Position numbers and translations under genes: made by a program. A stretch of DNA of 64,000 nucleotides from Thalassotalea sp. PS06 (lineage in GTDB: Bacteria; Pseudomonadota; Gammaproteobacteria; Enterobacterales; Alteromonadaceae), in the NCBI RefSeq assembly GCF_007197775.1, contig NZ_CP041638.1, positions 1,488,001 through 1,552,000 of the forward strand, read 5' to 3'. Positions 1-64,000 of the stretch are shown here, one piece after another. The notes under the pieces were generated by a model. It made no database searches. It worked only from the letters and a program-made list of their open reading frames with translations, and was not told the origin of the DNA. The number at the start of each line of letters is the position of its first letter. Within the stretch, counting starts at the first letter, position 1.

Positions 1-893
1 TCCTTGGTCAGATTCCATTGATAAGCCTCATTGGTCAGGAAAAATGAGCCAAAGTTAATCTGTATGACGCCGCCATTGTCTTTTAAGGCTGTTAACATCT
101 CATCGCTCATATTACGTTCCATACCCGGTGTGAAATGGCGCAAAGAAGAGTGGGAGGCAATAACCGGGGCTTTGGTTAATTCCATAACCTGAAAAAAAGC
201 CTGGTCGCTGACATGAGAGATATCAATCATTACGCCCATATCGTTCATTGCCGTGACTAACTCTTTGCCAAAAGGGCTTAATCCCTGCCAGTGTTTATCG
301 TCAGAATAGGATGAGTCGCTGATATGGTTACTCTCGCTGTGAGCCAAGGTAATATAGCGCACACCGCGCTTATAAAAATGTTCCAGATTCTGCAAATCAC
401 CTTCGATTGGGCTACCGTTTTCCATACCAAGCGGCAGGGAAATCTTGCCCGCGGCGAAATTATCTTCAATATCTTTGGCTGAATACGCCAGTGCGAAATC
501 ATTCGGCGCTCTGCCAACGATGGCTTCAACACGGTCGATAAGCAAATCTGCCATGGCTTTTGGGCTATAAGGGTGTTGACCTGGCTCATCTTCTAATTTT
601 GGCGGTGTATAAATCGACATAAATGCCGCATTCAGGCCACCTTGTCTGGCACGTGGTAAATCAAATTCACCTTTTTCGGTGGCTTTGGTTACATCTTCAT
701 ACAGGCCTTCTAGTCGGTACGGCACATCGATATGGGTATCGACAATCAATTGCTGTTGTGCGAGCTGATGGGCTTTGTCACTGGCGACTATCTCTTTAAC
801 GACTGTCTCTGCAGGAGCGTCACTGCATGCGCTTGCGCCTAATAATGATAATGATGCAACCAGTGTGCAATTCGTCCAATTTGAAGTTTTCAT
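1..893 (-). CDS. Membrane dipeptidase, peptidase family M19 (3' end outside window)
   Basis: The reading frame starts at the ATG at 893 behind an AAGGAGT-like ribosome site and stays open to the window edge, so the C-terminus is missing. The N-terminus is a signal peptide ending in ASAC (Cys23), so a lipoprotein is possible although the lipobox is not canonical. M19 zinc-site elements are visible: THIDVP (His54, Asp56), a bridging Glu in GMENGS, and downstream His in LAHSES and ASHSS. M19 enzymes cleave dipeptides, often with relaxed stereochemistry, in the periplasm. Only 30 bp separates it from the upstream symporter gene on the same strand, so the two are probably co-transcribed: the enzyme would release amino acids and the symporter import them. 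The family is clear; the substrate is not known. Confidence 0.9.
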   Translation of the reverse strand, partial: MKTSNWTNCTLVASLSLLGASACSDAPAETVVKEIVASDKAHQLAQQQLIVDTHIDVPYRLEGLYEDVTKATEKGEFDLPRARQGGLNAAFMSIYTPPKLEDEPGQHPYSPKAMADLLIDRVEAIVGRAPNDFALAYSAKDIEDNFAAGKISLPLGMENGSPIEGDLQNLEHFYKRGVRYITLAHSESNHISDSSYSDDKHWQGLSPFGKELVTAMNDMGVMIDISHVSDQAFFQVMELTKAPVIASHSSLRHFTPGMERNMSDEMLTALKDNGGVIQINFGSFFLTNEAYQWNLTK

Positions 894-923
894 TATTATT
901 TTTACTCCTTGTGCTTGGGGTTA

Positions 924-2258
924 TCAGTTAAAAGCTACATTAATAAAAACGATGCTAAGTAGTATCGGGCAAACAAAACGAATGTAGTTTGCCCAAAGTG
1001 TGATCCAGAGATTATCGCCGCGTTTTGCTTCGTCACGTAAACGATTGCCTCGGCTCCATAGCCAGCCAACGACGATAAAATAGAACAAGCCCATAATCGG
1101 CAATTGGAAGGTGTTCACCCAGGTGATAATCATGCCAAAAAGGGTGTCGAAAAACGCGACTAAGGTCATGCTCGCGATGAGTACAACAATCGAAACACCG
1201 AACGTCGCCTTGTTTCGTGACATGTTTTTATCTTCAACCAGGTAAGAAACCGGAACTTCCGTCGATGATAAGGTAGAGGTTAAAGCTGCCATTGACATTA
1301 GCGAGAAAAACACCAGGCCAACGATGATGCCAACATCTCCCATGGCATCAAATAAGTTAGGCAATATATTGAAAATCAATTGCCCTTCGCCAATAAGCAC
1401 GCCGTTATCAAACACTTTCAAGCCATTATGCTGGGCCACAAACAACGCCGGAATAATAAGCAAACCTGCTAAGAAGGCAATTAACGTATCCAATGCGGTA
1501 ATAGACGCCACCAGTTTGCCAAGGTTATCGCCTTTTTTCAGGTAGCTACCGTAGACCATCATGCCACCGACACCAATGGATAGTGAGAAGAATGCCTGAC
1601 CCATGGCGGAAATAATTAACTTAGGATCGGTAATCTGGTTAAAGTCTGGCACCAGATACATTTTTAAACCTTCGCTGGCACCCGGTTGTTGCAGGATATA
1701 AATAATCAAACCTATCAACATGATAAATAGTGCTGGCATCAAGCGTGACGACCAGCGTTCGATACCGGCGTGAATGCCCTGGAATATGATTAACGCGGTG
1801 AGAACGATAAAAATCGGCGTGAAAATAATATTGCGGCCAAGGCTGCTGGTTTCCAACCAGGTAGCAACGCCTGTAAGACCAACAAGCTCTGATAGCGGTG
1901 CTAACGCATGGGATAACATCCAGCCGGCAACAATGGAATAAAAGCTGAGCATCAAAATGGCACCCATCAATCCAAATAGTCCGGCAAACTTACCCATTCG
2001 AGCTGACTTTGATGCGCAGGCTTCTTCTAAAGCTCCTACCGGATTTTTCTGTGTCTGGTTGCCGATATACATTTCAGAATACAGGGCAGGTAAGGCGAGA
2101 AGCAGGGTTACTATCAGGTAGATAAACAGAAAAGCACCGCCACCATTATTGGCTGCCTGAGTAGGAAATCCCCAGATATTGCCGAGTCCAATAGCGGAGC
2201 CTGCGGCTGCAAGAATAAAACCAATACGGGTGTGAAACGAATCGCGAACGGTGGCCAT
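924..2258 (-). CDS. Sodium-dependent amino-acid symporter, NSS/SNF family
   Basis: This 444-residue protein is very hydrophobic, with about 11-12 membrane segments. It opens with the family hallmark of transmembrane helix 1, GSAIGLGNIWGFP (residues 20-32), the unwound segment that binds Na+ and substrate in LeuT and MhsT. Bacterial NSS proteins import amino acids (Trp, Leu, Tyr and others) with sodium. Length fits the shorter bacterial MhsT-like members. It is the first gene of a likely two-gene operon with the M19 dipeptidase, 30 bp downstream. It is divergent from the hydrolase gene at 2460, and the roughly 200 bp between them must hold both promoters. Substrate cannot be read from sequence. 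Confidence 0.93.
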   Translation of the reverse strand: MATVRDSFHTRIGFILAAAGSAIGLGNIWGFPTQAANNGGGAFLFIYLIVTLLLALPALYSEMYIGNQTQKNPVGALEEACASKSARMGKFAGLFGLMGAILMLSFYSIVAGWMLSHALAPLSELVGLTGVATWLETSSLGRNIIFTPIFIVLTALIIFQGIHAGIERWSSRLMPALFIMLIGLIIYILQQPGASEGLKMYLVPDFNQITDPKLIISAMGQAFFSLSIGVGGMMVYGSYLKKGDNLGKLVASITALDTLIAFLAGLLIIPALFVAQHNGLKVFDNGVLIGEGQLIFNILPNLFDAMGDVGIIVGLVFFSLMSMAALTSTLSSTEVPVSYLVEDKNMSRNKATFGVSIVVLIASMTLVAFFDTLFGMIITWVNTFQLPIMGLFYFIVVGWLWSRGNRLRDEAKRGDNLWITLWANYIRFVCPILLSIVFINVAFN

Positions 2259-2459
2259 AGTTACTTCTGTGTTTGTTTTTATAGACCCATGAGCTTACCG
2301 ATATTGCTCCTACCTTTGCAAGCTTTAAGGGACTGAAAAATCACTTTTTGCTGGATAAATAGGGCTCGTTAGTATTGATAGATTGATTTGTTCGGGTGGC
2401 GGGGTAAGAGATGAATATGCTAGTTTATAGGCATGTTATTTTCGTGAGCCTTGTAAAGT

Positions 2460-3104
2460 ATGTTGCAGTATCAAATTATCCCGGTCACTCCGTTTCAGCA
2501 AAACTGTACCTTGATTTGGTGTGATAACACCATGGAGGGGGCAATTATTGACCCCGGGGGCGAAGTGGAGCGGATATTGGAAGCGGTCAATATACAAGGC
2601 GTGAAACTCACCAAAATCTTTCTCACCCATGCTCACCTTGATCATGCTGGCGGTACCGAAGAACTGGCAAGACGAATGCAGTTGACCATTGAAGGCCCGC
2701 ATAAAGATGATCAGTTTTGGATTGATCTGTTCCCGCAACAGGTGCAACGTTTTGGGTTTGAACCGGTAGAAGCTTTTACCACCAGCCGTTGGTTGGATGA
2801 TGGCGATAAGGTTTTCCTCGGGCACGAAGAACTTGAAGTTTACTTCTGTCCGGGTCACACACCTGGCCATGTCGTATTTTTCCACCGTCAATCTAAGCTC
2901 GCCCAGGTTGGCGACGTATTGTTTAGAGGCTCGATTGGCAGAACAGACTTTCCACGAGGCAATCAACAACAGCTTATCGATTCCATTAAAACCAAGCTTT
3001 GGCCGTTAGGTGATGATGTGCAATTTATCCCGGGACACGGGCCAATGGGAACCTTTGGCGAAGAGAGAATCTCTAACCCTTTTGTGGGAGAGGGCGTTCG
3101 ATAA
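2460..3104 (+). CDS. MBL-fold hydrolase, GloB/YcbL type
   Basis: The 214-residue protein carries the metallo-beta-lactamase metal motif THAHLDHAGG (His57, His59, Asp61, His62). Downstream metal ligands are in FCPGHTPGH and GDVLFRGSIGRTDFPRG, and a final His is in IPGHGP. The SIGRTDFPRG segment is typical of the YcbL/GloC subgroup of glyoxalase II-like thioesterases, which hydrolyse S-lactoylglutathione or related thioesters in the cytoplasm. It has no signal peptide and lacks the C-terminal substrate domain of classical GloB. It is followed by upp after 70 bp. The fold is certain; glyoxalase II activity is by family analogy. Confidence 0.92.
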   Translation: MLQYQIIPVTPFQQNCTLIWCDNTMEGAIIDPGGEVERILEAVNIQGVKLTKIFLTHAHLDHAGGTEELARRMQLTIEGPHKDDQFWIDLFPQQVQRFGFEPVEAFTTSRWLDDGDKVFLGHEELEVYFCPGHTPGHVVFFHRQSKLAQVGDVLFRGSIGRTDFPRGNQQQLIDSIKTKLWPLGDDVQFIPGHGPMGTFGEERISNPFVGEGVR

Positions 3105-3174
3105 GATGTAGCGTGAATATGCAATATCGAGATCCTTGACCATACTTAAAGTTTAAGGCCTGTTCCGTATTGTT

Positions 3175-3801
3175 ATGCAAATCACGCAATTAAGTCATCC
3201 TCTGGTTCGTCATAAGCTTGGATTATTGCGCAATAAAGACATTTCCACGCAAAAGTTCCGGCAATTGGTGACGGAGCTTTCCATTATGCTTACCTATGAG
3301 GCCAGTCGTCATTTACCGACCGAATTTCAGCAATGTACCACCTGGTGTGGTGATATTGAAGTCGAGCAAATCTCCGGTAAGAAACCAACGGCAGTGCCAA
3401 TATTAAGAGCTGGGATGGGAATGTTGGATGGCTTACTTACTTTGATTCCTAATGCCAGAATCTCTTTGATTGGCATGTACCGAAACCATAAAACTTTTGA
3501 ACCCGTCATATATTTCGAAAAGCTAGTATCGCACCTCGAGCAGAGAATGGTATTCGTCATCGATCCTATGCTGGCTACCGGTGGCACTTTGATTGCGACG
3601 ATAGATTCACTCAAGCAGCAGGGGGCCAAGCAAATTGCCGTAATGGTGCTGGTCGCATCGCCAGAAGGACTGGAGCGATTAGCAAAACATCACCCCGATA
3701 TCCAATTATATACCGCTTCGATTGATGACCATTTAGATTTGAACGGTTATATCGTCCCCGGGCTGGGCGATGCTGGCGATCGCTTGTTTGGAACAAGTTG
3801 A
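3175..3801 (+). CDS. upp: Uracil phosphoribosyltransferase
   Basis: The 208-residue protein aligns end to end with bacterial Upp as remembered: [12 protein letters not shown] near the N-terminus, [12 protein letters not shown], the PRPP-binding loop DPMLATGGT (residues 130-138), and the C-terminal [13 protein letters not shown] uracil-binding segment. It converts uracil and PRPP to UMP in pyrimidine salvage in the cytoplasm. The ATG at 3175 has only a weak ribosome site, but it is the start expected from family length. Unlike E. coli, no uracil permease gene follows; the next gene is convergent. Confidence 0.97.
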
Positions 3802-3942
3802 CGAATCCTTGGATCAAGGATGCGGACGCATCAAGGGCAAAACTCGCTATGGCTAAAACCAGTGCAAGCTCGAAGGGCTCTTAAAGCCGACAGCGAAAGA
3901 GCGGGAGCCGTGAGGTAACTCCCGCGAATAGTCTGATTTGGG

Positions 3943-4335
3943 CTATTTGCCGCTTACAATGACTTGGACCTTGCCAGTCAATGGAGGGTAGGTGCCTGAG
4001 ACGTCAATTATCTCGACATCACTATCCACTTGGTATTTGCGGCTGACGCGACCATTCAAAAACTCATTGGTGTCGGATGCGCCAAAGCTTTGCGCAAAGC
4101 TATTCACGTCGACGCCATTACAGGTCAGACTTAATCCCATTAATTGGAAATTGCCATCAAAACCTTGGCGAGCGTACTTCTTCAGTGAGGAAACATCGTT
4201 GCTCGCTGCAGAAATACAGGTTTTGGTGGCAATGGAACTATCGTTAGCTACAAACTCATACTGAGCTTCTGAAGCCATGGTGCTTAGCGGCAGAGCGCCA
4301 GCGAGTAAAATGGTGATTAGACGTGCGCGATTCAT
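3943..4335 (-). CDS. DUF3718 family secreted protein
   Basis: A small exported protein of about 130 residues. The start at 4335 is preferred over an upstream in-frame one (4362) because an AGGAGG ribosome site lies 7 nt before it and the resulting N-terminus (MNRARLITIL...) is a clean signal peptide with cleavage near MASEA. The mature part has two conserved Cys (TKTCISAA and LTCNG) and matches my memory of DUF3718, a family of short periplasmic proteins found mainly in Alteromonadales. No function is known. It stands alone, convergent with upp. A second small exported protein, of the unrelated DUF2845 family, lies at 17416. Confidence 0.8.
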   Translation of the reverse strand: MNRARLITILLAGALPLSTMASEAQYEFVANDSSIATKTCISAASNDVSSLKKYARQGFDGNFQLMGLSLTCNGVDVNSFAQSFGASDTNEFLNGRVSRKYQVDSDVEIIDVSGTYPPLTGKVQVIVSGK

Positions 4336-4579
4336 AGAACCTCCTCTCAAGTCTTCCCCCAATTAACATTCTAGAGGATCTACGGCCGAAAAGAGTTAAC
4401 AGATTGCTTACATCTGTAACAAAATAAGTATGCAAAAATATAATTCATCCATTTATAAGTGATCTTATTGGTAACTCATTGAATGTATTTAATTTGTGTC
4501 GACTTTATGTGTTTTAAAAGGAATCGGTAGGTGAGAATAAATATTCTATATTTATGGGATTTTGTTTTAGGGAAAGAGC

Positions 4580-5080
4580 TTAGCGCACTTTCACCTTGTT
4601 ATTCGTGTCGCGGCTGGTTTTGATAAGCTCGTCACCCTGATTACGATTTACATTTTTCGCAAGCCTATCATATAAAAGCACATTTACGGATGCCGCCAGG
4701 TTCATACAACCTTTTGTAGGCACGTAAACAACGGCATCCGCGGCATCGATAACTGCCTGTTCAATGGTGCCATCTTCTGGGCCAAACACGTAGTAGGCCT
4801 GTTCTGGATGCACAAATTCCGGTAACGGCTGCGCACCTTCTACCAAATCTACACAGATAAGCTTGGCGCCCTCGGGTTTAGCCTTTAGCAAACATGAGGT
4901 TTGCTGCATGGGAATATCCTGACGAGCGTTTTTGGTGTCGGTATGGAATTTAGAGGCATAATCGTAGCGTGAGCCGCTGTAAAAGATTTGCTCAGCCTGA
5001 TAGCAACCTGCAGCACGCAATACGGCGCCGACGTTGGCAGGACTTTTCGGGTTGGTTAAACCAATACTTACTTTGCTCAC
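4580..5080 (-). CDS. SpoU/TrmH-family RNA methyltransferase
   Basis: This 166-residue protein is a minimal SPOUT methyltransferase. It has the N-terminal motif NPKSPANVGAVLRAAG (Asn and Arg expected at the active site), the motif-2 FGPEDGT, and the knot motif NLAASVNVLLYDRL that binds S-adenosylmethionine. It lacks the N-terminal RNA-binding domain of RlmB and is too short for TrmH, so it resembles stand-alone SpoU proteins of unassigned specificity that methylate ribose 2'-OH in tRNA or rRNA. It lies 50 bp downstream of rimO on the same strand, so both translation-related genes may be co-transcribed. Confidence 0.88.
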   Translation of the reverse strand: MSKVSIGLTNPKSPANVGAVLRAAGCYQAEQIFYSGSRYDYASKFHTDTKNARQDIPMQQTSCLLKAKPEGAKLICVDLVEGAQPLPEFVHPEQAYYVFGPEDGTIEQAVIDAADAVVYVPTKGCMNLAASVNVLLYDRLAKNVNRNQGDELIKTSRDTNNKVKVR

Positions 5081-5130
5081 GATACCTTCTCTTTTGTTGT
5101 GCTATCAATCAGCCTTCGATTAATTTGTGC

Positions 5131-6567
5131 TTAGTCTTCGACTTTAATGGCCCAAACATCGTGAGCATCGGCATGAATTACCTGAGCCCAGATTTTATCA
5201 CCAGGCTTAACATCAAATTCATCACTCAGGTAAACCAGGCCATCAATTTCTGGCGCATCCATATACGTACGACCAACGGCGCCTTCAGCATTCACTTCAT
5301 CAATCAATACCTGATACTCGTTGCCAATGCGCTGTTGCAATTTGGCGGCACTGATCTCAGATTGTACTTCCATAAAGCGCTGCAAACGCTGCTGTTTGGT
5401 CTCTTCATCGATCTGATCCGGTAAATCATTGGCAGTAGCGCCTTCAACCGGAGAATAGGCAAACGCACCAACGCGATCTAACTGAGCTTCGCGAAGGAAC
5501 TCGAGCAATTCTTCAAACTCTTCTTCAGTCTCGCCAGGGAAACCAACAATAAACGTAGAACGAATGACCAGTTCAGGACATACCTCTCGCCATTTGTTGA
5601 TACGCTCTAATGTGCGGTCAGCATTACCAGGACGTTTCATCAGCTTAAGAATACGTTTGCTGGCATGCTGAAACGGGATGTCCAGATACGGCAGGATCTT
5701 ACCGTCCGCCATTAATGGAATAACATCGTCTACATGAGGGTAGGGATATACATAATGCAGGCGAACCCAAACGCCCATCTTACCTAGCTCTTCACACAGT
5801 TTTAGCATGCTGGTTTTCACCGGCATCCCATCCCAGAAATCGGTTTTGTGTTTTACGTCAACACCATAAGCCGACGTATCTTGTGAGATAACCAGCAGCT
5901 CTTTTACTCCAGCATTAGCCAGGCGTTTGGCTTCGCTAAGCACATCGCCAACAGGGCGGGAATCAAGATCGCCACGCATTGATGGAATAATGCAGAAGGT
6001 ACAGCGATGGTTACAGCCTTCCGATATCTTTAAATAGGCAAAGTGTTTTGGGGTCAGTTTTACGCCATGATCCGGTACTAAATCTACGAACGGATTGTGC
6101 AGTGGTTTCGCCACATGCTCATGAACCTGATTCAATACTTCTTCATAGGCGTGTGGCCCCGTTACGCCAAGGACATTAGGATGAATTTCGGTAATTTCAT
6201 CTTCTTTAGCACCCAGGCAACCGGTAACCAGAACCTTACCATTTTCTTTAAGGGCTTCACCGATGGTGTCCAAAGATTCCTGAACCGCGGAATCAATAAA
6301 GCCACAGGTATTAACAATAACCAAATCTGCATCATCGTAACTTGGCACCACGTCATAACCTTCAGTGCGAAGCTGGGTAAGTATGCGCTCAGAATCCACC
6401 AGGTTTTTAGGACAACCAAGACTGACAAAGCCGACCTTTGAATTACCACCGCCTTGCTCATGACCAACCTTGCTGGCACTGTCACTGACACTGCGCTTCA
6501 CAGCTTTGGCATTCTCGGCACTGGTTTGCTCTGGCAATTGATTCGGGTCGAAAGTCTCTACGCTCAT
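5131..6567 (-). CDS. rimO: Ribosomal protein S12 methylthiotransferase RimO
   Basis: A radical SAM methylthiotransferase of 478 residues. The N-terminal UPF0004 domain has its three cluster-binding Cys (Cys52 in SLGCPKN, Cys88 in NTCGF, Cys117 in TGCLGA). The radical SAM triad is CNHRCTFC (Cys185, Cys189, Cys192), and a C-terminal TRAM domain ends in WAIKVED. RimO adds a methylthio group to the Asp of ribosomal protein S12. The GCPKN and [14 protein letters not shown] signatures separate RimO from MiaB. About 43 residues precede the first domain, a low-complexity extension longer than in E. coli; a later start is possible but no better one is evident. Confidence 0.97.
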
Positions 6568-6696
6568 AGGTTTCCTGTCATTGATACTGGCGATATTGAT
6601 AAAAGTGGCGGGATTATACCGGATTCAAAAAGGGATTTCAGTTGTGAAATTGTAAGTGATAAAGCCAGGTAATGGTGTTGGTAAATTTTAGCGATT

Positions 6697-6724
6697 AAAA
6701 AAGAAGCCATATTGCTCCTTTTTC
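6697..6724 (-). terminator. Rho-independent terminator after the PL7 lyase gene
   Basis: Read on the minus strand, AAGGAGC and GCTTCTT pair (one G-U) around a 6-nt loop and are followed by a T-run. It lies 25 bp beyond the lyase stop codon and would close the alginate-lyase transcript before rimO. Confidence 0.6.
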
Positions 6725-6748
6725 CTTAACTATATAACCTGTAGTGGG

Positions 6749-7699
6749 TTAATCGTGGCTGTTATCTAATTGGTAGAAGGTCGCCTGAACAAAGTCGTTA
6801 TCTTCGCCGGTATTGTTCTGGTTATAAACCCCAGCTTTGAAGTACATGTACTGGCTGCTTTTGTTGTAACCACTTTCGCTCATATCTACTTCTTGCACCA
6901 CATCCTCCTTACCAGGACGAATAATGGTAACGGTTAATAGATCGCCTTTGGCTTCAATGCGGTAGCTGAAAACTTCATCAAGCAAGACACCATCTTCGTC
7001 ATTTTTCGCATTACTCGCTCTGGAACCTATCATGTCATACCATTGGTCATCGCCATCTAATGGCTCGTGAGCAATATAAATAGCACCATGGGTATTATTT
7101 GGAAGCTTGCGATAATAAAGCCGTACAGGTTCATCGTCTGTGGCGTGAATTTGCCCAATTATGACTCGGCCAACCTGTTTAGCACTGCCCGTTGTTGTTA
7201 CGTGGTTGACCGCGAGTGTAGCTTCTAAGACACCGTCAACACCGCCAGCTTTTTTACGAACCTGACGTCGGGCACTACTAAATACCCAGTTATTTTTGGT
7301 GATGCCTTTTACCCCAACGCTGGTTTTGCCAGCACGCAACATTTCTCTGAGTTCGGCACGGGTATAGCTAGTATTTTTTGAGGTTTTCGGACCTTTCACT
7401 GGTGCTGCAAACACCATTCCGCCATCGGCAGCCGTGTAAAACAAAGGTTCTACCGACAACCCTTTCGATAAGTAGGTTTCCGGCACATTATCAGCGATAC
7501 CATCTTCATTGGTATCAATTGGCAGGCTAATGCTCCAGTCGCTTAAATCAAAATTCTGTGAAGGTTTCTTGCTTGGGTCAAGCGTTATAACTTCACCACG
7601 GCTATTGGTGATTGGTTCAGCGTGAGCAAGGCCAATGAATGCTGACGTTGCGCAGATAGCGCTTAGAAGCAGGTTATGGATAAATGTGGGTCGAGACAT
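6749..7699 (-). CDS. Secreted alginate lyase, polysaccharide lyase family 7
   Basis: The 316-residue protein has a signal peptide (cleavage near residue 27, LAHAEP) and a single PL7 catalytic domain. All three PL7 signatures are present: RAELRE (residues 114-119, Arg contacts the carboxylate), QIH (183-185, catalytic His) and YFKAGVYNQ (286-294, catalytic Tyr292). QIH rather than QVH or QIQ is usually seen in enzymes that accept guluronate-containing blocks. PL7 enzymes cut alginate by beta-elimination in a jelly-roll cleft. It is the distal gene of three alginate lyase genes on this strand, 109 bp after the PL6 gene. It is a close relative of the PL7 domain at 10361-11719, so one probably arose by duplication. 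Confidence 0.95.
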   Translation of the reverse strand: MSRPTFIHNLLLSAICATSAFIGLAHAEPITNSRGEVITLDPSKKPSQNFDLSDWSISLPIDTNEDGIADNVPETYLSKGLSVEPLFYTAADGGMVFAAPVKGPKTSKNTSYTRAELREMLRAGKTSVGVKGITKNNWVFSSARRQVRKKAGGVDGVLEATLAVNHVTTTGSAKQVGRVIIGQIHATDDEPVRLYYRKLPNNTHGAIYIAHEPLDGDDQWYDMIGSRASNAKNDEDGVLLDEVFSYRIEAKGDLLTVTIIRPGKEDVVQEVDMSESGYNKSSQYMYFKAGVYNQNNTGEDNDFVQATFYQLDNSHD

Positions 7700-7808
7700 G
7701 GATGACAGACCTCTTAATATGAAAATGGAGAATTTAGAGAGGGTAAAACGAAAAGTAGCCAGCGCACGGGGAGCACTGACTACTCAAGCTTCGAAACGGA
7801 CTTCGAAC

Positions 7809-10121
7809 TTACTCCTCAGTCGCGGTCCAGGTAGTGAATGGACCAACTTCGTTTTCTTTAATCAGGTGTAATTTGCTGATATCAGAACCGATGCCAGCGT
7901 CAACACCTTGACCACTTACCAAACCATCGTCATTAGCAGCGGTTAAATCAGCTTCATCTAACGCACCAGAGGTGGTTGATAAGTCGATTGAACCTCCATC
8001 GGTTACGTCTTTCGCGTAAACGTGGTTGTCGGCAAAGGTCAGCACATCAACGGTACAACCAGAGTTGTCGAACTTCACAGATAAGATGCCTTTAGACGAT
8101 TCGGCGTTGCTGTTACCAGTAACGTTTGCAATCAGGTTATCGGTAAAGTTAAGGCTAGGACGCTCATTACCAGAACATGATTTTTCATCAAAGTTAATAC
8201 CTTCACGGGCGTTGTAAACTGTGTTTGCAGTAACCTGTGAAATTAACACGCTAGGATCACCAGCATTGTCAGCAATAATCGTTTGGTTAGATGTATCGTC
8301 AGTTTTATCGGTGTGAATGAAGATTGCACCGCGACCACCAGAAGTGGTTCTTACGTTAGATATGTAGTTGTTAGTAATGGTATGACCCATCGACGCGAAC
8401 GCGATACCGCCGTCATCACTGTCATCACCAGTTGGAATGATAACGTTGTTGGATACCGTGCTAAATCCACCATTTTCAACAGAAATCATACCGGTAGAGT
8501 TAACAATGGTGTTACCCATGATAGTGGTGGCACTTGATTGGATCTTCATCAAACGCTCATCAATCTCAACATTGTCAAAACGGTTGTATTGAACTTTGTG
8601 ATGGTTCATCAAGGTAGCGTCATTACCCGTAGAACGACCAACCTGGATGACATATGCCCCACTTTTTCTGTCGCCAGACTCGGTAGCCATGTCTTTAAAC
8701 AGGTTGTATTGAATTGTGGTGTTAACCTTTTCGTTTTCTTTCTGGTCGGTATAGATAGAAATGGCACCACTTTTATCGATGCTGCTATCCCAACCTGTGA
8801 ACAGGTTACGCTCGATGATGTTGTCTTCACCTTTAATTTCAATCAGGTTAAAGCCTACAGTACCCGCATAGCCGTCAAATGTGCTGTTACGAACAATAAC
8901 GCCTTCACCATCGAGTTTCACCATGGCATTGCTGGTGCTTGAACCGTCACAAGTAGAATCGGCGATAGCAATTGTATCTTTGAAGGTAAGGCCATCGATT
9001 GTGGTACCGGTACCTTTAATCTCAACACAGGTGTAACCGCTAATTTCTGCTGTACTGCTCATCGTGCGAGTCAGAACTAAACCATCGATATCAATAGTGA
9101 TAGGCGCCATATCGGTGTAATCACCACCGCTGGCACTTGCCAGGGCAATCCAATCGTTTTCTGAAGCTACACCAAGAGCGGCTACTAGCTCATCTTCGTT
9201 TTTAACAATTGCAGAATATACACGATCGCCAACACTTGCCGTTAAGTCTTCGGCTGCGCCGTCGCCATCGGTATACATGGCATTTACAGTTACCACTTTA
9301 CCAAGCTCAGCGGCGGTTAGCATGTATTCATCAGTTGTTGCGCCGTCGATTGCCATACCATCAGCCATCCATTGATAGCTAATGTCACCATCAATACCAT
9401 TTACATCGGTAACAGCAACAGAAAGTGTCTGACCATTTAAGGCATCGCCTGAAAGTACGATGTCACCTGGCTGTGGTGGAACGACTTCTGGCTCTGGCTC
9501 GATTGCCGCAGTTGGAGCGGATGTCACACTTTCATCAAAACCATCGTTATCGACATACGTCGCCATTACAGTAATGGTTTTACCCACTTCATCGTCAGTA
9601 AGTTGGAATGTGCTTGCATTGGTATCAATGGCTTCGCTGCCATTTGCCATCCAGCTATAGGTTACGTTGGATGGATCAAAACCATTGTCGTCCATTAAAT
9701 TGGCGGTGATTAATTGACCAGACTCCAGGGTACCAGAAATGGAGATGGTACCAGCGGTGTTCGTAGCAGGAATTTCTACAGTTCTTGATTCTTCAGAGCG
9801 AACCTGTTCGTTATAACCGTCGTTATCGGTATATTGTACTGAAACCGTGATCTTGGAACCGGCTTCAGCTTCGGTAAGAAGGTAAGAGCTGGATGAAGCA
9901 CCGGAGATAACCATCTCGCCCGCCATCCATGTATAGCTGATGCTGCCTTCATCAACGCCATTGCCGTCACTAACGCTTGCAGACAATGCAGAACCTACTA
10001 ACGCATCCCCAGATAAAGCAACTGTACCCAGTGAATTACCACTGCTGTCGGATACAACACTGTCGTTACAGGCAGTCAGGGCTAGCATAGCCGATGATGC
10101 CATCAACACTTTTATTTTCAT
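7809..10121 (-). CDS. PL6-type alginate lyase lipoprotein with three N-terminal repeats
   Basis: A 770-residue lipoprotein: the signal peptide ends in LALTAC. The start chosen at 10121 gives a normal signal peptide with GGGA 9 nt upstream; in-frame GTG 10136 and ATG 10130 are alternatives. Residues from about 30 to 310 are three degenerate ~90-residue repeats, each with ALxGxxLxAxVxDxNG, a YxWMA strand and a VTVxxxYxDxDG end, resembling Ig/cadherin-like modules. Beyond about 310 comes a right-handed parallel beta-helix of the chondroitinase-B/PL6 kind, rich in NxFxxN turns, with a Lys- and Arg-containing strand region (RKSGAYVIQVGRS and DERLMKIQS) where PL6 puts its catalytic Lys and Arg. PL6 enzymes degrade polyMG/polyG alginate. 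The family is inferred from fold pattern and from the PL7 genes on both sides. Confidence 0.8.
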   Translation of the reverse strand: MKIKVLMASSAMLALTACNDSVVSDSSGNSLGTVALSGDALVGSALSASVSDGNGVDEGSISYTWMAGEMVISGASSSSYLLTEAEAGSKITVSVQYTDNDGYNEQVRSEESRTVEIPATNTAGTISISGTLESGQLITANLMDDNGFDPSNVTYSWMANGSEAIDTNASTFQLTDDEVGKTITVMATYVDNDGFDESVTSAPTAAIEPEPEVVPPQPGDIVLSGDALNGQTLSVAVTDVNGIDGDISYQWMADGMAIDGATTDEYMLTAAELGKVVTVNAMYTDGDGAAEDLTASVGDRVYSAIVKNEDELVAALGVASENDWIALASASGGDYTDMAPITIDIDGLVLTRTMSSTAEISGYTCVEIKGTGTTIDGLTFKDTIAIADSTCDGSSTSNAMVKLDGEGVIVRNSTFDGYAGTVGFNLIEIKGEDNIIERNLFTGWDSSIDKSGAISIYTDQKENEKVNTTIQYNLFKDMATESGDRKSGAYVIQVGRSTGNDATLMNHHKVQYNRFDNVEIDERLMKIQSSATTIMGNTIVNSTGMISVENGGFSTVSNNVIIPTGDDSDDGGIAFASMGHTITNNYISNVRTTSGGRGAIFIHTDKTDDTSNQTIIADNAGDPSVLISQVTANTVYNAREGINFDEKSCSGNERPSLNFTDNLIANVTGNSNAESSKGILSVKFDNSGCTVDVLTFADNHVYAKDVTDGGSIDLSTTSGALDEADLTAANDDGLVSGQGVDAGIGSDISKLHLIKENEVGPFTTWTATEE

Positions 10122-10307
10122 TTTGGTCATTCCCACTTTTATTATTAATGGTTTAATCTTTTTCGTAGAAAAGTCATCTTCCCAGAAAGACTGCTAACGA
10201 TACTCGCAATATCTCACCAACCTGTCAAGCCAATAACGGTTTTTAATACAACCTTAATTTGATTTTTGGTAAGGCCAATTTTTGTGGGTTTGACAGAGAG
10301 GGGAGCA

Positions 10308-10338
10308 GGGCGCTTATCCATAAAGGGATAGAGCGCCC
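10308..10338 (-). terminator. Stem-loop between the two promoter-distal lyase genes
   Basis: GGGCGCTTATCC and GGATAGAGCGCCC form a long stem with one bulged base and a 6-nt loop, 22 bp past the stop of the CBM32-PL7 gene. No T-run follows on either strand, so it may be a transcript-stabilising hairpin or an attenuating element rather than a strict terminator. Confidence 0.45.
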
Positions 10339-10360
10339 CGGGGAGAGATATAGCCAGACG

Positions 10361-11719
10361 TTAGAAATGCGAGTTTTCAATTTTCAAAAAGCTAGCTTCT
10401 ACATAATCGCTGTCGTCGCCAGTGTTATTCTGGTTATAAACGCCTGCTTTGAAATACATGTACTGACCACCTTGGTCGTAGCCACTGTCTGTCATATCAA
10501 TTACCTGGACTAAATCCTCTTGGTTTTTACGTTCCAGAGTAAAGGTAAGCTGGTTTCCTAAAACCTCGATGCGAAAGGCAAACACCTCTCCCAGCGCAAT
10601 GCCATTAACCGGATTCTCGGCGCTTTGCGAGCGACTACCAATGACCTCATAGTAAACGTCATCGCCACCAAGGATTTCATGGGCCAGATAAATGGCGCCC
10701 AATTCATTTTGCGGCAGCTTGCGGTAATAGACTCTGATGGGTTCATCATCGTTCGCATGGATTTGGCCAATAATAACTCTGCCAACCTGCCAGTCTTCAC
10801 CACTGGTTGTCACATGATTAACTGTAAGTACGGCATATAATTCGCCATCAATGCCACCAGCATCAGCAAGATCTTCTGCCGGCGCGCTGGAAAATACCCA
10901 ATTGTTGGCATTAACGCCTTGAGTCTTGATTGAGGTATCGCCACGGCGCAGCATTTCCCTTAATTCGCTGCGCGTGTACTTGGTGTTGGTTGAGGTTTTA
11001 GCGCCGCTTACCGGTGCTCTAAATACCAGGCCGCCCTGACTATCTTCAAAGAAAAACTGATGGTTGAAGTAGTCATCATTTAGCTCTTGTTCATAGATGC
11101 TTTTGGCCTTTGAATACTCGGTTTCATCTACTGGAATACTTAAATACCAATCGTCTAATTCAATGTCAGATTGCTGATTATCAACACAACCAAAACTCTC
11201 GATTTCATAAATACCATGAGTACTGTCAATGGAATTTCCGGTTACCTGTATCTTAACGTAGCGAGCGGTAGACTCCGCTAGCTGGTGATATTGCAGGTGT
11301 TCATCATCAGGATCTGAACTGGTTGACGTCAACACTGAGACCCAGTCGCTGTTGTTCTGAGAAGTCTGCACTTCAAACGAATAGCTACGCTGATCCGGGT
11401 TGTCCCATTTAATTGATATGCCTTTGATTAGCGACATCTGTTCGAGAGTTAAAAACACCTCGCGGTTATTGCCTTCGCCAATCCATTTGGAAGCACCAAA
11501 ATGCTGGCCATCGACAATATTGCTGGCGGTATTGGACTGCAAACTTAAATCTGCATTCGCTGAAATCTGTTCAAGGCGCCCTAGTGGCGTACAACTAATC
11601 TCTTGTGGAGTGAACACCGAATCGTCTCTTTCTGGAGCTTGAGGAACGGAAGATGAATCACATGAAATGATCAAAGGGCTTAAAAACGACAATAGTAATA
11701 AAGGAGTGAAACGTCTCAT
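10361..11719 (-). CDS. Alginate lyase lipoprotein, CBM32 plus PL7
   Basis: A 452-residue protein in three parts. The signal peptide ends in LIISC (Cys20), predicting a lipoprotein. Residues about 45-180 form a discoidin-like F5/8-type C domain (CBM32 style), with SNIVDGQHFGASKWIG near its start and a Cys43/Cys178 pair at its ends. A PL7 catalytic domain follows with RSELRE (250-255), QIH (319-321) and YFKAGVYNQ near 422-430. The CBM would hold the enzyme on alginate while PL7 cleaves by beta-elimination; lipid anchoring suggests action at the outer membrane. The PL7 part closely resembles that of the gene at 6749. It is first in the lyase cluster and has a 345-bp upstream gap with a possible operator. 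Confidence 0.94.
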   Translation of the reverse strand: MRRFTPLLLLSFLSPLIISCDSSSVPQAPERDDSVFTPQEISCTPLGRLEQISANADLSLQSNTASNIVDGQHFGASKWIGEGNNREVFLTLEQMSLIKGISIKWDNPDQRSYSFEVQTSQNNSDWVSVLTSTSSDPDDEHLQYHQLAESTARYVKIQVTGNSIDSTHGIYEIESFGCVDNQQSDIELDDWYLSIPVDETEYSKAKSIYEQELNDDYFNHQFFFEDSQGGLVFRAPVSGAKTSTNTKYTRSELREMLRRGDTSIKTQGVNANNWVFSSAPAEDLADAGGIDGELYAVLTVNHVTTSGEDWQVGRVIIGQIHANDDEPIRVYYRKLPQNELGAIYLAHEILGGDDVYYEVIGSRSQSAENPVNGIALGEVFAFRIEVLGNQLTFTLERKNQEDLVQVIDMTDSGYDQGGQYMYFKAGVYNQNNTGDDSDYVEASFLKIENSHF

Positions 11720-12064
11720 ATTTGAGGTCTTATTCGAATTGATATGCTTCTTATCATTACCAAAAATACACTATTTGTAAAACGATTTGGTAATATGGTT
11801 GGTTTGTTGGCCAGGCACGGGATTTAATTTGTCATTATTAGAGTAAAGACAATTCTTATGTTTCCGATAAATTCACAGCTAAGGGGGTTGTTTACTAATG
11901 TTCGTCCAATAAACTTGCCGCTATATCTACACGCTAATTACACGAAATGGTGTTCAATGTGAAAGTTTACAGTTAAACTTACATTATCTTTGCTTTCGTT
12001 TATAACTTACGGTTTTTAGTAAAGATAGAAAATTAGAGTAATAAAATACTGGGAGAGATTAGCC
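11720..12064. other. AT-rich intergenic region upstream of the alginate-lyase cluster
   Basis: A 345-bp gap between divergent genes with no credible reading frame. It must hold the promoter of the lyase cluster (minus) and of the small gene at 12065 (plus). The only clear structure is the TTACCAAA inverted repeat listed separately at 11757-11793. Confidence 0.6.
11757..11793. promoter_or_regulatory. Inverted repeat, possible operator of the lyase genes
   Basis: TTACCAAA (11757-11764) and TTTGGTAA (11786-11793) are perfect 8-bp inverted repeats with a 21-bp spacer, centred about 55 bp upstream of the CBM32-PL7 start codon. A single TTTGGTAA also occurs at 10265-10272 upstream of the PL6 gene. 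Placement suggests a regulator site, but no regulator is known and chance is not excluded. Confidence 0.3.
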
Positions 12065-12433
12065 GTGACTGAAAAGGTTTTAATTAGTATCGATGCTAAT
12101 GGACACGATTTATCAAGTAATAATGTATTAAGAGATTTAATTCTCGGGCATTTTAATCACCATAGAAAACAACTGCATGAATTCATGTCTCGTGTATGTC
12201 AGTTGTATGACCTAAGAGCACTGGTATCAACGGATAGCCTGAAAGTCTCTGATGTAAAATTAGACCAGGATAAGGGTGAAGTTACGGTTGATTATACCTG
12301 GTCTACTCATTATGGTTGTGATGGATATAGCAGAGAAAAGACCATGCATGAGCGTTGGCCATTTAAAGTGGCAGACAATAATATTGTCTTTGAAATGCAC
12401 ATGCCGGAGCTGCACGTTCATCACGAACTCTAA
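12065..12433 (+). CDS. Hypothetical protein, 122 residues
   Basis: Starts with GTG at 12065 behind a GGGAGAG site 9 nt upstream. It is a soluble, His-rich and acidic protein (for example HFNHHRKQLHEF and MHMPELHVHHEL at the C-terminus), with no signal peptide, membrane segment or recognised domain. The C-terminal histidine cluster could bind metal, but that is only an inference. Its codon-like composition, ribosome site and the 7-bp inverted repeat after its stop support a real gene. It sits alone in an AT-rich accessory stretch, divergent from the alginate lyases. I do not recognise the family. Confidence 0.65.
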   Translation: MTEKVLISIDANGHDLSSNNVLRDLILGHFNHHRKQLHEFMSRVCQLYDLRALVSTDSLKVSDVKLDQDKGEVTVDYTWSTHYGCDGYSREKTMHERWPFKVADNNIVFEMHMPELHVHHEL

Positions 12434-12451
12434 ACGTTGCAAACAAATTCA

Positions 12452-12485
12452 AGGTCACCTTATTCACGGCTAATACGGTGACCCT
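12452..12485 (+). terminator. Weak stem-loop after the 122-residue gene
   Basis: GGTCACC and GGTGACC form a 7-bp stem with an approximately 18-nt loop, 20 bp past the stop codon. Only CTTTC follows, so termination would be weak. Confidence 0.35.
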
Positions 12486-12599
12486 TTCAGTATATTGTGA
12501 AAGTGATTGTGTAATGAAACAACGCTTTTTACACTGCGGTGAGTGAGCCCGCAGCTAAACTCCCTAGCTTTTCCTTAAATCACTAAAGTTTTGAGATTC

Positions 12600-13133
12600 T
12601 TACAGAGCTTTCTTCTTCTTGTATTGCTGTTCAATGATCTGCTTTTGGTAATGCTCAAGATCTTTATAACTTTTGTTAATGAAGGGGCCGAGGTCATTAC
12701 AGATGTTAATGTCGCGAATAAGCTCCAAATTTATAGGGCAGGTGTTGATCAATTGTTTCACTAAATTCAAGTAATCTTCCTGGCTTTCATTTAATCCAAG
12801 GTGAAACAGCACTTCTGCAAACGTTGACGGTGTGATGAAAAAATAGTTGTGATGGTCTTCTCGTAAATACCCCTCACTGAATGCCGATTGCGCGAGCATA
12901 CGATTGGGCTTTGGAAAATGTAATTGGATATCATCTTTCACCATTAATTTACCGCTGGTTTGCTTAAACCCCTGGTCTGTGAAAAATCGGATTAAATACT
13001 GGCGTTGACCCACCGACAATATGTCGTAATCGTTACGAACGAAAAAGTTATCATCGTAAATGGTGAACAAAGGCAGGTTGGGCAGATAAAAAATATGCTT
13101 ATCTCGGGCGACTTTTTCAAAATCTATGGTCAT
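12600..13133 (-). CDS. Hypothetical protein, 177 residues
   Basis: A soluble protein beginning MTIDFEKVARDKHIFYLPNL and ending in a lysine cluster (QQYKKKKAL). It has no signal peptide, transmembrane helix or motif that I know. It is rich in Phe, Tyr, Asn and Asp, as expected for an AT-rich accessory gene. The frame is uninterrupted and on a strand with good codon periodicity, whereas the opposite-strand frame over it is noise. It is convergent with the 122-residue gene and preceded by an 800-bp gap. Function unknown. Confidence 0.6.
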   Translation of the reverse strand: MTIDFEKVARDKHIFYLPNLPLFTIYDDNFFVRNDYDILSVGQRQYLIRFFTDQGFKQTSGKLMVKDDIQLHFPKPNRMLAQSAFSEGYLREDHHNYFFITPSTFAEVLFHLGLNESQEDYLNLVKQLINTCPINLELIRDINICNDLGPFINKSYKDLEHYQKQIIEQQYKKKKAL

Positions 13134-13941
13134 TACAAGCCTCTCACTAATTACCTTCCTAATTATTACGGACTATCGGTAAAAATGATCACTTATGCTT
13201 TTATCCTAAATAAAAGTATATTCACAAGTTTAAAATTCTGGCCTCAGCTTAAGTTTGTTAGTCTAATCAATGACGATCAAACTTTAGGTACGCAGGCTCT
13301 CATTCTGTTTACTGGGTCCGAAAATATTTTAAGGCTGTGTTTAAATAACCGTTGTTGGCAAATTTTTCAGGTTGGAGACTTTTTAGTCAAAGTGACCTGT
13401 GGATTTTCTAATCCTGGGTGAAGAAAACGCCGTTACAATCGCGTATTCCTGCATGTTTTCGAAAAATTTTAACAGAATCGTTGATTCTTTATTTTTGAAC
13501 TTTTGTATAGATTTTCAGTCCTTGTAGGCGGTGGCGAACCGGCAAGGGGGAATTGCAAAAGGCATTATTTTCAATAGCTAAGTCAATTTGAGATAATTCT
13601 GAACATCCTTGTAACCCTATGTTTTATAAGGGGTGTAGCGGTTAAGCCTGTTACGGGCAGCATTTGCATGTTAAATTTTGGGCAAAAAAAGACCCAAAAG
13701 CCAGTTGACAGATCGGAGCTAATGGGTCCAGGGAGAATCGTTATACTTAGTTTAAGTATGGTAGAGATTTTTAAATTCGCACAATTTTTTGTCAGTTTTT
13801 TTTACATTTTTTTAACTTTGTTTTTTCAGATAAATTTCAAATCTTAAGTGACGTTTCATTTCTTTTCAAAGCCTTTATTTCTTGACACTTAACCCACTTG
13901 CTGTCATTTTAAACGCATGTTTTATTTAGGTGTTTAAAGTT
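13134..13941. other. 800-bp AT-rich gap with one hairpin
   Basis: No convincing protein frame was found here. One compact foldback lies near 13518-13548: CCTTG/CAAGG arms enclosing CGGT/ACCG around GGCGA. Poly-T and poly-A tracts dominate 13790-13925, just upstream of the TetR gene, and probably include its promoter. An unlisted small RNA is possible but not supported by any recognised family. Confidence 0.4.
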
Positions 13942-14565
13942 ATGGATACTAAAACAAAAATCTTAAACGCTGCGGAAAATTTGTTTGCCGACAAAGGTTT
14001 TACCGGCACGTCATTGCGTGAAATTACCAGTGCAGCGGAGGTGAATCTGGCAGCGGTGAATTATCACTTCGGTTCCAAAAAAGAGCTGATCAAGGCGTTG
14101 ATGAAGCGCTATTTAGATGTTTTGAGTCCTGAACTGGAAGGTTCGTTATTAGCCGTTATGGAGCAAAACGATGACCTGACACTGGAGCAGGTGTTTGAAG
14201 CATTTGTTGAACCATTACTGACTCTGAACAAATTGAAAGAACAGGGCACCAGTAACTTCTTACAATTACTTGGTCATTCCTATACCGACTCTCAGGGTTT
14301 CTTGCGTTGGTTCATTACCAGCAACTATCCGGGTATCATCGACAATTTTGTCATGGCGGTTCACAAAGCCTATCCGGAACTGTCCTCGGAAGATATGTTC
14401 TGGCGCTTGCACTTCACAATGGGCACAGCGGTTTTTGCGATGTCTTCGACCTCAGCGCTTATCGATATCGCGGAAAATGACTTTAATGCCGAAGTAGATA
14501 TTGAAGGGGTCATCCGACGTCTGATACCTTATGTCGCATCGGGTGTGGGTGCTAAAACTCATTAA
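13942..14565 (+). CDS. TetR-family regulator, PsrA-like
   Basis: A 207-residue regulator with an N-terminal TetR helix-turn-helix: KILNAAENLFADKGFTGTSL, then AAEVNLAAVNYHFGSKKELI. The VNLAAVNYHFGSK stretch is the form found in PsrA, the acyl-CoA/fatty-acid-responsive repressor of beta-oxidation in Pseudomonas and Shewanella. The C-terminal ligand domain is present (residues ~75-200). I chose ATG 13942 because the helix-turn-helix then begins at the usual distance; GTG 13930 would add four residues. It precedes nagZ by 60 bp on the same strand. PsrA identity is by memory of the signature and moderately sure; TetR is certain. Confidence 0.85.
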   Translation: MDTKTKILNAAENLFADKGFTGTSLREITSAAEVNLAAVNYHFGSKKELIKALMKRYLDVLSPELEGSLLAVMEQNDDLTLEQVFEAFVEPLLTLNKLKEQGTSNFLQLLGHSYTDSQGFLRWFITSNYPGIIDNFVMAVHKAYPELSSEDMFWRLHFTMGTAVFAMSSTSALIDIAENDFNAEVDIEGVIRRLIPYVASGVGAKTH

Positions 14566-14625
14566 TCACTTCTAGTGGTATAACCATTTTTTATTTACCA
14601 AGTTTCTTATCCTAAGGAGTAGCTC

Positions 14626-15660
14626 TTGAGCTGTTTAATGGTTGATGTCGCAGGACTTGAGCTTACCAGTCAAGACAAGGAAATACTGGCCCACCCAAGT
14701 GTTGGTGGCATTATCCTGTTCAGTCGTAACTACCAGAACCCAGAACAATTACGTCAGTTAACGGCAGACATTCGTTCGGTAAATCGCAATATCTTGATCG
14801 CCGTTGATCAGGAAGGTGGCAGAGTCCAACGGTTTCGTCAGGGATTTACCAAGTTACCGGCAATGGGCAAGATACTCGAGCGCACCCGTCTGGTTCGCAA
14901 TACGGATGCTAAATCCATCGATTTAGGCAAGGAACTGGCGACCCAAATTGGTTTTCTGATGGCCACCGAAGTGCAGGGCGCAGGTGTAGATATCAGCTTT
15001 GCTCCGGTTCTCGATGTCGATGATATCTCTGATGTGATTGGCGATAGAGGGTTTGATGCAGAACCACAAGTTGTCACTCAGTTAGCTAAGGCGTTTATTG
15101 CGGGTATGAATCTGGCTGGTATGAAGGCGACCGGTAAACATTTTCCGGGACATGGAAGCGTTAAAGAAGATTCCCATATCGCTATGCCTGAGGATAAACG
15201 TTCACAGCAAGCTATATTCAACCATGACATGACAGTGTTCAGTGAGTTAATTGCTAATGGCAATCTTGGTGCTGTAATGCCGGCTCACGTGATTTATCCG
15301 GATGTTGATCACCGACCTGTAGGTTTCTCTCCTGTGTGGTTAAAAGATATTCTAAGATCTCAGCTGGGCTTTGCTGGGGTAATTTTCTCTGATGACTTAT
15401 CGATGAAAGCGGCCAGTGTTGCCGGCGGTTATATTGAGCGTTGTGAAGCGGCCTTAGAAGCCGGCTGTGATATGCTTTTGCTTTGTAACGATCGCTCTGG
15501 CGTCGAACAGGTGCTCGATGGCGCCAACTTAGCGACCGACACCATGAGCGAACTTCGCGTAAAAAGCATGTTAAGTAGCAGCCCTGTGGTGAATGCTGAT
15601 ACATTTCAAAAAAATAAAACCTGGGTTAAAGCCAGCGAGCTGATCAAAAAGCATTTTTAA
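14626..15660 (+). CDS. nagZ: Beta-N-acetylhexosaminidase NagZ
   Basis: A GH3 family enzyme of 344 residues that removes N-acetylglucosamine from 1,6-anhydro-muropeptides in the cytoplasm during peptidoglycan recycling. Diagnostic motifs are AVDQEGGRVQR, and the mobile catalytic loop KHFPGHGSVKEDSH with its His-Asp acid/base pair; DDLSMKA carries the nucleophile Asp. The gene starts with TTG at 14626, chosen because AAGGAG lies 7 nt upstream and the protein then begins LSCLMVDVAG, matching the NagZ N-terminus. Later ATG codons would truncate the first strand. It follows the PsrA-like gene and precedes the DASS transporter by 30 bp. Confidence 0.96.
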   Translation: MSCLMVDVAGLELTSQDKEILAHPSVGGIILFSRNYQNPEQLRQLTADIRSVNRNILIAVDQEGGRVQRFRQGFTKLPAMGKILERTRLVRNTDAKSIDLGKELATQIGFLMATEVQGAGVDISFAPVLDVDDISDVIGDRGFDAEPQVVTQLAKAFIAGMNLAGMKATGKHFPGHGSVKEDSHIAMPEDKRSQQAIFNHDMTVFSELIANGNLGAVMPAHVIYPDVDHRPVGFSPVWLKDILRSQLGFAGVIFSDDLSMKAASVAGGYIERCEAALEAGCDMLLLCNDRSGVEQVLDGANLATDTMSELRVKSMLSSSPVVNADTFQKNKTWVKASELIKKHF

Positions 15661-15689
15661 TTATTTCAATATCACTGATAAAAATAACA

Positions 15690-17063
15690 ATGACAAAAAA
15701 TTCTCTGATAACTTTATTCGCACCGCTTGTTTGTGTTGCCTGCTATTTTGGCTTGTTGCAATTTGAGATGGCCAGTGAACCGGCATTGACCATAGCCTTA
15801 ACCTTATTGATTGTTATTTTTTGGGTAACGGAAGTTCTACCAATACCGGTTACCAGCCTACTTCCATTTGCGTTATTTCCTATGTTTGGCATTCTCGATC
15901 ACAAACAGGCATCCAGTGCTCTGGGAAGCCATGTGATTTTGTTGTTGATGGGCGCCTTCATGCTCTCAAAAGCCCTTGAGAAAAGTAATGTTCATGAGCG
16001 TTTAGCCGTTTACATGGTAAATCTTGTGGGTGTTTCCAGTGGCCGTCGTCTGGTTATCGGCTTTATGTTAGCCACGGCAATTCTCAGCATGTGGATATCC
16101 AATACCGCCACGGTGCTAATCATGTTACCCATGGCACTAGCAGTGTTATCCCACATAGAGAATCGAAAGCTGAAAATCGCGTTAATTCTCGGCATTGCCT
16201 ATGCGGCGAGTGTTGGCGGAGTTGGTACTTTAATTGGTACACCACCAAACGTTATCTTTATGGGCATTTATGAGCAGTTCACCCAAACCGAGTTCGGTTT
16301 TATTGAGTGGATGAAAATTGGCGTACCTGTGGTTCTGATCTCTATTCCTATTATGGGATTGTGGCTAACCCGAAATGTCACTCTCGATGAAAAAATTAAT
16401 ATGCCAGAGCCAGGTAAATGGCGCACCGAAGAAAAACGTACCTTAGCGGTATTTGGCCTGACGGCACTTGCCTGGATCACCCGCAAAGAACCTTTTGGTG
16501 GCTGGAGCGGCTTGTTTGATTTACCTCAGGTAGGTGACAGCACCATTGCGCTTGCCGCTGTGGTTATTATGGCAATGATCCCTAATGGTAAAGGGTCGCG
16601 CCTACTCGATTGGGAAACAGCGAAAACGATTCCGTGGGGCATGTTGTTATTGTTTGCCGGTGGTATCGTTATTGCTAAAGCGTTTGTCGCATCGGGCTTA
16701 AGTGATTTACTGGCCTCTGGTTTGGTTGAATTAGCCAACCTGCCTATTTTACTAACCTTACTTTGTATCTGTTTATCGGTTACTTATCTCACTGAAATTA
16801 CCTCCAATACTGCAACAGCGACTTTACTGATGCCGATATTAGCTTCGGCAGCAATTGCCACGGGACTGCCACCAGAGGTGTTAATGATCCCTGCGGCAAT
16901 CTGCGCCAGTTGTGCCTTCATGTTGCCGGTAGCAACGGCGCCAAATGCGATTGCTTTTGGTACCAAGCAGATTGAGATTTTGGATATGGTCAAAGAGGGC
17001 GCAGTATTGAGCTTACTGGTTTCCTGCATCGTTGCCTTGTGTTGCTACTGGATTTTGGTCTAA
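15690..17063 (+). CDS. Sodium-coupled dicarboxylate transporter, DASS/SLC13 family
   Basis: A 457-residue polytopic protein with about 11 membrane segments. It shows DASS signatures: the paired helical-hairpin motifs SNTATVLIMLPMA and SNTATATLLMPIL (the SNT sodium/substrate sites repeated in inverted topology), plus GTLIGTPPNVIFMG and TAPNAIAFGT. SLC13-type carriers such as VcINDY move succinate, malate, fumarate or citrate with sodium. Substrate is not decidable from sequence. It follows nagZ by 30 bp and may share its transcript. The MITE-like element starts 57 bp past its stop codon. Confidence 0.93.
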   Translation: MTKNSLITLFAPLVCVACYFGLLQFEMASEPALTIALTLLIVIFWVTEVLPIPVTSLLPFALFPMFGILDHKQASSALGSHVILLLMGAFMLSKALEKSNVHERLAVYMVNLVGVSSGRRLVIGFMLATAILSMWISNTATVLIMLPMALAVLSHIENRKLKIALILGIAYAASVGGVGTLIGTPPNVIFMGIYEQFTQTEFGFIEWMKIGVPVVLISIPIMGLWLTRNVTLDEKINMPEPGKWRTEEKRTLAVFGLTALAWITRKEPFGGWSGLFDLPQVGDSTIALAAVVIMAMIPNGKGSRLLDWETAKTIPWGMLLLFAGGIVIAKAFVASGLSDLLASGLVELANLPILLTLLCICLSVTYLTEITSNTATATLLMPILASAAIATGLPPEVLMIPAAICASCAFMLPVATAPNAIAFGTKQIEILDMVKEGAVLSLLVSCIVALCCYWILV

Positions 17064-17119
17064 CGACTACGAAAAGTTTTCTATTGCTTGATTGTTGGCA
17101 AAGCTGCTAGTGTAGATCT

Positions 17120-17394
17120 ATACCAATTCCAGTAAATTTTTGCACAACTCAGAGTTAGGGCAGAGGCTCAGTTACAACATAGATTTTATTGATATAGTCA
17201 TTCTATATCTATGAAATATAGGGCCGTAAATGGGCCACTGATAAACTCCCTATGGGTGAGTTTTAAAGGCGTTTATCCTGCGTTACTGATTTTGGCTGAC
17301 TTTGACATCGGAGCGACCGTTCTCTGCAATCAAAGCCTTGCCTGAAAGCCTTTAAATTATCACTGAGTGGGAAAACACTTAGTGGAATTGGTAT
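17120..17394. mobile_element. MITE-like element, 275 bp, terminal inverted repeats
   Basis: The segment begins with ATACCAATTCCA (17120-17131) and ends with its exact reverse complement TGGAATTGGTAT (17383-17394); the similarity continues inward (GTAAATTTTT against CTAAGTGTTT). No protein is encoded. A second, diverged copy lies at about 49160-49325 (33 of the first 36 bases identical, then further blocks such as GATATAGTCATTC), and a solo right end at 22437-22458. Small size, inverted ends, no coding capacity and dispersed copies fit a miniature inverted-repeat element. It lies directly upstream of the DUF2845 gene, so that gene's promoter may be inside it or displaced by it. Confidence 0.65.
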
Positions 17395-17415
17395 TTTAAT
17401 TTATGGAGGAATATT

Positions 17416-17724
17416 ATGAAGTTACACGCTAAATATGCTCTTTTAACAGCAATGTTATCTGTTTCATCGCTAACAATGATATCGGTGGCGGAAGCTGCGC
17501 AAATTAAAGCCGTTCGTTGCTCCGGTGGCATTGCCAAGCTGAAAATGGATAAATTCGAAGTTATCGACCGCTGTGGTACTCCTTTGGATCGTGAAGTGAT
17601 ATCGGCCTTGGATGAAAGAAAGGTAGAGCGCATGGTCTATCGCTTCTCAACAAGTGAAAGCGAACCGTTGACTATCTTTACCTTCGAGGAAGGCAAGCTG
17701 ACGCTTATCGAAAAGAATCCATAA
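17416..17724 (+). CDS. DUF2845 family periplasmic protein
   Basis: A 102-residue exported protein: signal peptide of about 27 residues (cleavage near VAEAAQ), then a compact mature domain with CSGGIAKLKMDKFEVIDRCGTPLDRE, the Cys-containing pattern of DUF2845, and a C-terminal beta meander ending LTIFTFEEGKLTLIEKNP. The ATG at 17416 has TGGAGGA upstream. The family resembles small outer-membrane assembly-type domains (SmpA/OmlA-like topology), but no function is established. It is followed by a bidirectional terminator shared with dsbB, and the start codon is 21 bp from the end of the MITE-like element. Confidence 0.8.
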   Translation: MKLHAKYALLTAMLSVSSLTMISVAEAAQIKAVRCSGGIAKLKMDKFEVIDRCGTPLDREVISALDERKVERMVYRFSTSESEPLTIFTFEEGKLTLIEKNP

Positions 17725-17743
17725 TTTGGGAAAGACTGAATAT

Positions 17744-17775
17744 AAAAAAAGGAGCCTTTGAGGGCTCCTTTTTTG
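17744..17775. terminator. Bidirectional terminator between DUF2845 gene and dsbB
   Basis: AAAAAAAGGAGCC, a short loop, then GGCTCCTTTTTTG: perfect stem with A-run before and T-run after, so it can end transcripts from both strands. Confidence 0.9.
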
Positions 17776-17793
17776 TATCGGTAAACGATAGTT

Positions 17794-18324
17794 TTAAGCT
17801 TTGTTTCGACTAACTAAGCTAATCAGGTGGCTCAGTAAAAACACCGCAAACATTGCGCTGTAAACAGAGTAAACCACGATCATCCACTGTGGCATTGAGT
17901 AGCCTAGAAACGACCAGCTGATCTCACCACAATCTCCGGTTGCTTCGAACAACGCTGGGATCCATTCGTGTAATGGTAACCACTGCGGAAAATTAGGCAC
18001 GATGTCGCAACTAAAGAATAATGAGCCGGCATTAGATTGCATCTCAACGTGCTCGATAGCAATCAATAATCCCCAGATTGCACTCACGCCCCATATCGAA
18101 AACGCTAAGGCTCTGCCAATAAAAGCTTTGTTACCCAAGGCTCCGATAATGCCAGCAAACATAACGCCGATAATAGCTACACGTTGGTAGATACACATGA
18201 TGCAGGGCTCCAGCCCCATGCCGTACTGAAAATACAGAGCGGTAAGCTCTAGTGTCAGTGCTGATAAAGCTAGTAGCCACCAGGATTTAGTATTTAGTAC
18301 CCATTGATTTAACGCATTGAACAT
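17794..18324 (-). CDS. dsbB: Disulfide bond formation protein DsbB
   Basis: A 176-residue inner-membrane protein with four helices. It carries the first periplasmic redox pair Cys41-x-x-Cys44 in [12 protein letters not shown] and the second pair Cys106 (FFSCDIVP) and Cys132 (ATGDCGE). DsbB reoxidises DsbA and passes electrons to quinones. It lies 30 bp downstream of nhaB on the same strand, the same gene pair as in many Vibrionales and Alteromonadales, and ends at the shared terminator. Nothing unusual. Confidence 0.97.
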
Positions 18325-18354
18325 AGGCTTGTGTTCCTGATTTAGAGTCCCTGA

Positions 18355-19941
18355 TTAGTGTCCGTTTGGTTGAGCTAATGGTGTTGTGGTTCCATGATGA
18401 ATAATCCCCATATCGTAAAACATCTGGGTGTATTCAACCAAGATCCCTGAATAAATCATGATAAAACCAACCAAAGTTAATACCACGGTATAAGGTAATG
18501 CCATATACACCATACGACCATAAGAAAGACGAATCAATGGTGCCAATGCAGAAGTTAACAGGAACAGGAATGCCGCCTGACCATTTGGTGTTGCAACCGA
18601 TGGTAGGTTAGTCCCTGTATTGATAGCCACCGCTAACATATCAAATTGGTCACGGGTAATTTGACCAGCAAGCAATGCCTTTTTTACTTCGGTAATGTAT
18701 ACCGTACCGACGAATACGTTGTCACTTACCATCGACAGGACACCGTTTGCCAGATAGAACATAACCAGTTGCAGATCACCTTCAAAGGTCAGAACCCAAT
18801 TGATCACTGGCGTAAATAATTGTTGATCGATAATGACCGCAACGACAGCAAAGAAAACCGCAAGGAGGGCGGTAAAGGGTAATGCTTCTTCAAAAGCGTG
18901 ACCAATCTGATGCTCTTCAATAACGCCGGTAAAAGACGTTGCCAGGATAATAACTGTAAGACCGATTAGACCAACCTCGGCTAAATGCAGGGCCAATGCC
19001 ACAACCAACCAAACCGCAATGACACCCTGAACCACCAATTTAGCATTGTCTAACTGGGTGCGGCGCTTGGTTTCTTGATGGTCAAATTCTACTAAAATGG
19101 TGCGCACGTTTTCCGGCATATTTACGCCGTAACTAAAGACTTTGAACTTCTCAACTAAGAAGCAGGTAAGTAAACCAAATATTAGTACCGGAATGGTTAC
19201 TGGCGACATACGGATGGCAAATTCGGCAAAGTGCCAGCCGGCCTGCTGACCGATAATCAGGTTTTGTGGTTCGCCGACAATCGTCATTACCCCACCAAGC
19301 GCGGTGCCTACACCGGCATGCATCATCAGGTTACGTAAATAAGCACGAAATTGCAGCAAATCTTTTCGAGAGTATTCCGGCAACTCATGGTCTTCGGTGT
19401 GATCGTGACTGTGATGAATTTTCTTGCCAGACGCGACCTTGTGATAAACCGAATAAAAGCCCACCGAAACACTGATAATAACCGCGATAACCGTTAATGC
19501 ATCGAGAAATGCCGATAGTAATGCGCTGGAAAAACAAAACAGGAGGGACACCGCGGTTTTGGAACGGACTTTAGTGATGATTTTTGTAAACAGGAATAAC
19601 AGCAGGTTTTTCATAAAGTAAATACCTGCAACCATAAACATTAAAAGTAATAACACCTGTAAATTAGCTTCAATTTCATGGTAGACCTGTTGTGGCGTAG
19701 TCATGCCAATTGCTACCGCCTGAATGGCTAACAAACCGCCGGGCTGCAACGGATAACACTTTAGCGCCATCGCCAAAGTGAAAATAAACTCAAGTACGAG
19801 AGCCCAACCGGCGACGTAAGGAGAAACGAAAAAAAACAAAATTGGGTTTAACACTAAAAAACCAATTAAGGTTGCTTTGTACCATTTTGGTGCCTGACCG
19901 AGAAAGTTTCGATAGAGGGAATGTGCAAATGACTGCTGCAT
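18355..19941 (-). CDS. nhaB: Na+/H+ antiporter NhaB
   Basis: A 528-residue polytopic inner-membrane protein of the ion-transporter superfamily. NhaB-specific stretches include the N-terminal [55 protein letters not shown] and [15 protein letters not shown]. NhaB exchanges two Na+ for three H+ and keeps cytoplasmic sodium low, in line with a marine host and its sodium-driven transporters. A His-rich cytoplasmic loop ([13 protein letters not shown]) interrupts the protein near residues 175-190. It is divergent from fadR and co-directional with dsbB. Confidence 0.97.
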
Positions 19942-20443
19942 TTTTAAGTTACCTTAAGAACTATTCTATTTGCCTGGTGGCGAGGTTATTGCCTTTGGAA
20001 TTTTCATTTTCTTGTTGGTTTGCGGCTCACTGTCTTTAAGGTAATTCAAGCTATTGATTTATTGATCAAACTGCACTTCAATCGGGTAAAAAACGTCTAC
20101 CTGACAAAACCGGCGCATAGAATACTCTATGTGTTAGATAAATGACAGGTTAAAGCTCTAGAAATGGCCTGTTCGGGCGTTTGTTTGCAGAGATTAATGA
20201 AAAGCCTTGAAGATTCGGACTATGCTTTATGGCAGCTGGCCACTAAATTTTTATGTGCCGAATTACGGCGAATTGCGGAGATATGTAATAAACAGGTTAA
20301 TATCTGGTTGTTATTTGTACAGATTTATTTTGATTTATTCAAACCTTCAACAAGCTCTTGACATCTTCTGGTACAATCAGTTTATATACAGAATAGTTTG
20401 AATCTTTAAGTATTCGCTTTACGTAAGTTATACGGAATTGTAA
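19942..20443. other. Divergent nhaB-fadR intergenic region, 502 bp
   Basis: No credible gene. It must contain the nhaB promoter (minus) and the fadR promoter (listed at 20358-20386). Short frames here lack ribosome sites and family resemblance. Confidence 0.6.
20358..20386 (+). promoter_or_regulatory. Sigma-70 type promoter of fadR
   Basis: TTGACA (20358-20363) and TTTATA (20381-20386) are separated by 17 bp, an ideal vegetative promoter spacing, placing transcription start near 20393 and a leader of about 50 nt before the fadR ATG. Confidence 0.6.
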
Positions 20444-21154
20444 ATGATCATAAAAGCACAGAGTCCTGCCGGGTTTGCAGAGCAGTATATTGTTGAATCT
20501 ATCTGGAATGGTGGATTCCCTCCGGGTTCTATCTTGCCGGCAGAGCGTGAGTTGTCAGAACTCATCGGCGTAACTAGAACGACTTTACGTGAAGTATTGC
20601 AACGATTGGCCCGCGACGGCTGGTTAACTATCCAGCATGGCAAGCCAACCAAAGTTAATGATTTTTGGGAAACCTGTGGTCTTAATATCTTAAGCACATT
20701 AGCTGAACTTGATCAGGAAGGTATCCCGGATTTGGTTGAAAACCTGTTATCAGCGAGAACCAACTTAAGTGCAATTTTCATCCGTGCGGCAATCAAGAAT
20801 AACCCGGAAAAGGTTATCGAATTAATCAATAAATGTATTGATACCGACTGTGATGGTGAGCAGTTTGCGCAAAACGATTATCAGCTACATCACGATTTAG
20901 CGCTAGCTTCCTCTAACCCAATTTATGTGCTTGTGCTGAACGGTTTCAAAAATCTGTATTCTCGTCTTGGTGGTTTGTATTTTGCCCACGAGGATGCCCG
21001 CAAGCTTAGCCTGAATTTCTACCAGGAGCTGATTGAAGTTGCTGAAAAAGGCCATTTCAACGAATCGGTTCACGTGGTTCGTAAATATGGTGTGGAATCC
21101 GGTCAAGTCTGGTACAAGCTCAAAGAAGACGTACTTAGAGAGCTAGCTCGATAA
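20444..21154 (+). CDS. fadR: Fatty acid metabolism regulator FadR
   Basis: A 236-residue GntR-family regulator. The winged helix spans residues 1-75 with [22 protein letters not shown] broken as [20 protein letters not shown], followed by [20 protein letters not shown] and [14 protein letters not shown], which are FadR-specific. The C-terminal all-helical domain binds long-chain acyl-CoA. FadR represses beta-oxidation genes and activates unsaturated fatty-acid synthesis. The length lacks the insertion seen in Vibrio FadR. It is divergent from nhaB, as in E. coli. A second fatty-acid-type regulator (PsrA-like) lies 6 kb away. Confidence 0.96.
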
Positions 21155-21181
21155 AGCTTTGCCAATCAATTTATCCTCAAT

Positions 21182-21208
21182 AAACCCTGAAATTCAGGGT
21201 TTATTTTT
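21182..21208 (+). terminator. Rho-independent terminator of fadR
   Basis: AAACCCTGAA/TTCAGGGTTT stem followed by ATTTTT, 28 bp past the stop codon. Confidence 0.85.
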
Positions 21209-21330
21209 GCCTGATAAATTATTTTTTCATTAAACCCTTGAATAACATGCACCGTAATACCATTTAAAATGAAAACCGAGTAAACTACTCAGGTTTTATA
21301 TTTTGATAGCTAGCTAATTTTGAGGATTTT

Positions 21331-21660
21331 ATGGATACCATTGAAAAGATCAAACAACAGATTGCCGAGAACCCGATTCTTATTTTCATGAAGGGCTCGC
21401 CAAAACTTCCTAGTTGTGGCTTTTCATCACAAGCCTCGCAAGCGCTTATGGCCTGTGGCGAAAAGTTTGCTTATGTTGATATCCTTCAAAACCCAGATAT
21501 CCGCGCGGAACTCCCTGGTTATGCTAACTGGCCAACCTTCCCACAATTATGGGTTGAAGGTGAATTAATTGGCGGTTGTGACATCATCATGGAAATGTAC
21601 CAACAGGGTGAGCTGCAACCACTCATTAAAGAAGTTGCCGCCAAGCAATCTGAACAATAA
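21331..21660 (+). CDS. grxD: Monothiol glutaredoxin Grx4
   Basis: A 109-residue class II monothiol glutaredoxin with the CGFS active site (Cys29 in LPSCGFSSQ), the WPTFPQLWVEGELIGGCDI glutathione/cluster-binding region and a TGG-like turn. Grx4 proteins bind a [2Fe-2S] cluster with glutathione and BolA and act in iron-sulfur trafficking in the cytoplasm. The ATG at 21331 follows TTGAGGATTTT. It is 107 bp ahead of the peroxiredoxin gene; both serve redox balance but may have separate promoters. Confidence 0.97.
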   Translation: MDTIEKIKQQIAENPILIFMKGSPKLPSCGFSSQASQALMACGEKFAYVDILQNPDIRAELPGYANWPTFPQLWVEGELIGGCDIIMEMYQQGELQPLIKEVAAKQSEQ

Positions 21661-21766
21661 TCGAATTTTCTAATCGTGCTGCAAGTTCAGCGCGATTGGC
21701 TGAAGGCAGGGGAACTGTCGTCAGCATACTTTTAAAGTAACTATGTGTTAATAAATGGAGAACAAC

Positions 21767-22372
21767 ATGAGTGTATTAGTAGGTCGTCCTGCTCCTGATT
21801 TCACAGCTGCAGCTGTACTAGGTAATGGCGAGATCGTAGATAACTTCAACCTTACCGAAACCATCAAAGGTAAAAAAGCGGTAATCTTCTTCTACCCACT
21901 AGACTTCACTTTCGTTTGTCCGTCTGAGCTAATTGCTTTTGACAAGCGTTTTGAAGAGTTCCAAAGCCGTGGCGTTGAAGTTATCGGTGTTTCTATCGAT
22001 TCTCAATTCAGCCACAATGCATGGCGTAACACGCCAGTAAACGAAGGCGGTATCGGTCCAGTTAAATACCCTCTAGTTGCTGACGTTAAGCACGAAATCT
22101 GTCAGGCATACGACGTTGAGCACCCAGAAGCTGGTGTAGCTTTCCGAGGTTCTTTCTTAATCGATGAAGAAGGTAACGTTCGTCACCAGGTAGTTAACGA
22201 TCTACCTCTAGGTCGTAACATCGATGAAATGTTACGTATGATCGACGCGCTTCAATTCCACTCTGAGCACGGTGAAGTTTGTCCTGCTGGCTGGAACAAA
22301 GGTGATGCAGGTATGACTGCATCTACAGACGGTGTAGCATCTTACCTGTCTAACAACGCTGACAACTTATAA
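21767..22372 (+). CDS. Typical 2-Cys peroxiredoxin
   Basis: A 201-residue AhpC/TSA protein. The start at 21767 is preferred over ATG 21755 because GGAG lies 7 nt upstream of it and the protein then begins MSVLVGRPAPDF as in the family. The peroxidatic Cys51 is in FVCPSE and the resolving Cys172 in GEVCPAGW. It is the ~200-residue Prx1-type form (thioredoxin-reduced), not the 187-residue AhpC that works with AhpF; no ahpF is nearby. Codons are strongly biased towards a small set (GGT, CGT, CTA), suggesting a highly expressed gene. It ends at a strong terminator. Confidence 0.95.
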   Translation: MSVLVGRPAPDFTAAAVLGNGEIVDNFNLTETIKGKKAVIFFYPLDFTFVCPSELIAFDKRFEEFQSRGVEVIGVSIDSQFSHNAWRNTPVNEGGIGPVKYPLVADVKHEICQAYDVEHPEAGVAFRGSFLIDEEGNVRHQVVNDLPLGRNIDEMLRMIDALQFHSEHGEVCPAGWNKGDAGMTASTDGVASYLSNNADNL

Positions 22373-22395
22373 GGTAGTCATCGTTAATAAATCTG

Positions 22396-22422
22396 AAAAA
22401 GCTGCCTCAGGGCAGCTTTTTT
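22396..22422 (+). terminator. Rho-independent terminator of the peroxiredoxin gene
   Basis: AAAAAGCTGCC/GGCAGCTTTTTT with a short loop, 24 bp after the stop codon. Confidence 0.9.
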
Positions 22423-22436
22423 ATTGCCCGTATGAA

Positions 22437-22458
22437 AACACTTAGTGGAATTGGTATT
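22437..22458. repeat. Solo right end of the MITE-like element
   Basis: AACACTTAGTGGAATTGGTAT, identical to the right end at 17374-17394, stands alone just past the peroxiredoxin terminator; no matching left end is found nearby. Confidence 0.5.
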
Positions 22459-22535
22459 AGGAAAGCAAAATTGAAATTACCAACTAGGCTTAAAGAAGAC
22501 ATCCATTATTCGCGCTTTTCAAGGAAGAATTGCAA

Positions 22536-22943
22536 ATGTTTTCAACCAGTCAGGAACAAACCCAAGCCTTTATACTGATTGCCGCCAGTGCCAGCCTTAT
22601 TATTTTTTCTCAGGACCTGATTTTTCATAGCTTAGGGATTGTTTTCTTTATCGTATTTTATCTGTTTAGTCTCCGGACTCTTGCCAACATAGAGACAGCG
22701 TTCCGTCAATCTTGGGGTCGCAACACTTCCGCCCGTAAATACCAAGCCAAAGGGCAAAATAATTATAAATATCGGCTATCGATCCTTTCCCTGAGTCTGT
22801 TAACCGCGATGGAGTCTACCAAGTACTTTCCTGAACACTTTGCCGTTGCCATCGCTTTGTTTGCATTAATCCTTACCATCCGGGAATGGATAACGTTAAG
22901 CCAATGGGCAATGCATTGTGAAAAGCGTATCGCCAGATATTAG
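22536..22943 (+). CDS. Small membrane protein, unknown
   Basis: About 135 residues with three or four hydrophobic segments: AFILIAASASLIIFS, LGIVFFIVFYLFSL, then after a basic loop (SARKYQAKGQ) a short helix and FAVAIALFALILTIR. ATG 22536 is taken as the start because AAGGA lies 10 nt upstream; an in-frame TTG at 22530 is possible. I recognise no domain. The positively charged loop between residues ~60 and 85 suggests the cytoplasmic side. It stands between the peroxiredoxin and a zinc-ribbon protein gene, with no clear operon partner. Confidence 0.6.
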   Translation: MFSTSQEQTQAFILIAASASLIIFSQDLIFHSLGIVFFIVFYLFSLRTLANIETAFRQSWGRNTSARKYQAKGQNNYKYRLSILSLSLLTAMESTKYFPEHFAVAIALFALILTIREWITLSQWAMHCEKRIARY

Positions 22944-23115
22944 TCTGTTTATTAATCAGTTGGGGCAAGACGATATAGATAAACTGGAAAAAGATTTTTC
23001 AGACTGTGTTGATTACCGCTATGACACAGATCCCCAATGAGGTAATGATAAAGAGGTTGATTTGATTTTTTTTCAAGGGGTTAGCGACAAGTTAGTTGAA
23101 GGAGATAAAAATTAA
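22918..23115 (+). pseudogene. Possible gene remnant with an in-frame stop
   Basis: A coding-like frame opens at GTG 22918, overlapping the end of the previous gene, reads LGQDDIDKLEKDFSDC, stops at TGA 23038-23040, then continues in the same frame (DKEVDLIFFQGVSDKLV) to TAA 23113. The acidic, well-formed composition on both sides of the stop suggests the tail of a decayed gene; it may be chance. Confidence 0.25.
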
Positions 23116-23226
23116 TCGGCTGTTGCAATGAAAACATGTCTCGAAGTATTGGCAATCCGAAAATCCTCAACCAGAAATAGCATTATCAACGGTTACGGGA
23201 AGTAATTTGGATAAACGGAGCTAGAG

Positions 23227-23460
23227 ATGAACAATGTTTTGATACCAATTCGTAAAACCCGAAAATGCTCAAGATGTGGTTTGAAATATCCGGCAAAAGA
23301 CGAGGTTTGCAAGCACTGCAAAGGCCTCAATGAAACGCAAATTAAAGCCCTGCAAGAACATCATCAACAGAGTATGAAAAGCAACAGAAAATTGGCTGGC
23401 TTGTTCGGTTTTATCACCATTGCATTATTGTTGCTAATGGTTGCTGCAGCGTTTGTGTAA
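23227..23460 (+). CDS. Zinc-ribbon single-span membrane protein
   Basis: A 77-residue protein. Residues 9-28 form a four-Cys zinc ribbon (RKCSRCGLKYPAKDEVCKHC), followed by a polar helix (NETQIKALQEHHQQ) and one C-terminal membrane helix (LFGFITIALLLLMVAAAFV). The start is ATG 23227 with GGAG 10 nt upstream. Such zinc-ribbon plus anchor proteins are common small orphans; the ribbon would face the cytoplasm. Function unknown. The gene is convergent with rnt. Confidence 0.7.
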   Translation: MNNVLIPIRKTRKCSRCGLKYPAKDEVCKHCKGLNETQIKALQEHHQQSMKSNRKLAGLFGFITIALLLLMVAAAFV

Positions 23461-23486
23461 AACGCAAAAACTGGTTTATTTTGGGT

Positions 23487-24185
23487 TTACTTATCTTCGC
23501 CAGTTGGCTCGTTTTCTTTAGATGCAACACCGTCTGACTCGTCGGCTTCTACTTCCGGCAATGGCCAGCCGCCCAATTCCTGCCAGCGATTCACAATATA
23601 ACAAAACAGTTCTGCGGTTTTCTCGGTATCGTATAAAGCCGAGTGCGCTTCTCGGTTATCAAAACCAAGATTGGCAGCTACCGCGGCTTTTGCCAGAACC
23701 GTTTGCCCGAGTGCCAGGCCTGATAAGGTTGCGGTGTCAAAGGTTACAAATGGGTGGAAAGGGCTGCGCTTAATTGACGCGCGCTCAGTGGCGGCATTTA
23801 CAAAACCTAAATCAAAAGCAGCATTGTGGGCAACCATAATTGCTCGCTGACATCCTGCCGCTTTCATCTGTTTGCGAATGGCTTTAAAAATCGCTTTCAA
23901 TGCCACTTCTTCATCAACTGCACCACGCAGTGGGTTAGTAGGATCGATACCCGTAAATTCTAACGCTGCAGGTTCCAGATTAGCGCCTTCGAACGGGTTA
24001 ACGTGATAGTGAAAGGTTTCTTTTAACGACAGCACACCGGTTTCTTCATCCATATCCAGCGTTGTCGCTGCAATTTCCAGTAATGCATCGGTAGCGGCAT
24101 TAAAGCCTGCGGTTTCAACATCGACAACAACTGGGAAATAGCCACGAAAGCGTTTTGCAAATAGGGATTTGGGGGTGTCGCTCAT
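23487..24185 (-). CDS. rnt: Ribonuclease T
   Basis: A 232-residue DEDDh exonuclease with [10 protein letters not shown] (Asp22, Glu24), HNAAFDLGF and the C-terminal [11 protein letters not shown]is/Asp motif. RNase T trims 3' ends of tRNA, 5S and 23S rRNA as a homodimer. RNase T-specific segments include [20 protein letters not shown] split around the invariant GxNxxPxALEFxGI. It has an acidic C-terminal tail ([20 protein letters not shown]) not needed for catalysis. It is convergent with the zinc-ribbon gene. Confidence 0.96.
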
Positions 24186-24417
24186 GATTTAGTTTCGTTC
24201 AATCTATCTGTTTCTGGCTGGCAATTATCGCAGAAAAACAAGGAGTAAGGCTAATGCTTTGTTTACAATTCTGTTCAATTGCGTAGTTAGTGAACATTAA
24301 CAAAGCTTGCAAGCTGATACTTCCTCAGTAAACTTAGCGCAATGGTTTTTGCTTTTAACGTTTTCTTTACCTCAAAGCAAAACAACATCAACAGTCGTTT
24401 CAAGGATTTACATAAAC

Positions 24418-26286
24418 ATGTTGTTATTGAAAAATCGCTATTTTAAGCGAGTAATAGCGGTGCTAACCATCAATATGATGTTGGTTGTACCAGGATTTGC
24501 CAAGGTCGACGATGACCTTACCTACGCCAACTATGATCAGGTTAAAGTATCACATGTTCATCTTGATTTAACCGTAGACTTTGAGCAAAAGGCCTTGGTT
24601 GGCTCTGCTGAGCTTACCTTGGACTGGTCAGATAAAGATGCCAAAACCTTGTATCTCGATACCCGGGATTTGGTGGTTGACCAGGTAAAAGCAAAGCAAG
24701 GTGAGGGCGACTGGCAAAAAGTTAACTTTAAGCTGGGTAAGCGTGATGACGTAATGGGCGCGAAGTTAACCATTAAGCCTGACTTTCAAGCCGATAAGTT
24801 ATTAGTGAAATACAAATCTCAACCACAGGCATCTGGCCTGCAGTGGTTGTCGAAAGAGCAAACTGCAGGTAAGAAACTGCCGTTTATGTTCAGTCAAAAC
24901 CAGGCGATTCATGCCCGTAGCTGGATCCCAATTCAGGATACGCCTGCGGTACGCATGACCTACACCGCACAAATCAATACCGACAAGTCTTTGTTAGCGG
25001 TAATGAGTGCCAATAACGAACCGGGCACCGAGCGTGATGGTGATTATCAATTCACCATGCCACAAGCGATTCCTGCTTACCTGATTGCCATCGCCGTTGG
25101 TGATTTAGAGTTCAAAGCCATGAGTGAGCAAACCGGTATCTATGCCGAACAATATATTCTTGACGCTTCCGTGGCCGAGTTTGATGACACGCAAGACATG
25201 ATAACCGCTTCTGAAAAGCTTTATGGAGAGTACCGTTGGGGACGTTATGACTTGTTAATGTTACCGCCGAGCTTTCCTTTTGGTGGTATGGAAAATCCTC
25301 GCTTGTCTTTTATCACCCCAACCGTGGTTGCTGGCGATAAATCCCTGGTGAATCTGATTGCCCATGAATTAGCACATTCGTGGTCAGGAAATCTGGTAAC
25401 TAACGCTACCTGGCGCGATTTATGGCTAAACGAAGGTTTCACCTCCTATGTGGAAAATCGCATTATGGAAGTGGTGTTTTCTAAAGAGCGTTCGGTGATG
25501 GAACAAGTTTTGGCAGTGGAAAGCTTAAAGAGCGATATGAAAACCCTGCCTGCGGATGACACCATCTTGCATCTGGACCTTAAAGGCCGCGATCCAGATG
25601 CGGCGTTTTCCAACATTCCTTATGTTAAAGGTCAGCTATTCCTGATTTTCCTGGAAAAACGCTATGGCCGCGAACGTTTCGATCCGTTCGTGCTTGCTTA
25701 CTTTAATCATTTCGCATTTCAAAGTATTACGACCGATGATTTTCTTCAGTATATGAACAATAACCTGATCAAAAAATATCCGGGTATTGTCAGTAACAAA
25801 GAAGTGGATGAATGGGTGTTTGGTAAAGGTTTACCAGCAACAACACCAAACCCGACATCGGATGTATTTACCAAAGTGGAAACTCAATCTAAAGCCTGGC
25901 AGGCTGGTACTTTGTCGTTAGATAAAATTCCTACCGACAAGTGGACAGTCCATGAATGGTTATATTTCATCAATGAATTACCGCGAGATTTAGCATTGCA
26001 AAAAATGCAGGAATTGGACAAAGCATTTGATTTAACCACGAGCCAAAACGCGGAAATTGCCCATGCCTGGTATTTGCTGGCATTAATCAATGGTTATGAC
26101 GTAATTAAGCCGCAGCTAGAAGAGTACTTAATTAGCATTGGCCGCCGTAAGCTTATTGTGCCTTTGTATATGAAGCTTGCAGAAACGGATGCTGGTCTGG
26201 TCTGGGTTAAGCCGGTATATGCCAAGGCTCGCCCGGGATATCATCCATTGGCGCAGGGTACTATCGACGAAATTTTGAGAGAGTAA
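24418..26286 (+). CDS. M1 family aminopeptidase, secreted
   Basis: A zinc metallopeptidase of about 622 residues from the start chosen. The chosen ATG 24418 yields a signal peptide ([20 protein letters not shown]..., cleavage near GFAKVDD); an upstream in-frame ATG at 24307 would add 37 residues with no function. The exopeptidase motif is FGGMENP; zinc is held by HELAHSW with the third ligand in LWLNEG 18 residues on. The C-terminal part is the leukotriene-A4-hydrolase-like helical domain. It removes N-terminal residues from peptides, here probably in the periplasm. The gene ends at a bidirectional terminator shared with the OmpA-like gene. Confidence 0.95.
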
Positions 26287-26303
26287 TCGAGATTTTCTCA
26301 AAT

Positions 26304-26350
26304 AAAAAGCCCGCTGCCTGTTTTTACTCATACAAGCAGCGGGCTTTTTT
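26304..26350. terminator. Bidirectional terminator
   Basis: AAAAAGCCCGCTGC and GCAGCGGGCTTTTTT flank an approximately 20-nt loop between convergent genes; works on both strands. Confidence 0.9.
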
Positions 26351-26372
26351 GAATTACAAGTTTGTATATCGA

Positions 26373-27038
26373 TTACGCAGCTGGAACAATAAATAATTCA
26401 ACGCGGCGGTTTAATGCACGGCCATTGGCATACTTGTTATCCGCTAACGGCTGATTTTCACCCATACCCATAGAAACAATGCGGTTTGCAGCGACGCCTA
26501 ATACGCGCATTTCTGTTGCAACAGCAGAAGCACGGCGCACGGAAAGGCTCTGATTGTATTCTGCTTTGCCAATGCTGTCAGTGTGACCAACAACACGAAT
26601 CTTGGTGTTCTTGTTTTGCTTTAACACTTCGGCAATAGCATCCAGGGTGCGCACAAATCCAGGATTAACCTGACTTTCATCGTTTGCAAAGGTGATGTTT
26701 GAAGGCATGATCAATTTAATCGAGCCATCTTCCTGGCGAACGACTTTTACACCAGAATGTTGCAGTTTTTGACGCAATACTGCTTCTTGCTGATCCATGT
26801 TGTAACCGATACCAGCACCAATCGCAGAGCCTACAACACCACCGATTGCGGCGGATTCTTTGTTATCACCAATGGCAACACCAATGAGTGAACCCGCAAC
26901 AGCACCTACGGTTGTGCCTACGGTAGTATTCGAAACTTTTTCTTCGCCGCTATATGGATCAACAGTTGTTACACAACCAGAAAGACCAATGGATGCGATG
27001 GCAAGGGATAGGGCAGACGCCTTGATGGTTTTTTTCAT
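26373..27038 (-). CDS. OmpA-family lipoprotein with glycine zipper
   Basis: A 221-residue lipoprotein: signal peptide with lipobox LSGC (Cys22). Residues ~40-85 are a glycine zipper (VGTTVGAVAGSLIGVAIG, then AAIGGVVGSAIGAGIG), and residues ~110-221 an OmpA-like peptidoglycan-binding domain with TKIRVVGHTDSIG and the NRRVE motif near the C-terminus. The arrangement equals E. coli YiaD. It likely anchors the outer membrane to peptidoglycan. It is monocistronic, facing the aminopeptidase gene through a shared terminator. Confidence 0.93.
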   Translation of the reverse strand: MKKTIKASALSLAIASIGLSGCVTTVDPYSGEEKVSNTTVGTTVGAVAGSLIGVAIGDNKESAAIGGVVGSAIGAGIGYNMDQQEAVLRQKLQHSGVKVVRQEDGSIKLIMPSNITFANDESQVNPGFVRTLDAIAEVLKQNKNTKIRVVGHTDSIGKAEYNQSLSVRRASAVATEMRVLGVAANRIVSMGMGENQPLADNKYANGRALNRRVELFIVPAA

Positions 27039-27145
27039 GGTTTATTCCTTTTTGAACAGATACAAATAACCACCCGACCTAGGTCAGGTAACTGAAAATT
27101 TTGTGGGGGCAGGTGTTGTGTCAGGAGGCTGACACGGATAAAGGC

Positions 27146-27493
27146 TTATTCGCTCACTAATACGTCTACTTCGCGATGATTTTCCTGAAGGGAATCAATA
27201 ATCACGCGAAAAGACTTGTTGTCTTGCGAATATTTTAATTCTAAACGGCCATATACAGTTTCTGAAGAAACCGGCGCGCCGAGTTGTTCGTCATAAAACG
27301 ATTTGATTTCAGCTTCGCTTAATTGACTGAAAAACGTCAAAATGGCAGGGAAATCGTCATCATATCGGGAAAAAACTTTCGCATCGTTGGTTAATGGAAT
27401 ATCAACAACGGATCCGGAAACTTCGTTTTCTTCCGCGAAGGTAAAAGGGGAGCTTAGTATGAGTGGTAAAAGTACAAAAATTCTTTTTAACAT
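27146..27493 (-). CDS. Small secreted protein, unknown
   Basis: A 115-residue protein with a clear signal peptide (LLPLILSSPFTFAEE, cleavage after FAE/near residue 21). The mature part is acidic, with alternating strand-like segments (GRLELKYSQDNKSFRVII) and no cysteine. It may be a small periplasmic alpha/beta domain, but I recognise no family. It is on the same strand as, and 108 bp upstream of, the OmpA-like gene. Confidence 0.65.
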   Translation of the reverse strand: MLKRIFVLLPLILSSPFTFAEENEVSGSVVDIPLTNDAKVFSRYDDDFPAILTFFSQLSEAEIKSFYDEQLGAPVSSETVYGRLELKYSQDNKSFRVIIDSLQENHREVDVLVSE

Positions 27494-27706
27494 TATAAAG
27501 TCACTGTTACTTCACGAATATCTTCGTTCAACAATGTAAATTTTTCACGCTTGAGCGTCAAGTAAATTCCTTAACTTGGACGTGTTTACTCGCCATATTT
27601 GCTTTGCAAACGTAAATCGTGTGTTAAATCGTGTGTGTAGAACTGTTGCGAAAATAAGCTCATCCCGAGTACACTTTGGCAACCCTAAATATCATTGAGA
27701 CTTAAT

Positions 27707-28573
27707 TTGAAACACTGTGCGATATTGTCGATGGCAAACCTGGAAGAATTCGAAGTATACGATGAACTTCTTGATAAGCCGTTTTTAGAAGCTGGATGGC
27801 AAACTCATACGGTCGACTGGCATGATAAATCCATTGATTGGAATGTTTATGATGTGGTTTTGATTCGCAGCCCATGGGATTACCAGCAATATGAGCAGGA
27901 GTTTATTGAGGTTCTTGAAAGCATTGAAGCCTCGTCAGCAATCTTAGAAAACGATTTGCAAACGGTGCGTTGGAATATCAATAAAAAATACCTGATGGAA
28001 CTTGAGCAGAAGAAAGTAACCATTGTTCCTACCCTTTGGAAACAGCGATTTGATGCCAGCGAGCTATCCGGATACTTTCAGCATTTTGAAACCGAACAAA
28101 TCGTGCTTAAGCCTTGTGTAAGCGCCAATGCCGAAAATACCTTCTGGTTGCGAAAAGACAACTTTAAAGCGGCAATAGCTGATTTAGAAATCGCTTTTGC
28201 CAAGGGTGATTTTATGGTGCAGCCATTTATGGAACATGTGATATCTGAAGGTGAGTTTTCATGTTTCTATTTCAATGGTCAATACAGCCACAGCATTTTG
28301 AAAACGCCGAAACAGGATGACTTTAGGGTACAGGAAGAACACGGTGGCCGATTGGCATTGATTGAAGAACCTGAAGCAACGTTGTTAGCGCATGCTGAAC
28401 ACGCTCTGCAAAATTTGCCGTCGATGCCTATGTACGCGCGCCTTGATTTCGTTCGTCATCAGGATGGTTTTGCAATGATGGAAGCGGAGCTTATCGAACC
28501 ATCACTGTATTTCAATATGGACCCGACATCGGCGCAACGCTTCGTAGATTGTTTCGTAAAACGCATGGGCTAA
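27707..28573 (+). CDS. ATP-grasp superfamily protein
   Basis: About 288 residues. The TTG at 27707 is chosen as start since GAGA lies 6 nt upstream and the protein then begins LKHCAILSMANLEEFEVYDE, the usual N-terminus of this group (a TTG at 27695 would add four residues). It has the RSPWDYQ motif early, a VLKPCVSANAENT nucleotide-binding strand with the conserved Lys, and the metal-binding C-terminal MEAELIEPSLYFN. These fit glutathione-synthetase-like ATP-grasp ligases that join a carboxylate to an amine or thiol. The substrate is unknown and no partner enzyme is adjacent. Confidence 0.8.
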   Translation: MKHCAILSMANLEEFEVYDELLDKPFLEAGWQTHTVDWHDKSIDWNVYDVVLIRSPWDYQQYEQEFIEVLESIEASSAILENDLQTVRWNINKKYLMELEQKKVTIVPTLWKQRFDASELSGYFQHFETEQIVLKPCVSANAENTFWLRKDNFKAAIADLEIAFAKGDFMVQPFMEHVISEGEFSCFYFNGQYSHSILKTPKQDDFRVQEEHGGRLALIEEPEATLLAHAEHALQNLPSMPMYARLDFVRHQDGFAMMEAELIEPSLYFNMDPTSAQRFVDCFVKRMG

Positions 28574-28771
28574 TCGCCGCCAACCCGATTGAATTTATTG
28601 GGGTCACCCATTAGAAAGCTCCGGTCAAGAACGCAGCCGTGTTTTCTTACTCTTTTTAATGGCAAGTACAGGGTTAAAGCTTCAACTCATTGATATTAGT
28701 GAATATGCACCTAATTTATGACAATTATTTGGTGTAAATATGCACCAGTCACCCATCTGAATTTAGGCGAT

Positions 28772-28800
28772 TTAGGCAAGCATCAATGATGTTTGCCTAA
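28772..28800. repeat. Perfect hairpin inside the IS noncoding region
   Basis: TTAGGCAAGCATC and GATGTTTGCCTAA form a 13-bp stem (one G-U) with a 3-nt loop. It lies within the IS element, downstream of the candidate guide RNA on the minus strand; it could end that transcript or be part of the IS end. Confidence 0.55.
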
Positions 28801-28873
28801 GGCCCTTAACTTGCGTTTCAGTCATCGTTTAGTACCAACCCCTGGTCCAGTTCCTGGCAAAGCCTTAAGCTCT

Positions 28874-29028
28874 GCTCAATAACAAATCTTTGGTTATGTA
28901 ATGGCATCCAACCCTAAATGGCTCCCGGCGTTGGGCATATTTAACAAATCAATATTGAGCGGTTGATGCGAAGGCCTAATCAGATCTTATGGTTTTTCCA
29001 ACCCCAGTATTAACTCAACGCATCAACC
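28874..29028 (-). ncRNA. Candidate bridge (seek) RNA of the IS110-family element
   Basis: On the minus strand, 18 nt past the transposase stop, two stem / internal-loop / hairpin units follow in tandem. Unit 1: GGTTGATGCG (29019-29028) pairs perfectly with CGCATCAACC (28961-28970) and encloses a small GGTT/AACC hairpin (28991-29003). Unit 2: GCTCAAT (28954-28960) pairs with ATTGAGC (28874-28880) and encloses CCAAC/GTTGG. The 3' side of loop 1 contains AAGATCTGAT (28979-28988), identical to 30162-30171, 7 nt outside the right inverted repeat. IS110-family recombinases use such RNAs, with two loops, to pair with donor and target DNA. Location, size (~155 nt) and shape fit; expression is untested. 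Confidence 0.5.
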
Positions 29029-29046
29029 TAAATCATCATAATGTCA

Positions 29047-30087
29047 TTAACTGAATGCTTTGTTATCCTCGAATGCTACGTTACTTTTAAGTACGTGGTA
29101 ACAAGCTCTCGCGAGCTTATGAGCAACCGTTTTAAGGGCGATGTTGCGATTCGTTCTAGCCAGTTTTCGCTGATAGTACTTTTTTATTGCCGGGTTGTAT
29201 CGCATAGCAAAATTGGCCGCTTCTATAAACGCCCACGCTAGATAACGGTTACCATTTTTTATATTCGTGGAGCCTTTTTTCTTACCGTTACTTGTCCTGC
29301 TGCCATTTACGCAGCGACAATACGAGGCGAAGTTACCCGCACTTGCAAACCGTTCTATCGTTCCTGTTTCTAACATGATGGTCAGCGCAAGCACCTTGCC
29401 GATACCATCAATGCTGGTCAGTAAACGAAATTCAGGAGACAGCGATACTTGCTTTAAAACCTGTGATTCTATGTGCTTAATCTGTTGCTGTGCACAGCGC
29501 AATAACGCTAGGTTTGAATAGACGGCAGTACTGGTATGTGCCGAAGAGAATGTTTGGTTGATATCATCGATATTCGTCTCTTCAAAGCACTGGGCCATTT
29601 GCTTAATTTTATTGCTGCTTGGTTTATAACCCAGGTGGCGCATATAGCAACTTTGGATGGATAACAAATTCTTTGTCGATTGCTGTACGATATCCATTCG
29701 CTTGCGCATCAGGTCTCGCACGCTTCGCATTTCTTTTGGGTATATATAGCCTTCAGGCAACACATCAAGCCGTAGCATTTCAGCAAGCCATCGGGCATCC
29801 GTTTTATCGTCAGCGTGCTTGAGTCCTGAATATTGTTGAATCGCACTGGGATTAGCTAAGTGCATTTGGAAACCATCTTCCATCAAAGCATCGACAAGCC
29901 AGTACCAGTTAAAGGTCGACTCCACAACGAGTCCGGTCAAATCATTTTTGTAGGGTTTTAAGAATGATTGAATAACCGTTAAATCGTTATCTAGCCTTTT
30001 GGTCAACAACTTTTCACCGTTACCATTTACAATAGCAATAACACAATTGTTTGAATGCAAATCAATTCCACCATATAGTTTCATCAT
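29047..30087 (-). CDS. IS110-family transposase (DEDD recombinase)
   Basis: A 346-residue protein that appears intact. The N-terminal RuvC-like DEDD domain begins MKLYGGIDLHSNN with the first catalytic Asp; ALVVESTF-like GLVVEST gives the second acidic residue, and HADDKTDARWLAEML the last pair. The C-terminal transposase_20-type domain has LLTSIDGIGKVLALTIMLE, and the serine-bearing SYCRCVNGSRTSNGKKKGS motif expected to hold the nucleophile. The GAGGAG ribosome site is within a hairpin (see 30088-30150). It encodes the only recognised transposase in the window. Confidence 0.94.
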   Translation of the reverse strand: MMKLYGGIDLHSNNCVIAIVNGNGEKLLTKRLDNDLTVIQSFLKPYKNDLTGLVVESTFNWYWLVDALMEDGFQMHLANPSAIQQYSGLKHADDKTDARWLAEMLRLDVLPEGYIYPKEMRSVRDLMRKRMDIVQQSTKNLLSIQSCYMRHLGYKPSSNKIKQMAQCFEETNIDDINQTFSSAHTSTAVYSNLALLRCAQQQIKHIESQVLKQVSLSPEFRLLTSIDGIGKVLALTIMLETGTIERFASAGNFASYCRCVNGSRTSNGKKKGSTNIKNGNRYLAWAFIEAANFAMRYNPAIKKYYQRKLARTNRNIALKTVAHKLARACYHVLKSNVAFEDNKAFS

Positions 30088-30150
30088 AAGCTCCTCTCGA
30101 TACTGTTTATGTTTTGGTCAACACAACTGTATCGATTACAAGAGGAGCTT
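30088..30150 (-). promoter_or_regulatory. Hairpin sequestering the transposase ribosome-binding site
   Basis: On the transcript strand AAGCTCCTC + TCGATAC pair with GTATCGA + GAGGAGCTT (9 and 7 bp, separated by a 6-nt bulge), burying the GAGGAG site directly before the ATG at 30087. Transcripts reading in from outside would be poorly translated, a known safeguard in other IS families. The stem also includes most of the right inverted repeat. Confidence 0.6.
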
Positions 30151-30303
30151 TCTATATGATTATCAGATCTTGATCCGTGCAAAGATAACACCCCTAAGTT
30201 AATAAAACTAAGGAAACTGGTCTAAGCCCATCTGTGAATAATCGTTGCTGATCTAGAACATGCGAAATTCAAGATTTGACCCTAACTCGTTAAGGTCTGG
30301 GAG

Positions 30304-31053
30304 TTAAACGTGAGCGCGGCGGAAGTGATCAACCCACATCGCTGTTGCGCCACAGATAGCCACTGGCATTAAAACCAGGTTCAATATCGGAATAATGGCA
30401 AACAAAGACACCGTTAAACCAAAGCTGAAACACTTTCCACGTTTCTCACTTAAGCTAGAGCGCATGGTCTGAAAATCGATTTTGTGATTATCGAACGGAT
30501 AATCGCAGTATTGAATTGCCATCATCCAGGCGATAAAGGCAAACCAGATCACCTGACCGATAACCGGTACAAATAAAAAGATTAGGAAAAAGCCTATGGC
30601 TCGCGGAATGTAATAAAGCAGTTTGCGCCATTCGCGATATAAGGTTCTTGGGATATCTTTGATAATATCGACAAAGCCACCGTCGGATAAGGATTGCCCG
30701 GTAAGGTGCTGTTCAATTTTTTCCGACAACAGGCCGTTAAAAGGTGCGGCCAGCCAGTTAGCGACGGTTGAAAATACAAACGAGGCGGCAATAACACTGG
30801 CGATATAAATAAGCGGCTCAACAATTACGATTAACCAGCTTAACGTCGAAGGCAGCCAGGCCTCCAGTTGCACAATCCAGTCATCGATATAAAAACTCAA
30901 TTGATAGAAAGCAAACCCGAACAGAATAAGGTTGACGATTAACGGCACAAACACGTACCGACGAATTCCTTTGGTACGGATTAGTTTAAAGCCCTGCATG
31001 AAATAACTGGCGCCACTTTGCGCTGCAGATTGTTGTAATTGTGCTTGATTCAT
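30304..31053 (-). CDS. cysZ: Sulfate transporter CysZ
   Basis: A 249-residue inner-membrane protein of the CysZ/EI24 family, with GASYFMQGFKLI at the N-terminus, four long hydrophobic segments, the conserved EWRKLLYYIPRAIGFFLIFL region and AAPFNGLLSEKIE. CysZ mediates sulfate uptake for cysteine synthesis and fits functionally with cysK at 53122, although they are 22 kb apart. The gene is divergent from smc, and the IS element lies about 150 bp past its stop without disrupting it. Confidence 0.93.
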   Translation of the reverse strand: MNQAQLQQSAAQSGASYFMQGFKLIRTKGIRRYVFVPLIVNLILFGFAFYQLSFYIDDWIVQLEAWLPSTLSWLIVIVEPLIYIASVIAASFVFSTVANWLAAPFNGLLSEKIEQHLTGQSLSDGGFVDIIKDIPRTLYREWRKLLYYIPRAIGFFLIFLFVPVIGQVIWFAFIAWMMAIQYCDYPFDNHKIDFQTMRSSLSEKRGKCFSFGLTVSLFAIIPILNLVLMPVAICGATAMWVDHFRRAHV

Positions 31054-31248
31054 TCCATTTTTCCAAAAGACATCAATATTTTTGGATTCTTACTTATTGA
31101 ACCGCACTTAGCAACTGATTAAGTGTTACAAAGCACTTCAATATTTCCTTGATTCAGGTATTATCAAATATTAGAAAGGTAATACCAATCTTTAGTCGAA
31201 CTTCAGATTGCACAGATTTTATTTCTTACCTGAGAATAATAAGATTAA

Positions 31249-34200
31249 ATGCGCTTAAAAAAGATAAAATTAGCCGGTTTCAAATCTTTCGTGGATGTCA
31301 CTAATGTGCCGTTTCCACAGGAGATGACCGCCATCGTCGGCCCCAATGGTTGTGGTAAATCCAACATCATTGATGCGGTACGTTGGGTTCTGGGTGAAAG
31401 CTCAGCGAAAAACCTGCGTGGTGATTCGATGACCGATGTTATCTTTAATGGTTCCACTGCTCGTAAACCTACCGGGCAGGCCAGTGTGGAGCTAGTGTTT
31501 GATAACCAGCAGCAGCGCATTACCGGTTCAATGGCCGATCGCACCGAAATTTCTATCCGCCGAGTCGTAAACCGCGACAGTCAAAATACTTACTATCTCA
31601 ATGGCAGCAAATGTCGCCGTAAAGATATTACCGACATCTTCCTGGGTACAGGTCTTGGGCCGCGAAGTTATGCGATCATTGAGCAGGGCATGATCTCCCG
31701 CTTAATCGAATCTAAACCTCAGGAGCTGCGTATCTTCATTGAAGAAGCTGCAGGGGTTTCAAAATACAAAGAACGACGTCGGGAAACGGAAAACCGGATA
31801 AAAGCCACCCGGGAAAACCTCGCCCGTTTGACCGATATACGTCACGAGCTGCATAGCCAGCTAGAAAAATTACATGGTCAGTCTCAGGCAGCGTTGCGTT
31901 TTAAAGAGTTAAAGCAGCAGGAACGCTTGTTCAAATCGCAAATTGCGGCGATTCGCTGGCAACATTGTCAGAATAAATTAGACAAACTAAAAACCGACGA
32001 GCAAAAGCTTGCGGTACAACTTGAGCAATTAAATACCGAGCAGGGGCAGCGCGAACTTAGTATCGTTAAGGCCCGTCAGGCGCAAGAACAAAGTACCAGT
32101 GAGCTGAACAGCCTTGGTCAACGAAAGCTGAGTTTAAGTACTGAAATTACCCGACTTGAAGAAAACATCAAGCACGCCAAGCAGCGCAAGTTAACCTTGT
32201 CTCAGGATCTCGATAAGTTGCTAATTCGCGCTCAGGAAAACAAGCATCAATTGCATCAGGAGCAGGCCAAACGCCAGGAACTTGATATTGAGCTTGGTGA
32301 TATCGAGCCAGAAATTGAAGAATTGCAATTGCAACTTGAACAAGCACGAGAACAAGCCGAGCGTTTAAGTGAACAGCAACAATCCTGGCAGGATAAATGG
32401 CAGGCCTTTCAACAGCAAAAGCATGAGCTGATGCAAAAACGACAGCTGGTGAAATCGCAAATCGATGCAGCGCGCCAACAGGCACAGCAATTGAGCATGC
32501 GACGTGAGAAATTGCTACAACAACAAAAAGACTTTGATATTGATGCGATTGCCACGAAACAAAGCGATCTTCAAGAAGACGCCATGGTTATTGCCGAACA
32601 GGTAGAAGAATATCAAGATACCTATAGCCAGCAGCAAAACCTGGCGGATCAAAAAGATCAGCATTACCAGGATCTGGCCGGGCAATTACAGCAAGCGCAA
32701 ACGGCATTAAATAAAACCATCACGCAAATTGAAGCGCTGCAACAGGTAACCCAAACCAGCAGCGATTGGCAGCAACAACAACAGGCATTGTTGTCTGAAC
32801 TTGGTCTGGAAAGCCAGAGCCAATTAGTGGAACAGCTTAATGTGGAAAAGGGCTGGGAGCTGGCGGTTGAAATGGTGTTGGGACATTGGCTGCAAGCGAA
32901 TGTTACTGCGCAGTTACCGGAACGGTTCCCACTAAATCAAGGCGCGATTTATCTCGATTCACAGGTTTCTGAAAATTTAGCGAAAAGCGGTACCCTGAGT
33001 AGCAAAATTTCAAACCCGCATTCCATTCAGACGCTATTGAGTAAAGTTCATCTTGCGGATAATGAACAGCAGGCCAGAGGCATGATTGCGTCGTTAAACA
33101 ATGACGAATCTGTGATTTGCCCTGAAGGCGTGTGGTTTAGTAAAAACTGGATGCAAAAAGGCTTGCTACAGGGTGAATCGGGACAACTGGCAAGACAAAA
33201 CCAGCTGCTTGAATTGCAACAGCAAGTGCAGGGGCAAGAAGATTGCGTTACCGAACTAGAATCCCGCCTTGAACAAGCAAAAAGCGTTCAGGAACAGGCA
33301 AAGCAAGCCGCGGTCTTAGCCAAACAACAATGGCAACAGGCTGAGCAACAGTTATCCGCGCATAAGCAACAATTGCAGTTGGTTAATCAGGAGCTGACCT
33401 TACTCAAGCAGCAAGCTTCTGGCGTTTCAGGAGAACTAATCAGCCTTGATGCCGGCATCGCAGAAAAAACCGAAGAAGCAGAAACCCTGGCTTTCACTGA
33501 AGAAGAGCTAGCCGAGCAGTTAGAAAACTTTGCTGATGATGGTGATGATCTTGAACGTCAGCGCTCTGGTGCAGGACAAGAGCTGCAACAATGGCAAAGT
33601 CGTATCAATAACTTTAACCAGCAGCTGCAGCAAAAGTTAGTGAAACGCGAGCAGTTATCGTCGACGTTAAAGAACCTGGCGTTAATGGTTCAGCGCATTG
33701 AAGAGCAAATTCAGTTTTCCAACGAACAACAGCAGGAATTACAGATTGCTCAGGAAGAATTGGAAATCCCGTTACTGGATGATCAGGAGCAGCTGCAGGA
33801 AAAATTGATCCGAAGCAGTGACCTTGAACAACAGCAACAGGCATTGCACCAACAGCAATCAAAAGCCAATGATGAAATCATGGCGTTTAATCAAAGCCAA
33901 CAAGGCTTGCTAAATAACATCAGTCTTATTAAAGACAAGATGGCAAAAATCACCCTTGATGGCGAAAACTATCGGGTTCGGGCAAATACGGCTATCGAGC
34001 AGTTGGATGAATTACAGCAATCACTGAAAGATGTGCTGCAGGAATTGCCAGCTGATGCTAAGGAAAACCAATGGCAGATCAAGCTTGCCAGAGTCGCCAA
34101 AGAAATTGATAGTCTTGGTGCGATTAACCTGGCAGCGATTGAAGAATACGAATTACAACAACAACGCAAAGGCTTCCTTGATCAGCAAAACGATGATTTA

Positions 34201-34731
34201 GAAGATGCCTTAGCAACGTTAGAAACCGCCATTGCTAAAATCGATCGAGAGAGCAGGGCGAAGTTCAAACAGACCTTTGATCAGGTGAACGATGATCTTA
34301 AGGCGCTGTTTCCTAAGGTATTTGGTGGCGGAAGCGCATACCTGGATTTAACCGGGGAAGATTTATTGGATACCGGTGTTACTATCATGGCTAGACCACC
34401 GGGCAAAAAAAATAGTACGATTCACTTACTTTCCGGTGGTGAAAAGGCCCTAACCGCTTTATCATTGGTGTTTGCGATTTTCCGATTGAATCCGGCACCA
34501 TTTTGTATGCTGGACGAAGTTGATGCACCATTGGATGACGCCAACGTTGAACGATTTTGTAAGTTGGTTAAGGAAATGTCGAAAACGGTGCAGTTTATCT
34601 ACATTAGTCATAATAAAATTGCGATGGAAATGGCAACTCACCTGACCGGTGTGACTATGCATGAACCAGGTGTTTCCAGAATGGTTGCTGTGGATATCGA
34701 AGAAGCCGTCGCTATGGCGCAAGCATCTTAA
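31249..34731 (+). CDS. smc: Chromosome segregation protein SMC
   Basis: A 1160-residue SMC ATPase. The N-terminal head has Walker A GPNGCGKSN (residues 31-39) and DVIFNGS; two long Gln/Glu-rich coiled coils (residues ~170-490 and ~650-990) flank a hinge near 500-640; the C-terminal head has the signature LLSGGEKALTALSL and Walker B CMLDEVDAPLDD. SMC dimers extrude DNA loops with ScpA/ScpB. Presence of Smc instead of MukB, followed by zipA and ligA, is the order found in Alteromonadales and Pseudomonadales. The coding sequence is unusually rich in CAG/CAA codons because of the Gln-rich coils. Confidence 0.98.
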   Translation: MRLKKIKLAGFKSFVDVTNVPFPQEMTAIVGPNGCGKSNIIDAVRWVLGESSAKNLRGDSMTDVIFNGSTARKPTGQASVELVFDNQQQRITGSMADRTEISIRRVVNRDSQNTYYLNGSKCRRKDITDIFLGTGLGPRSYAIIEQGMISRLIESKPQELRIFIEEAAGVSKYKERRRETENRIKATRENLARLTDIRHELHSQLEKLHGQSQAALRFKELKQQERLFKSQIAAIRWQHCQNKLDKLKTDEQKLAVQLEQLNTEQGQRELSIVKARQAQEQSTSELNSLGQRKLSLSTEITRLEENIKHAKQRKLTLSQDLDKLLIRAQENKHQLHQEQAKRQELDIELGDIEPEIEELQLQLEQAREQAERLSEQQQSWQDKWQAFQQQKHELMQKRQLVKSQIDAARQQAQQLSMRREKLLQQQKDFDIDAIATKQSDLQEDAMVIAEQVEEYQDTYSQQQNLADQKDQHYQDLAGQLQQAQTALNKTITQIEALQQVTQTSSDWQQQQQALLSELGLESQSQLVEQLNVEKGWELAVEMVLGHWLQANVTAQLPERFPLNQGAIYLDSQVSENLAKSGTLSSKISNPHSIQTLLSKVHLADNEQQARGMIASLNNDESVICPEGVWFSKNWMQKGLLQGESGQLARQNQLLELQQQVQGQEDCVTELESRLEQAKSVQEQAKQAAVLAKQQWQQAEQQLSAHKQQLQLVNQELTLLKQQASGVSGELISLDAGIAEKTEEAETLAFTEEELAEQLENFADDGDDLERQRSGAGQELQQWQSRINNFNQQLQQKLVKREQLSSTLKNLALMVQRIEEQIQFSNEQQQELQIAQEELEIPLLDDQEQLQEKLIRSSDLEQQQQALHQQQSKANDEIMAFNQSQQGLLNNISLIKDKMAKITLDGENYRVRANTAIEQLDELQQSLKDVLQELPADAKENQWQIKLARVAKEIDSLGAINLAAIEEYELQQQRKGFLDQQNDDLEDALATLETAIAKIDRESRAKFKQTFDQVNDDLKALFPKVFGGGSAYLDLTGEDLLDTGVTIMARPPGKKNSTIHLLSGGEKALTALSLVFAIFRLNPAPFCMLDEVDAPLDDANVERFCKLVKEMSKTVQFIYISHNKIAMEMATHLTGVTMHEPGVSRMVAVDIEEAVAMAQAS

Positions 34732-34743
34732 ACAGGCTTAAAT

Positions 34744-35898
34744 ATGGAATTTAATTTAAGAGATATTCTCCTCATTATCAGTATTCTCGCGATTGCCGCA
34801 CTCTGCATTCACGGAATGTATACCCTGCGCAAAGACCGCAAAAATCCCTATAAATTAAAAGAATCTGTGGCTTCTGAATCGAAAGATGATGTCGAAGAAC
34901 GCACCTTTGACAACTCTGGATTCGACCAGGATGGTGTTGGCCGACCGAAAAAGGTTGTGAAAAACCCTGCAGCTGATACTAACCCGGTAACAGAGAATCT
35001 CTCCGCTCCGGTTTTTTCCAGTGATGCGTACAGTACACCGGATTTTGACAGCAGTTTGAGCAATATTGATTCAGCAGAAACCGACACCTACTCGTCTTCT
35101 AATCAGAAGTTTGATGAGATTGGTGACGAACCAGTCGATACCACTGACTTACCGTCAGATTCATTTAGCGTTGATAACGACTACATGAGTGATCCTGCTC
35201 TGGATATGGCGAGCGAGCCGGCGATGGCGGAAATGGAACGCATATTTGAAGCCCATGAAGCGACTAAAGCACAACCGTCGGTAAGAGAGATGCGATTCAC
35301 TGAGCCGACGTTTGAAGCGGAAGAAGAGGTTGTAGAGGCGGCGCCGGAAGTTGTTGAAAATACTCAGGCTAAGCGTCGTGTTGAGAAAACCAAAGCGCAA
35401 ATTCGTCGTGACCAGATGGAAATCGATTTCGCCGATGAAGAAGACGATCAACCAGCCGCGGATATCGAGCAGGAAGTATTGGCAATTAGTGTTGTTGCCG
35501 GACAAAACCAGCTAATCTCTGGTGCCGCTTTACTACCGACTTTACTAACCCTTGGTATGAAGTATGGTGATATGAATATTTTCCATCGCCATCAAGATAA
35601 CTCAGGTAAAGGGCCAATCCATTTCTCTTTAGCGAATATGGTAAATCCGGGCACCTTTGACCTCGACAATATGGAGAACTTTGCCACTACAGGGCTAACC
35701 CTGTTTATGACGCTGCCGAATGCTGGCGACCCGAGCAAAGTGTTTAAGTTAATGTTGTCGGCGGCGAAGCAACTTGCCAGCGAATTTGGTGGTCAGGTTC
35801 TTGATGGACAGCGTAGCGTCATGACGCGCCAGACCGAGCAACACTATCTTACCAAGATTCGCGAATTCGACCGCAAGAGCCGAATCGCAAACGTTTAA
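34744..35898 (+). CDS. zipA: Cell division protein ZipA
   Basis: A 384-residue protein: an N-terminal membrane anchor (DILLIISILAIAALCIHGMY), then a charged region (TLRKDRKNPYKLKES), a long acidic Ser/Asp-rich linker (residues ~50-240) and the C-terminal ZipA domain (residues ~245-384, LAISVVAGQNQLISGAALL ... NIFHRHQ ... PIHFSLANMVNPGTFD) that binds the FtsZ tail. ZipA tethers the Z-ring to the inner membrane. It follows smc after 12 bp and precedes ligA; a terminator separates it from ligA. Confidence 0.97.
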   Translation: MEFNLRDILLIISILAIAALCIHGMYTLRKDRKNPYKLKESVASESKDDVEERTFDNSGFDQDGVGRPKKVVKNPAADTNPVTENLSAPVFSSDAYSTPDFDSSLSNIDSAETDTYSSSNQKFDEIGDEPVDTTDLPSDSFSVDNDYMSDPALDMASEPAMAEMERIFEAHEATKAQPSVREMRFTEPTFEAEEEVVEAAPEVVENTQAKRRVEKTKAQIRRDQMEIDFADEEDDQPAADIEQEVLAISVVAGQNQLISGAALLPTLLTLGMKYGDMNIFHRHQDNSGKGPIHFSLANMVNPGTFDLDNMENFATTGLTLFMTLPNAGDPSKVFKLMLSAAKQLASEFGGQVLDGQRSVMTRQTEQHYLTKIREFDRKSRIANV

Positions 35899-35910
35899 AA
35901 ATATAAAATA

Positions 35911-35934
35911 AAAGCCTCCGACGGAGGCTTTTTT
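35911..35934 (+). terminator. Rho-independent terminator of smc-zipA
   Basis: AAAGCCTCC/GGAGGCTTTTTT with a 3-nt loop, 12 bp after the zipA stop codon. Confidence 0.9.
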
Positions 35935-35938
35935 CTAA

Positions 35939-38007
<2,069 letters not shown>

Positions 38008-38034
38008 CCACAACTAAAGAATATCTGGATTTAT

Positions 38035-38072
38035 AAGCCCCTGAACAGTTTTCATGAGATAGGGGGCTTTTT
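38035..38072 (+). terminator. Rho-independent terminator of ligA
   Basis: AAGCCCCT and AGGGGGCTTTTT pair around a roughly 18-nt loop, 28 bp after the ligA stop. Confidence 0.75.
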
Positions 38073-38088
38073 GATATAAAGGGATATT

Positions 38089-38334
38089 ATGTCTGAGATA
38101 ACGTTTACCAACGAACAAAAGGCGGTGTTAGTTGAGAAGCTGCAAACTTACTTTGAAAATGAACTGGATCAGGAGATAGGTCAGTTTGATGCTGAGTTCC
38201 TGCTTGATTTTGTCTCCAAAGAAATGGGCAGCTATTACTACAACCGAGGCTTAGAGGATGCACGCACCATAGTCGCAGCAAAGCTGGATACCATTGATGA
38301 TGAAATCTATGCCATTGAAAAAGAGATCCGCTAG
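38089..38334 (+). CDS. DUF2164 family protein
   Basis: An 81-residue soluble protein with the DUF2164 pattern: QKAVLVEKLQTYFENELDQEIGQFDAEF, LLDFVSKEMGSYYYNRGLEDA, with the invariant YYYNRGLxDA. The predicted fold is mostly helical. No function is known. It has its own short intergenic leader right after the ligA terminator (AAGGGATATT before the ATG). Confidence 0.82.
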   Translation: MSEITFTNEQKAVLVEKLQTYFENELDQEIGQFDAEFLLDFVSKEMGSYYYNRGLEDARTIVAAKLDTIDDEIYAIEKEIR

Positions 38335-38438
38335 CTATGTCCTTGCTTGTAAATTATGTGCCCCTTTCAATTGATATGGCAGGAACGAATCTGACTTTAG
38401 AGAGCTATAATCAGCCCCTCATTTAATATTAAGAAAAG

Positions 38439-38717
38439 ATGAAGAAAGACGCATACGTAACTTTTTTAGGAGCTAAAACTGTAGCATTTGCATGGATTGG
38501 CTCAATAATCGGGCCATTGTTCATGTTGGTTGGTCTTACGGACTTTGAAAAGCCACATTTCTATATTGGCCTAGTATTTTTAGTAGTTGTGGTTCTTACT
38601 GTGCGGGATGGTTTCAAAGCACGAAGGCATGGCAAGACTTCTGATTTTATTGCTATGAGTATAGTGCCTATACTATTGCCTCTTACCTGCCTTATTTGGC
38701 TCTGCTTAAGTTTATAA
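38439..38717 (+). CDS. Small membrane protein, unknown
   Basis: A 92-residue protein with three hydrophobic segments (FAWIGSIIGPLFMLVGL, FYIGLVFLVVVVLTV, FIAMSIVPILLPLTCLIWLCL) linked by a basic loop (RDGFKARRHGKT). The ATG at 38439 has GAAAAG upstream. No family recognised and no obvious partner. Confidence 0.6.
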   Translation: MKKDAYVTFLGAKTVAFAWIGSIIGPLFMLVGLTDFEKPHFYIGLVFLVVVVLTVRDGFKARRHGKTSDFIAMSIVPILLPLTCLIWLCLSL

Positions 38718-39598
38718 CTGCTAATTCAAATAAGTCATTAATGAAGGTTGGTTGCACATTTTCGACGTCAATATAAATAACGTAATTTACTGAATAATTG
38801 GCAGTCGCGAGCGTTTGCTGCGAGCGAGTAAAAGCTATTGAACCTACTATACTCTCTTAAGATCCAACGTAATCCCGCACTTGATGCGGGACCTCCTGTC
38901 GCATCCTGTGTTCCTATTTATTTCAACTTCTTAGCTCAAAAACTAAGTAAAAAAGTCTCAGTAAAACGAAGGGAGGTCCCCTGTCGGAGCAGGGGATGAC
39001 GGAGTATATCAACGGGATAGCGTATGACTCTGGCTGGCACACTAGAAACATTCGGCCCTGGCTAAGATTCCCTGTAGTATCAGGGAATGACAAAAGGCTT
39101 TTTGCTTTTTACTCGAAGCGACGTTTTGTGTCGCGGGTACAGAATTTCGGTTCCAGACAAATTCTGCATACCAACGTCCATGTCGGTAACCCGGAACAAT
39201 CTTTGATTGTGTACCCGAAGTGACGTTTTCCGTCACGTGCTCGGAGTTCGTTCACGATGCGTACTAAGGGAGTTTTAACTCCCGCTTGTGGCACACTAGA
39301 GTCATTCAGCCACTTTGAAGTTTCAGCTCGAAAAGCAAGATTACGGCCGACGCCGCAATGACGAATTTCGAACTTTCGACAGCGTCCTCACAGAAAATTG
39401 CTCCTCGATAACTGCTCCTCGATAACTGCTCCTGCGTTATTCTACCTACATACATCCTTGTACTAGTGCGTTATTCTAACTACATATTTCTATGTATTAG
39501 TGCATTTTCTGCATATAAGCCATCCATGGCCAAAACCGACGGAGTCTTCTACGACAACGTCCTAATTGACGTAGTCTTCTCTCCTATATGACTTAACT
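38718..39598. repeat. Repeat-rich intergenic region, 881 bp
   Basis: No credible gene. Three hairpin units share a GTxATxCCC ... GGGxxCT design: 38869-38896, and inverted 38972-39000 and 39064-39090 (stems TCCCGCA/TGCGGGA, CCCCTG/CAGGGG, ATTCCCTG/CAGGGAAT). A separate pair of direct repeats, GGCACACTAGA...CATTC.GCC, lies near 39034 and 39292. CGAAG(C/T)GACGTTTT...GTC occurs near 39114 and 39215. Tandem repeats follow at 39400-39500 (listed separately). It appears to be an accumulation site for intergenic repeats. Confidence 0.6.
39400..39500. repeat. Short tandem repeats
   Basis: GCTCCTCGATAACT occurs twice in tandem (39400-39427), then two 34-bp units beginning TGCGTTATTCTA and ending TAG follow directly (39433-39466 and 39467-39500, about 26 of 34 bases equal). 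No coding function seen. Confidence 0.7.
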
Positions 39599-40267
39599 CT
39601 AGTCGCTTATTTGCTTTCCATTGATGATATCTTTGTTCTCTATAATCTCGATGCCAGATTTCTGCGGCTGATTCAGCGCATCGATCATTGACCTGACAAT
39701 ATCCGTAGCTTCGACTGGCTGATAGGCTGGACACAAACGATCAACTGCAGGGGCAAGAAATCGGTAAAGGCTCTTGGCAAAGTCTTCGCCGGTTCTGGAT
39801 TCTTGCCTAGAGCCCAGAATGAGGCTTGGCCTCATAATGACTAAATACTCCAAGCCAATGTTCATTAGCGCCTGTTCCATCTCGCCTTTGACACGGTTAT
39901 AGAAGCTCATCGCCTTTTCATTGGCACCTAAAGCGGAGATTACCGCAAAGTTACTCACATTCGCTTGATGGGCAAATTTAGCGATTTTGACTACCAAGTC
40001 TTTATCAATCGCTTTAAATGCCTGCTGACTTCCAGCCTTTTTAATGGTGGTACCCAGGCAACAATAAACCTCATCAATGTCGAACTGCTGGTAGATTGAT
40101 TGCAATTGTTCATCATTCAATTCCACCCGGGTCAATTTTGCATGACTTTTCGGCAGGGGAGAGCGGCTTATGGCAATGACGCTTTGGTATCTTTCATCAT
40201 CCAAGAGATTATCGATACAAATAGAGCCAGTGAGTCCTGTAGCCCCTAGTACGAGTGCGGTTTTCAT
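39599..40267 (-). CDS. NAD(P)-binding SDR-family protein, TIP30-like
   Basis: A 222-residue atypical short-chain dehydrogenase. The Rossmann start is MKTALVLGATGLTGSICIDNLL, with the GATGxTG dinucleotide motif; VYCCLGTTIKKAGS and AVISALGANEKAMSFYNRVKGEME give the Ser/Tyr/Lys-type region with the YNRVKGE motif typical of HTATIP2/TIP30-like oxidoreductases. Substrate unknown. It is divergent from the LysR gene across an unusually long 819-bp gap. Confidence 0.85.
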   Translation of the reverse strand: MKTALVLGATGLTGSICIDNLLDDERYQSVIAISRSPLPKSHAKLTRVELNDEQLQSIYQQFDIDEVYCCLGTTIKKAGSQQAFKAIDKDLVVKIAKFAHQANVSNFAVISALGANEKAMSFYNRVKGEMEQALMNIGLEYLVIMRPSLILGSRQESRTGEDFAKSLYRFLAPAVDRLCPAYQPVEATDIVRSMIDALNQPQKSGIEIIENKDIINGKQISD

Positions 40268-41086
40268 TGGGTTTAGGTCGTCTGGTAAACTGAGGGAATT
40301 TGTTACTTATACTAGTACAAACTCATTGCAAAATTGATACCCAAAGCAAGGTTTTTTTTAATAATAAAAATATGCAAAAAAAGTTTAAAAAAGTGCTTGC
40401 AAAAACAGAGGGCTGATACAGCAAGGCACCGCAAAAGTTATCCACTGTTTTTGTGCAAAACTTAATAACGGCCTCAAATTTCTTCACCAATATTTTCGTA
40501 AATTCTCATTTGCTGAAAAAATAAACTTGCTAAATTCGCATTTCTGGTCTCTAGGCGTTAATTTTATTGGTTTTTATTTTGCTAACAGATTTATCCACAG
40601 GCTGTCTTGGCTTAGTTTGTCTTATGTGAATGAATTGATATTGGCGATCGGAGGAGGAGAATATTTTTATTTTCGTTGATAAAGCTCAACGAGTTTTCAA
40701 ATAATTTTATTGAAATTTGGTTACTGCAGACAAGGTTGGCTTGCGAATATAATAAAGTTAATGATAAACATAGAGTTAGATCGATACTTTAAATACCGGC
40801 CAAAACGAATTCGATTTTTCTTTTAAATCAATATCCAGGCAACAGCTTTGAAACCGGAGAAACGAATCTACTATCCTCCGGTAATTCTATCGTTGTCTAC
40901 TATTTGTTCGTAATGGCGGATATTTGAACAGGAAAACTTATCAACATTGATCTTGAGTGTGGCTAGATACGTTGAAGTTAAGAATTGACACCGTGAGATT
41001 CAGGTTCGCTACGACAACCAGCGAAGCGAAATAGAAAATTTCCGTTATAGTTGCTGGTAATCCTTTAAAGCAAACAATAGGTAACA
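40268..41086. other. 819-bp AT-rich intergenic region with DnaA-box-like sites
   Basis: No credible protein frame. TTATCCACA (40591-40599) is a perfect DnaA-box consensus and TTATCCACT (40438-40446) a one-mismatch copy, both in the same orientation. Long A/T tracts lie at 40350-40390. The region must also contain promoters for both flanking genes. Confidence 0.4.
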
Positions 41087-41977
41087 ATGGCCCGTAAAAT
41101 TCCCCCGGCGCATTTGCTGGTGGTGTTCGAAGCCGCTGGCAGGCATCAAAGCTTTAAACACGCCAGTGAAGAGCTTTTTATTACCCCATCGGCGGTCAGC
41201 CATCAAATACGCTCATTAGAGGAGTTTCTGGGTTTTGAGTTATTCCAGCGAGACAAGCGTGGGGTGACGCTAAACAATGCCGGACAATTCTATTTAAAGT
41301 ATGTAAGCCAATCGTTAGAAAAGCTCGAGCATGCTACTCGTCAGTTGCAGACTAAATTTCAATCTAATTTATTGAAAATATCTACCTTTCCTTCGTTATC
41401 AAGAAACATCATCTTGCCGCAGCTGTCCAATTTTCAAAATCAGAACCCTGAACTGGATATTCGTATCGAAACGTCGATGAACTTATTGGATTTGCGCTAT
41501 GAGGACATTGATTTGGCATTTCGCATCGGCGATGGTAAATGGCCTGACGTTGCGGTAGAGAAAATCCTGGATGTCAGAATCATTGCGGTTTGCTCACCTG
41601 ACTTTCAAAAACAACATGGGTTAAAGGACGTTCGGCAAATTGCCGATGTGCCATTAATCGATCTTGCTGATATGGACAATGTATGGGGGAATTGGAGCAA
41701 AGCAGTCGGTAATGGTAAGCTGAAAGTGTTACCTAAGCTCACCTTTAACGATTACGATGCTTCATTGCAGGCGGCGGAGCAGGGGTTGGGCGTCGCATTG
41801 GCGATGCAACCTATCGAAAATTACTTACTTAAATCGAAAATCCTTGTCGATCCTTTCCAAAAAAATGCTGAATTTCCCATGTCGCTGTATGCGGTGTTTC
41901 GCGAGAGCGAGCGACAAAACCAGGCAATTCAGGCATTTATCCATTGGGTTAAGGAAATGTTAATAGCAGGTGAATAA
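41087..41977 (+). CDS. LysR-family regulator, GcvA-like
   Basis: A 296-residue LysR regulator: N-terminal winged helix (HLLVVFEAAGRHQSFKHASEE ... TPSAVSHQIRSLEEFLG, residues 5-65) and a substrate-binding domain. The SPPAHLL-like start and the GcvA-type LFxRxxRxVxLTxAG pattern (LFQRDKRGVTLNNAGQ) place it in the GcvA/AmpR-like branch. Target genes are not evident: the divergent gene is the SDR, the usual neighbour a LysR protein would control, but the gap is long. It precedes a small membrane protein. Confidence 0.92.
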   Translation: MARKIPPAHLLVVFEAAGRHQSFKHASEELFITPSAVSHQIRSLEEFLGFELFQRDKRGVTLNNAGQFYLKYVSQSLEKLEHATRQLQTKFQSNLLKISTFPSLSRNIILPQLSNFQNQNPELDIRIETSMNLLDLRYEDIDLAFRIGDGKWPDVAVEKILDVRIIAVCSPDFQKQHGLKDVRQIADVPLIDLADMDNVWGNWSKAVGNGKLKVLPKLTFNDYDASLQAAEQGLGVALAMQPIENYLLKSKILVDPFQKNAEFPMSLYAVFRESERQNQAIQAFIHWVKEMLIAGE

Positions 41978-42070
41978 TATTCATCTGAAGCGTGAATATT
42001 TTCCCTTTGCCGAGAACCCTCAAGCTTTCTATTCTTAGTTTCGAAGTTAGCTGAAATTGTGGAGTTCACA

Positions 42071-42355
42071 ATGAATCGTTCAAAAGCACAATATCTATGG
42101 TTATATCGTTTAACAGCATGTCTGGTTATCGCATTACCAATACTGGCAGACGTGCTTTGGTTTGAGCAGATAATCGTTTCCTTAGTATATGTACCACTAA
42201 CCTGCCTGGCACTGGCATTTCTGGCGAAAATGGTCGATGTACAGTTTGCAAGTTATTTATTACAGGATCATGGACGTCAAATGAAATTCACATTATTGTC
42301 ATTTCCTAAACGTAAGGTTCGTGCGAAAAACGTTAAAAAGCGCTCTGCAGCTTAA
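42071..42355 (+). CDS. Small membrane protein, unknown
   Basis: A 94-residue protein starting at ATG 42071, chosen because GGAG is 6 nt upstream (a GTG at 42059 is in frame but overlaps the ribosome site). Two membrane helices (LTACLVIALPILADVLWF and IIVSLVYVPLTCLALAFLA) are followed by a basic tail (FPKRKVRAKNVKKRSAA) that would lie in the cytoplasm. No family recognised. A terminator follows. Confidence 0.6.
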   Translation: MNRSKAQYLWLYRLTACLVIALPILADVLWFEQIIVSLVYVPLTCLALAFLAKMVDVQFASYLLQDHGRQMKFTLLSFPKRKVRAKNVKKRSAA

Positions 42356-42430
42356 GAGAATTTAATTGGGGCAAAGGTGGCGACACTGCATACCACATGC
42401 TCTTAGACCACTTAAACAAGAATGAATATG

Positions 42431-42458
42431 AAAAAGGCCCGTTCAACGGGCCTTTTCG
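42431..42458. terminator. Bidirectional terminator
   Basis: AAAAAGGCCCG/CGGGCCTTTTC stem between convergent genes, able to act on both strands. Confidence 0.85.
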
Positions 42459-42482
42459 CGTTTGTAAGATTCGCCAACGTAA

Positions 42483-43838
42483 TTAGGGCTCAGATAAAAA
42501 CAGTAAAGAATTTTCCTGATCGATTTCAAACTTGAATTGTTTTAAGAAGTTCATTCCAAGTAGGCCATCGGCTTTTTCAAAGCCGGGCAATTCCATCACC
42601 ACAATCTCAAAGTCTTCCAATTGGTGTTCGCCGATGTTGAAGTGATCGACGATAACCGAATATGCAGTTTGATTACCCGCTGCGGTGTTGATTTCTAACT
42701 GACGATTGACCTGAATGTCTCCGCTATTCTTCAATGCATTGAAATAAGCTTCTGACAACACCGTAATCGAGGCGCCAGTATCTATCATCAGGTTTGTTCG
42801 GTATTGCTTATTGATGCGAGCATTGACAAGAAAATGCTCATTAATTTTGTTCAGCTTAATTGCCTGTAACTCTGTTTGAGTACTGTGCATTTGGCGGCGA
42901 AGTTTTGCTACCTGCCCCTGGTACGCTGTTAGGTGAGAAATGTTATCCAGATACGAATCAGCGATATCAAACTCTTCCAATTGAATGAAAGCCTGACTCA
43001 GCGCTAGAATGTAAGGCGGATAATTTGGTTCTTCCATAAGCAAAGGCTCAAAGAAGTCGATTTGCTCGTGCCATGCGCCATTATGAGCAAAACTGCGTCT
43101 CTGCTTTTCGGCAATCTGATGGATCTGGCTCAACCACATTTCTTCTTTCTCGTAATCGAAGGAGTTATGGATAAGCTCGTAGTACAAAAAAACTGCTTCC
43201 TGCTTTTTATCAATGGCTTCGAAGTAATTAATTTTCACCAGCAACCAATCTTCGTCGTTCGACGAATACGCTAAGAAATTCTCGAGAAGATTGTTGATCA
43301 GGGTAAATTGCTTTTGCTCTAACCACTGATAAGCCTGCGTCAACCATTCGCTCTTCAAGTGGGTTGCCGCCTCTTCAGACTGGATTTCAATATCAGCGTA
43401 AATATCAGCAGCGCTATCGAACTGTCGAACATTGAAAAACTGTTCCGCGGTAGCAATCAATAACTGTAAATTGCCATCAGTTGCTTCACCGATTGGCGTC
43501 TCGGCAAGAGAGAGGCGTACTTTATTATTCTGGCTGTTGTCGCTCGATGATGAACTTTTCTCGGAAGCAGGCGAAGATGTATACGACGGCACAATCAGTG
43601 ACTCTGCCAGTGCGGTGATTGGACTATGAACTTGTTCTACCCGGGAAAAAAACTGATAAGTGTTCAACCCTACCGATAAAACAAGCAGTCCACAAAGATA
43701 GATTATTAATTTACTTTTCAAGTTGTTATCCAGTTTTGCAGTCTGTGTTTTCAAACGTAGCAGCCTTCCTGGCAAGATTACCTCGTGTACTGCTTGCAAC
43801 GATAACCCTGTCAACTTGCTATTTGTTGTTTTTTTCAA
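42483..43838 (-). CDS. Retropepsin-like aspartic protease with TPR-type region
   Basis: A 451-residue protein. A single N-terminal membrane helix (LIIYLCGLLVLSVGLNTYQFF) anchors it, with the rest periplasmic. The middle (residues ~125-320) consists of helical repeats resembling tetratricopeptides (FDSAADIYADIEIQSEEAA and similar). The C-terminal ~100 residues form a clan AA single-domain aspartic protease: MIDTGASITVLS (Asp353) and ADGLLGMNFLKQF. Bacterial proteins of this layout are membrane-anchored proteases of unknown substrate. The gene is convergent with the 94-residue protein gene. Confidence 0.88.
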   Translation of the reverse strand: MKKTTNSKLTGLSLQAVHEVILPGRLLRLKTQTAKLDNNLKSKLIIYLCGLLVLSVGLNTYQFFSRVEQVHSPITALAESLIVPSYTSSPASEKSSSSSDNSQNNKVRLSLAETPIGEATDGNLQLLIATAEQFFNVRQFDSAADIYADIEIQSEEAATHLKSEWLTQAYQWLEQKQFTLINNLLENFLAYSSNDEDWLLVKINYFEAIDKKQEAVFLYYELIHNSFDYEKEEMWLSQIHQIAEKQRRSFAHNGAWHEQIDFFEPLLMEEPNYPPYILALSQAFIQLEEFDIADSYLDNISHLTAYQGQVAKLRRQMHSTQTELQAIKLNKINEHFLVNARINKQYRTNLMIDTGASITVLSEAYFNALKNSGDIQVNRQLEINTAAGNQTAYSVIVDHFNIGEHQLEDFEIVVMELPGFEKADGLLGMNFLKQFKFEIDQENSLLFLSEP

Positions 43839-44015
43839 ATTATAGTGCTAGTTCGATGTTTTCTCTAATTTTCATAACGTTACCTTAACGTTTAATGGCA
43901 AGAGGTACAACGCAGATAAATGAAGGCGCTAACGTTCATACGGATGCGCCCGCAAAACGGATGAATATCTGGGGGAAGCTGCAGCACTGCTTAATCGATA
44001 CAGATATTCAAACGG

Positions 44016-46241
44016 CTACTTAAATTGGTCCTTGCTGAAACGGGTCAGGCCTTTCTGCCCAGGTTTTGAACGACGGTTGTTTCTCTGCCCAGGAGACGTT
44101 TTATAACCACTGGCGTTATTTTTACCCTGGCGATAAAACTGATTTTTCTCTTTTCGGGTTTCTGGTGGCACCAGATGTTGTGGCCCGTTACCAATAAGTT
44201 TTCGCGCCAGGCCTTTTTTCGTTAAGGCTTCACGTATGATTGGCCAGTTAGCCGGGTCATGATAACGTAAAATGGCTTTATGCAAACGACGTTGACGGCC
44301 GCCCTTGGCAACCGGCACCGATACCGAGGTTTTACGGATCTTTGTTAATGAATCAATTTCTGTGTGGTAAAGCGTTGTCGCGTTTGCCAACGGTGATGGA
44401 TAGAAGTTCTGAACCTGATCCAGTTTGAAATTGCGCTCTTTTAGCCACAACGCCAGATTGATCATATCTTCATCGGTCGTACCCGGGTGGGCCGAAATAA
44501 AATATGGAATCAAGTACTGTTTTTTACCCGCCTGCCTGGAATAGTGATCAAACATCTCTTTAAACTTATCGTAAGTTCCCATGCCTGGCTTCATCATTTT
44601 CGCCAGCGGACCTTCTTCGGTATGCTCAGGCGCAATTTTCAGATAACCGCCGACATGGTGGCTGGCGAGCTCTTTGACGTATTCCGGATCCTGAATTGCT
44701 AAATCATAGCGCACGCCAGATGCAATCAGTACTTTCTTGATACCGCGAACTTTTCGCGCTTTGCGATACAGGTTAATGGTTGGCGTGTGATCGGTATCCA
44801 TATGGCCACAAATATCAGGCCAAACACAGGATGGACGACGACAGGTGGCTTCCGCTTTTGGACTCTTACAACGTAACTTGTACATGTTCGCGGTTGGGCC
44901 ACCTAAATCGGAAATTACCCCGGTAAAGCCAGGCACTTTCTCTTTGATGTCTTCGATTTCATCAAGAATTGATTGCTCGGAACGCGATTGAATAATGCGT
45001 CCTTCATGTTCGGTAATCGAACAGAAAGAACAGCCACCAAAACAACCTCGCATGATATTGATTGAGGTTTTTATCATGTCATAAGCCGGAATTTTCGCGT
45101 CACCATAGACAGGATGAGGAACCCGGGCATAAGGCAGGCCGAAAACACCATCCATTTCCGCTTCACTCAACGGATAGGCCGGTGGGTTTAACCAAACACT
45201 GCGATCGCCATGGTTTTGTAACAGCGCTCTGGCACTACCAGGGTTTACTTCCTGATGAAATATCCTTGAAGCGTGGGCATAAAGAACCTTGTTATTGGTA
45301 ACCTGCTCAAAACTTGGCAGCTTCACATAGGTTTTTTCCCAGGGCTTAAAACGCTTGTCCCAGCTTTTATTCTGATAGTCGCTGATTTGAATTGGCACCG
45401 CTTCTTTCGACACATCAACTTGCTGTACGCCAGTATCTTCCTGAGCGGGCTTGTCATCGGTCGCACAGGATTGTGGTGTCATATCTTGATAAGGACTTGG
45501 AATTGGATCGATTTTTCCTGGTCGGTCAATGCTGCGAGAATCAACGCCGCGCCATCCCGGCAGTGCCTGTTTAGTGATAAATGCGGTACCACGAACATCG
45601 GTTAAGGTTTCCGGTGTTTCGCCACGGGCAATGCGGTGGGCCACTTCAACCAGCGGACGTTCGGCATTACCGTAAATCAGTAAATCTGCCTTAGCATCGA
45701 AAATAACACTGCGTCGAACTTTATCTGACCAATAATCATAATGGGCAATACGACGTAAGCTGGCTTCAATACCACCTAAAATAACCGGCACATCTTTGTA
45801 AGCTTCTTTACAACGTTGTGAATAGACCAAGACTGCTCGGTCAGGGCGTTTTCCGCCTTCGTTGTTCGGGCTGTAGGCGTCGTCATGGCGCAACCGTCTT
45901 TCGGCGGTATAGCGATTGATCATTGAATCCATATTGCCGGCGGTTACACCGAAAAACAGGTTTGGTTTGCCAAGCTCCATGAATGGATCTTTTGAATGCC
46001 ATTCGGGTTGAGAAATAATACCGACCCGAAAGCCTTGTGATTCGAGCATTCGACCGATTACGGCCATACCAAAACTTGGGTGATCGACGTAGGCATCGCC
46101 GGTAACCAGAATGATGTCGCAACTGTCCCAGCCAAGTTCGTCCATTTCCTTGCGGCTTATGGGTAAAAATGGTGCGGTGCCATAGCACTCAGCCCAGTAT
46201 TTAGGGTAATCAAACAGGGCGACTTTCGGTTGTGGGATCAT
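44016..46241 (-). CDS. YgiQ family radical SAM protein
   Basis: A 741-residue protein of the YgiQ family. The N-terminal half is the family domain beginning [22 protein letters not shown]; the central radical SAM core has the triad CFGGCSFCS; the C-terminus is a basic, low-complexity tail ([15 protein letters not shown]). YgiQ proteins bind a 4Fe-4S cluster and S-adenosylmethionine; their substrate is not established. Family length is usually 700-750, so it is complete. It is divergent from the S9 peptidase gene, with 293 bp between. Confidence 0.95.
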
Positions 46242-46534
46242 AGAAAACGACGATGAAAATTAAAACAATAGGGCATTATACCAAACACAGGTTAGCAGAT
46301 GTCGAACTTTGTTTTATAAATTTGCAACGAATTGACACCGAGATTTCAGTGACTGTGATTAATTTGCGATTTAGCCAAGTGTCCATATGCTTTAATAAGC
46401 CAAACCATTTATCTGGGTAGTAACTGACCGCAAAAATAGTGCGGATTAACTTGTTGATACAAGTTCCGTTTGCTCTGCAAGGTAAGTTTTTGGTTAAATG
46501 GGTGTTTATATCGATAAAAATATATGGGAAGTAA

Positions 46535-49051
46535 ATGACAAAAGTTAACCGATTGAGTGCCACGTCACTGAGCGCTCGTGCAGCGGTGCGTGCCGCTTTA
46601 GTCGCGTCAATGGTCATTGGTTTGCAAGCTTGTGCGACGTCATCAGACGCAAATACCGATTCAGCACAAGCCACGAATGTTGATGCAACACCAACCATTG
46701 TTGCTGACAACAGTGCCAATACCGGTAATGACGCAGTGATCACCATGGAAAAAATCATGTCAGATCCTGATTGGATTGCTCGTACTCCAAGCAATTGGTA
46801 TTGGGGTGATGACAGTGATCAGGTTTTATATTTACAAAAGCGTGAAGGTAATCCCGTTCGTGACCTTTATGTTCATGGTTTACAGGACGAGCAAGGCGAG
46901 TTAGTTAACTTAGCGCAATTGCATCAGTATGCCGATCGCAATGCCGTAGTTTCTCCAGATGGTAGCAAAGAGCTTTACACCTTTGAAGATAACGTATTTT
47001 TAAAAGACCTGAAAAAACAGCAGGTTCGCCAGTTAACCTTCACCACAGCCGCAGAGTCTTCGGTTCAGTTTTTGACAAATGATCGCATTGCTTATCGTCA
47101 GGGTAACAGTTTTTATGCCCTTGATTTAGCTAACTTTCAGGTAGTAGAGCTTGCCAATCTGCAGATGACGGATACGCCGAAATCTGGCAATGGTGCTAGT
47201 AACTATCTTGCTGACGAGCAGAGCAAATTAATTGAATATGTTGCCTTGCAACAACGTAACAAAGCCCTGCAAAACAAGAAAAATAACGCGCTTCGCAGTG
47301 ATAACGACACCATTAATAAAGCAGTGTTTTATTTTGGCAAAGACAAGCGTATTGTGCAGGCAAAACTGTCCCCAGATGCTCGCTACTTAGTGGTTAGCAC
47401 CAGTAAAAACGAAAGTTGGCGCAATGATTCCGATATCATGCCAAATTACATTACCGACGATGGCAACATTGCTTCGGTACCGGCAAGGCGTCGCGTTGCT
47501 GATAACCGTCAATATACTGAGCAGTTGTACTTATTAGACCTTCAATATAATGCCCAGTACCTATTGAATTTCAATGCATTAGATGGTTTTGATGAAGATG
47601 TTTTAGCCAGTGTTCGTAAAGAGAACCATGAGCGCGACGGTAAAACTTACGAGTCGAAAAAGTCGCCTCGTAACATCCACTTGATGAGTTTTATCGATAG
47701 CATTAAATGGCATCAGGATGGCTCGCAAGTAGCCGTGATGATGGAAGCCTGGGATAACAAAGATCGCTGGATTGCGACGGTAGATTTGGAAGACAAGAAG
47801 CTGGTTACTCAGCATCGTTTACACGATGACGCCTGGATTAACTGGGAGTTTAATGAGTTCGGTTGGTTGAACGATGAAGCAAGTTTGTATTTTCTATCGG
47901 AAGAGTCAGGTTATTCGCACTTATATGTGAAACCCGTTGACGGTAAGGTACAGGCACTAACTTCAGGTAACTACGAAGTTCGTAACGTAACGGTTGGTAA
48001 AGATCAGGGTTCATTTTATTTCCAGGGTAACGTCAAACACCCGGGTATCTATGAAATTTACAAAGTTGCTCGCGACGGTGGTGATATCGAAGCATTGACC
48101 GACCTGGGTGGCATGAACCAATACGCCTTGTCTCCGGATGAAAGCAAGTTGCTAATTGAACATTCAACCACCACCATGCCTCCAGAGCTTTATATCAAGA
48201 CTCTGGGCTCTGATGATAAAGCCAAACAACTAACATTTACAGTTTCTGAAGAGTTTAAAGCCATGCCTTGGATTGCTCCAAGCATTGTTGAAGTGCCTTC
48301 GAAACACACAGAGCAAGGTGTGTTCTCTCGTGTTTATCAGGGCGATGCGTTAGCAGGACAGGGCGGTGAAAACAAAGCGGTAATGTTTGTCCACGGTGCT
48401 GGATATTTGCAAAACTCTCACCTTGGCTGGTCTGCGTATTTCCGTGAGTTCATGTTCCACTCAATGTTAGTGCAACAGGGATACACTGTTATCGATATGG
48501 ATTACCGGGCATCGAAAGGCTACGGCCGAGACTGGCGCACAGCTATTTATCGTCACATGGGTGAGCCTGAAGTACAGGATATGCTTAGTGGTGTTGACTG
48601 GTTAGTGGATAATGCCGGTGTTGAACGCGATAAAATTGGCGTTTATGGTGGCTCTTACGGCGGCTTCTTAACCTTGATGGCAATGTTTAAGGAACCGGAT
48701 GTATTTGCATCGGGCTCGGCACTGCGTCTGGTTTCTGACTGGGCTTATTACAACCATGGCTACACCTCAAATATTCTGAATATGCCGGGTGATGATGCTA
48801 TCGCTTATGAGCGTAGCTCGCCAATTTACTTCGCTGAAGGTCTGGAAAAACCGCTGCTGATCAATGCTCCGATGATTGATGACAATGTATTCTTCCAGGA
48901 CACAGTGCGTTTGGTGCAGCGCTTAATTGAATTGGAAAAAGAAGACTTCGAAACGGCAATTTATCCGGTTGAGCCTCATGGTTTTGTACAACCTAGCAGC
49001 TGGTTAGATGAATACCGCCGTATTTATAAGCTGTTTGAAGAAACGTTATAA
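46535..49051 (+). CDS. S9 family peptidase, dipeptidyl-peptidase IV-like lipoprotein
   Basis: An 838-residue protein with a long N-terminus leading to a lipobox-like VIGLQAC, so probably lipid-anchored; the mature start is Thr/Asp-rich. Residues ~90-560 resemble the beta-propeller of DPP IV (DPP4_N), and the C-terminal alpha/beta hydrolase domain has the nucleophile Ser707 in YGGSYGG, Asp in PMIDDNVFFQD and His in VEPHGF. Such enzymes cut dipeptides, often after Pro, from peptides outside the cytoplasm. It has its own terminator (49088-49123). Confidence 0.93.
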   Translation: MTKVNRLSATSLSARAAVRAALVASMVIGLQACATSSDANTDSAQATNVDATPTIVADNSANTGNDAVITMEKIMSDPDWIARTPSNWYWGDDSDQVLYLQKREGNPVRDLYVHGLQDEQGELVNLAQLHQYADRNAVVSPDGSKELYTFEDNVFLKDLKKQQVRQLTFTTAAESSVQFLTNDRIAYRQGNSFYALDLANFQVVELANLQMTDTPKSGNGASNYLADEQSKLIEYVALQQRNKALQNKKNNALRSDNDTINKAVFYFGKDKRIVQAKLSPDARYLVVSTSKNESWRNDSDIMPNYITDDGNIASVPARRRVADNRQYTEQLYLLDLQYNAQYLLNFNALDGFDEDVLASVRKENHERDGKTYESKKSPRNIHLMSFIDSIKWHQDGSQVAVMMEAWDNKDRWIATVDLEDKKLVTQHRLHDDAWINWEFNEFGWLNDEASLYFLSEESGYSHLYVKPVDGKVQALTSGNYEVRNVTVGKDQGSFYFQGNVKHPGIYEIYKVARDGGDIEALTDLGGMNQYALSPDESKLLIEHSTTTMPPELYIKTLGSDDKAKQLTFTVSEEFKAMPWIAPSIVEVPSKHTEQGVFSRVYQGDALAGQGGENKAVMFVHGAGYLQNSHLGWSAYFREFMFHSMLVQQGYTVIDMDYRASKGYGRDWRTAIYRHMGEPEVQDMLSGVDWLVDNAGVERDKIGVYGGSYGGFLTLMAMFKEPDVFASGSALRLVSDWAYYNHGYTSNILNMPGDDAIAYERSSPIYFAEGLEKPLLINAPMIDDNVFFQDTVRLVQRLIELEKEDFETAIYPVEPHGFVQPSSWLDEYRRIYKLFEETL

Positions 49052-49087
49052 AATTAACAGGTTAGTTAAATCCTGAACGATATAGTT

Positions 49088-49123
49088 AAAGCTATTGGCC
49101 GTTATCCGGTCAGTAGCTTTTTT
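49088..49123 (+). terminator. Rho-independent terminator of the S9 peptidase gene
   Basis: AAAGCTATTGGCC and GGTCAGTAGCTTT pair over 13 bp (two G-U) with TTTT following, 37 bp past the stop. Confidence 0.75.
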
Positions 49124-49159
49124 GATCGTGCTGACGTTTATTTGTCGATAAAGTTACAG

Positions 49160-49325
49160 CAATTCCATTAAGTTTTTACACAACTCAGAGTTAGGTGAGT
49201 TTTTTTTGCACCATAGGTTTCATTGATATAGTCATTCGATATTAATGTATTGAAGTTCTCGGCATATTGATGAATACCATCAATATCTCCGTTGCTCTGG
49301 CAACGACATAAACCCTGCCTGAATT
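49160..49325. mobile_element. Diverged copy of the MITE-like element
   Basis: The left part (49160-49195) matches 17124-17159 at 33 of 36 bases, followed by shared blocks (CATTGATATAGTCATTC and GCCTGAA near 49317). The right terminal repeat is missing, so this copy is decayed. It fills most of the 311-bp gap between the S9 peptidase and rhombosortase genes. Confidence 0.6.
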
Positions 49326-49362
49326 CATCAACGCAGGATTGAATTACACGTCAGAACCTCGA

Positions 49363-49968
49363 TTAGCTGGGTTTGGGCGATTTTGACTTGGTAATTGCGA
49401 GCCAGATTAGCCCTGCAATCAATCCGCCAATTGCGCCAAATAAATGGGCATCGATGGCGACACTGGCACCAATGAGATCCACCATATCTTCGCTGGCCCC
49501 AGCCACCTGTTCATAGATAATCTTGGCGATGATACCGATTAAAAGTAGATAACCGGTTTTATCTGAACCTCTTATATCCGCGATCGCACCAAATACAAAA
49601 ACACCGTGCAGAACTCCAGATAAGCCGACGTAGCGATTCATATCTGTATCGAAATAATAGATTCCAAGGCTGGTGGTGATAACGGAGATTAAAAACACCC
49701 CGGTAAATAACCCATGTCGGTAATGATCACCATGCAATGCCCATAGCATGATGAGTCCTGCCAGGTTGAGTAGCAGATGATTGAAATTTGTATGGTCAAA
49801 ATGACCGGTAAAAATGCGCCACCATTGTCCGTTTTCGATATCAGTGCGATCGAACACTAAGGTATCTGAAACACTTTCTGGTAACAAAAAAACGATAACA
49901 GAGGTAAGCAGAACGATAAGGGGAGTAAGCCAGGCATTGGTTTGCAGTGGCAAAGATAACTTCAACAT
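49363..49968 (-). CDS. rrtA: Rhombosortase, rhomboid-family serine protease
   Basis: A 201-residue intramembrane protease with six membrane helices. The catalytic Ser is in GLSGVLHG and the His in DAHLFGAIGG; HTNFNHLLLNLAG carries the conserved loop-1/H2 His and Asn. The short length and GxSGxLHG with DAHLxGA mark the rhombosortase subgroup, which processes proteins with a C-terminal GlyGly-CTERM tail, rather than GlpG. No protein in this window shows such a tail, so substrates must be elsewhere. It is divergent from the DTW gene. Confidence 0.85.
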   Translation of the reverse strand: MLKLSLPLQTNAWLTPLIVLLTSVIVFLLPESVSDTLVFDRTDIENGQWWRIFTGHFDHTNFNHLLLNLAGLIMLWALHGDHYRHGLFTGVFLISVITTSLGIYYFDTDMNRYVGLSGVLHGVFVFGAIADIRGSDKTGYLLLIGIIAKIIYEQVAGASEDMVDLIGASVAIDAHLFGAIGGLIAGLIWLAITKSKSPKPS

Positions 49969-50024
49969 AGAGGAGTTTCGCGCATATAATGTGTGTTGTT
50001 TTAATTATTCAATTGACTTAGCCA

Positions 50025-50615
50025 ATGAGCAGACAGTATTGCACAAGGTGTCATCGACCGCTAGTCACCTGTATTTGCGAGTTCACTTATCCCACCGCAA
50101 ACCAGGTGGAAATCTTGATTTTACAGCACAAGAGTGAAGAGAAACGGACCAAAGGCACGGCTGGCTTGCTGGCGCTTGGCTTGGATAAGTGCCAGGTGTT
50201 TGTGGGTGAAGATTTTAGCGACGACGCGCAATTAAATACTTTACTGAACGAGCCGGGGTTTGAAACGTTCCTGTTGTACCCTGGAGAGGCCAGTGATGTT
50301 GCAGCTCCCTTAGAGGATCTAACAAAGCGAAATGTGCGCTTGGTTGTACTCGATGGAACCTGGAAAAAGGCCTACAAAATGCTGCAGCTTTCCAAGAATT
50401 TGCATGGTTTATCAAAAATAACCCTGCCGGAAAATTTCACTAGTGAGTATCACATTCGAAAACATCATGATCCTCGTGGTTTATCAACCCTGGAGTCGGT
50501 TGTTCATTCGCTGTCGATATTAGAAAACGATACTGATAAATATCAGAACATTCTCATCGGCTTTAAACAATTTAATGATTTTCAATCCAGACTTGCGCAT
50601 ACTGGAGGCAATTAG
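50025..50615 (+). CDS. DTW-domain tRNA aminocarboxypropyltransferase
   Basis: A 196-residue protein. The N-terminus has a four-Cys zinc site (YCTRCHRPLVTCIC), then LLYPGEASD, LVVLDGTWKKAYKML (the DxTW motif that names the family) and ITLPENFTSEYHIRK; DPRGLSTLE closes it. DTW proteins such as E. coli TapT (YfiP) transfer the aminocarboxypropyl group of SAM to uridine in tRNA (acp3U). YfiP equivalence is by domain similarity only. Divergent from the rhombosortase gene. Confidence 0.9.
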   Translation: MSRQYCTRCHRPLVTCICEFTYPTANQVEILILQHKSEEKRTKGTAGLLALGLDKCQVFVGEDFSDDAQLNTLLNEPGFETFLLYPGEASDVAAPLEDLTKRNVRLVVLDGTWKKAYKMLQLSKNLHGLSKITLPENFTSEYHIRKHHDPRGLSTLESVVHSLSILENDTDKYQNILIGFKQFNDFQSRLAHTGGN

Positions 50616-50717
50616 ATTCCAGCTGGGCAAAAAATTTCGAAATTATCAATATTGATATGTTCGACCGAATTTTGCCGTTGAGCCGTTACCAAATCGATAA
50701 GGAAAAAGGATAAGGTT

Positions 50718-52478
50718 GTGACATATATCCATAAACTATCAGGGATACTGTTGTGTCTCGCTATTTTGTCGGGTTGTATGAGTGATGCGACTCAGGCAAA
50801 GCAAAAACGAGAAGAAGGTGAGCCAGAAGCGGCCACGGGGGTTACCGAAAAACAGGCTGTTGTTAAAGAGTCATTTATGGTGACTGCAGCAAATCCGCTG
50901 GCGACGGAAGCTGGCTACAATATTCTCAAACAGGGAGGCAGTGCTGTCGATGCAGCAATTGCTGTACAGTTGGTTTTGAGTCTTGTAGAACCACAATCTT
51001 CCGGTATTGGTGGTGGTGCCTTCATGTTGTATTACGACCAATTGGCCGGTGATTTATTGACGTATGACGGCAGGGAAGTGGCTCCTGCATCTGCAGGGGA
51101 AGATATTTTCTTAAACGAACAGGGAAAAGCCGTTCCATGGATTGAGGCCGTCGTTGGCGGACGCAGCGTAGGCGTTCCAGGTTTGTTCAAAATGATGGAA
51201 GTCGCTCATCAAAAACACGGAAAATTACCTTGGGCAAGCTTATTCGAGCAAGCAATACATCTCGCCGAGAAAGGATTTATTGTTTCTCCACGATTAGCGA
51301 AACTAGTGCAACTGGAGATTAATCCCGGTATTAAAAACTTAAAGGCCGCTAGCGACTATTTTTTCCCGGAAGGTAAGCCGATACAAGAGGGGATGTTGTT
51401 AAAGAATCCTCAGTTTGCCCAAGTATTGAAAGAAGTGGCTGAGAAGGGAAGTGATGTATTTTACAACGGCTGGATTGGGGAAGATATTGCAAAAGCTGTG
51501 CAAGGTTCTGCAATATCGCCAGGTGGATTATCCGTCACGGATATGAAGAATTATCAGGCAAAACAGCGTGACCCAATTTGCTCGCCTTATCGCTCATTCA
51601 AATTATGCAGTATGGCTCCACCGAGCTCTGGTGGGATAGCTGTGATGCAAATCCTCGGACAGCTTCAGCAATATGATTTAAGCAAATTAAATGCAACGGA
51701 TCCTGAAGCGGTGCACTTATATACCCAAAGCGCGCGACTCGCTTTTGCCGACAGAAACCAATATCTTGCCGATCCTGATTTCGTCACGGTACCGACATCC
51801 CAAATGCTGTCGCAGGATTATCTGGATATGCGTGGAGCATTGATTGACCCTAAAAAAGATATGGGTAAAGCAAGTCCGGGAGAATTTGCGAATCTGGCCA
51901 GGGCAAAAGACAACGCCTATGAATTGCCTTCTACCACTCATATGAGCATTGTTGATAAGGATGGCAACGCTGTTTCAATGACGTCAACAATAGAAATGGC
52001 GTTTGGCTCAGGGGTTATGGTGAATGGGTTCTTACTGAATAATCAGTTAACTGATTTCTCGCGAACGCCAGTTATCGATGGCGTGAAAGTAGCCAATAGA
52101 GTTCAGGCACATAAGCGACCGCGCAGTTCCATGGCGCCGATGATGGTGTTTAATGGCGATGGTTCACTGCGACTTGTTGTCGGTTCGCCAGGCGGTAGCC
52201 GAATCATTAACTACGTATCGCAAACGCTAATTGGCGTGCTTGACTGGCGAATGTCTATCCAGGAAGCGATTAACTTGCCGAGAATCACTCATCGTAATGA
52301 TGTGACGACGCTAGAAAAAGGATCTGAACTGGAATCCCTGCAACCTCAGTTGGAAGCCATGGGGCATAAAGTCAGTATTCGCGATTTGAACAGCGGACTG
52401 CATGGCATCGAAGTTTTTTCCGATAAACTTGTTGGAGGCGCAGACCCCCGCCGAGAAGGCATAGTCCTCGGCGAATAA
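50718..52478 (+). CDS. ggt: Gamma-glutamyltransferase, lipoprotein form
   Basis: A 586-residue Ntn-hydrolase that cleaves gamma-glutamyl bonds of glutathione and other gamma-glutamyl peptides. The GTG start at 50718 has AAGGATAAGG upstream. The signal peptide ends in LAILSGC (Cys20), so the precursor is lipid-anchored, unlike the soluble E. coli enzyme. Autocleavage gives the nucleophile Thr406 in PSTTHMSIVDKDGNAVSM. GSAVDAAIAVQLVLSLVEP and SSGIGGGAFML are family core motifs. It ends with a strong terminator next to the REP-like repeat cluster. Confidence 0.95.
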   Translation: MTYIHKLSGILLCLAILSGCMSDATQAKQKREEGEPEAATGVTEKQAVVKESFMVTAANPLATEAGYNILKQGGSAVDAAIAVQLVLSLVEPQSSGIGGGAFMLYYDQLAGDLLTYDGREVAPASAGEDIFLNEQGKAVPWIEAVVGGRSVGVPGLFKMMEVAHQKHGKLPWASLFEQAIHLAEKGFIVSPRLAKLVQLEINPGIKNLKAASDYFFPEGKPIQEGMLLKNPQFAQVLKEVAEKGSDVFYNGWIGEDIAKAVQGSAISPGGLSVTDMKNYQAKQRDPICSPYRSFKLCSMAPPSSGGIAVMQILGQLQQYDLSKLNATDPEAVHLYTQSARLAFADRNQYLADPDFVTVPTSQMLSQDYLDMRGALIDPKKDMGKASPGEFANLARAKDNAYELPSTTHMSIVDKDGNAVSMTSTIEMAFGSGVMVNGFLLNNQLTDFSRTPVIDGVKVANRVQAHKRPRSSMAPMMVFNGDGSLRLVVGSPGGSRIINYVSQTLIGVLDWRMSIQEAINLPRITHRNDVTTLEKGSELESLQPQLEAMGHKVSIRDLNSGLHGIEVFSDKLVGGADPRREGIVLGE

Positions 52479-52486
52479 GCTCCTAG

Positions 52487-52518
52487 AAAAATCCCCGCCA
52501 CTCGCGGGGATTTTTTTA
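52487..52518 (+). terminator. Rho-independent terminator of ggt
   Basis: AATCCCCGC/GCGGGGATTTTTTT stem and T-run starting 9 bp after the stop codon. Confidence 0.92.
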
Positions 52519-52967
52519 TTAAGACACCCACCATAATCGTTTCGAAAACAAATACCGATTCGAAGAATCAAATTCGTAACCGAAGGAGGATTGGATGAGA
52601 ACGCAATACAAATAAATTCTCTCATTGCATAAAGGGGAATAATCACTCCTCAAAAAAATGAGAATCAACCTCATCTCCAGTCAGCGGTTTAATAGGTTTT
52701 GCTAAAAATCGCTATTAAGACACCCACCGTTACAGTTCTTCAGGTCGCCAAAAACAGCCTGATAAGAGGAGGATTAAAAAATTGATTCTCCCTCGGTTTG
52801 TGTCAATTGACACTCGAAAATGTTGGTTATTTAATTAACCCAAAACGGTGGGTGTCTTAATAAATGGAGAATTTAATTTGAGATTATTGGTGGGGTCTTA
52901 ATAAGATAACGGGCGATTCATGAGCCTAACAATATGATTTCAATAAACATTAATGTGGGTGTCTTGA
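52519..52967. repeat. REP-like repeat cluster (five TTAAGACACCCACC motifs)
   Basis: TTAAGACACCCACC occurs at 52519-52532 and 52715-52728; its reverse complement GGTGGGTGTCTTAA at 52847-52860, with variants at 52889-52901 (one base shorter) and 52955-52967 (last bases changed). Each of the first two copies is followed about 50-65 bp later by GGAGGATT. The two orientations and GTGG-containing ends recall REP sequences mobilised by RAYT transposases, but no RAYT gene is in this window. The rest of the 640-bp gap has no gene. Confidence 0.65.
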
Positions 52968-53058
52968 TAGGTAAGTTAAAAGATGATGCTGTTCATTCGA
53001 ATTTTCGGAATAAGGCTAAGTGGGGCAAGGGATGCGGTATGGTTTTGCTGTAGATAGC

Positions 53059-53083
53059 AAAAAGGCGGGTTTTACCCCGCCTT
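53059..53083 (-). terminator. Rho-independent terminator of cysK
   Basis: On the minus strand GGCGGGG and CCCGCCTTTTT pair around TAAAA, 39 bp past the cysK stop. Confidence 0.85.
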
Positions 53084-53121
53084 CAGCTTCCCCAGAATTC
53101 AATAACGCGATTGTCTATGCG

Positions 53122-54090
53122 TTATTGAACCAATTCTGCATCGGTGAAGGTGTCGCTAAACAGTGGGCTGCTTAAGTAACGTTCTGCAGAGCTTGCCAGG
53201 ATTACCACAATGGTTTTGCCTTCGTTAGCGGGATCTTCTGCAAGTCGCTTCGCTGCAACTGCAGCCGCACCGGAAGAAATACCTGCTAAGATACCTTCTT
53301 CACGCATTAGGCGATGCGCCATTTCCATCGCTTCTTCATTGGTAACTTTTTCAACGCTGTCGATTAGAGACAGGTCCAGGTTGCCAGGAATAAAGCCAGC
53401 ACCAATACCCTGAATCTTGTGAGGGCCAGGAGTTAATTCTTCACCAGCCATCTTCTGGCTGATTACTGGTGAGTCGGTAGGCTCAACAGCAACGGATTGA
53501 ATGGCCTTGCCTTGCTCGTTTTTGATGTAACGGCTAACACCTGTAATAGTACCACCGGTACCTACACCAGCTACAAAGATATCAATCTCACCACTCGTAT
53601 CTTCCCAGATTTCTGGACCTGTAGTCTTGACGTGGATTTCCGGGTTAGCAGGGTTGTCAAACTGACCCATTAAGATGAAGTTTTCCGGATCCTGAGCGAC
53701 GATTTCATTGGCCTTTTCGATAGCACCTTTCATACCTTTAGCGCCATCAGTCAGCTCAAGCTTCGCGCCCAGAGCAATAAGAAGCTTGCGACGTTCAAGG
53801 CTCATTGTGCTTGGCATAGTCAAAATCAAATCATAACCTTTCGCAGCAGCAACGAAAGCCAAAGCGATACCTGTGTTACCACTGGTGGGCTCAACGATGG
53901 TTTTGCCGGCGCTGAGTTTTCCGCTTTTCTCAGCATCCCAAATCATGTTGGCACCGATACGACACTTAACACTGAAGCTAGGGTTGCGAGCTTCGATCTT
54001 GGCGTAAACGTTACCTGAAGTGATACTATTTAGTTTAACTAGCGGAGTTTTGCCGATAGATTGCGGGTTATCTTGATATACGTTGGTCAT
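53122..54090 (-). CDS. cysK: Cysteine synthase A
   Basis: A 322-residue PLP enzyme that makes cysteine from O-acetylserine and sulfide. The cofactor Lys42 is in [11 protein letters not shown], the substrate loop in TSGNTG (residues 69-74), and the PLP-phosphate loop in [10 protein letters not shown]. It has the CysK-type VEP(x)DSPVIS and [15 protein letters not shown] motifs, separating it from CysM. It works with CysZ (30304) in sulfate assimilation. The gene is divergent from moxR; 311 bp lies between with no recognised gene. Confidence 0.97.
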
Positions 54091-54401
54091 GGTATGATCC
54101 TTTGAGTTATCCTTTGCTTTTAAGCTGCGCGAAGACGTTTTTTACCGGCGCAGATTATCAATTAGCATTCCAACATTGCCTTCGTTAACTGATTGTTCGT
54201 AAGCGATATTTTGTTCTCGAACTTTAGTTGTTCGGGCACAAAAGTTGACAATATGTTGGTAGTATAGTGTAGGTTACTCAGTTTTCATTTTTCAAAGAAG
54301 TAATAGAACGTTATAACTAATTCCATTCAGTTGTATTTTCTTTATTTCTATTCATTATAAAAATATTGCGCTGCTTGCAGCGCCTTGTTGGAGGTTAGGT
54401 C

Positions 54402-55241
54402 GTGTTCAAAGGCACACAAAATTATATTGCCAGTCAGGATCTGCAATTAGCAGTAAATGCAGCCGTAACTTTGGAAAAACCATTACTCATTAAAGGTGAG
54501 CCGGGCACGGGTAAAACCATGCTGGCAGAAGAACTGGCGGCAAGCTTGGATTGTGAATTGTTTCAGTGGCACATCAAGTCTACGACAAGAGCTCAGCAAG
54601 GCCTTTACGAATATGATGCGGTATCGCGGCTACGAGACAGTCAGCTTGGCAAAGCAGGGGTTAAGGACATTGCCAACTATATTGTCAAAGGTAAGCTTTG
54701 GCAGGCGTTTGATCAGGATAAACGTCCGGTGCTACTTATTGATGAAATTGATAAAGCCGACATTGAATTTCCAAATGACCTGTTGCTTGAACTCGATAAG
54801 ATGGAATTTTTTGTCTACGAAACCCAGGAAAAAGTCGTCGCCAAACAACGTCCTATCGTGATTATCACCTCCAATAATGAAAAAGAACTGCCAGATGCCT
54901 TCCTGCGCCGTTGCTTTTTTCATTACATCAAATTCCCTGATAAAGAAGAGATGCAGGCGATAGTTGATGTTCATTTTCCAAATATTAAACAACGCTTGCT
55001 TGATGAGGCTCTGGCGTTATTTTTCGATTTACGGGAAGTACCTGGCCTGAAGAAAAAGCCATCAACGTCAGAGTTAATCGACTGGCTTAAGCTTCTCGTT
55101 GCTGAAGATATTAGCCCTGAAGTATTGCATGAGAGCAATCAAAGCAAAGTTATCCCGCCTCTACACGGCGCTTTGTTAAAGAATGAGCAGGATGTTCACT
55201 TGTTTGAAAAACTTGCGTTCTTAAATCGCTCAGGTCGCTAA
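54402..55241 (+). CDS. MoxR-type AAA+ ATPase
   Basis: A 279-residue AAA+ protein. Walker A is GEPGTGKT (residues 32-39), Walker B LLIDEIDKAD, sensor-1 IVIITSNNEKELPDAFLRRC with an arginine finger, and the C-terminal lid follows. GTG at 54402 has TTGGAGG 8 nt upstream. MoxR proteins act as chaperones with a VWA-domain partner, here the gene 3 bp downstream; the same pairing is found across many bacteria. The substrate complex is unknown. Confidence 0.93.
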   Translation: MFKGTQNYIASQDLQLAVNAAVTLEKPLLIKGEPGTGKTMLAEELAASLDCELFQWHIKSTTRAQQGLYEYDAVSRLRDSQLGKAGVKDIANYIVKGKLWQAFDQDKRPVLLIDEIDKADIEFPNDLLLELDKMEFFVYETQEKVVAKQRPIVIITSNNEKELPDAFLRRCFFHYIKFPDKEEMQAIVDVHFPNIKQRLLDEALALFFDLREVPGLKKKPSTSELIDWLKLLVAEDISPEVLHESNQSKVIPPLHGALLKNEQDVHLFEKLAFLNRSGR

Positions 55242-55244
55242 TTT

Positions 55245-56417
55245 ATGCTCATCGATTTCTTCTTTACCCTCAAGCGCTATCAAGTGCCAGTCACGTTAAA
55301 GGAGCTACTGGATCTGATTTCTGCGTTAGAGAAAAAGGTAATTTTTGCCTCTCTCGACGATTTCTATGTGATATCCCGAGTGATATTGGTTAAAGATGAA
55401 TGCCATTTTGACAAGTTCGACCGGGCATTTGCCGATTACTTTGAAGGCGTAGAGAGTATTGATTTAAATCTCGATAACATTCCTAAAGACTGGTTAGAAA
55501 AACGTTTCGAGCGCTTTTTTACCGAAGAAGAGCGCAAAAAAATCAAACAATTAGGCGGTCTTGATGAACTGATGAAAACGCTGCGCGAGCGGTTGCGAGA
55601 GCAAAAAAAGCGTCATCAGGGCGGCAATAAGTGGATTGGAACCGGCGGCACTTCGCCTTTTGGGGCTTATGGTGAGCACCCGGGCGGAATGCGTATTGGT
55701 CAGGACGAAAGTCGTAATCGTAGTGCTTCGAAAGTCTGGGATAAGCGTGAGTTTCGCAATCTCGATACCGATGTTGAACTGGGCACCCGAAATATCAAAA
55801 TGGCGCTTCGCAAACTTCGTCAGTTTGCCCGCACTGGCGCGGCTTCTGAGTTAGATCTCGATAACACCATTAAATCGACCGCCGAAAACGCAGGTTACCT
55901 GGATATCAAAATGCGCCCAGAGCGCCACAATGCGATTAAAGTCTTGTTGTTCTTTGATATCGGCGGCTCTATGGATGATCACATTCTTGCCTGTGAGGAA
56001 TTATTTTCTGCAGCTCATACCGAGTTTAAACATCTGGAGTATTTCTATTTTCATAATTGTGTTTATGAAAAGGTATGGAAGGATAATGAGCGCCGCCATC
56101 AGGATACGATAGACGTCTGGGAAATCATTCGCACCTTTCCAAAAGACTACAAAATAATTTTTGTTGGCGATGCCACTATGGGGCCCTATGAAATCACTTA
56201 TCCAGGTGGTAGCGTCGAGCATTGGAACAAGGAAGCGGGCAGTGTTTGGATGCAAAGATTGCTCGATCACTTTGAGCATTGCATTTGGTTAAACCCTCAG
56301 CCCAAGGCTCATTGGCCTTACTATCAATCGATTGGATTGATGGACCAGGTTATGGCCGGCGAAATGTATGAAATGACTCTGGATGGCTTGTCTAACGGCA
56401 TTAAGTCCCTGCTTTAA
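55245..56417 (+). CDS. VWA-domain protein, CoxE-like partner of MoxR
   Basis: A 390-residue soluble protein starting 3 bp after the MoxR stop codon, so translational coupling is likely. The N-terminal ~220 residues are helical and charged with a Gly-rich linker (KWIGTGGTSPFGAYGEHPGG). The VWA domain has a variant MIDAS, DIGGS starting at Asp238 in LLFFDIGGSMDDH, in place of DxSxS; other MIDAS loops (FVGDATMGP) follow. The variant is found in several VWA_CoxE-like proteins as I recall, so it may still bind metal. No signal peptide: a cytoplasmic pair with MoxR. Confidence 0.92.
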   Translation: MLIDFFFTLKRYQVPVTLKELLDLISALEKKVIFASLDDFYVISRVILVKDECHFDKFDRAFADYFEGVESIDLNLDNIPKDWLEKRFERFFTEEERKKIKQLGGLDELMKTLRERLREQKKRHQGGNKWIGTGGTSPFGAYGEHPGGMRIGQDESRNRSASKVWDKREFRNLDTDVELGTRNIKMALRKLRQFARTGAASELDLDNTIKSTAENAGYLDIKMRPERHNAIKVLLFFDIGGSMDDHILACEELFSAAHTEFKHLEYFYFHNCVYEKVWKDNERRHQDTIDVWEIIRTFPKDYKIIFVGDATMGPYEITYPGGSVEHWNKEAGSVWMQRLLDHFEHCIWLNPQPKAHWPYYQSIGLMDQVMAGEMYEMTLDGLSNGIKSLL

Positions 56418-56586
56418 TGCAGGGCCAAACGAGTATTTAAATGAAAGATTAAATCGGTCGGAACCGTCAGCAACTGAATTTACAATTAGCGCATTTATCC
56501 TGACGAAATTGATGATTCACCAGGAGAGTTTATCAATGTAAAAAAACGCGTTAAGGTATGGAAAGTAATTAAAATACGACATTCAG

Positions 56587-57942
56587 ATGAGTTCGTTACC
56601 CATGGAAGATACGCAACAACAACACTTTACCCGTCGGGAAACCCGGGCAGTTATTACCCCATTTGCTTTTTCGATTGATGACAACTTGTTTGGAATGGCG
56701 ATTGCCACGCCCTGGAAGCGCGGCGTCGCGATGCTTATTGATCTGATCCTGATTGCCATTTTATCTTCCGCAGGAGGGGAGTTTCTGGCGCTTGCTATTG
56801 CCATTGCGGCATTTCGTTTCGGAAGTAAGAAACGCGCCAAGCAACTAGGCAAAGCCAATGGCGGTGTTGGGCGAGCGACATTACGATTTTTCGGCGCCTT
56901 TATAATTTTTGTCCTGTTATTGCAATTATTACCCCCGTTATTAAATGGCGATAACCCTTTGGAGCAAACCGATTACAATTCCTACGATACTGGCAAAACC
57001 TACTCCGGCGACGAAGCTGCAGAAACTCAGTTCGATTTAGCGAAAACGTTAGAACTCACAGGCTTTATCATAAAAGTTGTGACCGAGGTTAAAGAGAAGG
57101 GTTGTGATCGGGAGTTACAATGCTGGCGCGAGGTGATGTCAGAAGTGCCTGAGCAAGTCCTGTCATTGGAATTAAGCCAAAAACAGGCTGAAAAATTATT
57201 CGACGATCTGGTAAGCGAATTACCATTAACTAACGAAGATCGCACTAGCCTTGCAGCTGATTTAAAAGCATCTTATTCAGAGCAATTCGCACAAAAACAA
57301 GAAGCACCAGAGCAACCACAAGAAACGGCTTCGGCTTCTCAGCAACCAGCCTCTGAAATTAGTGAGACTGATGAAAAGGGCTTTGAAACTCCTGCCGAAG
57401 AAGTTAAACAAACGCCAGATACAATTGCACCTGACGACGTCATTACCGAGGTCGAAACCGAACCAGTCGAAAATGAAACCCCTCATTCTGAATCTTCAAA
57501 TGAACCTGGTAAAGCCAGCAAAATCAAGGAAAAAGCCACCAAACCAATTTATTCAATTGTTGAGTATTTTAAAGCGCTAATCCGCGATTTAGGCCTCGGA
57601 TTTGGTTGGGCAGCCTTTTATTTCACCGTTTGTGGCGCGCTTTTTAATGGTAAAACACCGGGCAAGAAACTGATGGGAATTCGGGTGATTCAATTGGATG
57701 GCACGCGCTTATCTTTATGGGATAGCTTTGGCCGTTATGGTGGATATGGTGCTGGCCTGGCGACAGGGTTATTGGGTTTTTTCCAGATATATTGGGATGC
57801 AAATCGTCAGGCAATTCAAGATAAAATTTCGGCAACCGTGGTTATCGACGAACGAAAAACGGTTGCACCTGAATTAGTGGCTATGGCAAGGGCAAAACAT
57901 GACGTTGAAGCAACGCCAGAGAATCATAAATCAGAGAATTGA
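56587..57942 (+). CDS. RDD family membrane protein with acidic insert
   Basis: A 451-residue protein. The first RDD-type membrane helix lies at ~42-75 (TPWKRGVAMLIDLILIAIL, with the R..D signature) and the last helices at ~340-430 (GWAAFYFTVCGALFNGKTPGKK, then LMGIRVIQLDG). Between them, residues ~115-330 form a long acidic, Glu/Gln/Pro-rich insert (KQEAPEQPQETASASQQPAS), probably periplasmic. Most RDD proteins are 150-250 residues, so the insert is unusual. RDD function is unknown; ion transport has been proposed for some. It follows moxR-VWA on the same strand after 169 bp. Confidence 0.85.
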   Translation: MSSLPMEDTQQQHFTRRETRAVITPFAFSIDDNLFGMAIATPWKRGVAMLIDLILIAILSSAGGEFLALAIAIAAFRFGSKKRAKQLGKANGGVGRATLRFFGAFIIFVLLLQLLPPLLNGDNPLEQTDYNSYDTGKTYSGDEAAETQFDLAKTLELTGFIIKVVTEVKEKGCDRELQCWREVMSEVPEQVLSLELSQKQAEKLFDDLVSELPLTNEDRTSLAADLKASYSEQFAQKQEAPEQPQETASASQQPASEISETDEKGFETPAEEVKQTPDTIAPDDVITEVETEPVENETPHSESSNEPGKASKIKEKATKPIYSIVEYFKALIRDLGLGFGWAAFYFTVCGALFNGKTPGKKLMGIRVIQLDGTRLSLWDSFGRYGGYGAGLATGLLGFFQIYWDANRQAIQDKISATVVIDERKTVAPELVAMARAKHDVEATPENHKSEN

Positions 57943-58317
57943 ATTCGCAATTAGACGATAGCATCAGAGGCATTTTAAGTTCTTATCAAGATGCCTGGGT
58001 ACGACTTGATGCCGCTGCTGTCGCCAGTCATTAAGCAGATGGCGCCGATATTAGTGAAGGAGACGGTCAAAGAAGGTATTCAGGGACTGAATTACTGGAT
58101 TACTGAATAAATTTACTCGCAATTGCGCCGATTTGAAGGAATGCAATTAATTGCTGCAACCAGGGAATTATCACAAAAAGATATCAGTTCTGGATCTGTT
58201 AATGTGGTTTGGAAATTGTCATTCCCACAAAAGCAGATAGAATTTGGCACTCACTATCAACTGGTTAGTGACAATAGCAGGACGCAGTTTAGCACCGCGT
58301 CTGTATATCCACTTTAA
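57939..58317 (+). pseudogene. Decayed SnoaL-like (NTF2-fold) gene
   Basis: A frame starting TTG at 57939 reads LNSQLDDSIRGILSSYQDAW VRLDAAAVASH, then stops at TAA 58032. The reading IxxxLSSYQDAWxRLDAAAVA is the start typical of SnoaL/DUF4440-like domains. A separate frame ends at 58317 with SGSVNVVWKLSF, FGTHYQLVSDN and ASVYPL, which match the last beta strands of the same fold. Combined length (~126 codons) equals one such domain, so this looks like a broken gene following the RDD gene. The middle cannot be read in either frame. Confidence 0.4.
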
Positions 58318-58356
58318 GCAACATTGTACTTTTAACTAAGCAGGTTATTCTGCTTA

Positions 58357-60710
58357 TTACATCCATGCGTAGCTTAGTTTCAGGAACGCCGTTTGCTGTT
58401 CCTGCTGATACATCTTCATTAATCGGTTACGCTGAATATCCTGACTGAACATATCGTATTTACCTGCGGAGAAGCCTAGGAAAAATAGGGTCTGTGGATT
58501 AATGGTATATGAGTAAATAAGCTGTGCCGATAAATCGTCGGTCTCTGACATTCCGATAGGTACAAGGTAATTCCTGTCATTAAAATCACTATCGGTATAA
58601 ACCAGGTTTAGCTTAAGTGCGCTGTTAATATTAAATTGATAGCCCAAACGCAGATCGGTGACATTTTCTTTATACAACCAGTCACCATCGACATCGAGAG
58701 TAGAGTAATTGTAAGCAAAGTTCAGTTCGGCCTGTTTGGTCATATTCCAGGTAAAACTCGGGATAATCAAAACGCCATCGCCAACTCGATTATTAATGTA
58801 ATCAATACTGTCGCCAATTTGCATGTATAAATCTAAGGTCAATACGCTTAAAGGCTGTACCAAACCATAAGCGCTAATGTTGTTGAGGCTGAATAGGGTG
58901 GTGTTGCCACTGATATCCTGAGATTGCTCATTGATTCGGTCGCCAACTTTGTCTTCCCAGAAGTATTCAAGCTGAACGTAAGATTGCATTGGCCCGAAGA
59001 TACCAAAAATAAGGGCGTTGGTTTTGGCTATTAACTCATTGTTTTGGCTGTGCTTAATTTGGTAGTTGGTGCCAAAGAATAAGTCTGTCCACCAGGTGTC
59101 ATCACCATAGACAATCCGTTCAATACCAGTGGTAAATTTCTTGATGTCGATTTCAGGCATGTACCCCAAATCGGCTCGAAAATCCTTACCCAGGTTTTCA
59201 TAATTAATGTGGGCTTTCCAATCGGCGCTATTGTGATCATAACGAAGCTTGTAAGCTGTGTCGGAAAATTCGCCCTTATTTTTATCAAGCAGACTCGATT
59301 TAATGCAATAAATCTCTGAGTCTTGGGGAGTAAAGCATAATTGCTCGAGAGCTGCTTGTTCATATTCTGAGTTCGAATACATAAATTGCGCAGTGATTTG
59401 ATTCGAATCTGTGACTTTATATTTACCATCGACACCGGTGAGAACGTTAAAATAGTTATCGCTATTACGGATGGTACTGATAACGCCCAAAGATAAGTCG
59501 CGACTGGCGTCATAACGATAACGTAGTGCAGATGAGAAGCTCTCTTCATTAAGAGTGGCTAGATTGGAACCGATATTATCAGAGATAATCAGATTCGTTT
59601 GTTGATCGCGGGTGGTGAAGAAACCAAACGAATGATCTCCCTCTCTTCCTGTCAGTTTTGCTCCGTAGTCCGGATCGGCAATATTACGGGTATAAACCAA
59701 ATTGTACTGGCTCGAAAAGTATTCAGAGTTGTCTAAAAAGAAAGGGCGCTTTTCGTCAAAAACAGCGCGTAGTTCTTGTTTACTCTTAGTTGTCCAGCAT
59801 CGGATTCAACGGTTGAAAAGTCCGGGTTGATAGTGGCATTGAGTAAGGTGTCCGGAGTAATGCCCCAGCGCACGTTTAGCCCAAGCTCTACATCATTTTC
59901 ACTTGCCCAGTCGGATTCATTGAACGTATCTTGGCTATCCAGATAACCGCTTTTTTCTCGATCGTGCATTGCCACCAAAGAAGGGGTTATCGTCAGATTT
60001 TTTCCGGTTTTCGCGTGCTCAAAACCTTGCAGCTCATCCATTTGACAGATCCAGCAAGGATTGTCACGGTCAATTTCTATATGGGAAATACGCAGGCGTT
60101 GATTACGGGGATACAATCGAAGCATCTCAATGCCCCAGATTTTGATGTCCTCTCCCTGTTGAAAGTTCAACTCACGATAGGGAATCGAGAACTCGACAAC
60201 AAAACCAAATTCGGTGATCTTTCCATAGGAATACCAGATGCCGTCCCACAAGTCGTTATCGTCTCCGGTCATTTCATTTTGAATACCGTCGTTTTGCACG
60301 CCAAATGGATTTACAAAGAATTTGTAGGCCAACCTGTGGTCATTAAAGGTATCTAGTTTGATGCCAACTAAGTCGTCAGCCCACGCTTGATCTCGGTCAC
60401 GCAAAAAACCTTGAATATCTTCAGGGTTGGGGTCGTATGCTTTAAAAGCGAAGTTGATTTTTTCGCCATCTTCGAAGATGAATACCTCGGTCTTAACCGG
60501 GCTTTCGGTATTGTTATAAGGGTGGTTAACGATATCTAGGTTGACTAATTTTGCTTTTTGCCAGACAGCCTCGGTTAGCTCGCCATCAAGGGTTACTTCT
60601 TCCTTGATATGCGGGATAGAAAATTGCTGTTTGGAAAAGGTGATAAAAGAGACGAGAAAAAGACCAACACCAAGGAGGAGACTTTTAACGTTTTCCCTAA
60701 GCAAAATCAT
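58357..60710 (-). CDS. CBM9-like/DUF5916 outer-membrane protein, frameshifted as read
   Basis: Two frames (59733-60710 upstream, 58357-59700 downstream) join into one protein of about 784 residues if one T is restored in the T5 run (AAAAA on the plus strand, 59758-59762): LRVNKNYALF then continues FDEKRPFFLDNSEYF. The N-terminal part has a signal peptide (LLLGVGLFLVSFITFS), then a CBM9-like domain (PHIKEEVTLDGELTEAVWQK to about 220, with CWICQMDE); the C-terminal ~450 residues are strand-rich with aromatic ends, a DUF5916 beta-barrel ending KLSYAWM. Such proteins are exported, probably surface, and of unknown substrate. ATG 60710 has AGGA 8 nt upstream. Confidence 0.85.
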
Positions 60711-60965
60711 TCAAACATCCTATTTTTGCTGTTATTTTTATTTTTCCGGGATACCGAAAACGTTTGGTTTTTTATACCTTTATTAGTACCTTATGTCAAA
60801 TTGTAAATTTCTGTTACGTTGTTATATAAATGCCATAAGTAACACATAGTTAACCTTTCATTGTGGTGTATTCAACTGTCAATTAAAGGTGGGTTTTTGG
60901 TTGATAAAGTCGAATATCAACAATGATTTAGGCATAATAAGCGGTAAACATCAGGAGAACAGCCG

Positions 60966-61685
60966 TTGACACTTTTAGATTACTTCGCATTATTTATTTT
61001 TATCGCCAGTTGGGTTGGCTATACCCAGTTTTCCCGAGTTAAGGCGAAAACTACACCCTGCCTGTCGCGATGCCTGCATCAAACGCGTATTATCTGGATG
61101 CGACACGTTTTCGATCATGATATTCGCGTATCTGACGCCGCTATGTTGTCGAACCTTGACCGACATGTAGCTTTTTTCGCTTCATCGACAATGCTGGTAT
61201 TAGCGGGTGTTCTTACCTTATTCACGCAAGTTGATAATGTCTCAGACATGTTGTCAGCCATTCCCTATGCCACAAATAAAACCCCGATAATGATCCAAAT
61301 AAAACTGAGCCTGTTGGTAATTATATTTGTTATGGCATTCTTTCAGTTTACCTGGTCAATGCGACAATATGGATTTGTTAATATCATGATGGGGGCGGCG
61401 CCTTTTGAGGAAGGCACTAAGAAACAAAACCTGATTAACTACGCTAAGCAAATGGCGGTTGTCCAGGATCAGGCAGGTCACGCATACAACTATGGTTTAC
61501 GCTCATATTACTTTGCGTTAGCGGCACTTTGCTGGTTTTATCACCCATTACTATTTATTTTCACCAGCCTGATGGTTGTTTATATTCTTTATTATCGGGA
61601 ATTTAAATCACGAGCATTGCGGGCTATTAAAGCTGGTATAAATAATCTTGAAAAAGATTTTTCTGATTTATTCCCCAATTCATAA
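60966..61685 (+). CDS. DUF599 family membrane protein
   Basis: A 239-residue protein with four membrane segments (LDYFALFIFIASWVGYT; MLVLAGVLTLFTQV; IQIKLSLLVIIFVMAFFQF; AALCWFYHPLLFIFTSLMVV). WTRxQFxRxKxK-like and FFASSTMLVLAGVL, RQYGFVNIMMGAAP match DUF599. The start is TTG 60966 with GGAG 9 nt upstream; this start gives the family-typical N-terminus (LTLLDYFAL). Function unknown. A DUF2919 gene follows after 17 bp, so they are probably co-transcribed. Confidence 0.85.
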   Translation: MTLLDYFALFIFIASWVGYTQFSRVKAKTTPCLSRCLHQTRIIWMRHVFDHDIRVSDAAMLSNLDRHVAFFASSTMLVLAGVLTLFTQVDNVSDMLSAIPYATNKTPIMIQIKLSLLVIIFVMAFFQFTWSMRQYGFVNIMMGAAPFEEGTKKQNLINYAKQMAVVQDQAGHAYNYGLRSYYFALAALCWFYHPLLFIFTSLMVVYILYYREFKSRALRAIKAGINNLEKDFSDLFPNS

Positions 61686-61702
61686 TTACGTTAGTATTCG
61701 AC

Positions 61703-62218
61703 ATGGATAGAAAAGTGGTACATCCATATGCCAATTACTCAGTAAAAGACTTTGATCGTTACCAGTGCTTAAAGCTTTCCTGGTGGTTTTACCTGGTAAT
61801 GATTTATCTGAACCGAGTTTATCTGGTCGGCTTATTATCGTTTGCTAATTTGCAGAACAAACTTCAACTCATCAAAATTGCCTACCCTCAACCTGAAACC
61901 TTTTATGCGGCTTTGGTTATCTCGTTACCGTCGTTACTGTTTGCTTATGTGGTATTTTTCAGAAAACCTGAGGCGTCGAAACTGGTAAAATTTTTATGGC
62001 CAAAAATAATATGGTTAGCGTTATTCATATTGATTAGCGAAATTGTATTATTTGCGATTTATAGTGTGGTTTGGTCGCGCGATATTGGTGCTGAAATATA
62101 CTGGCAATGGCTGTTTGCATTGCTGGTGATAGCCGCGGGGAAATTTATTCCCCGGGTTCGATTGAATCTGGCTGAGTTTCCTTTCAAGGTTGAAGAAAGC
62201 AAAAAGCCAGTTAAGTAA
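61703..62218 (+). CDS. DUF2919 family membrane protein
   Basis: A 171-residue polytopic protein with YSVKDFDRYQCLKLSWWFYLVMIYLNR broken into the family's opening (D..xYxxLKxxxxxWxxLLYLxR), membrane helices and a basic end (EESKKPVK). The family matches E. coli YfeZ/DUF2919. Function unknown. It is 17 bp downstream of the DUF599 gene and convergent with the hydrolase gene, whose stop is 2 bp away. Confidence 0.8.
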   Translation: MDRKVVHPYANYSVKDFDRYQCLKLSWWFYLVMIYLNRVYLVGLLSFANLQNKLQLIKIAYPQPETFYAALVISLPSLLFAYVVFFRKPEASKLVKFLWPKIIWLALFILISEIVLFAIYSVVWSRDIGAEIYWQWLFALLVIAAGKFIPRVRLNLAEFPFKVEESKKPVK

Positions 62219-62219
62219 A

Positions 62220-63080
62220 TTAGGCGACTTTAACAGGTAGTTTGAAATACACCTGGCCATTGTCTTCTGGCGAGGGTAATTTACCTGCCTGAATATTGCA
62301 TTGCAATGATGGAAAAATCAGCTTTGGATTGGCAAGCGTGGCGTCTCTTTCTTCTCTGACTTTGACATAATCCTGCTCGTCGATACCTTCCCGTACCTGA
62401 ATGTTTGCTTGTTTTTGCTCGGCAACCGTACAATGGAAGGCCAGCTCTCGCCCTTGCGGTTGGTAGTCGTGGCACATGTACAGGCAAGTATCATCTCCCA
62501 ATGCATATAGCTTTTGGATTGATGAATAAAGTAATCTGGCATCACCGCCTGGGAAATCACAACGTGCTGAACCGGAATCTGGCATAAACAGGGTGTCGCC
62601 GATAAATGCGTGTTTGCCGATCACAAAGGTGATGCTGTCAGGAGTGTGGCCTGGAGTTTCAAGGATATCAATATTCAACGCCCCCAGAGTTAGGTTATCT
62701 CCCTCGCGAAGCAGACGGTCAAAGTGCTGACCGCTTTCGTTTATCTGCTTGGCCATATTAAAGATAACTTTAAATGTGGATTGAGTGCGCTTGATATTGG
62801 TACTGATACCAATTTCACCACCGAGTTTTGACTTTATATAAGTAGCACTAGAGATATGATCGGCATGAGCATGAGTTTCAAGAATATAGGCGAGCTTGAG
62901 ATCCTTGTCTTTTATATAGTTAATTAATTCATCACTGAATTCAGAGCTCACCTGACATGCTACTGGATCAAAGTCCAGAGCGGGATCGATTATCGCGCAC
63001 ATCCTGGTCTGAGGGCAGGACACGATATAAGTTAACGTGAATGATGCCTGATGGAAAAATGCTTTAATATCCGGGTTCAT
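62220..63080 (-). CDS. MBL-fold hydrolase, ETHE1/persulfide dioxygenase-like
   Basis: A 286-residue metallo-beta-lactamase-fold protein with ETHAHADHISSATYI (His70, His72, Asp74, His75), GHTPDS, and IGDTLFMPDSGSARCDFPGG, a stretch typical of the BLH/ETHE1-like group that works on sulfane sulfur; CHDYQPQGR follows. In many relatives a rhodanese domain is fused behind; here it is absent. Thiosulfate or persulfide chemistry is inferred from family only. It is 42 bp downstream of rnhA on the same strand. Confidence 0.88.
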   Translation of the reverse strand: MNPDIKAFFHQASFTLTYIVSCPQTRMCAIIDPALDFDPVACQVSSEFSDELINYIKDKDLKLAYILETHAHADHISSATYIKSKLGGEIGISTNIKRTQSTFKVIFNMAKQINESGQHFDRLLREGDNLTLGALNIDILETPGHTPDSITFVIGKHAFIGDTLFMPDSGSARCDFPGGDARLLYSSIQKLYALGDDTCLYMCHDYQPQGRELAFHCTVAEQKQANIQVREGIDEQDYVKVREERDATLANPKLIFPSLQCNIQAGKLPSPEDNGQVYFKLPVKVA

Positions 63081-63122
63081 GATTCATCCTGAGTCGAAAA
63101 AAACAGCCATAACTTAACTCAT

Positions 63123-63584
63123 TTAATCCGTGTAGCCTACATCTTCGAGTAAATTTTTTCCTTCGGCAGCGGTTCGAGCTAATTCATCACAACGCTCATT
63201 TTCAGGGTGGCCGGAGTGACCTTTAACCCACTTCCAATCGATTTTATGACGTTGAGTTTCCTGATGCAGTCGCTTCCAGAGATCGGCATTTTTTACCGCC
63301 TGCTTGGATGAAGTCCGCCAATTGTTTTTTAGCCAGTTGTGGATCCACTGGGTAATACCTTGGCGCACATATTGGCTATCTGTTGTCAGGGTGATAGCAC
63401 AACTTTCTTTCAGCGATTCTAGAGCGACAATGGTTGCCAGCATTTCCATACGGTTATTGGTGGTGCGTTTATACCCTTGAGAAAGCTCTTTGCGATGTTC
63501 CTTATAAATGAGGATTGCACCGTAACCGCCGGGACCGGGATTACCCAGGCAGGAACCGTCGGTGTAAATATCAACTTTTTTCAT
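63123..63584 (-). CDS. rnhA: Ribonuclease HI
   Basis: A 153-residue RNase HI that removes RNA from RNA-DNA hybrids. Catalytic carboxylates are visible: Asp9 in YTDGSC, Glu47 in NRMEMLA, Asp69 in LTTDSQYV, and the final pair in [15 protein letters not shown]. The protein is full length. It is divergent from dnaQ with 144 bp between, as in E. coli, where the two promoters overlap. Confidence 0.97.
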
Positions 63585-63728
63585 AGGCTGCTTATTGTTT
63601 CTTTGCTTATTGCTGATGCCAGTGTAACATCATACTAATTCTTCGGCTTGGCTTTTACCAGGCGGGGCTAAATTTAAGCCCAGACTTATTTTCCAGGTCT
63701 GTTATTCAAAATTAATCAGGTATATCAG

Positions 63729-64000
63729 GTGCAAGAAACGCAACAAGAGCGACTTATTATTCTCGATACGGAAACCACTGGTATTGATCCAAAAGCAGGG
63801 CACCGTATTGTTGAAATAGGCTGTGTTGAGATGATCAACCGAAAACTCACCGGTCGTAATTATCATGTTTACATCAACCCTCAAATGGAGATGGAGCAGG
63901 AAGTCATCGACGTTCACGGATTGACCAATGATTTTCTTGCCGACAAGCCTTTGTTTCACCAGGTTGCAAACGATTTCCTCGAGTTTATTCGCGGTGCCGA
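63729..64000 (+). CDS. dnaQ: DNA polymerase III epsilon subunit DnaQ (3' end outside window)
   Basis: Starts with GTG at 63729 and runs to the window edge, about 90 codons. The N-terminal exonuclease motif I is [11 protein letters not shown] with the metal-binding Asp and Glu; [15 protein letters not shown] and [22 protein letters not shown] match DnaQ proofreading subunits. The 3'-5' exonuclease corrects replication errors. An AGG ribosome site sits about 9 nt before the start. It pairs with rnhA in the divergent arrangement conserved in Enterobacteria and relatives. Confidence 0.95.

Follow-up and report, generated by a model that had tools for sequence, protein, structure and literature searches.

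An IS1111-type insertion sequence in Thalassotalea sp. PS06 with a predicted guide RNA whose first loop covaries with the insertion target

The window, i.e., the whole stretch of Thalassotalea sp. PS06 DNA analysed here (64,000 nucleotides), contains an IS1111-type insertion sequence that spans positions 28607-30163 plus one TG and sits between two genes. Four copies, reported to be 100% identical, are present in the genome (3.80 Mb, one contig). Because the transposase gene (tnp) is on the minus strand, the left end of the element lies at the right side of the window and its right end at the left. The DNA features are as follows:

29047..30087, minus strand: DEDD transposase (IS110/IS1111), 346 aa, from profile matches and the IS621 alignment
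30144..30154, no strand: left-end subterminal inverted repeat (5' of tnp), perfect 11 bp
28612..28622, no strand: right-end subterminal inverted repeat (3' of tnp), perfect 11 bp
30155..30163, minus strand: left-end extension ATAATCATA, linking repeat and TG core, from empty sites and the left end conserved among relatives
28607..28611, minus strand: right-end extension ATGGG, linking repeat and TG core; relatives read ATGGG-(T/C)G
30164..30171, minus strand: left target half AAGATC plus TG core, common to the four copies with differing outer flanks and equal to the B guide
28599..28606, minus strand: TG core plus right target half ACCCCA (in 3/4 copies; ACCCTA in copy L004)
30269..30283, minus strand: further target-like arm AGGGTCAAATCTTGA adjoining the insertion (L026)

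The transposase matches PF01548 (64.6 bits), PF02371 (72.8 bits) and the NCBIfam model NF033542, ‘IS110 family RNA-guided transposase’, at 192 bits (cut-off 140). It also matches the IS621 structure PDB 8wt6 (E 3.1e-12) and aligns to IS621 across both domains; such full-length kinship (DEDD_Tnp_IS110 plus Transposase_20) is a trait of IS1111. The motif of the transposase, SYCRCVNGSRTSNG, has its serine aligned with a serine of IS621, where the next residue is G rather than the N found here, and the pattern CRCV..SNGK occurs in 70 of the 120 homologues listed, a strict pattern that misses variants such as CRCI. This YCRC....SNG form differs from the IS1111 motif GL-P----S(T)G, which is a consensus and not definitional (PMC11187229).

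The inverted repeats that the first-pass annotation had noticed around the transposase are indeed perfect (11/11 bp), in agreement with the subterminal repeats of IS1111, usually 11-13 bp; comparable repeats of at least 8 bp were found in many, not all, of the relatives read. The noncoding region (NCR) downstream of tnp, estimated earlier at about 435 bp, measures exactly that when counted from the tnp stop with the whole left (window) repeat included, while 56 bp separate the start codon from the other repeat. The longer NCR downstream of tnp is again an IS1111 trait.

All four copies are inserted in GGGGTCAGATCTTGA on the window strand, which is an arm of REP-like palindromes in the same genome. 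Their flanks read GGGGTCA on one side (AGGGTCA in one copy) and TCAGATCTTGA on the other, and the outer flanks differ. The genome holds 30 sites with two or fewer mismatches from GGGGTCAGATCTTGA, against 2 for the reversed pattern, and 12 of the 30 form six inverted pairs with starts 36-39 bp apart, giving palindromes of ∼50 bp. The arm that is hit is GGGGTCA-GATCTTGA, and the four copies share one orientation relative to the palindrome; L004 splits one arm and the second is intact. At 3665-3677 kb of the genome (G000:C1), target-like palindromes are clustered with two of the four copies, ∼6 kb apart.

The ends of the element were fixed from its copies and from empty sites. A Pseudoalteromonas empty locus, the left flank of which is orthologous to that of relative L036 (88% identity), reads ...GAAGTCAAAATTTGACCCC, i.e., TTTGACCCC, and TTTGACCCC was found in 10/10 paralogous empty sites (eight Pseudoalteromonas loci). 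Filled sites read AAGATC-TG-ATAATCATA-repeat on the left and repeat-ATGGG-TG-ACCCC on the right. Relative L124, with T at target position +1, has CAC-TG-AAGATC at its left end and GGG-TG-TCACC at its right; given this difference at +1, the common core is TG. It is present on both sides, 9 nt outside the repeat at the left end and 5 nt at the right end, and the empty sites place the predicted strand exchange at this dinucleotide. For the window copy, an orthologous empty site was sought within the genus: the neighbouring gene matched in 15/15 genomes, and the intergenic DNA at nine loci was not comparable. A search of L124's own genome for its target gave no exact copy and one site with a single mismatch.

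Relatives with 42-76% protein identity use other targets. In Pseudoalteromonas (L113-L119 and L121) the target belongs to a repeated sequence, and the L113 site lies directly upstream of a Y1 transposase gene matching PF01797 (49.6 bits; one locus translated), so that one mobile element seems to land in the repeat of another. The setting of the L113 site is RAYT-like. Whether the repeats of the Thalassotalea genome belong to a RAYT gene was also considered, and this was rejected, as the only PF01797 match there scored 22.1 bits, below the cut-off of 23. Relatives L072 and L076, from one genome, both show a tandem duplication of the 18-20 bp that open the right flank (TGACCCC...).

The predicted RNA is encoded on the same strand as the transposase, and three RNA domains are distinguished in the NCR:

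28961..29028, minus strand: RNA domain 1, target loop (stem, loop sides, UGG-CCA hairpin), from fold z -2.73 and the outer-stem swap test
29001..29011, minus strand: T guide AAUACUGGGGU, complementary to the right target half, from swap tests and positional tracking
28981..28988, minus strand: B guide AAGAUC-UG (AAGAUC at 28983-28988), same sense as the left target half and pairing with the bottom strand
28874..28960, minus strand: RNA domain 2, with a layout like loop 1 (GAGCC-T2-UGG hairpin-CCA-B2-UG) and weak target tracking
28716..28827, minus strand: RNA domain 3, closed by a long-range helix (28818-28827 with 28716-28724), from conservation across 19 aligned elements and the helix swap test
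28745..28759, minus strand: right-end mimic CAGATGGGTGACTGG inside domain 3, from identity to the element's own right-end junction

In domain 1, UGGGGU pairs with the top strand of the right target half and AAGAUC-UG with the bottom strand of the left half. The complement of the top strand thus lies 5' of that of the bottom strand (T before B), which in this predicted RNA is the published order of IS1111 seekRNAs. The first-pass annotation had called attention to both loop sides, and its matches are reproduced here: AAGATCTGAT, in the RNA strand at 28979-28988, recurs at 30162-30171, and the opposite side, TACTGGGGT, matches 28596-28604 at 8/9 positions. Each match lies 7 nt outside the right or left (window) repeat, respectively, as described at the time, although the equality of the two distances is partly accidental, the true spacing given by the empty sites being 9 and 5 nt. 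A caveat that the guide side overlaps the inner stem by three or four bases can be dropped, since the conserved hairpin UGG...CCA (28990-29000) adjoins the guide without overlapping it.

Two consecutive units of stem, internal loop and hairpin had also been described; the shared layout holds, and loop 1 alone is stabler than its shuffles (z -2.73, 2/200 as good), but this does not hold for the full 187 nt (z -0.88, 37/200 as good). A search of the window against Rfam gave no match at gathering scores. Of 20,000 shuffles of loop 1, 175 matched the two 51-bp flanks over 10 nt, and 10 of 1,703 overlapping 51-bp stretches of the window have such a match, stretches across the element counted. As the flank match alone would thus be expected by chance at about 1%, the question was settled by family-wide swap tests.

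Guides and flanks change jointly across the relatives. On the left, the six bases before UG agree with the six flank bases before TG at a mean of 4.45/6 in native combinations and 2.22 when swapped (22 distinct guides), and on the right the means are 5.15/6 and 3.08 (13 distinct guides); the native value was reached by 0/20,000 guide-flank permutations on either side, relatedness being uncorrected. For the left guide, tracking extends over target positions -1 to -5 and ends at -6, and a weaker signal is seen again at -7; for the right guide, it covers +1 and +3 to +8, with reduced strength at +4 and +8, and position +2 does not vary. Examples of guide and flank are CUGAAU and CTGAAT in L134, UACGGUGA and TCACCGTA in L124, CCCUGUGU and ACACAGGG in L131, and GAUCGUUGA and TCAACGATC in L133; L125 and L129, from the same genome, carry different left guides. 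Poor fits are L130 and L138 (2/6) on the left and L137 (3/6), L048, L072 and L139 (4/6) on the right. The outer stem of loop 1 covaries as well, with -18.1 kcal/mol for native partners against -7.4 for swapped ones in 16 elements (0/20,000, relatedness uncorrected) and the native partner among the best three in 15/16. The earlier proposal that loop 1 of a downstream IS110/IS1111 guide RNA reads the junction or target is, for the target, borne out by this joint change.

The left test covered 38 elements (26 distinct pairs, 22 distinct guides) and the right test 37 (22 pairs, 13 guides), the four own copies included; the figures quoted count each distinct guide once. Repeat retrievals (L049-L057, L059-L065, L068) were omitted, as were L039, L075 and L077 (deleted, truncated or not anchored), L126 and L140 (left end unusable), L042 (core CG, no right end) and L066/L067 (32% relatives). 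L046, L047 and L048 contributed to just the right test, and L130 and L134 to just the left. The register of the T guide permits one optional C before UGG, set by sequence pattern. For L069 the flank of the first right end was used, a second right end following it, and the right flanks of L139 and L137 were entered by hand, that of L137 being doubtful. At the left end of L042 the core is apparently CG, not TG, and its guide CCUC-CG equals the flank CCTC-CG. The left-end base that follows TGA (T, A or G, mostly T) equals the corresponding B-guide base in 36/38 elements (not L044 and L139), and the guide may therefore additionally read one left-end base.

Domain 3, with its copy of the right end, lies outside what the first-pass annotation listed. 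Its motif, CTTGATCC-TGATGGGTG(A/T)CTGG, is present in 19 aligned elements, the first part being altered in the clade of the window's element. The mimic motif agrees with the element's own right-end junction at 8-11 of 12 bases in 16/16 elements, a comparison made without a shuffle control. In 34/36 elements (26 A, 8 T, near-identical copies counted), the first target base is the same as the base after the motif's GGGTG, the exceptions being L123 and L138. On the transposase tree, where L140 is labelled by its guide and not its flank, the T state needs three changes, of which well-supported branches force only one.

In a swap test of the closing helix with 18 elements, 1/20,000 permutations reached the native value when the doubtful 3' strand of L058 was included and 0/20,000 without that strand, relatedness uncorrected, and the native partner was among the best three for only 6/18. 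Earlier anchorings had given 0/20,000 (two 5' strands misplaced) and 12/20,000 (three others misplaced). RNAalifold returned a weak consensus for the domain-3 alignment of -9.1 kcal/mol with 19 rows and -12.2 with 16, and its covariation terms (0.9 and 2.2) are not favourable and were not counted as support; the case for the helix therefore rests on the swap test. Some 440-600 nt past the tnp stop, L069 and L037 carry the right-end segment in tandem, with a second right end ∼145-155 bp after the first; the tandem unit of L069 is the segment from the right-end mimic onward. These tandem right ends recall the tandem, detachable ssr9 module described for ISPpu9 (PMC8450116).

Domain 2 bears on the reading of the whole RNA as a two-loop bridge RNA in the sense of IS621, in which loop 1 binds the target and loop 2 the joined donor ends (RE-LE). 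The two successive loops are alike in layout, and for 93.0% of IS1111s a bridge RNA has been predicted (PMC11208160). However, an ungapped identity comparison of the loop-2 sides with the element ends gave no match, contrary to what the first-pass annotation had anticipated for loop 2, and the ends are nearly constant while loop 2 varies. The best match of the left end within the NCR is 7 or 8/12 in 15/18 elements, at the level of the shuffle means (7.5-8.6); L045 (10/12) and L044 and L139 (9/12 each) exceed these means, but the L045 match falls within loop 1. The copy of the right end is in domain 3, not loop 2. That 82 nt of RNA suffice in ISEc11 (PMC11187229) suggests that loop 2 may be dispensable. 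Near the core, loop 2 instead follows the target above chance (right +1, 18/20 against 10.3 shuffled; left -2, 11/22 against 6.7), much more weakly than loop 1, and L125 and L129 share loop 2 despite their different loop 1, so that this tracking is loose. A bridge RNA of this kind therefore appears unlikely.

Loops 1 and 2 resemble copies of each other, which would suit a history in which gene conversion copied the flank into the loop and the match is a trace of a past insertion with no guiding function. That the matching bases lie in a fixed register, on both strands, beside the core and inside a covarying stem, for many targets, makes such a history extremely improbable. A role in regulating the transposase, with incidental flank matches, has a precedent in Ssr9 of ISPpu9, an element found in REPs with a sense sRNA downstream of tnp that is proposed to counteract an antisense activator (PMC8450116). 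Pure regulation leaves the covariation of 22 left and 13 right distinct guides with their flanks unexplained and is contradicted as the sole role, which renders this account very improbable; a dual role is possible.

The preferred reading, in which the element is an RNA-guided insertion sequence of the IS1111 type, is almost certainly correct, judging from the sequence comparisons above. The transposase mRNA and the guide RNA would be transcribed from one strand, probably via a promoter formed at the joined ends of a circle. In the putative ribonucleoprotein, loop 1 would hold the transposase on a target that is read on both strands, the T guide on the right half and the B guide on the left with the TG core between them, and insertion of the circle would proceed through exchange at TG, so that the element ends up flanked by TG on each side. 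More tentatively, the guide RNA of this large IS1111 clade may be a three-domain molecule of ∼310 nt, with domain 1 reading the target, domain 2 a degenerate copy that still follows the target beside the core, and domain 3 mimicking the right end and first target base, without the inverted repeat, and possibly reading the right-end junction for excision or donor choice. If true, donor recognition would be split, the right end being recognised by RNA and the left end by protein (together with the subterminal repeat). Many IS1111 RNAs have been predicted, in the 2024 work, to carry potential donor-binding bases in a multiloop, and the right-end mimic is therefore a refinement rather than a new kind of feature.

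The mechanism (seekRNA or bridge RNA, 2024) and REP targeting are already published. Like the IS1111 seekRNA elements ISEc11, ISKpn4, ISPst6 and ISPa11 (PMC11187229), this one has a DEDD transposase, 11-bp subterminal repeats, the NCR downstream of tnp and T before B, along with natural retargeting and a REP-type target as for ISPa11. Its extensions around TG are 9 and 5 nt, against 7 and 3 bp in IS1111, where these lengths are typical and not family-defining, and its third RNA domain lies ∼220-330 nt past the stop codon, compared with a published long form of 145-170 nt (PMC11187229). It resembles IS621 (PMC11208160) in its guides on both strands around a dinucleotide core and its related transposase, and differs in that the RNA is on the opposite side of tnp, the guide order is reversed, the subterminal repeats are long and no donor match was found in loop 2. 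Specific insertion in REP palindromes is shared with ISPa11, ISPpu9, ISPpu10 and ISPsy8 (PMC1525189), although the repeat is a different one and the Pseudoalteromonas target lies upstream of a Y1 (RAYT-like) gene (one locus translated). The name ISGsu4 family appears in the annotation of the 49%-identical relative H7. In the passages of text surveyed on seekRNA, bridge RNA, IS1111, ISCro4 and REP-targeting IS, neither the end spacing of this clade nor the right-end mimic was found described.

This is thus a well-supported IS1111-type element with a testable variant feature. Within an IS1111 clade it offers a clean case of natural retargeting: the core is defined, empty sites are available, and the many different guide-target pairs form a ready set for deriving pairing rules (5 nt on the left, about 8 nt on the right). 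It also suggests, in concrete form, how elements of the IS1111 type might recognise their own ends, a matter treated differently by the 2024 papers: an 82-nt RNA suffices for ISEc11 (PMC11187229), as against the potential multiloop bases predicted for many IS1111 elements.

The joined right and left ends give TTGACC-17 nt-GATAAT, a candidate promoter by sequence only, in line with the junction promoter described for circles of IS1111 elements (PMC11187229). The -10 score is at least 4/6 in 15/18 elements, taking the best of three spacings and without a shuffle control. A megablast search of plasmids gave no match, and in viral contigs nine stretches fit a pattern, none of them a relative. A protein search scored 8,000 candidates, of which 7,961 matched at E ≤ 1e-60 (120 listed), and matches were found in 12 of 108 Pseudoalteromonas genomes at the same threshold and in 6 of 398 genomes of a phylum sample at E ≤ 1e-80, the own genome counted. 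Among 97 genomes, i.e., the own genome and those of relatives, the element is present in its own genome only (E ≤ 1e-60), which suggests that it was probably acquired by recent horizontal transfer.
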